Shown: piece by piece, positions 1 to 27,601 of the stretch
Position numbering within the stretch: position 1 is the stretch's first letter
Layout of the letters: every line of letters begins with the position of its first letter
IMG/VR virus record: IMGVR_UViG_3300027509_000032
Coordinates: 1 to 27,601 of that record
Direction: 5' to 3' (one strand)
DNA: 27,601 nt
DNA from: a virus
Notes under the pieces: model-generated
The model's database searches: none
What the model was told of the DNA's origin: nothing
What the model saw: only the letters and a program-made list of their open reading frames with translations
Translations under genes and position numbers: made by a program

Positions 1-897
1 TCAGTGACCTCTCTGATGAAGCCGGTGCGTCAGCAGATCCTACAGCGGAAGGTGGACCAATCCTCCGAAGCCATGGACCTGAGTGCTCTCATCGCATCTC
101 GCATGGGACACGCTCTCCATGATTCGATCGAGCGATCCTGGATCCAGGGTGATTACGGTGCCTGTATGCGTCGTATGGGCTATCCTCAAGACGTGATCGA
201 TAGTATCAGGGTCAACCCCGATACAGCGACCGTCAAGAAAGGAGAGATCCCAATCTACATCGAGCAGCGAGGCTTCAAGGAGTTCGAAGGCGTCATCCTG
301 ACCGGCCAGCTGGATTTCTCGATCAACGGTTCCTACCGGGACACCAAGTCCACTTCGACGTTTTCCTACACCTCTGGCAACAAGGATGAAGACTACATCA
401 TCCAAGGCTCTCTTTATCGGTGGATCATGCCGAACCTCATCACCAAAGACGTGATGCGGATCGAGTTCATCTTCACCGATTGGGCCAGCTACCGAGCCAA
501 GAGTTCAAAGGACTATCCGCAGTGCAGAATCTCGCACAAAGATTTTCCTCTGATGTCTCTGAAAGATACCGAGGCATGGGCGAAGAACCGGATCGACGAG
601 ATCAAAGCCAACGCCAAGCTTCCCCAGTCGGAGATGGTCCGGTGCTCGGACAAAGAACTCTGGAGAGACAAAGATACTTACAAGTATTACGCCAAACCAG
701 AGACCGCCAAAGCAGGCGGCCGATGCACCAAACGCTTCGACAATGTCAAAGAAGCTTTTGCCCACAAAGATGCAAAAATGAAAGGTGTCGTGGTCACAGA
801 TCCAGGTCAGGTGAAAGCCTGTCTCTACTGTCCGGCATTCAGCATCTGCGAACAACGAAAGGAATACTTCTCCGATAACGGAGAATCTATTCAGTAG
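1..897 (+). CDS. PD-(D/E)XK nuclease with Cas4/RecB-type Fe-S cluster (N4 gp42 position), 5' partial
   Basis: Probable metal-dependent DNA exonuclease acting in phage replication or recombination. The frame is open at the left edge. The first visible start is GTG at 4, but the peptide there reads like the inside of a family N-terminus, so the gene probably begins upstream. Counting the GTG as residue 1, the RecB-family signature is complete: GHALH (35-39), catalytic D104 in GQLD, D113-T-K115 as the (D/E)xK motif, and QxxxY at 134-138. Near the C-terminus C273, C276 and C282 form a C-x2-C-x5-C group; with C214 they could bind a 4Fe-4S cluster as in Cas4 and AddB. It lies directly before the primase gene, in the place of N4 gene 42. 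The nuclease fold is read from sequence. The exact substrate (5'-3' resection, end processing) is inference. Confidence 0.85.
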   Translation, partial: SVTSLMKPVRQQILQRKVDQSSEAMDLSALIASRMGHALHDSIERSWIQGDYGACMRRMGYPQDVIDSIRVNPDTATVKKGEIPIYIEQRGFKEFEGVILTGQLDFSINGSYRDTKSTSTFSYTSGNKDEDYIIQGSLYRWIMPNLITKDVMRIEFIFTDWASYRAKSSKDYPQCRISHKDFPLMSLKDTEAWAKNRIDEIKANAKLPQSEMVRCSDKELWRDKDTYKYYAKPETAKAGGRCTKRFDNVKEAFAHKDAKMKGVVVTDPGQVKACLYCPAFSICEQRKEYFSDNGESIQ

Positions 898-925
898 AAA
901 CTTCAAACCAAGAAAGTGAGTAAAT

Positions 926-3094
926 ATGAGCCAGTTCGCCTATGACACACAGAAAGCTCTGAACCACCCTCACCATCCAGCCATGGACGAACTGGTTAGC
1001 CTTCTTTGCCATAAAACTGGGAACATTGACAGAAACTTCTTTCAAGCAGAAGTAGCTTATTTCTTGTCTCTGATCCCGTCGGCAATGCGGGCTACGATTG
1101 TCAGTGCTGAACGCGGTGAGATCCCGATCAACATTTACTCGATTGCTCTGGCCACATCAGGCTTCGGCAAAGGCCATTCTGTCAACCTCATGGAAGAGGT
1201 CATCGGAGCCTTCCGAGACGAGTTCACCCGGACCTCTTTCCAGTCTTATGCTGAGGCTGCCATATACAAGCTGGCGGTCAAGATAGCGGGTGCCAAGGGC
1301 AGTGACGAAGACACCGAGCGACAGGCCATTGAGGCCGAGTTCAAACGGTGCGGCACAGCTCCATTCATCTTCGATTCCGGCACGGCTCCAGCGGTCAAGC
1401 AGCTCATCCAGAAGCTGCTCATCGCCAAGGCTGGCTCGATCAATTTCCAGATGGATGAGATCGGTTCCAATCTCCAAGCCAATGCCGAGGTGCTGAACGT
1501 CCTCATGGAGCTGTACGACATGGGTAAGGTGAAAACCAAGCTCATCAAGAACAGTGCCGACAATGAGCGTGGCATGGACATCCTTGGTTCGACCCCAGCC
1601 AACGTGCTGATGTTCGGCACCACGTCCAAGCTGTTCGACGGTGCCAAGATCGAAGATGAGTTCTTCACCTTCTTGGAGACCGGCTATGCTCGACGCTGTC
1701 TATTCGGCGTCAGCAGATCCGAGAACCTGACTGCGAACCAGGATCCTGAACAGGTCTATCGCAGTCTGATCGCCAAGAACAAGACGGCAGCTGCGAGCAC
1801 ATGGCGTGGCAGACTTCGGAAGTTTGCAGACCCGACATACATGCATCAGAAGATAACTGTCCCGGAAGAGGTCGGTATTGAGATCGTCAAGTATCGGCTC
1901 CACTGCGAATCCATAGCGATGAAGCTTCCCGAGCACGAGGTTATCCTGAAGGCCGAGATCAGCCACAGGTACTTCAAAGCCATGAAACTGGCAGGTGTCT
2001 ATGCCTTCCTGGATGAGTCAGCAGACGTGACGCCGATGAACTTCCTTCAGGCCATCCGGCTTGTCGAGGAGTCCGGCGAGAGCTTCAAAACTATCTTGAA
2101 GCGCGAGAGAAACTTTGCACGACTTGCAAAGTATATCGCAGAAGTCACCGGAGAAGTGACCCATGCTGATCTGGTCGAAGACCTGCCGTTCTATCCATCC
2201 AGCACAGGTGCTCGTAAGGAGATCATTGATCTCGCTATGGCATGGGGTGTTCGAAACCGTGTCGTCATCAAGAAAAATGTCGTCAGTGGTATCGAGTTCT
2301 TCTCTGGCTCAGCTCTTCAAGAGACAGATCTGAACAAGCTCAAGTTCACCATGTCAGACAACTTCGCTACCGACTTTGCAGTTTACGAGAAACCTCTCGA
2401 CAAACTGGATAAACTTCTTTCCGCTCCCGGAATGCATTGGTGCAACCATGCGTTCGAAGGAGATCACCGGAAAGAAGACAATGTCATTACCGGCTTCAAC
2501 ATGCTGGTGGTCGATGTTGACGGCACAGCGAAGCTGGATGCAGTTCACGAGATGCTCTCTGAATACATCTTTGTGACCGGCACTACGAAGAGACATACCG
2601 ATAAACAAAATCGGTTCCGTCTGATCATGCCTATGAACTACCAACTTTATCTGGACAGGTTGGACTATAAAGAGTTCATGGACAGCTTTCTCCTTTGGCT
2701 TCCATTCGAGTCTGACACCGCTGCAAACCAGCGATCGAAGAAGTGGATGACACATGAGAACAGCAAGGTTCACATCAACAAAGGTACTGCGCTGATTGAT
2801 GTTTTGCCATTCATCCCCAAGACCAAGCTCAACGATGACTATGTCAACGGGGTGAAAGATCTTGGAAATCTCGACAATCTGGAACGCTGGTTCCTGACCG
2901 AGATCGACGAGGGCAATCGCAACAACCAGATGCACAAGTTCGCCATGATGCTGAAAGATGGCGGATTGACTTTTGCTGAGGTGAGAACCAAAGTGAAAAA
3001 CCTTAATTCGAGAACTCTGCATCCGCTCAAAGAATCTGAGCTGGCAGCGACGGTCTTCAAGTCCGTAGGCTCGAAGTACGCGAACGAAGCGTAA
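926..3094 (+). CDS. DNA primase with N-terminal P-loop ATPase domain (N4 gp43-like)
   Basis: Makes RNA primers for phage DNA replication and may also unwind DNA. Three parts are visible. An N-terminal P-loop NTPase resembles the DUF3987 group, with a Walker A-like GFGKGHS at 79-85 and a Walker B strand ending MDE at 176-178. A C-terminal archaeo-eukaryotic primase (AEP) core has VVDVDG at 528-533 (the DxD metal site), then TGTTKRH and the NRFRLIMP strand, then the conserved SDTAANQR segment. The last 65 residues match a PriCT-1 domain (NNQMHKFAMML, PLKESELAATV). Length (722) and position match N4 gp43, assigned as the primase. The purine-rich ribosome site AAGAAAGTGAG precedes the ATG. Prim-pol proteins usually put the primase first and the helicase last; here the ATPase comes first. 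Whether it unwinds DNA is not shown. Confidence 0.85.
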   Translation: MSQFAYDTQKALNHPHHPAMDELVSLLCHKTGNIDRNFFQAEVAYFLSLIPSAMRATIVSAERGEIPINIYSIALATSGFGKGHSVNLMEEVIGAFRDEFTRTSFQSYAEAAIYKLAVKIAGAKGSDEDTERQAIEAEFKRCGTAPFIFDSGTAPAVKQLIQKLLIAKAGSINFQMDEIGSNLQANAEVLNVLMELYDMGKVKTKLIKNSADNERGMDILGSTPANVLMFGTTSKLFDGAKIEDEFFTFLETGYARRCLFGVSRSENLTANQDPEQVYRSLIAKNKTAAASTWRGRLRKFADPTYMHQKITVPEEVGIEIVKYRLHCESIAMKLPEHEVILKAEISHRYFKAMKLAGVYAFLDESADVTPMNFLQAIRLVEESGESFKTILKRERNFARLAKYIAEVTGEVTHADLVEDLPFYPSSTGARKEIIDLAMAWGVRNRVVIKKNVVSGIEFFSGSALQETDLNKLKFTMSDNFATDFAVYEKPLDKLDKLLSAPGMHWCNHAFEGDHRKEDNVITGFNMLVVDVDGTAKLDAVHEMLSEYIFVTGTTKRHTDKQNRFRLIMPMNYQLYLDRLDYKEFMDSFLLWLPFESDTAANQRSKKWMTHENSKVHINKGTALIDVLPFIPKTKLNDDYVNGVKDLGNLDNLERWFLTEIDEGNRNNQMHKFAMMLKDGGLTFAEVRTKVKNLNSRTLHPLKESELAATVFKSVGSKYANEA

Positions 3095-3119
3095 AACCAG
3101 AGAAAGGAGCTATAAGTAC

Positions 3120-3845
3120 ATGAACCCGAAATCAGTCCTGATTTCAGGCGAATCAGGGACAGGTAAGAGTCTGTCCCTGAAGAACCTGAAAAATCCAGAG
3201 GGCGTGCTCTACCTGAACTGTGAAGGCGGAAAACCTCTGCCTTTCAAAAACAAGTTCAAGCAGATCATCATTACCGATCCTCTGGATATCGTCGGCTATT
3301 ACGACCAGATCCACGACGACAAGCACAAGCGGTTCCATACCATCGTGATCGATACTATCTCTTTCATGATGGACATGTTCGAATCTCGACATGTCAAAGG
3401 TTCCTCCAACACAATGCAGATGTGGGGCGAATACGGAGACTTCTTCCGTAACCTCATGCTCGACAGTGTGGCTGATAGCCCAGCTATGTCGATCTTCCTC
3501 GGCCACTTACAGGCCGATCTCGTGGAAGAAACTGGAACCTACCGCTATGTGGTTCCCGTCAAGGGTGCTCTGGCCAAGAAAGGTCTGGAGGCATATTTCA
3601 CGACGGTCATCAACGTCCGAAAAGTGCCGGTCAAGACGCTCCAGAAGACGGAGTACAAGAACGGTTATCTGGACATCACGAAGCGAGATGAGATGCTTGG
3701 CTATAAGCATGTCTACCAGACCCTGACCACGAAAGACACCGTGGGCGACAGGATCCGGTCTCCGCTGGGTCTCTTCAGTGACGAGGAAACCTACATCGAC
3801 AATGATGCCCAGATCGTCATGGATCGTCTGAACTCTTACTACTGA
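3120..3845 (+). CDS. RecA/Sak4-like ATPase (AAA_24 type; N4 gp44-like)
   Basis: Small RecA-like P-loop ATPase, likely a recombination mediator or single-strand annealing partner working with the SSB and nuclease beside it. Walker A GESGTGKS lies at residues 10-17 and Walker B TIVIDT at 74-79, with D78 as the metal-binding residue. A histidine-bearing GHLQADLVEETG follows at 128-139, in the place of the sensor strand in Sak4-type proteins. The 241-residue length is a bare RecA core with no extra domains. The start is firm: GAGAAAGGAGC lies a few bases upstream of ATG. The gene sits between primase and SSB, as N4 gp44 does. A role in replication rather than recombination is possible; ATPase activity is the safe part of the call. 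Confidence 0.8.
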   Translation: MNPKSVLISGESGTGKSLSLKNLKNPEGVLYLNCEGGKPLPFKNKFKQIIITDPLDIVGYYDQIHDDKHKRFHTIVIDTISFMMDMFESRHVKGSSNTMQMWGEYGDFFRNLMLDSVADSPAMSIFLGHLQADLVEETGTYRYVVPVKGALAKKGLEAYFTTVINVRKVPVKTLQKTEYKNGYLDITKRDEMLGYKHVYQTLTTKDTVGDRIRSPLGLFSDEETYIDNDAQIVMDRLNSYY

Positions 3846-3915
3846 CAAGTAGAGAGAGATCTCAAACTTTCTTCTCCCTCACCATATCTTCAAATCAACA
3901 GAGAGAATCTGAACC
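3846..3915 (+). promoter_or_regulatory. 70-nt leader before the SSB gene
   Basis: This is the longest gap in the replication cluster. It begins with an AGAGAGAGATCTC segment holding the palindrome GAGATCTC (3856-3863), then a pyrimidine-rich tract (CTTTCTTCTCCCTC), and ends with the ribosome site AGAGAGAAT before ATG 3916. The purine and pyrimidine tracts could pair weakly in RNA. The spacing suggests that the abundant SSB has its own transcript or translational control, but I see no promoter I can name. Confidence 0.25.
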
Positions 3916-4731
3916 ATGGGAAATATCTTCTCAAAAGCCAAGACCGCCAAGGATGACGGTATCGAAGACGACTATCTCGGTGGTAGCTACACCTTCGACA
4001 GCGACATCTATGAAGCATCCATCAAGGCTTGCTACATGCGTGAAGCTGCCAGCTCCAAGGCCATGAGCGTCAACTTCCTGCTCGACGTGAACGGCAAAGA
4101 GCTTCGCCAGCAGATTTGGGTGTCAAACCGGAACGGCGACTTCACTTACAAAGACAAGAAAACCAAGAAGGACAAGAACCTTCCTGGCTACAACATGATG
4201 AACTCGGTGGCCCTGCTCGTGCTCGGCATGGAACTGGGCGATCTCGAAGTTGAAGAGCGGACCATGAAGATCTACGACGTGGACGCCAAGAAAGAGATCC
4301 CGCAGGCCGTCAACTGCTTCGTCGAACTGCACGACAAGGATGTGCTGGTCGCCGTTCAGAAACAGGTCATCGACAAGACCAAGAAGAACGACTCGACCAA
4401 CGAGTATGAGCCGACTGGCGAAACTCGTGAAGTCAACGAGATCATCAAGTTCTTCGCACCTGAGAAGCGTGTGACGATCTCTGAGGTTTCCGAGTTCATC
4501 AAAGGTCTCGGTGGAGACTTTGACGAGATCGTTGCAGACGGTGATCTGCTGAAGGGCATTTCCAAGATGCCTGAAGGCTCCGATGGTTACGCGGAAGCGT
4601 GGCTCGACAAGAACCAGGGAAGTGTCTACAACAAAGCCAAAGGCGCTTCCGACAAGGGCAAGTCCTTCGGTGACACGAAGAAGTCGGGCGGCGGCTCGTC
4701 GAAAGGTTCTTCCAACCTCTTCGACGACTGA
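3916..4731 (+). CDS. Single-stranded DNA-binding protein (N4SSB / gp45-like)
   Basis: Coats single-stranded DNA during replication and recombination. In N4 the equivalent protein (gp45, about 265 residues) also switches on late promoters through host RNA polymerase. The evidence is position directly after the gp44-like ATPase, length 271, an internal region rich in basic and aromatic residues (for example GDFTYKDKKTKKDK at 74-87), and a flexible Gly/Ser/Lys tail (about 246-267) ending in the acidic tip SNLFDD. Such tips recruit partner proteins in other SSBs. No OB-fold motif is short enough to prove by eye, so the call rests on gene order, size and tail. The tip closely resembles the end of the next gene product (SIFDDD). 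Confidence 0.82.
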   Translation: MGNIFSKAKTAKDDGIEDDYLGGSYTFDSDIYEASIKACYMREAASSKAMSVNFLLDVNGKELRQQIWVSNRNGDFTYKDKKTKKDKNLPGYNMMNSVALLVLGMELGDLEVEERTMKIYDVDAKKEIPQAVNCFVELHDKDVLVAVQKQVIDKTKKNDSTNEYEPTGETREVNEIIKFFAPEKRVTISEVSEFIKGLGGDFDEIVADGDLLKGISKMPEGSDGYAEAWLDKNQGSVYNKAKGASDKGKSFGDTKKSGGGSSKGSSNLFDD

Positions 4732-4759
4732 TACCCATCCCTGACCGGAGATTGCGAAC

Positions 4760-5929
4760 ATGTCTGAGTTTCGAGTCCGACTTCCGATGTACGTGCAAAT
4801 GTCCAAACGTCGGAGATCATCTCTAAATCTCAACGTGTATCGCAATCTCCACTACCAATCCTTATCGAAGCAGAAACGCATCTTTCAAAAGATGGTGGCA
4901 TCTCAGATCAGGTGTCTGCCCAAAATGAGCCGGGTCTCGATCCATTACATCGTGAACCCGAAACGTCGAGGGAAGACAGATTTTGATGTGACAAATGTAA
5001 GTTCTGTAGTAGATAAGTATTTCTGTGATTCCCTGGTAAACCTGGGGATTCTCCCTGACGACAATTATCGAGTGATTCCCAAAACGTCCCAAGAGTTCGG
5101 AGAGTTTTGCGAGGAGCCTCATGTGATTGCCGTCATCACCGAGCTGAAAAGCAAACCAAAGAAGAAAGAGAGAAAGTCGATGAAGATCCATCTGACCAAA
5201 CATGATTTCATTGCTGCCATGACCTCGTGGGCATTCGCCAACATTCGTGGTGCGACCGAAGTGGAAGTCTCGATCGAAGGTGAGTTCACCGCCGAGGTTA
5301 TCTGCAATACCGACCTGTCCATGGAATCCATGGCTGCATCGGTTGCTTCCCCTATCGGAGGAGCTGCATCGGCCGCCACTGGCGCTGCACCTGCCAAAGC
5401 AAAGGTTGCTTCCGATCCTGCTGATCCTGCCCATGAGGCCGAACGCCTCAAACTGATCGACGAGGCCCGTGCTCTCGCCATCAAGGGCATCCGCTCCGAC
5501 ATGAAGCTGGAGACGGTCAAGGAGAAGCTGGCGGCCTATTACGCGGAGAACGGCGATCCTGACGGTTCTGACGGTTCTGACGAAGACAGCCAGGATGACA
5601 CCGCGGCCGAACCCGAGACCGAGGAAGAAGCCGAAGAAGAAGCTGCGCCTGAGCCTGAAACCAAAAAGGCCAAGCCTTCGACCAAGGGCAAGAAGAAGAA
5701 TCCTTTTGGGGACAGCCCCGAGGAATCCTCCGAGGATGAGCCTGACGCCGAAGCTGATACCGATGCCGACGACGATGCTGAGACCGATCCTGAAACCGAT
5801 GGTGAAGACGACGATGCCGACGACACCAACGGCGAGGATGGCGAACCTGCTGAAGTCGAGCCTGAGCCTGCACCTGCGAAGAAGAAAGCTCCGGCCAAGA
5901 AGAAAGCTTCGATCTTCGACGACGATTGA
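4760..5929 (+). CDS. RusA-type Holliday junction resolvase fused to an acidic second domain
   Basis: The first 130 residues are a RusA-family endonuclease that cuts Holliday junctions. The acidic motif is clear: D74-F-D76, N79, D85-K86, D90 and the D100-D101 pair in LGILPDDNY. A lysine-rich linker (SKPKKKERKS, 131-140) leads to Met141 and a compact segment (MKIHLTKHDFIAAM...) that I do not recognise, then an Ala/Pro linker, a helix around residues 215-265, and a long Glu/Asp-rich tail ending KKKASIFDDD. RusA proteins are usually near 120-140 residues, so this is an extension or fusion. The ATG at 5180 (Met141) follows the purine-rich AAGAAAGAGAGAAAG, so a separate 249-residue product could also be made. 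GGAG precedes the first ATG at 4760. Resolvase activity is a strong inference; the rest is unknown. Confidence 0.78.
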   Translation: MSEFRVRLPMYVQMSKRRRSSLNLNVYRNLHYQSLSKQKRIFQKMVASQIRCLPKMSRVSIHYIVNPKRRGKTDFDVTNVSSVVDKYFCDSLVNLGILPDDNYRVIPKTSQEFGEFCEEPHVIAVITELKSKPKKKERKSMKIHLTKHDFIAAMTSWAFANIRGATEVEVSIEGEFTAEVICNTDLSMESMAASVASPIGGAASAATGAAPAKAKVASDPADPAHEAERLKLIDEARALAIKGIRSDMKLETVKEKLAAYYAENGDPDGSDGSDEDSQDDTAAEPETEEEAEEEAAPEPETKKAKPSTKGKKKNPFGDSPEESSEDEPDAEADTDADDDAETDPETDGEDDDADDTNGEDGEPAEVEPEPAPAKKKAPAKKKASIFDDD

Positions 5930-6117
5930 TGCTCCGCATCATGACTGCGATCAAGTGGATATCCTGCTCGGTCGCGGTCATCCTTCTATCCATCCCGTTG
6001 ACCGGGATGATCTATCTGATCACTTTCCTGCTTCCAGCCATCATCATCATCGTCCTCATATGGGGGTGCTGGAAGATGGAAAAGATGGAACATCCATCTA
6101 GCAGAAAGAAGAGATGA
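5929..6117 (+). CDS. Small two-helix membrane protein
   Basis: A 62-residue protein that starts at ATG 5929, overlapping the upstream stop as TGATG, which suggests translational coupling. A TTG just before it and an ATG at 5941 are alternative starts. Two hydrophobic stretches are visible: about residues 9-24 (WISCSVAVILLSIPLT) and 27-46 (YLITFLLPAIIIIVLIWGC), followed by a basic tail (KKR). The pattern fits an inner-membrane protein with a cytoplasmic basic end. It could be holin-like or a host-membrane modifier, but no family is recognised and the location in a replication operon does not favour lysis. Confidence 0.6.
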   Translation: MLRIMTAIKWISCSVAVILLSIPLTGMIYLITFLLPAIIIIVLIWGCWKMEKMEHPSSRKKR

Positions 6118-6121
6118 CCCG

Positions 6122-6153
6122 TAAGGGGAGCCATGTAACAATGGTTCCCCTTA
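6122..6153 (+). terminator. Hairpin terminator after the replication genes
   Basis: Perfect 13-base-pair stem with one G-T pair: TAAGGGGAGCCAT (6122-6134), loop GTAACA, ATGGTTCCCCTTA (6141-6153). It is followed by TTGGTTTTC, a broken U tract. It lies five bases after the stop of the small membrane protein gene and before the ribosome site of the next gene, where an intrinsic terminator or RNA-processing site would be expected. A processing or mRNA-stabilising hairpin is the alternative, because the U tract is interrupted. Confidence 0.72.
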
Positions 6154-6175
6154 TTGGTTTTCAGAGAGAAGTTCT

Positions 6176-6463
6176 ATGTCAGATATTTCACAAGATATCC
6201 CGGAAGTTATCAGCTCAGCTGACACTCATGGAGAGGATATGCGAAGCCTCATCAACACCATGAGCAACATGATCCAAGCCAACACTTCCATGCTCACAGG
6301 CGTCTCGATCCACAATGAAAGAGCACGTCGAAACAATGAGCCTCTCATTGAAGGCGATGTGGTGAGCAACATGGCCAAGGCCACTCAGGAAGCCCGTCTC
6401 AAGCTCGACATCGTCAGAGAACGATATCTGGCATCTGAGAGCACCAATAACGCTGAAGGATAA
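6176..6463 (+). CDS. Hypothetical protein, 95 residues
   Basis: Not recognised. It is a hydrophilic, probably helical protein. The middle (about residues 20-50) is rich in Met, Asn and Ser, and the last third (MAKATQEARLKLDIVRERYL) looks amphipathic and could form a coiled coil. The start is supported by AGAGAGAAG about six bases upstream of ATG. It follows the terminator hairpin and shares a short gap with the next gene, so the two are probably co-transcribed. No catalytic motif is visible. Confidence 0.68.
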   Translation: MSDISQDIPEVISSADTHGEDMRSLINTMSNMIQANTSMLTGVSIHNERARRNNEPLIEGDVVSNMAKATQEARLKLDIVRERYLASESTNNAEG

Positions 6464-6480
6464 ACCAAGAAGGAAAGCAC

Positions 6481-6942
6481 ATGCCCACCACCAAACATAT
6501 CTGTGACATATGCCAAAGGTCATATCTCACCTTGGCTGAAGCTGAAGAATGCGAAGCTCAGCTGATGGAAGATTTCGATCCCAAAGCTTTCGTCGGCGGA
6601 TGCTACATGCCTATGGTCGGAGATGTGGTCGAATGCACATACCCGGCTTCCAGCTGGTATGACGGCCATAAAGACTGGCGAGTATGGAGAGAACGTGGTG
6701 GGCGCTTCCTGACCGGCTATTACGCCCTCTGGGTGGTTGTTGCGAAGATCCCCTATGTCGACACCCATCAATGGAGATACGTCCTCTGGTCGCCTTCTTC
6801 CATCTACGGCAAGCCTCGTGTCTGTTGGACCGGGCCGGGACATACCCGATGCCACTTCAATCGGTATGCCAACGATGATGAGATGAGAGAAGCCAAGGCG
6901 GCAGCGGATATGATTGCTCCAAACCGCCTTGATCTGTTATGA
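6481..6942 (+). CDS. Hypothetical protein with N-terminal Cys-rich (zinc-finger-like) motif
   Basis: A 153-residue protein of unknown function. The N-terminus has H6, C8, C11 and C24 (HICDICQRSYLTLAEAEEC), a spacing like half of a C2H2/C2HC zinc finger with the pattern CxxC, aromatic, then helix ending in Cys. The rest is rich in Trp, Tyr and Gly (for example ASSWYDGHKDWRVWRERG) and may form a small beta barrel. AAGAAGGAAAG is a strong ribosome site just before ATG. The stop codon overlaps a further small start (ATGA at 6939-6942). It is the last sizeable gene before the convergent late genes. Metal binding is inferred only. Confidence 0.65.
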   Translation: MPTTKHICDICQRSYLTLAEAEECEAQLMEDFDPKAFVGGCYMPMVGDVVECTYPASSWYDGHKDWRVWRERGGRFLTGYYALWVVVAKIPYVDTHQWRYVLWSPSSIYGKPRVCWTGPGHTRCHFNRYANDDEMREAKAAADMIAPNRLDLL

Positions 6943-7025
6943 TTTTCTATGCTGGGGCTTGGCAAGAGAACGGAAGTGCAATCCAGTTCTACGGGCTGCC
7001 TGCCCGTCCCCAGTACCAAATTTAA
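6939..7025 (+). CDS. Possible 28-residue coupled small ORF
   Basis: ATG at 6939 overlaps the preceding stop as ATGA, the classic layout of translational coupling. The frame runs 28 codons (beginning MIFYAGAWQENG, ending PARPQYQI) to TAA at 7023-7025, and overlaps the stop codon of the convergent vRNAP gene. The peptide has no recognisable motif. It could be a real micro-protein, a decayed gene end, or a chance frame inside a structured junction. Confidence 0.4.
   Translation: MIFYAGAWQENGSAIQFYGLPARPQYQI
6951..7018 (+). other. Cloverleaf-like folded element at the convergent junction
   Basis: Nested inverted repeats between the two convergent gene blocks. The outer stem is GCTGGGG (6951-6957) with CCCCAGT (7008-7014). 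Inside it are a tiny CTT-AAG stem (6958-6966), an AGAACGGA/TCCAGTTCT arm with one bulge (6967-6990), and the perfect hairpin ACGGGC-TGCCT-GCCCGT (6991-7007) stacked on the outer stem. ACCA follows at 7015-7018. The layout mimics a short tRNA, but the T-loop consensus and a U before any anticodon are missing, so I do not call a tRNA. A bidirectional terminator or an RNA end-protecting structure is more likely. No U tract follows on either strand. Confidence 0.35.
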
Positions 7026-10000
7026 TTGGTTATCATATCATAAGCCTGCATGTACGGGTTCAGCTCTGTGGCATTGAAGATCGTCCCAATGCCCAGAGCT
7101 GCATCTAGTCTGGCGCTTTCACTGGCCACCGCTACGATGTTGTCCGACAGGACACCCCCATCAATCGCATTGGCCGTCAGCAAGGCTCTGACAGGGTGTT
7201 CCCGAAGCGTCTTCATCGCGATCTTGAGGATCCTGATCTTGTAGGCCATGAACCATGTGAGGCCCAGTGCCTCCAGACCTGTCCGTACTCGACCGGGCAG
7301 AGGTGTAAAGTTCACAAACTCCTCATCAGCTTTCAAGATGGCTTCCTCATGCTTGATGCCTTCCGATTGGAAGTGATCATAGAGGATCGACTTACCCAGG
7401 AAATCACCATAGAGCATCAGCTTCGTCGAAGCATCATGGACAGCCGTTCCACGGTTCACCATCGCCTGATTGATGAAGCCCTGAGCCGGATCCGGCAGCT
7501 TCTCCATCTGGGCATTGAACCAACTCTGGATAGTCCCGGTTTCTGGATCGAGATCCAGTGCCGTCAGACCTTCCGAGATATTCTTGTAAAGACCTTCTTG
7601 GATCAACGGCCCGATACTCAGCCGGGAGTTCTCATCTTCAATATTCTTCAGCTTCTTCTGAAGCAGAGCAACTTTCGGACCATTCCCCTTGTTCATCGTG
7701 ATCTGGGTCTCCAGACGGATCACCTCTTTCTGGTTCCGAGTGGCGATGTTCAGCTCTTTCCATTTATCTTTGTATGCTCGAGCGACAACCCTTGGAGCCA
7801 CTCCGATAGAGAGCAGATGAAACACGTTGAACAAGACGTTGATCGTCGGAACGATCAGGGACCGAACCAAGATGACATCTTTCACGCCGGACACAGCTTC
7901 CTGGATTAGACCTTCGGCCTGTCCGACCAGCGGTATGGCCCGGTTCCCGAATGTAGAGACCGCGGCAATTCTCACCACGTTCTGAATGGCAGCCGGAGTC
8001 CGGGTCTTGCCGGTAAACATGTCCAGCATCGACGGATCACGGTATCCTGTGGTCAGGTTGATCATGTCGTTCCGAACCATGAACTTGTCTTTGCCAAACT
8101 TGCTTTCGATATACCTCTTTGTGCCTTCAGGAATGATAGCCCAAGAGTCCCGGTAGATCGGATCTTTCAGGTCCGGGTCAGCGATATTCGTCAGCTGATC
8201 AGCATCGCTGATCTGGGCTTTGTCAAAGACTTCATCCACGACTTCCTGGTTGTAGGCTTCAGCAAGTTTCTCTTCGACCTGACGCCCTTCCCATGCACCG
8301 ATCGACAGGAACACATTGCTCCGACGATCCATGTGCTTGCTCTGGATATCCGGCCGAATGGCCCTCTCATAATATTTGTCTTCGCCTTTCTCATCCTTCA
8401 CAGGAATGACCATATCCCCCTGCTCGGTCAGCTTTCCTTTCGACTGGAGAGCCTTGATGATCTTGGCATCATTCCCGGTAATCACCCCGGCCGTATTGAG
8501 ATTTCCAACGGACAAACCAGTAGTGGCATCCACTCCCCGATAGGAGTTGTGAACCTGCTGGATAGCCCCCTGAGAATAGTTCCCCTGGATCTTCGTGGTA
8601 GACTTGTAGATGCCCATTTTGGTTTTCGAATATCCGTCATGGGCCTTGTAGTTTCCGACCCGGACATACCCTTTTGCAATCAAAGAAGCTTCTTCCTTGT
8701 CGGGCCGGATTTCAATCGAGACACTCTTTTCAGACTCGTCGGGGATGTACCCTTTGAGGCCATTCATCCGAGCGATCTTGCTGGCAGCCTTCTGCTCTTC
8801 TGCAACATTGAGAGACTTCAGATAGACCAGCAATTTGGTCATCGCTTCAGGGTCTCTCTTGTAGACACGAGCAACTGCATCACGATCCGTCTTGGTCATC
8901 TTCTCCATCGCATAGAGAGATACCAGCCGGTCGATCAGCACCACATCACCATTCTCCTTGCCCTTGTTGATGGCCAGAGCATTCCGGTTCAGGTCCAGAG
9001 AGACCTTCCGGGTCATCATGTACTGGGCAAGATTGTCTGATTGATCCAGAACTCTCTGGAACTCTTTCCCGGACATAGATGCTGCAAGCTTCGTCTCGAC
9101 ATCTTCAATGGCGTCATCCAGCTTGGTTTTGTCCCCCATAATCTCCATGACTTGAGCGATATTGTCAGACTTTGCGTTCAGCAAGTTTTGCATGTCTGAC
9201 CGGCCCATACCCCTGTGGATGGACTTGGATTCCTTGGTCGATGGCGGCTTCTTGAAATCCTGATACAGAATGATCGGGATCTCCTCACGGAACCTCTGGC
9301 GAGTGTTCTGAACAGCATGATCCAGCCGGTTCACCAGCATGGTCATCTTCGAGTTGATATCTGTCACACCCCGAAGTTCAGCGACAGCTTCTCTGAAGGA
9401 AACCAACGAGGGAATAGCCTCTCCCTTGTGGGTCAAATCCAGGATACCATCAGCCTCTCCTTTGACTGTATCTTTGTCGAGGAACTGGAGTGTTCTGGTT
9501 GCCAGCTCAGCAGGTGCAGCGATGACTTTCCCTGCCTTGCTTCGATCTCTCAAACCGTCCAGCTTGGCGTTCTGTTGACGAGCAGTCCGGGCAGCCAGCT
9601 GGAACCCTCCAACCACCAGACCCTCGGTGAAATCGGTAATCTGACCGAGCTGTGTCAGACCTGCAATCGTGTCAGATTTGTTCTTCTCAATGATCACTTC
9701 TGCAATCTGATCGAGCAGCTCATTCTGATCTTTGCCGGTGACATCAATGGTGCCAAGAAGTTTCTTGGACATGTAGGCAAAAGCATTCTCCAGAGTGTTA
9801 TCGAAAGTTCTCTCGTCGGGGACAACCCTTTCCTGATCGGGGATTTGATCCAGAGCATACCGGAACTCGGCATTCGTCTGGGACAGAGCCAAGAGCAGAG
9901 CAATGCTGTCCGCCACACCCTGATCGTTCTGGCTCTTGCCCAGAAGCTCCATCAGGTCAGTATACTGATCCGGGTTGATGAACATGTCCGGCGTCAGGTT

Positions 10001-13000
10001 ACTCAGCACATGCTGATACACCTTGTTCAGAGCCTCAGCACCTCGGGGATCGAGCTGCATATTGATGGCCATCAGAGCATGGATCGAGCTGAACACACCT
10101 TTGTCCTGTGGCGTGAAAGAGAAACCAGCAAGCTGAAGCTTCTCGAACACGTCTTTTGCGTTCTGGGTATATCGGAGAAGCCTCTTCTGCTTGGCCTGGG
10201 TTTTCCCAAGAGTTTTCTCTCTGCCAGAGAACTTCTCTTGCAGCATCCCGATCCAACGCTGATTGAACTCTCTGGCCGTTGGCGTCAGATCCGCTGAATG
10301 CTCCAGCAGAGGAGACCTCATCTGTCTGCCATCCGAGTTGGGGTCAGCCCGATCGATCGAGTTTTCAGCAATGACCTGTGTGTTGAACAAGACATTCGAA
10401 TACATGTCAGAAGATGGAGAAACCCCCATAATTCTGCTCATCAGATCCACGGCTGCCTTGGCCATTGTCGCGAAGACATTGGACTTGGTGCTTTGGAGCT
10501 TCTTCGCCAGATGCCTGTTTGACAGAGACCATGCCATGAACTCATTCAGAGCCGCAGCCTTGGTGTTATCCGTCTGGCTCCGACGATGCTTCAGGATAGC
10601 ATTTTTCGCCTTCACGACGTTCTGGCTCTTCCCGGCATCCAGCTCCATAAACTGATCCATAAGGCTCTCCAGCCGGGTCACAGCCTCCGACACAGCCGGG
10701 TTGCTCTCACCGGCATAGTGAGCCTCTAGCGTGGCATAGGTGGCAGCGTGGATCAGCTCATGGGCCATCGTCTCGGGACTGGGCGAAACCAGGTAGATGA
10801 TATTGTTCACCGTGTCGATCTGACCTCGGGCCGAAAGCACAATCCCATCGTCACCGAAATTCTGTTTCCGGTGCTCGTTGACCTCTTCCAGAGTACCCGT
10901 CACGACAGGCATATCCGGGATGGCATTCTGGATTGCCTTCAGTGCTCGAAGAACTGTCTTGTCCTTGGAACTCTTTGCCAGCTCAGCTGCAAGAGTTTTG
11001 GCGTTGGTCGCCAGCACCTTGGATTTCTTCTCCTTCGCAGCTTTCCTCTGGGATGCCATGTTCTGATCTGTGCCGTTGGCAAGCTTCTCAGGAAGGATCT
11101 CCTCAAAGAGAGATTCATTGTCCAGATCTTCTGTGAACTCCACATCTTCAATGACCCCAGCATCTCCAGAAGATACTGGAGCAACCAGATCGTCGAAGTC
11201 TCTGTGGGGATGCACTCTGGACTGAACCAAGCGAGCAAACTCCTGATCGATCAACACATTGATCTGATCGAGAGACATGTAGGTTTCGCCATTCGGTCCT
11301 GTCCGATTGTACCCCTGCTGGCCACCGGCCATCTGATGAACGCTCAGCGGAACCTTCTTCATGACATTGCTACGGGCCAGGTTCTTCAGATGGAAAGTTT
11401 CCATCGTGGCAACCAGATCATCCATCGTGTTGATGCCGAGGTATTCCAGAGCTTTGTTTCCATCGTAGAACTTCGAACCAATGACGGAATTGAAAGCTTC
11501 TGTCAGGAGATCCTGATGCTCGGTCTGGGCCAGCTTTTCCACAGATTCCCGAATGGGTCCGATGGTATCAGCGGTCCATGTTTCGTAGACACTTTCGTTG
11601 ATCAGCGAATCGAAATCGTGGAAAGAGTTCACATCAAAGTCGACACCATCAAAGATCATGATGGCCTTTTCTGGAGCACTGTCTTTGGACATGAATCCGT
11701 TGATCATGGATGCGTCACCACCCCGGCCACCGATGATCAGATTGGCGATGATCTTCACGCCGACATTGCCGGGACGCTTCATCCGGGTCTCGGTTCTGGC
11801 CGAGTTTCTCATGTCCGTAGACAGGAAGAACTGGGTGCCTCCCTGCGGTGCAGTGAGACTGTCCACAGCACCCACTTCCAGATTTCCATCCACGGTCGAG
11901 AAGTCTTGTCCGACCTCCTGGATCTTCTTCAGGACAGCATTGTAATCTGCCTGAGTGATCGTGCTCTTTCCAGCGAACCCGGATCCTTTCTTGGCGTCGA
12001 TCAGCTTTTTGATCTCCCGCTCGAAAAGAGCCTGAGCAAACGCCGAGTGTACCTGAGAATAGAAAGTCAGAGCTTCAGACACATCGTCGATCTTTGAACC
12101 AAGCACACCACGAGAAGCCGTGACCAGAGCCTCACCGAGGCTCTTGGATACGAACTCTCTGAAGTCTTTTGTCTGGTCAGGAGTGAGACGAAAATCACCT
12201 CGCTTCTGGCCCTTCTGGAATGTGATGCCCAGAGCCGTCTCCAGATCAGACTTCAGGCTGAACGGAATATCTCCTTCTGCTTGTCCATCATACTGAAGGT
12301 TGGATCCTCCTGTGATGGCTCGATACAGGTTCGTGATCACTTCATCAGCAATGCCCTTGCCGACTCCTCTGACACCGGATCGATACACGATCTTCGTGGT
12401 CGGACCTTTGGAACTGCTTCTCGACAGAGTGACTTCTGAACCATCGGTGTTGATCTCGAAATCTGCCATCACAGACATGATCCGGCCGAGTGCCTGTTCT
12501 CGAGCAGTGGTCTGCTCATTGTTGAACAGGTCTTCACTGACCCGGTTCGAGGTTGTCTGATAGACATCTGCGTTGTTCTGGTTCTCATAGAACTCGTTGG
12601 CAGACATCTCGGTACGGCCCCAGTGCATCCCGATGCTGGCCATCGTCTTGGCTTCTTGCTTGGAGATTTTTCCCTGCCCCAGAGCCATGATGGTGTTGGC
12701 CGAACCGTTCGTCATGCCGTCCTTTTCCATGGACAGGGCAACCGGCAGAGTTGTCTCACCCCTGTTCTGAGCGACACGGAACTCAGCTACAGCCCGGATT
12801 GCTCCGAACTGCTGGGTATCGAAGCTGTCCGGCATCTTGCTCGTATCGAGAGTGCCACCCTCTATCTGGGCAACCATGGCATCGACAGCATCTCCGAACT
12901 CTTCCTGGAACTTTCCCTGGATCTCATTCAGAACATTGTCGTGGAACTTCTTCTCGATCTTGGCAATGCCCGAAGCCTGAGCAATACCCAACCAGAACCG

Positions 13001-16000
13001 ATCAACCGACATCCTGTCAGTCATATCGATTTCAGTGTGGGTCGGCGTCACCAAGAGCCGGAGGATCTTATTGTTCTGAGGGTTGATGCCCTGCATCATG
13101 TGACGGTTATTCCCGCCCACCTTGATGTGGAAATATGCAGGGATCTCGGAAACATCTTTCCCAGTCTCTTTGGCCTGATCTTCGATTAACTTAATGACCT
13201 GCATCGCCTCATCATAGTCTCGAGAAAGACCCTGGTTCTTGCCTTCTATCGACAGAGCCAAAGGATGATTTTCTGGCAGATGCTCACTCGATTCAAAACC
13301 AAGAGCATTGAGCACTTCCTGCCGAGGCATTGCCCGAATACCTTCGAGCATACCATTGGCAATTACAAACCCAACATCCTGGATATTCTTCACAGCTTTC
13401 TGCTGAGACCGTGTCAGCTTTCGGCCGGTCTTGGATTGGCGATCGTCGATGTCAGCAATCTTCTCTCCGATCGACGGAGTTTGCCGATCTTTGACACCAA
13501 AGATTTTCCGCAACATCCCTTTGGAAGCCGGATCCATTGTCTGCTGATAATCGGTAATCCCGTCGATCAGATAGACACCCGTAGTCACGAGTTTACCACC
13601 ACTGAAAATGGGGATCTGCACTTGTCTGAATGTGCTGTCCACTTCTGTCAGACCGTGGAGAACCTCTTCGATCATACCCTCCACCATGCCGTTGTAATGC
13701 ACGAGGGCAGATTTGGAGTTCTTGTCAATATTCAACAGATCCAGAACCATGGGAACCACTTCCCGGAAGATCTGGTTCTTATTAATGCCATTGAGAATGG
13801 CGTAGACCTCATCCGCAGTTTTCACATCTTCAGGAGAGATCTTCAGATTTTCACTGAGGATTTTCTCATAGGATTTAGTCTGGGTATTCTTTGCCGTTGT
13901 CATCCATTCGGCCATAGCCGTAATGGTCATATCCACGACGTTTTGATCGAACTGACCAGTTTCAGGATCGACAAAAGCCATACCGGCGAACCGAGGCATA
14001 AAGACCCTTTTCGGATCTGCCCTCAATTCCTCCAACATGGTTTTACCATCTTTGGTATATTTCACTGTATCCAGGGATTCCTGAAGCACTTCAGAAATTG
14101 GATCTCGAAGCTTTCTCACCAGCTCCAGGAAATCTGTAGATCCTTCGGTCTGTTCAAGCTCCCGCATCATGGCATCGTAATCGTCAAACCGAGCAGGATC
14201 CTTCCTTGGTTTCAAGGTCGAGCGAGCAAACTCGCTGAGCTTGGCGAAGATAGTTTTCTCTTCGACAGCTTCTTCAACCACAGCTTCGGGCTGGGTTTCA
14301 GTCTGAGCCTCAGTCTGAACTTCCGGCTCTGATTCTGGTATCGGCTTGGGATCAAGTTTCTGTGCAACTTTTTCAATAACTTTCTCAGAAGCCTCTGTTC
14401 TTTCTTTAGTTTCTTTCCGAGCACGGTCGTTGATTTCTTTCATCGCAGCCGTCTTCCGACGCAAAGCTTCCTGACGAAGCTTCACTACCGGGAACTGACC
14501 TTTGCTGTTTGGCTCAATGCCCAAGGCTTCGAGTTCTGTCAGATCAGCATCAGACAGTTTTCCAGCTTCCAACCTGCCCTGCACAGCTTTCACCAGCAGT
14601 TCATTCGAGGCGACCGAGATTGGTTTGGTCTCCAAGATTTCAGCAGCTTTCTTTGGGGCTTTCTCTGGAGCTTTCTCTGGAGCTTTCGGAGCTGGCTTCG
14701 AGCTGGGCTTGACCTGAGCTTTGTCAGCTTTACCCGGCCGATTACGGCGCTTGCTTTCCTTCCGAAGCTTGGCAACTGGATACGAACCCTTCTCGTTGGG
14801 CTGGATACCCAGAGCCTCCAGCTCCGTCAGATCGGCATCATTCAGGTTCGATGCATCAAGCTTGCCGTTGGCAGCCTTGTCCAGAAGGGCGTCAGAAGCC
14901 TCTGACAGAGGCTTCAGGTCAATCTGGGTGTCAGTGCTCGTCTCAGGGACGGTATCCGCCTGTGTGGTGCTCTCAGCTTGGTTTTCAGCTTGGTTCTCAG
15001 CCTCTGGCTTGAAACCAAACGAAGGAGCCTTTGGCACCGGGATAGACTTTGTCTCGAACATGTCGGGAAAAGCCTTGGCCAGAGCATTGTAGCTCTTCGC
15101 CACAGCGACAGCATCCGCATGGACAGCCAGACCGAACCTCACGCTCTTGGCGTTATTCTGGTGGACCTGAATCGGATCCGCCGAGTTCTCTGTCCCTGGT
15201 TCAATAAACGCTTCACCGTTGACCAGACTGCTATATTGTGCCGGTTTGCCGGTCTTTACGGACTCTTCCAGAGCAGCAACTTTATTCTGCATATGCTGGG
15301 CAAACTTCTGGAAGGAAGCCGCAACATCTTTGCCGTTGGAAATAAATCCAGAAGAGGTCTCCACTTCGAAAGACCTGTCAGGGTTCTGACCGGCTTTCAA
15401 GATCTCGGATGTGAAGTCAGCCAGAGATCTCTGGGACCGGCCTTTCTCATCGACGAAACCATCAAGGGCAATAGAGCGAGAAGTTTCAGCAACCGTGCCA
15501 CCTTTGCCTTTGGCAGGTTTTGTATAATTCGAAAGATCTTTCAGAGAAACACCAGTTTCATCCGAAACAGATATATTACTTTCAGCACGTTCATTAATTG
15601 CCTCGGAAATCTCCACGGCAGCCTGAAGGATATTCACCTGCTCAGGAGAAATGTTTTCATCGTTCTGTTCGAGGATTCTTTTGGCAAATCCAGGATTAAT
15701 GTTTCCGGGCTGATTGGCCGCTACAGTAATAGTTTTGCTGACATTCTCTGGAGTGATCTCGGTATCAGGGCCAAGGCTCTCATTCAGATCAATGCTGTTG
15801 AATTTCTCAACAACATCCAAATAAGCCTGAGTTTCTTTAAACTCTATTCCTCTGTCCCGAATTGCCTGATTACCAGAATCTTCCAGACCCATTTCTGTTT
15901 CTATGAAAGCATCCATGGCAAACATCACATCGTCATCCGTCATGGATTCGATGTCGACTTTTCCACCGTCGATACTGGAGATGATTGCCTGTGTCGTCTC

Positions 16001-17554
16001 GACGAGCGAGCTTGTTTCGGTCAAACCAGATTTGGCAAAAGCTTCCGACACCGGAGATGCTTCAGTCGGAGCCGTGATGACCTGAACACTATCAGGTGCA
16101 TTTTCAGGATTGGCAGCCGCCAACTGGGTCACACCGCTGAGACCTTGGAGCTTCGTTTCTGTGCTCTTCCGGTTGGCTTTTTTCTGGGCTTTGGTCGCAG
16201 ATCTTTCGAGCTGAGCGCCGGTCACTTCACCAGCTGTTCGAGCAGCCGAACCAGCAACCTCACCAGCAGCCTTTATAGCTTCAGTTGTTGGGCCAGTAGC
16301 ACTGCCGATCACAGATGGAGCCGCCAAAGAACTGGTCAGCATCGTACCTGCAATGGCACCTGTACCAGCAGCTTCACCGACACCCTGAAGAATATCAGAT
16401 GCCGTCATGTCTTCGTTGACGGTTCCCTGAATTGCAAGACCTTGAGCAAGCGTACCGGAACCTTCTTGAAAACCTTCTTCAAGAGTTTCTTTACCGATGG
16501 TCTTCATGTTTTCCAGCATTCCAGAACCACGGAAAACACCAAGGGGCTGAGCTTCAATCTTGGTGCTCAGCAAACCAACAGTAGCAGCCACAGGAAGCTG
16601 GATGGCTCCAGCCATTCGAGCAGTATGCAGCGCCATGACAGATTTGGCGGTATCCTCGTCGAGTTCTCCGCTGGACATAAGTTCCTGGAACTCGGGACGT
16701 TCCCGCAACTGTTCCATCGGCATGTCGAGCACAGCGAGGAGCGTCTCACCGTAGACACTGGACGCCTCAATCGTTCCGACACTTGTTGCGATTGCAGCAG
16801 TTTTCAAACGTGCCAGACCAGCCGCTCCCAGACCAAATCTTGCTCCCATAGCACTGGCCGCTGCAATGCCTCCTTGAGCAGTGAGCATACTGAACGGAAG
16901 AGACCCGGCAGCTTCAGCTGTCAGGTTCCCTGCCATGACAGGATCTGTGACAATTCGGGCGATAGCATCGCCAACACCAAAGACCTCTCGTTTGGTGATA
17001 GCCAACCATTCAGGAGTGCCTGCTTCCAGATCTTTGTCGTAGGCTTCATTCCGATCTTGCCGGTCAAGCAAAGACCTGACCTGATCCAGATCTTTTCGAT
17101 CTTTCAGTCTTTGGGACTGTTTACTCTGAAGATAGCTCTTGGAGATCCGGCCTCCTCGGGCAGCATCCTCTCCCAGACCTGTAAGCCCGACAGAACCGAA
17201 AGCCACTGAACCAAGGGAACCAGCCATGGAAGCACCTGTGGCCAGAGCACCCAGCGCCAAGTCAGCACTCGTGCGATAGTATCCCCGTTCTCCGTCATTG
17301 AGATTGTCGTAGAGGCGCTCTCCCCCACGCATTTTGTAGCTTTCTCCAGCTACATCTAATCCGTACTTGTTGATGAGACCTTGGTAGCTCATCGTATCAA
17401 GATCTTTGAGCGCCGTCGTATCTGCGAGATTGTTGCCTTCTTGTTTGGCAATCTCGTAACTCAACAACGTGTCATCGTCGTTGAGAGCCTCCATGAGAAT
17501 GTCGCTTGCAGAACGCTGTGGGAGTTCTTCCTGGTTTTCTTCTCCAACCGACAT
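7022..17554 (-). CDS. Giant virion-associated RNA polymerase (N4 gp50-like vRNAP)
   Basis: Packaged in the capsid and injected with the DNA, where in N4 it transcribes early genes from hairpin promoters. The polymerase core lies in the middle, as in N4. The T/DxxGR-motif arginine is R1484 (VGGNNRHMMQGINPQ). Motif A is EKDGMTNG with catalytic D1612. Motif B is R1712-x3-K1716-x7-Y1724 (RSSSKGPTTKIVY). Motif C is most likely IMIFDG with D1969. N4 mini-vRNAP has R424, D559, K670, Y678 and D951, with similar spacing. Ahead of the core are Ala/Gly-rich hydrophobic segments (about 95-130 and 205-430), which could help DNA or protein cross membranes, and two 56-residue HeH-like repeats (882-937, 978-1033). 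After the core come a zincin motif HELIH (2265-2269, possible third ligand E2338) and a PLPGR end motif (3418-3422). The start ATG has AGAAAGG upstream. Confidence 0.93.
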   Translation of the reverse strand: MSVGEENQEELPQRSASDILMEALNDDDTLLSYEIAKQEGNNLADTTALKDLDTMSYQGLINKYGLDVAGESYKMRGGERLYDNLNDGERGYYRTSADLALGALATGASMAGSLGSVAFGSVGLTGLGEDAARGGRISKSYLQSKQSQRLKDRKDLDQVRSLLDRQDRNEAYDKDLEAGTPEWLAITKREVFGVGDAIARIVTDPVMAGNLTAEAAGSLPFSMLTAQGGIAAASAMGARFGLGAAGLARLKTAAIATSVGTIEASSVYGETLLAVLDMPMEQLRERPEFQELMSSGELDEDTAKSVMALHTARMAGAIQLPVAATVGLLSTKIEAQPLGVFRGSGMLENMKTIGKETLEEGFQEGSGTLAQGLAIQGTVNEDMTASDILQGVGEAAGTGAIAGTMLTSSLAAPSVIGSATGPTTEAIKAAGEVAGSAARTAGEVTGAQLERSATKAQKKANRKSTETKLQGLSGVTQLAAANPENAPDSVQVITAPTEASPVSEAFAKSGLTETSSLVETTQAIISSIDGGKVDIESMTDDDVMFAMDAFIETEMGLEDSGNQAIRDRGIEFKETQAYLDVVEKFNSIDLNESLGPDTEITPENVSKTITVAANQPGNINPGFAKRILEQNDENISPEQVNILQAAVEISEAINERAESNISVSDETGVSLKDLSNYTKPAKGKGGTVAETSRSIALDGFVDEKGRSQRSLADFTSEILKAGQNPDRSFEVETSSGFISNGKDVAASFQKFAQHMQNKVAALEESVKTGKPAQYSSLVNGEAFIEPGTENSADPIQVHQNNAKSVRFGLAVHADAVAVAKSYNALAKAFPDMFETKSIPVPKAPSFGFKPEAENQAENQAESTTQADTVPETSTDTQIDLKPLSEASDALLDKAANGKLDASNLNDADLTELEALGIQPNEKGSYPVAKLRKESKRRNRPGKADKAQVKPSSKPAPKAPEKAPEKAPKKAAEILETKPISVASNELLVKAVQGRLEAGKLSDADLTELEALGIEPNSKGQFPVVKLRQEALRRKTAAMKEINDRARKETKERTEASEKVIEKVAQKLDPKPIPESEPEVQTEAQTETQPEAVVEEAVEEKTIFAKLSEFARSTLKPRKDPARFDDYDAMMRELEQTEGSTDFLELVRKLRDPISEVLQESLDTVKYTKDGKTMLEELRADPKRVFMPRFAGMAFVDPETGQFDQNVVDMTITAMAEWMTTAKNTQTKSYEKILSENLKISPEDVKTADEVYAILNGINKNQIFREVVPMVLDLLNIDKNSKSALVHYNGMVEGMIEEVLHGLTEVDSTFRQVQIPIFSGGKLVTTGVYLIDGITDYQQTMDPASKGMLRKIFGVKDRQTPSIGEKIADIDDRQSKTGRKLTRSQQKAVKNIQDVGFVIANGMLEGIRAMPRQEVLNALGFESSEHLPENHPLALSIEGKNQGLSRDYDEAMQVIKLIEDQAKETGKDVSEIPAYFHIKVGGNNRHMMQGINPQNNKILRLLVTPTHTEIDMTDRMSVDRFWLGIAQASGIAKIEKKFHDNVLNEIQGKFQEEFGDAVDAMVAQIEGGTLDTSKMPDSFDTQQFGAIRAVAEFRVAQNRGETTLPVALSMEKDGMTNGSANTIMALGQGKISKQEAKTMASIGMHWGRTEMSANEFYENQNNADVYQTTSNRVSEDLFNNEQTTAREQALGRIMSVMADFEINTDGSEVTLSRSSSKGPTTKIVYRSGVRGVGKGIADEVITNLYRAITGGSNLQYDGQAEGDIPFSLKSDLETALGITFQKGQKRGDFRLTPDQTKDFREFVSKSLGEALVTASRGVLGSKIDDVSEALTFYSQVHSAFAQALFEREIKKLIDAKKGSGFAGKSTITQADYNAVLKKIQEVGQDFSTVDGNLEVGAVDSLTAPQGGTQFFLSTDMRNSARTETRMKRPGNVGVKIIANLIIGGRGGDASMINGFMSKDSAPEKAIMIFDGVDFDVNSFHDFDSLINESVYETWTADTIGPIRESVEKLAQTEHQDLLTEAFNSVIGSKFYDGNKALEYLGINTMDDLVATMETFHLKNLARSNVMKKVPLSVHQMAGGQQGYNRTGPNGETYMSLDQINVLIDQEFARLVQSRVHPHRDFDDLVAPVSSGDAGVIEDVEFTEDLDNESLFEEILPEKLANGTDQNMASQRKAAKEKKSKVLATNAKTLAAELAKSSKDKTVLRALKAIQNAIPDMPVVTGTLEEVNEHRKQNFGDDGIVLSARGQIDTVNNIIYLVSPSPETMAHELIHAATYATLEAHYAGESNPAVSEAVTRLESLMDQFMELDAGKSQNVVKAKNAILKHRRSQTDNTKAAALNEFMAWSLSNRHLAKKLQSTKSNVFATMAKAAVDLMSRIMGVSPSSDMYSNVLFNTQVIAENSIDRADPNSDGRQMRSPLLEHSADLTPTAREFNQRWIGMLQEKFSGREKTLGKTQAKQKRLLRYTQNAKDVFEKLQLAGFSFTPQDKGVFSSIHALMAINMQLDPRGAEALNKVYQHVLSNLTPDMFINPDQYTDLMELLGKSQNDQGVADSIALLLALSQTNAEFRYALDQIPDQERVVPDERTFDNTLENAFAYMSKKLLGTIDVTGKDQNELLDQIAEVIIEKNKSDTIAGLTQLGQITDFTEGLVVGGFQLAARTARQQNAKLDGLRDRSKAGKVIAAPAELATRTLQFLDKDTVKGEADGILDLTHKGEAIPSLVSFREAVAELRGVTDINSKMTMLVNRLDHAVQNTRQRFREEIPIILYQDFKKPPSTKESKSIHRGMGRSDMQNLLNAKSDNIAQVMEIMGDKTKLDDAIEDVETKLAASMSGKEFQRVLDQSDNLAQYMMTRKVSLDLNRNALAINKGKENGDVVLIDRLVSLYAMEKMTKTDRDAVARVYKRDPEAMTKLLVYLKSLNVAEEQKAASKIARMNGLKGYIPDESEKSVSIEIRPDKEEASLIAKGYVRVGNYKAHDGYSKTKMGIYKSTTKIQGNYSQGAIQQVHNSYRGVDATTGLSVGNLNTAGVITGNDAKIIKALQSKGKLTEQGDMVIPVKDEKGEDKYYERAIRPDIQSKHMDRRSNVFLSIGAWEGRQVEEKLAEAYNQEVVDEVFDKAQISDADQLTNIADPDLKDPIYRDSWAIIPEGTKRYIESKFGKDKFMVRNDMINLTTGYRDPSMLDMFTGKTRTPAAIQNVVRIAAVSTFGNRAIPLVGQAEGLIQEAVSGVKDVILVRSLIVPTINVLFNVFHLLSIGVAPRVVARAYKDKWKELNIATRNQKEVIRLETQITMNKGNGPKVALLQKKLKNIEDENSRLSIGPLIQEGLYKNISEGLTALDLDPETGTIQSWFNAQMEKLPDPAQGFINQAMVNRGTAVHDASTKLMLYGDFLGKSILYDHFQSEGIKHEEAILKADEEFVNFTPLPGRVRTGLEALGLTWFMAYKIRILKIAMKTLREHPVRALLTANAIDGGVLSDNIVAVASESARLDAALGIGTIFNATELNPYMQAYDMITN
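14456..14911 (-). repeat. Two HeH-like 56-residue repeats inside the vRNAP gene, with a 12-bp repeat in the linker
   Basis: The gene encodes two copies of a 56-residue module 96 residues apart: residues 882-937 (14744-14911) and 978-1033 (14456-14623). I count 36 of 56 identical positions; the shared core is DADLTELEALGI followed by PN-x-KG and KLR. The helix-turn-helix outline resembles HeH/SAP modules, which bind nucleic acid or proteins. The linker between them holds three imperfect 12-base units at 14655-14690 (plus strand GGAGCTTTCTCT) encoding a Lys-Ala-Pro-Glu repeat, which probably makes a stiff, extended spacer. The block sits just before the polymerase core. Confidence 0.75.
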
Positions 17555-17578
17555 TTCTCATGACCTTTCTACATTTGA

Positions 17579-19315
17579 TCAGCGGCGATACCCGCTGTCA
17601 TTGTCTGCTTCGATCTGCATCTTAATCTGCTGTTCCCTCAGAACCAAGCCCGGAGGAACTTCTTGATTTCGGCGTTGATACCTAATCATCTGATTTTGCA
17701 GATCTGTCAATTCTTTGACACGAGCCGCTGCTGTTGCAGTCAAACTGTCTGCGTTCGATTTCTGGCGTTTGATCCGAGAGTTTGCATCAGGATCAAGAGA
17801 TTTCAGAACCAGCTCTTCGATCTTTCCATCATTGATGGATTTTCCTGGAACCCAAGATTTGTTCTGAACTGCCTGAGCTACAGCTGCGGCTGCAACTGGG
17901 TACTCAATGCCATACTTGGAAGCCACAGACATAACTTTCTGATCGACCTCTTCCCGGCTCCATGTACCAACCCCAAACGGGAACCAGCTCTCATCAAGAC
18001 CTGTACTGTCTCGAAGAGTTTTTGCAGCATCAGGATCGTCATACTGACCAGCCAGAAACTGAAGCGAACTCCGCTCATTGACAGTAGCTTTTTCCTGTTC
18101 GACCTGAGCCAGCTCTGTTGCAGCTTGTACCTGTCGAGGATCCAACTCCTGAGTTGGGTATGCTGCTTGTCCGGTCTGAGATCCCAAGAAAACACCAAGC
18201 TGATCTTCAGCGTATTTGACCTTCCTCGGGTCGATTTCCCCGTTGGTTCGAAGAAGATTTCCCTCATAGAGGTTCTGGGCAATATCTTCTTTCGCAAGAG
18301 ACGGATCGTCATACATGGCCGAAAGACCAGCATCAATCTGCTCTCGCTGCATTTCCCACTGGTCAGCTTTCAGATCCTGTTCAGCCTTGTCAGCCTGGTT
18401 CTGATTGAAGACCGTCTGGCTCCGTCTGTCAGAGTTGGCCGCAAGCTGTTGCTGTGCTCGAGAAGCTGCTCGCCTCGAAGCATCAGTGTCCAAACCAGAC
18501 TGGGCAATGCGATCTGCAAAGTTCGCCTGAGATTCAGCTTCTTTGGCTTGGGCTTCAGCCAACCGCTTCCGAAGGTCTTCCCTCTCAGGAAATGCATCCA
18601 GCTCCAGCTGAGCTTTCTCCCGGACGATCTTGGCCTGTTCCATGTCAGCGTTGAACTTCTCCAGCTCCTGACGCTGCTGTTCAGGCAAAGCATTGAGCTG
18701 AGCTTCGCTGAATTTACCGGCCAAAGTCGAAGCCTGAGTTGCTGCATTCCGGGCAGCAACAGATGCCGCGGATTCGTCTCGGACCATCTGTTGTTTGTCA
18801 CCCTGAAATGCCAGCTCTCCAGCGGCGATTTCATTCGCTGTTCCAGCTCCAACATTCTGGGTCTCAAGCAGAGCAATCCCAGCATTGTCTTTCCGCACAG
18901 CACGATCTCGATCGGCCGCCATGTTCTGATTGGAAAACCGCTGCTGTTCGTTCAGCAATACCTGACCGGCATTGCTTGCTTCTCGCCCAGTATTCTGGAT
19001 CCGACCACCTTTCTCGGTGATCAGTTTTTGACGCAATGCGCCCATTTGTTTCTGGACAACCGGGGACAAGGTTCGACCGGCGATAGCTTCGCTGTTGAAG
19101 AAAGCATCAGCTTGCTCTTCGGTTTTGATCTTGTTCATCTCTTGCAAGATGCTGCTGTCCACTTTTTCCTGCTCACCCTCCCGGTACTGATCCATGATGC
19201 CCTTGGCACTGGCCAGTCCTTTGTCGAGGTGGTTTGCAGAATCTCGGAGGATGCTTGCCGTACCTGCAAAATCAGGAGCCGTCACCCGTTGAAATTGAAG
19301 TCTTCCGCCAGCCAT
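17579..19315 (-). CDS. Internal virion protein, Gln/Ala-rich coiled coil (N4 gp51 position)
   Basis: A 578-residue hydrophilic, largely helical protein, rich in Gln, Ala, Glu and Arg. The stretch of about residues 190-330 (for example EAQAKEAESQANFAD) looks like a long coiled coil. There is no signal peptide and no catalytic motif. Proteins of this kind beside the giant internal protein of podophages belong to the ejected inner core or fill the capsid near the portal. It lies directly upstream of the vRNAP gene in the late transcript, with 24 bases between them. The start MAGGRLQFQRVTAPD is typical of such internal proteins. I infer that it helps hold or eject vRNAP; function is not proven. 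Confidence 0.68.
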   Translation of the reverse strand: MAGGRLQFQRVTAPDFAGTASILRDSANHLDKGLASAKGIMDQYREGEQEKVDSSILQEMNKIKTEEQADAFFNSEAIAGRTLSPVVQKQMGALRQKLITEKGGRIQNTGREASNAGQVLLNEQQRFSNQNMAADRDRAVRKDNAGIALLETQNVGAGTANEIAAGELAFQGDKQQMVRDESAASVAARNAATQASTLAGKFSEAQLNALPEQQRQELEKFNADMEQAKIVREKAQLELDAFPEREDLRKRLAEAQAKEAESQANFADRIAQSGLDTDASRRAASRAQQQLAANSDRRSQTVFNQNQADKAEQDLKADQWEMQREQIDAGLSAMYDDPSLAKEDIAQNLYEGNLLRTNGEIDPRKVKYAEDQLGVFLGSQTGQAAYPTQELDPRQVQAATELAQVEQEKATVNERSSLQFLAGQYDDPDAAKTLRDSTGLDESWFPFGVGTWSREEVDQKVMSVASKYGIEYPVAAAAVAQAVQNKSWVPGKSINDGKIEELVLKSLDPDANSRIKRQKSNADSLTATAAARVKELTDLQNQMIRYQRRNQEVPPGLVLREQQIKMQIEADNDSGYRR

Positions 19316-19368
19316 GATCTGTGCTCCTGGTTCTACTCTTCAGTCTTTTGGTTCTGTGGTTTCAGCCC

Positions 19369-19839
19369 TTAGAGCTTGTTCTTGTCGATGTAGGCGTCTG
19401 CTTCACCAGATCGTCCCTCGGTGGCATACCGGGAACGGATCCGATCTTCCAGTGCCGTGTTGTAGCTCTTGGTGCTGGCTTTCAGATTGGTCTCGAAAGC
19501 TTTCTTCTGAAGGCCATAAGACTTCTTTGCCAGCTTGTTGGCATTGTAGGAGTTCCACAGGCTGCCGACGGTCTGAAGAGCGCCCAGACCCATGCTGGCA
19601 TAGCCCAGATTGTTGGCAGTTCCCTGAGACATCCCGCTGATGCCGAAGCCTGAGCCGGTTCCTCCAGGATCTGCACCTGGGAACTGATACTTTCCATTCA
19701 GAGCACCCTGCAAAGCAGGCACAGGATTACTGGCTACAGGGGCAAAGCCTCCAGAACCTTGAGCCTGAATTGCTGCACCTGCAACCGAACCCATTGGACC
19801 CATGGTGACTTGAGGATCCCATCCATTATATCCGTTCAT
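19369..19839 (-). CDS. Small internal virion protein (N4 gp52 position)
   Basis: A 156-residue protein with a Gly/Ala/Pro-rich, probably disordered first half and a helical second half. The segment NANKLAKKSYGLQKKAFETN (about residues 104-123), followed by KSYNTALEDRIRSRYA, matches a pattern often seen in small podophage proteins encoded just before the internal core proteins: aromatic and Lys-rich helix, then YNT-x-LEDR. TAGGAG precedes its ATG. It probably ends inside the capsid or at the tail hub. No enzyme motif is present, and the family assignment rests on pattern and position. Confidence 0.62.
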   Translation of the reverse strand: MNGYNGWDPQVTMGPMGSVAGAAIQAQGSGGFAPVASNPVPALQGALNGKYQFPGADPGGTGSGFGISGMSQGTANNLGYASMGLGALQTVGSLWNSYNANKLAKKSYGLQKKAFETNLKASTKSYNTALEDRIRSRYATEGRSGEADAYIDKNKL

Positions 19840-19858
19840 CTCGCATCTCCTATTTGGC

Positions 19859-22549
19859 TCATTTGTACGGTAGCTGAAGTGTTAAATTCACGTAGTTCTG
19901 TACCATAGACAATGTGACTTCAGCAATGTCACTGCCTACCATAGTTGTCCGGTGAATAAAGTCATCAGCACTTTCTGGAACAAAAGTTGTAGCTCCGCCC
20001 AAACCCTGACCTCGGCTCTCATCAATCAGCTGCATCGGGCTGAACGACAGGTTGCCATTATTCAAGCCCAACTCTTCCATTTTCTGATTAATGGTGTCCA
20101 TCTGACCTTCATACTTTTCTTCCAGATCAGTAAGTTTGTCGTTCCACTTCTCAGCGTTGTAATCGTTGAAAGCGTTCAGCGTCACATTGGTCACGGCCAA
20201 GACATTGGTGACGGTCATCAGATCACCGAAGTTCGCACCCGACAGACCGCCTGTCACAGCGATGCTGAGCACGGTTCCGACGATGGCACCAATCCGGTCT
20301 CCGAGCAGCTGCTTCGAAGCGTATGTGATCACTTGGGTCAAAACCAATGCAGCAACAGCATTAGCCACAGCTCCAGCAATGACCGCAGCGGTGCCTGAGA
20401 GGCCCAGAGACGCCCCTACAGCTGCATTGGCCCCGAGTATGCCCACCGTGCCTGCACCTGCTGTAGCGACCGTTACAGCGACGATCAGGATGACAACCAG
20501 GATCTTGAAACCAAGGGTCTCATACCACTTCTGTTTCGTGACCTCATAGGTGTTGATCACCATGTAGGCATTCGCCGTGGTCATCTGGGTCGCATCGACG
20601 AGACCCATGTTCCTGACTGTGGGATTATGGAGAGGGATCAGGAAGCCTGACTCTTCAGAATCGTCCAGAGCATCATGCCCACTTATATTTACCGATTTAC
20701 CTTTGTAGATAAGGTTCTTGTGCTGCAAACCATAGATAGTCATCTTCTTGTGAGAAGTGTCACTTGTCTGGTAGTACATCACGATAGTTTCCAGAGAAAT
20801 CTTCTCTGAACTGAATCCGTTATTGCTCTGCCACTCGAGCGTTCCGCCCTTTTCGATCTTTACATTTCCGCCATTGGCTCCAGCCTCATAGAGACCGGCG
20901 ATCACTTCGACATCAATGTTGAACCAAGAAATGCGATTATCAAAATCGTCGAGAGACACATGATCGGTATTGATCCTGATCGTGGTGTATTCAGGAATAT
21001 CGATCGTTGGAACATCAGGTCTTGGCGTGTTGAACAGGGGATCCGTATTGTCCCCTTGAGCTGTGACCCAATTTTCATACGCGGCAATCGCTATGTCATA
21101 TGCATCAATGTTTGCTTGCAGGTTTGTGATGCTCGATCCAGTGGTATTCTGGAAAGGAACCAAACCTTCAAAGAAGTTGAACAGATATTTCTTACTAGAG
21201 TTCTCTGCAACATTAAGAGGAACTCCAAAAAAGAGATACGCATAATCAATGTCGCCCAGATCCGGGTTATCTTCCAGACTGTCGATGGTGCTGTTGAATT
21301 TGTTTTTCCCAAAGGCTTTCCGATATGCTGTCTTGCTCGACGCATAGAGACCGTTGCCGGTCACAGAATCAAATATCTCATCTTTGATTGACTTATTGCT
21401 CAAACGAATCGGAATGAATGGAAAGAACTCTGGAAGAGCCGCAGGTGCAGTTGTCACCAGACCATTCAGGTTGGCATTGGTTCCACCGATCTTGTAGACA
21501 AACATCTGATACCCACCAACCACCTTGCTGGTGGTGGTGATCTGCTCTTCTATCGAGTAATCATATGCAGGTTCCAGAACTTCTGTCTCAACAGTTGTCG
21601 TGACAGTTTCTGTGACACCCCCACCCATATCATTGGTAGTAGTGGTTACAACGGTGTCGACACGGATTGCTCTTTTCTCACGGATTGTGAAAATGAAATC
21701 AGATTCAGTGGTCTCAACAGTATCTCCGTTTGAACCATTATACTCATGTTTCAAATAAGTAGTATCTTCATTCTGAAAAGTCTCAGTCGTGAATGTGCTC
21801 GAGCTTGTTGAAGTCGGAGGAGTCGCATCAGAGTAAGTTCTATCTTCTGTGGTCTTCTCTTCAAGATCTACAAAAGTCTGAAGAGGCGTTCCTACAGTAT
21901 CCAGATTGTCGAAGGTGTATGAACCAGTGGAAGGAACCAGAGAGAAATCTATGATGTCCATTCCGCTGTCGATCTCAGTCCATGGCCCTGCTTCAGTCGG
22001 GAGAGACTGATAAAAATATGCGATGATATACTGAGCTGCTGGATCGTAATCTCCAGCAGGAACATATTCGACAGAGGTATCTTCATATTGGATTACAACT
22101 TCATGATCTTCGGCATCATAGTCTGCTACCCAATCAGTGTTGTAGAGAGCTGGAAAATTATCCAGGATGTGTTTCTCAGCCACCCATGAGAAATCACCAT
22201 CTTGAAGAATAGCCGATTGCATCTGAGTGACCAGACCGGCAGGTGTTGCCGGGACAGGGATCTCAGCTTTTACCGTTTCCAGATCAAGCTTCTGCTGAGA
22301 AGCAATGCTGGAAACTGGCAAGCCTTCATAAGAAGTTCTGACGGCCCAGTTGTAGAACTGTCTTTGTTTGATGCCGGGGCCGGTCAGATAGTTGTTGGTC
22401 AGGGTCTCTCCAAGGTAGGAACCATCATCAGCAATGATGGCTCCGAACACAGAACTCTTCAGAAAATTCGGACGTTGATCGACCGGCCCTGCCAAGTTGT
22501 AAAGCGTGGAGGAAACGGTGATCGTCTTCTTTCTCGAAAAGAGTCCCAT
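19859..22549 (-). CDS. Large virion protein, tail/connector candidate (N4 gp52-gp53 region)
   Basis: An 896-residue structural protein. The N-terminus (MGLFSRKKTITVSSTLYNLAG) and the next 200 residues look like a folded beta domain. Residues about 215-345 are extremely rich in Thr, Glu and Ser (TVVTTTTNDMGGGVTETVTT), as in surface-exposed beta structures. Residues about 683-765 hold a long hydrophobic Ala/Gly/Val stretch (starting ILVVILIVAVTVATAGAG) able to form two or more membrane helices. The end is hydrophilic. A virion protein with internal membrane segments might insert into the host envelope during DNA entry. It sits between the internal proteins and the DTR-repeat protein, in the order of N4 late genes. 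The exact N4 counterpart is uncertain. Confidence 0.65.
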   Translation of the reverse strand: MGLFSRKKTITVSSTLYNLAGPVDQRPNFLKSSVFGAIIADDGSYLGETLTNNYLTGPGIKQRQFYNWAVRTSYEGLPVSSIASQQKLDLETVKAEIPVPATPAGLVTQMQSAILQDGDFSWVAEKHILDNFPALYNTDWVADYDAEDHEVVIQYEDTSVEYVPAGDYDPAAQYIIAYFYQSLPTEAGPWTEIDSGMDIIDFSLVPSTGSYTFDNLDTVGTPLQTFVDLEEKTTEDRTYSDATPPTSTSSSTFTTETFQNEDTTYLKHEYNGSNGDTVETTESDFIFTIREKRAIRVDTVVTTTTNDMGGGVTETVTTTVETEVLEPAYDYSIEEQITTTSKVVGGYQMFVYKIGGTNANLNGLVTTAPAALPEFFPFIPIRLSNKSIKDEIFDSVTGNGLYASSKTAYRKAFGKNKFNSTIDSLEDNPDLGDIDYAYLFFGVPLNVAENSSKKYLFNFFEGLVPFQNTTGSSITNLQANIDAYDIAIAAYENWVTAQGDNTDPLFNTPRPDVPTIDIPEYTTIRINTDHVSLDDFDNRISWFNIDVEVIAGLYEAGANGGNVKIEKGGTLEWQSNNGFSSEKISLETIVMYYQTSDTSHKKMTIYGLQHKNLIYKGKSVNISGHDALDDSEESGFLIPLHNPTVRNMGLVDATQMTTANAYMVINTYEVTKQKWYETLGFKILVVILIVAVTVATAGAGTVGILGANAAVGASLGLSGTAAVIAGAVANAVAALVLTQVITYASKQLLGDRIGAIVGTVLSIAVTGGLSGANFGDLMTVTNVLAVTNVTLNAFNDYNAEKWNDKLTDLEEKYEGQMDTINQKMEELGLNNGNLSFSPMQLIDESRGQGLGGATTFVPESADDFIHRTTMVGSDIAEVTLSMVQNYVNLTLQLPYK

Positions 22550-22570
22550 GAACTTTTACCTTGTTAGATC

Positions 22571-23602
22571 TTATGGAGTGCTGGTCAGTTCGTTCCCGGT
22601 TCGGATCGATTCCAGCACGGTGTTGACCGTGGCATTCTGAAGCTCGGTCGGAGCCAAGAGACCTTCATCCAATGTCTTCTGAGTGATCCATGCATCCAGA
22701 TACATCTTCGCAGCTTTATGACGAGCATCTTTCTTGTAGCTGTCAATCTGCTGATCGTAGAGTTCATTCTGTTTGCCGACCGAACCAGCGACAGGAGTTG
22801 TTCCATCAGATCTGGTGTCGAGGGTTTTGGCTCTCTCGGATTCCCTTTGCTCGACGAGGATGTTCTTCTGAAGAGCGATCAAACCACCAATGGGAGTGAG
22901 ATCATCAGTTCGAGTATCCAGGGTCTGACCTCGGGCAGCCTCCAGCTGTTCCAGTACAAGCCGGGTCTGAGCTGGCATGAGCTGGGTGATCTTGTGCTGC
23001 TCTTGGGCAAGCTGGACCGGCATCATTTTGTCAATGGTGAAACGAAGCTGACCATATTGGGCATTGGCCACAGCAGTCTGCATCTTGGTCAGGGCATAAT
23101 TGGCAGCAGAGGTATGCACATCGTAATACATCTTGCTGGCAGACAGTTTCGCTTCATCCAGATTGACCATTGCCGCAGTGGCATTGATCTGAGCTGTTCG
23201 AGCATCCATCTGGCTTCGAATTGCATCGAACTTTGCCTTGTCTCTGGACAAGACAAACTGGGTAGCATTGCCCATAACTCCAGTGATCAGTTCGACATAG
23301 ACTTTGGCGTATTGGTCGCCTGTGATCCTGTCTTTCTTGAACTGCCGATCAATGTGAGCATCGACCGCTTTCATCATCACGTCAAAAGCACCGTCTCCAC
23401 TTATCGTGGCTTCGGTGACATGAGCGATGGTCAGATTTTCAGGGGTTTCAAAAAGAGGGTTTCCGCTCTGATCAGTCGGGTCGAACGTATAGTTCGCTGT
23501 CGTGAAATCAAAAGCTGGAAGGGTTACAGAAACATCTTTAAGGGCAAGAGCCAGCGTGTTTGCCACCTCTTCTCCTTTATAGGTGTTCGAGGTAGTAGAC
23601 AT
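22571..23602 (-). CDS. Virion protein with DTR repeats (N4 gp54-like)
   Basis: A 343-residue structural protein, mostly helical after residue 70, ending in a repeat segment: TLDTR at 227-231 and again at 260-264, each followed by D-x-x-x-P and Gly residues. The period is 33 residues. The next part (GKQNELYDQQIDSYKKDARHKAAKMYLDAW) is typical of the tail or connector proteins that N4-like and related podophages encode near the capsid gene. AGAGAGAG precedes ATG. No catalytic motif is visible. I infer a role in the head-tail junction or the short tail. The link to gp54 is by pattern and gene order. Confidence 0.66.
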   Translation of the reverse strand: MSTTSNTYKGEEVANTLALALKDVSVTLPAFDFTTANYTFDPTDQSGNPLFETPENLTIAHVTEATISGDGAFDVMMKAVDAHIDRQFKKDRITGDQYAKVYVELITGVMGNATQFVLSRDKAKFDAIRSQMDARTAQINATAAMVNLDEAKLSASKMYYDVHTSAANYALTKMQTAVANAQYGQLRFTIDKMMPVQLAQEQHKITQLMPAQTRLVLEQLEAARGQTLDTRTDDLTPIGGLIALQKNILVEQRESERAKTLDTRSDGTTPVAGSVGKQNELYDQQIDSYKKDARHKAAKMYLDAWITQKTLDEGLLAPTELQNATVNTVLESIRTGNELTSTP

Positions 23603-23648
23603 ATCGCTGGCTCTCTCTGTGTTTGTTATCCGGGTTCAGATATACCCT

Positions 23649-24416
23649 TTAGCCGATCGACTGGGAAGCAGTCTGGCGTTTGGCCAGCTCGTCGATCTCG
23701 CTCGGCGTCAGGTCCGGCAGGTCGATGATCTGGTACTTCGGCATCATCCGATTGGAATACTGCTTCACGCCGAACTTCGAACCTTTCTTCTCACGACGGA
23801 GAACGAACTTCTGGCTCTTCAGATGCTCGTAGAGAATGTTCGGGATGTGATAGCCGCCATCGGAGTCTTCACCGAACGGGATGTATTTCGCCACCTTGCC
23901 GGTATACTTGTTCGATACCGAAACGATGGTCCCCGACAGAGCCGAATCACCCGGATCGAGATTGACGATCTGCACCCGGCGAAGACGGAGTGCCTGTGCT
24001 CGGATGGCGACACGGCGGAGATTGGGATCTTCGATCTGGGTCACATCCATCGCAATCAGCTCAGGGACCGTAGGTTTCTTGGGCTTCTTCTTGACCTTCG
24101 TGACCTGGATCGGAGGCTCATCCTTGGCCTTGGCGCTCAGAACATCCGGCACGTCGTCATCTTCAGAATCGTCTTCGGAGTCGTCTTCGGAATCATCATC
24201 ATCTGAATCATTCGAATCATCCGAACCATCGGCGGAATCATCATCGCCTTCTTCCGAAGTCTCATCGGAATCTTTATCAGCATCTTCGGCCGCTTTGGCC
24301 TTGTGCTCGTCGATCTTCTTTTTCAGCGTGGAAGCGCCGGTATTCCCGGAAAAACCAATGCCAAGAGAGGCAGCTTCTTTGCGGAGTTCTTCGATGTTCA
24401 GGTCTTCATCAGCCAT
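23649..24416 (-). CDS. Acidic virion-associated protein with N-terminal HeH/SAP-like domain (N4 gp55 position)
   Basis: A 255-residue protein in three parts. Residues 8-38 (IEELRKEAASLGI, then TLKKKIDEH) form a helix-turn-helix resembling HeH or SAP modules. Residues 43-89 are an almost pure Asp/Ser/Glu tract. Residues 115-250 form a folded basic domain with many Arg and Lys (NLRRVAIRAQALRLRRVQI). It follows the capsid gene, separated by a terminator hairpin. Podophages often carry such a gene next to the capsid gene, and it could be a head-decoration or capsid-associated protein. The acidic middle would keep the basic domain off DNA or mediate assembly. The function is inferred. Confidence 0.65.
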   Translation of the reverse strand: MADEDLNIEELRKEAASLGIGFSGNTGASTLKKKIDEHKAKAAEDADKDSDETSEEGDDDSADGSDDSNDSDDDDSEDDSEDDSEDDDVPDVLSAKAKDEPPIQVTKVKKKPKKPTVPELIAMDVTQIEDPNLRRVAIRAQALRLRRVQIVNLDPGDSALSGTIVSVSNKYTGKVAKYIPFGEDSDGGYHIPNILYEHLKSQKFVLRREKKGSKFGVKQYSNRMMPKYQIIDLPDLTPSEIDELAKRQTASQSIG

Positions 24417-24456
24417 GGGGTTTCCTTCGGGTTACAGGTTTTGGTTCCACATATAA

Positions 24457-24480
24457 GTAAGGGGGCAAATGCCCCCCTAC
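24457..24480 (-). terminator. Hairpin terminator downstream of the capsid gene
   Basis: On the minus strand the transcript past the capsid stop codon forms a stem of six G-C pairs (GGGGGC with GCCCCC, loop of four), extended by GTA/TAC beyond one mismatch. It is followed by TTACTTATAT, a weak U-rich tract. The position between capsid and the next late gene fits a leaky terminator that leaves extra capsid message. It could also protect the 3' end of that message. Confidence 0.7.
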
Positions 24481-24522
24481 TCACTCGCTCACAGGAGCAT
24501 AGTTCTCATCGGCCCCTAGAGA

Positions 24523-25956
24523 TTACTCAGGAGCCGTGGTCTTCACAAGTCCGATCCGCTCGGGGCGAAGGCTGATGAAGCCGTGCCAGAAGCTGATCGA
24601 GCTGAAGCCGACCTTGCCGTAGGGGTCCGTCCGGTCAGCGATCTCTTTCCCAGGCTTCTTGACGATGATCTTGAACTTCTGCTTGCCGCCCTTTTTGCCC
24701 GAAGACTGAAGGCCGACCGTTGCGAAGCTCTCACCGCCGACGACGAGCATGGGATAGATATCGTAGCGACCACCCGTAGCGGCGAAGCCGGGGTTGGTCC
24801 CTTCTTCTGCACCGGCACCGGCCCAGCGAAGCATGTTCGGCACGACGACGATACGGAAGTCCGCGATCGATCCGATCTCACCGTTCAGCAGGTTCGACGC
24901 ATCGGCATACTGACGCACGGGGACATAGGCCGGATTGCCGAGGGCATCGACCATGTTCTCCACGGTAGTCTGAAGCTCGGAACCGATATACATGATCCGG
25001 GCCGCATTGACCGTGCGGGTATCCGTCATCCGAGAACCCTTGATCACTTTCGTATTCTTGGGCGTTCGGTTGTCGTCGAGCATGATGCTCAGGCGCTTCA
25101 GGTCAGCATAGTTCACGACCGAGGGATCCGCACCTTCTGCGGTGGTCGAGGCGTCGGAGGTTGCCGTGCCGGTATAGACCACAGTGCCAGCGGCGCTCAG
25201 GAGATCGACCTGAAGAAGATCTTCGGTAATCTCATTCGCACCGGCCACCATCTCGCGGGAAACATGCGAGTACAGATCCGCATCGGTATCGAACATCAGG
25301 CTGTCTTCGGTCCACTCGGTAAAGAGGCCGTATTCCGCGATGGCACCCGTGCGTTCCAGACGGGTGAAGCCCACCCGGTTCACGCGGCCACCTTCTTCGG
25401 TCAGGGTCGGCATCTTCGCGGTGATCGTTCCGACATCTTCAGCGGAGCCGTACAGGTTCCCGCCGTTGGCCTGAGCACTGGCACCGACGCCCAGAGCGAC
25501 GACAGCATCCGAATCGGTCTCGTCGGCGTATACCGCAGAAACGTCGGACAGGGTGACTTCGGCAAAACCAGCAGCTGCGGAATCATCGGCACCGGCAGTT
25601 GCGGTCAGGGTTGCACCCACGTTGTCTTCGATTGCGGTGACGGCGGCGGCCTTGTCAGCATTGGCAACGCTCAGAACCAGGCGAGGAAAATTCACCGTGT
25701 ACTGAGACGGAACCATGGTGACACCGGCAGCGTCGATACCCTGATCGTTCACGTTGCGGTCGTCGAGCATCGGCACGTAGTAGAAGACTTTCAGCTCTTT
25801 GCCGTAATGCATCGGCATATACCGGGCATCGGCCAGAGGGCTGAAGAACATCTGTTCGGCGGCGTCGATCAGAGATTTGCGGTCCCAATACTCGGTGTTG
25901 ACCTGTGGGCCAACCGTCGAAGGGGCAGCGGGAGGGCTGTTATAAATGGCAGTCAT
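24523..25956 (-). CDS. Major capsid protein, N4-gp56 family
   Basis: Forms the icosahedral shell. It is 477 residues against about 400 in N4 gp56. Family-like parts are visible: the N-terminal arm (NTEYWDRKSLIDAAEQMFFSPLADA), the RTGAIAEYG and DSLMFDTDAD segments, and the C-terminal KVGFSSISFWHGFISL strand that closes HK97-fold subunits of this family. Residues about 99-178 are an Ala/Asp/Val-rich insertion that could be a surface domain and would account for the extra length. The minus-strand ribosome site AAAAAGGAAGCG is strong. Base use looks richer in G and C than in its neighbours, as expected for the most highly expressed gene. It lies between scaffold and the HeH protein, the usual order. 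Confidence 0.9.
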   Translation of the reverse strand: MTAIYNSPPAAPSTVGPQVNTEYWDRKSLIDAAEQMFFSPLADARYMPMHYGKELKVFYYVPMLDDRNVNDQGIDAAGVTMVPSQYTVNFPRLVLSVANADKAAAVTAIEDNVGATLTATAGADDSAAAGFAEVTLSDVSAVYADETDSDAVVALGVGASAQANGGNLYGSAEDVGTITAKMPTLTEEGGRVNRVGFTRLERTGAIAEYGLFTEWTEDSLMFDTDADLYSHVSREMVAGANEITEDLLQVDLLSAAGTVVYTGTATSDASTTAEGADPSVVNYADLKRLSIMLDDNRTPKNTKVIKGSRMTDTRTVNAARIMYIGSELQTTVENMVDALGNPAYVPVRQYADASNLLNGEIGSIADFRIVVVPNMLRWAGAGAEEGTNPGFAATGGRYDIYPMLVVGGESFATVGLQSSGKKGGKQKFKIIVKKPGKEIADRTDPYGKVGFSSISFWHGFISLRPERIGLVKTTAPE

Positions 25957-25996
25957 GACGTATCGCTTCCTTTTTCAATCGCTACCAGATCAGGAC

Positions 25997-27400
25997 TTAT
26001 GCAGGAGCTTCCAACTTCAAGAAGTCTTCATCTGACATAGTGCTGAAATCTGGCGTTTCTTCGCGTTTGGTGTTCTTCGTGGTGCGGGGCTGTTTAGTCG
26101 AAGAAACAACAGGATTGGGCTTTGAAGCTTTAGCCTTCCTAGAACCAGTGCCGACAGGTTTCTTGCCCTGTGGGGTGGCTACGTCCTTCTTGGTCTCAGC
26201 AGTTTCGGTCTGCTTTGCCGAACCAAATGCACCAGCTTTTTCCATCTCGACACCAACGGCGTCATAAGCTTCCAAGAAGGGGACACCTTTGAGATATCCC
26301 ATGGTCAACTGATGATCTAGTTCAGCAGTAATCTTTTCATATATACCGGAACTTCTTTGTTCAAGCAAATTATCAAAGATTCCAGGGTTCTTTCTGAGGG
26401 CTTCTTTCGAAGCGTCATCCCAGTAACCTTTGGCGTCATTGATATCTTGAATAAGTTCCTGACCACCTTCTTTCTGATAGGTCTCTTCAATGGCTTCACG
26501 GAACGACATGCTCTGCGGATCCGGGGCATAGTTCTTCGGCTGATAGCCGTCGGCCTCATCCATGTCGATGTCGAGAGGATCGATCTTCTGATCTTTCAGA
26601 AGTTTCTTGATCGCTTTCTCGTCGCCATTCTTCAGGTCGATCAGGAAGCTCACATCTTCTTCGCTGGTCAAACCATGTTGCTGAAGCATGGCATTCATCG
26701 CCCGGAGAGGCTTCAGTTCCTGCATCCGCTTGGAATAGTTCGTCCCCATCTGCATGAGACGGATTGCTTCCTCGGGAGTCCGAACCTGAACGTCTTTCCC
26801 GTTGGCTTTGAACGGAGCCGTAATCTTGTTGTAGAAATCGGCCATCGTGCTTGCATCGGCTGAACCAGAAGCAGAAGCATCAGGGTCTACTTTCGCATCC
26901 TTCTGATCGCCCTTTTTGGCAGATTTCTTTTTGTCACCGCCATCGGCTGATGCAGGATCTTTGACCTCATCAGCTGGGTCTGTTTCATCTGCCGGTTTCT
27001 TTTTTCCGCCTTTAGAATCGCCATCGTCTTTCGACTTTTGTGCTGCCTCTTCATCATCATCCGATTCAGAATCTTTTGTACTTTTAGCATCGTCATCAGA
27101 TCCGTCATCCGAGGCATCATCATCGTCTTCGCCCTCTTCTTCTTTTCCGTCTTCGTTATCTTCCTCGTTGTCGGCCTCATCGTCGTTTTCATTTTCGTCG
27201 TCAGAATCGCTGTCGTCATCAGCATCATCCTGACTGTCCTGATCGTCGGTATCACCCGGTTCGTTCTCAGGCTCTTCTTCAGATTGTGGTTCAGGCTCTG
27301 CCGGATGATTCGACAGGCGTTCGATATCCTCTCCGCTAAGAGCTTTCACTTCATCGTCGGACAAGCTGTCCAGATCGATTGTACCTTTGCCGTCTGCCAT
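25997..27400 (-). CDS. Capsid scaffolding protein, highly acidic N-terminus (N4 gp57 position)
   Basis: Likely assembly scaffold that shapes the capsid and leaves before DNA packaging. Of 467 residues, about 34-130 are a nearly continuous Asp/Glu tract, followed by a Lys/Asp/Ala linker to about 190. The rest is helical, starting ADFYNKITAPFKANG and including EAIRLMQMGTNYSKRMQEL (a scaffold-like helix), then DPLDIDMDEADGYQPKNYAP. The end (DEDFLKLEAPA) is a short tail suited to docking on the capsid protein. CTGGAG lies before ATG. It sits immediately upstream of the capsid gene in the late transcript, as in N4-like and T7-like phages. No protease motif is visible. Confidence 0.8.
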   Translation of the reverse strand: MADGKGTIDLDSLSDDEVKALSGEDIERLSNHPAEPEPQSEEEPENEPGDTDDQDSQDDADDDSDSDDENENDDEADNEEDNEDGKEEEGEDDDDASDDGSDDDAKSTKDSESDDDEEAAQKSKDDGDSKGGKKKPADETDPADEVKDPASADGGDKKKSAKKGDQKDAKVDPDASASGSADASTMADFYNKITAPFKANGKDVQVRTPEEAIRLMQMGTNYSKRMQELKPLRAMNAMLQQHGLTSEEDVSFLIDLKNGDEKAIKKLLKDQKIDPLDIDMDEADGYQPKNYAPDPQSMSFREAIEETYQKEGGQELIQDINDAKGYWDDASKEALRKNPGIFDNLLEQRSSGIYEKITAELDHQLTMGYLKGVPFLEAYDAVGVEMEKAGAFGSAKQTETAETKKDVATPQGKKPVGTGSRKAKASKPNPVVSSTKQPRTTKNTKREETPDFSTMSDEDFLKLEAPA

Positions 27401-27429
27401 GGGGGTGTCTCCAGTTTTTATATAAAAAA

Positions 27430-27467
27430 AGGTTCAGTTCACGAACCATGCGCCATGAACTGAACCT
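27430..27467 (-). terminator. Strong intrinsic terminator upstream of the scaffold gene
   Basis: Perfect 12-base-pair stem, AGGTTCAGTTCA (27430-27441) with TGAACTGAACCT (27456-27467), and a 14-base loop. Read on the minus strand it is followed at once by a run of seven T residues (27424-27430, the last pairing in the stem), the textbook form of a rho-independent terminator. It lies 30 bases downstream of the partial late gene and ends its message before the scaffold-capsid pair. Confidence 0.88.
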
Positions 27468-27497
27468 CAAGTTGGGCGGTATCTATCGGTCGAGGAA

Positions 27498-27601
27498 TCA
27501 GTCTTCGTCGGGTCCGAACTCGTCGAAGGTTGCAATGGCGTGCTGAGCCTGTTCCAAATCGATCTGTGCCGAAGCACCCATCTGAACAATCCGCGACAGA
27601 G
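27498..27601 (-). CDS. Late gene, C-terminal end only (N4 gp58/portal position)
   Basis: Only the last 34 codons are in the window, read on the minus strand. The peptide is helical (IDLEQAQHAIATF) and ends in the acidic tail GPDED before TGA at 27498-27500. By N4 gene order the gene upstream of the scaffold would be gp58-like or the portal protein, and a helical, acidic C-terminus suits either. The tail is too short to assign. Confidence 0.6.
   Translation of the reverse strand, partial: LSRIVQMGASAQIDLEQAQHAIATFDEFGPDED

Follow-up and report, generated by a model that had tools for sequence, protein, structure and literature searches.

The virion RNA polymerase (vRNAP) encoded in the window, that is, the whole stretch of 27,601 nucleotides analysed here (IMG/VR record IMGVR_UViG_3300027509_000032), carries behind its polymerase core a domain, C1, with the conserved motifs and the predicted fold of a zincin-like metallopeptidase. 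With slightly better than even confidence, we propose that C1 would be ejected with the polymerase, would be catalytically active after ejection and would cut protein in trans. The vRNAP is among the rare enzymes that are shot into the cell ahead of the phage DNA, and an active protease in its C-terminal part would give this part a concrete function and provide a testable post-entry step.

The vRNAP and its domain layout

The vRNAP gene, P0001, was identified by a whole-protein family match (residues 16-3504 to phrog_2206, virion RNA polymerase, E=0), by matches to Pfam vRNAP_dom and vRNAP_dom_2, and by a match to the N4 vRNAP in the PDB (E=1e-214). The features of the protein are listed in Table 1. 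The match to the mini-vRNAP structures begins at residue 1152, and the PF21894 match was just under the cut-off. By the PF21769 match, the polymerase core extends to about residue 2076, some 105 residues ahead of the zincin core, and the first-pass annotation was thus correct in locating the zincin motif just after the polymerase core.

Unlike in N4, the polymerase of this phage is preceded by a repeat region. The two copies, at residues 881-937 and 977-1033 (coordinates counted by hand), have the stretch DADLTELEALGI in common, and in related phages this region is the site of a zincin or of other inserted sequence. The genes neighbouring that of the vRNAP (17579-19315, 19369-19839 and 19859-22549, all on the minus strand) match the unnamed families phrog_14527, phrog_2646 and phrog_2220, respectively; judged by their position, some of the three may encode companion ejection proteins.

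Table 1. Coordinates of the vRNAP gene and of its domains and motifs in the window.
Feature	Coordinates	Strand	Remarks
vRNAP gene P0001	7022..17554	minus	3510 aa; Schitoviridae-type
Pre-polymerase region, residues 881-1033	14456..14914	minus	repeat unit of about 57 aa, present twice
RNA polymerase core, about residues 1152-2076	11327..14101	minus	PF21867, PF21894, PF21769; mini-vRNAP structures
Polymerase-zincin linker, residues 2077-2180	11015..11326	minus	55-protein alignment: no column conserved to 95% or more within residues 2090-2175
Zincin core of C1 domain, residues 2181-2345	10520..11014	minus	AlphaFold2 core; N4 C1 counterpart
E2261, Glu opening the HExxH helix	10772..10774	minus	invariant in 88 sequences; 53/55, 2 gaps
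HELIH, residues 2265-2269	10748..10762	minus	predicted zinc ligands H2265 and H2269; predicted catalytic base E2266
NEFMAW, residues 2337-2342	10529..10546	minus	E2338 (10541-10543), predicted third zinc ligand
C1 C-terminal helical part, residues 2346-2395	10370..10519	minus	retained in L088 lineage
C2 domain, residues 2396-3510	7025..10369	minus	family alignments; N4 C2 per PMC12633501

The metal-site motif and the predicted fold

HELIH is the only HExxH in the 3510 residues of P0001, where about 0.035 occurrences were expected from the amino-acid composition. The first-pass annotation had placed this motif at residues 2265-2269, which was confirmed, and E2338 sits in LNEFMAW. The hydrophobic stretch NNIIYLVSP that it had noted ahead of HELIH was also borne out and contains a predicted strand. 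The interval that it had assigned to the motif, 10540-10765, does span the stretch from the motif to the distal Glu, but the domain core is larger, at about 10520-11014.

AlphaFold2 gave a pLDDT of 86.6 for a 276-aa region, and a pLDDT of 95.8 and a pTM of 0.90 for the 176-aa core (residues 2175-2350). In the core model, HELIH is on a predicted helix (residues 86-106 of the model) and E2338 is on a separate, later long helix (residues 155-171), while predicted strands at 42-46, 70-73 and 78-82, with helices before them, lie ahead of the HExxH helix, a description that covers the order of the elements only. The C1 core is therefore confidently predicted to have a zincin-like order of sheet strands, HExxH helix and Glu helix, and at this level the structure prediction did not refute the annotated metal site. 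This order agrees with the description of zincins by Iyer et al. 2017 (PMC5512222), in which an HExxH helix and a Glu on a later helix are combined with a three-stranded sheet and with an N-terminal helix ahead of the HExxH helix.

The nearest solved fold in a Foldseek search was the N4 vRNAP itself (E 3e-8). The other matches were weak (E about 0.07 or worse) and included lethal factor, selecase and IrrE, plus unrelated proteins; against viral models, Foldseek returned vRNAPs, polyvalent-protein entries and internal core proteins of phiKMV-like phages. Pfam and NCBIfam scans of the single window protein gave no peptidase match, and SprT-like profiles were matched, weakly, by 37 of the 88 relatives (E 0.003 at best). 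The protease domain of anthrax lethal factor (M34), to which the N4 domain was matched by Iyer et al. (PMC5512222), was a recurrent weak Foldseek match of the P0001 domain (E of about 0.07 at best, TM near 0.3, prob up to 0.84), with no Pfam ATLF match in the window.

Comparison with N4 and the published work

The N4 vRNAP (gp50) belongs to the same family, and its C1 domain, which has the same post-polymerase position, contains HELVH at residues 2228-2232 and E2310. The comparison with N4 gp50 suggested in the first-pass annotation thus found an HExxH and a distal Glu common to both proteins (N4 structures PDB 9pnr, 9pnt and 11gp), at about 30-38% identity over the domain.

The zincin interpretation is largely right but not new. 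The HEXXH domain of the N4 vRNAP (aa 2130-2448) was united with zincins by Iyer et al. 2017 (PMC5512222), who made the same functional guesses, proposing autoprocessing or effector roles for it; this description was repeated in a 2021 Pectobacterium phage paper (PMC8472413). For P0001, it is reasonable to infer the injected protease already published for N4. The polyvalent-protein zincin-like MPTases of Iyer et al. (PMC5512222) are found in large, injected, multidomain carriers, of which the N4 vRNAP is a named case. Twelve clades were described there, and the Pfam MPTase-PolyVal family PF18818 gives no match in the window. Three results support the polyvalent-protein type of zincin outline proposed in the first-pass annotation: the HExxH and distal Glu are conserved, the fold is predicted to be zincin-like, and the domain profile matches an internal virion protein of another phage (see below).

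A 2025 structure preprint remarked on the conserved HExxH in N4 C1 and left open the specific role of the large C-terminal part in early transcription (PMC12633501). The text of this preprint contains no mention of a zinc ion, and the N4 protein was made there in EDTA. No report of zinc, activity or substrate for any vRNAP was found in the open-access PMC literature.

Conservation of the site among vRNAPs

The main conservation set consisted of 55 non-redundant vRNAPs, namely that of the window and 54 relatives picked with a C2-domain sequence pattern. H2265, H2269 and E2338 were intact in 53 of these, and E2266 scored 54/55, a count that includes one apparently misaligned L088 residue. The two remaining vRNAPs, on separate branches, were without the whole site. 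Retention of the HExxH in close relatives, on which the first-pass annotation had staked its reading, therefore holds for 53/55 vRNAPs and fails for 2/55. In an alignment of 88 diverse C1 sequences, E2261, H2265, E2266, H2269, E2338 and L2344 were invariant columns; this alignment was pre-filtered for HExxH and includes loci seeded with ALNEFMAW, and serves as supporting evidence only. A first count of 68/68 was dropped as biased, since ALNEFMAW was among the search seeds and HExxH was required, and was replaced by the C2-selected set. A search for relatives seeded on the polymerase core alone returned none, the exact peptide patterns from one divergent sequence probably being too strict.

This conservation indicates that the HELIH/E2338 site in P0001 is more than a chance occurrence. 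Since the predicted base Glu is no more variable than the metal ligands, catalysis is favoured over a purely structural metal.

Natural losses and zincins before the polymerase

The first vRNAP without the site, L088, and its relative L169 (91% identical, on a separate contig) lack the alpha/beta half of C1 that bears the HExxH. The distal Glu was lost together with this half, NEFMAW being replaced by NAFLLW (Glu to Ala), and the C-terminal helical part of C1 was retained. L088 was initially taken as a plain loss of the zincin, an interpretation that was dropped when a second HExxH was found before the polymerase. L088 and L169 bear there a different zincin, HELMH with SELFAEL, which is their sole intact one, and many relatives in their clade have both the front and the C1 zincins. 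The second site-less vRNAP, L146, is without the whole domain; it is represented by a single contig, with its upstream part beyond the contig end, and no named relatives lacking the domain were among the matches listed.

In the C2 tree, L088 and L146 belong to separate major clades, with moderate supports near both tips, and the two site losses therefore look like independent events. The position of the zincin in vRNAPs is not fixed, as it can be in C1, before the polymerase, or in both, and the loss in L146 might indicate that the domain is dispensable. No earlier report of site-less vRNAPs was found in the open-access PMC literature. As far as this literature was searched, it is new that one lineage has lost the C1 active site yet keeps a different zincin before the polymerase.

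The front zincin (HExxHxxD with SELFAEL), a distant relative of the C1 zincin, recurs in many related vRNAPs. Among the sequences aligned for it, one matches Pfam Peptidase_M90 (E=1e-11).

A related zincin in internal virion proteins

The C1 domain profile matched PDB chain 9sfn_G, an internal virion protein (E=2e-7), and the sequence of the segment matched there recurs unchanged in LUZ19 gp37. In the other direction, the LUZ19 gp37 domain matched Pectobacterium vRNAPs by tblastn (E=3e-8), as well as other phage proteins, including a DarB-like protein of Serratia phage Parlo. Alignment of the vRNAP and LUZ19-type profiles with hhalign gave 96.9%. The ten loci of this kind that were read contain HExxHxxT and, further on, a short E-hydrophobic motif whose Glu was in most of them assigned by eye. 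The phiKMV/LUZ19 gp37 proteins have a zincin that is homologous to vRNAP C1 and contains HExxHxxT and ELVAW, but unlike the vRNAPs they carry no RNA polymerase. The C-terminal part of LUZ19 gp37 was also considered as a homologue of C2, and no homology was detectable on comparison.

No earlier report of a zincin in LUZ19/phiKMV gp37 was found in the open-access PMC literature, and within what was searched the homologous domain in phiKMV/LUZ19-type internal virion proteins without a polymerase is new.

Proposed function and alternatives

Being part of the polymerase polypeptide, C1 would enter the virion with it and be ejected into the host. H2265, H2269 and E2338 are the likely zinc ligands, and E2266 would be the base that activates water. 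The domain would work after ejection and in trans, its target being a protein of the host or a further ejected protein, and not as an enzyme of obligatory self-processing; the action in trans after ejection is close to an even call. The weakness of the Foldseek matches to peptidases outside N4, the lack of a Pfam peptidase match in the window and the loss of the domain in L146 speak against the proposal.

It is possible, though we think it unlikely, that the substrate of C1 is instead the vRNAP itself, cleaved once injected, at a linker for instance, so that the polymerase would be released from a membrane-bound N-terminal domain or an inhibitory C-terminal domain. Autoprocessing of polyvalent proteins was proposed by Iyer et al. 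2017 (PMC5512222), and in N4 transcription is inhibited by the C-terminal domain, while the polymerase sits between flexible linkers (PMC12633501). The statement in the N4 preprint that there was "no evidence of degradation" concerns full-length protein purified in 0.5-1 mM EDTA (PMC12633501), and the intactness of this protein consequently says little on self-cleavage. The trans reading is preferred over obligatory self-processing for three reasons, none of them decisive. Firstly, neither of the linkers on the two sides of C1 (residues 2090-2175 and 2396-2435 of the 55-protein alignment) has a column in which conservation reaches 95%, although such linkers align poorly by nature and a loose sequence preference is possible. 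Secondly, the homologous domain is also present in a protein without a polymerase. Thirdly, according to Iyer et al. 2017 (PMC5512222), packaging of the N4 vRNAP takes place without processing. Low-entropy stretches at residues 2109, 2121 and 2411 were ignored, as they were probably gap artefacts of insertions found only in the window protein. The absence of a strongly conserved position in the flanking linkers and the EDTA in the N4 purification are likewise new as far as the literature was searched.

A degenerate or structural zincin, whose site would bind metal or merely fold, docking C2 to the polymerase with no protease activity, is improbable. N4 C1 does touch the polymerase, through a D2012-R2279 salt bridge (PMC12633501), and L088 and L169 retain just the C-terminal helical part of C1; however, the catalytic base Glu shows the same invariance as the ligands, and the vRNAPs that lost the site retain neither the base nor the ligands nor the distal Glu. 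An HExxH metalloenzyme other than a peptidase is very improbable. One example would be an alpha-ketoglutarate-dependent HExxH enzyme, a class brought up by a citation in the N4 preprint, which likens the HExxH to zincins and radical-SAM-linked enzymes (PMC12633501); but most of the weak fold neighbours that have an HExxH are zinc peptidases (e.g. lethal factor and selecase), and no positive evidence was found for the alpha-ketoglutarate-dependent class.

A broader and more doubtful reading is that phages ejecting large proteins may need a protease in the ejected cargo, the exact enzyme being exchangeable. It is suggested by the HExxHxxT zincin common to vRNAPs and phiKMV-type proteins, and by the lineage that lost the C1 active site and keeps a different zincin before the polymerase. 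If this were true, post-entry proteolysis would be a general and little-recognised step of podophage infection.

Further observations in related vRNAP frames

Another type of HExxH, EHELQHARQ, unlike both zincins, is present before the polymerase at about residue 116 of the L085 vRNAP frame. The L128 vRNAP frame is broken shortly after the HExxH by a frameshift, which may be real or a sequencing error. In the region before the polymerase, the L089 vRNAP frame contains at about residues 95-200 the sequence FYHGTNAVFSEF, which resembles an ADP-ribosyltransferase by eye only; an ART in a related vRNAP was reported by Iyer et al. 2017 (PMC5512222).
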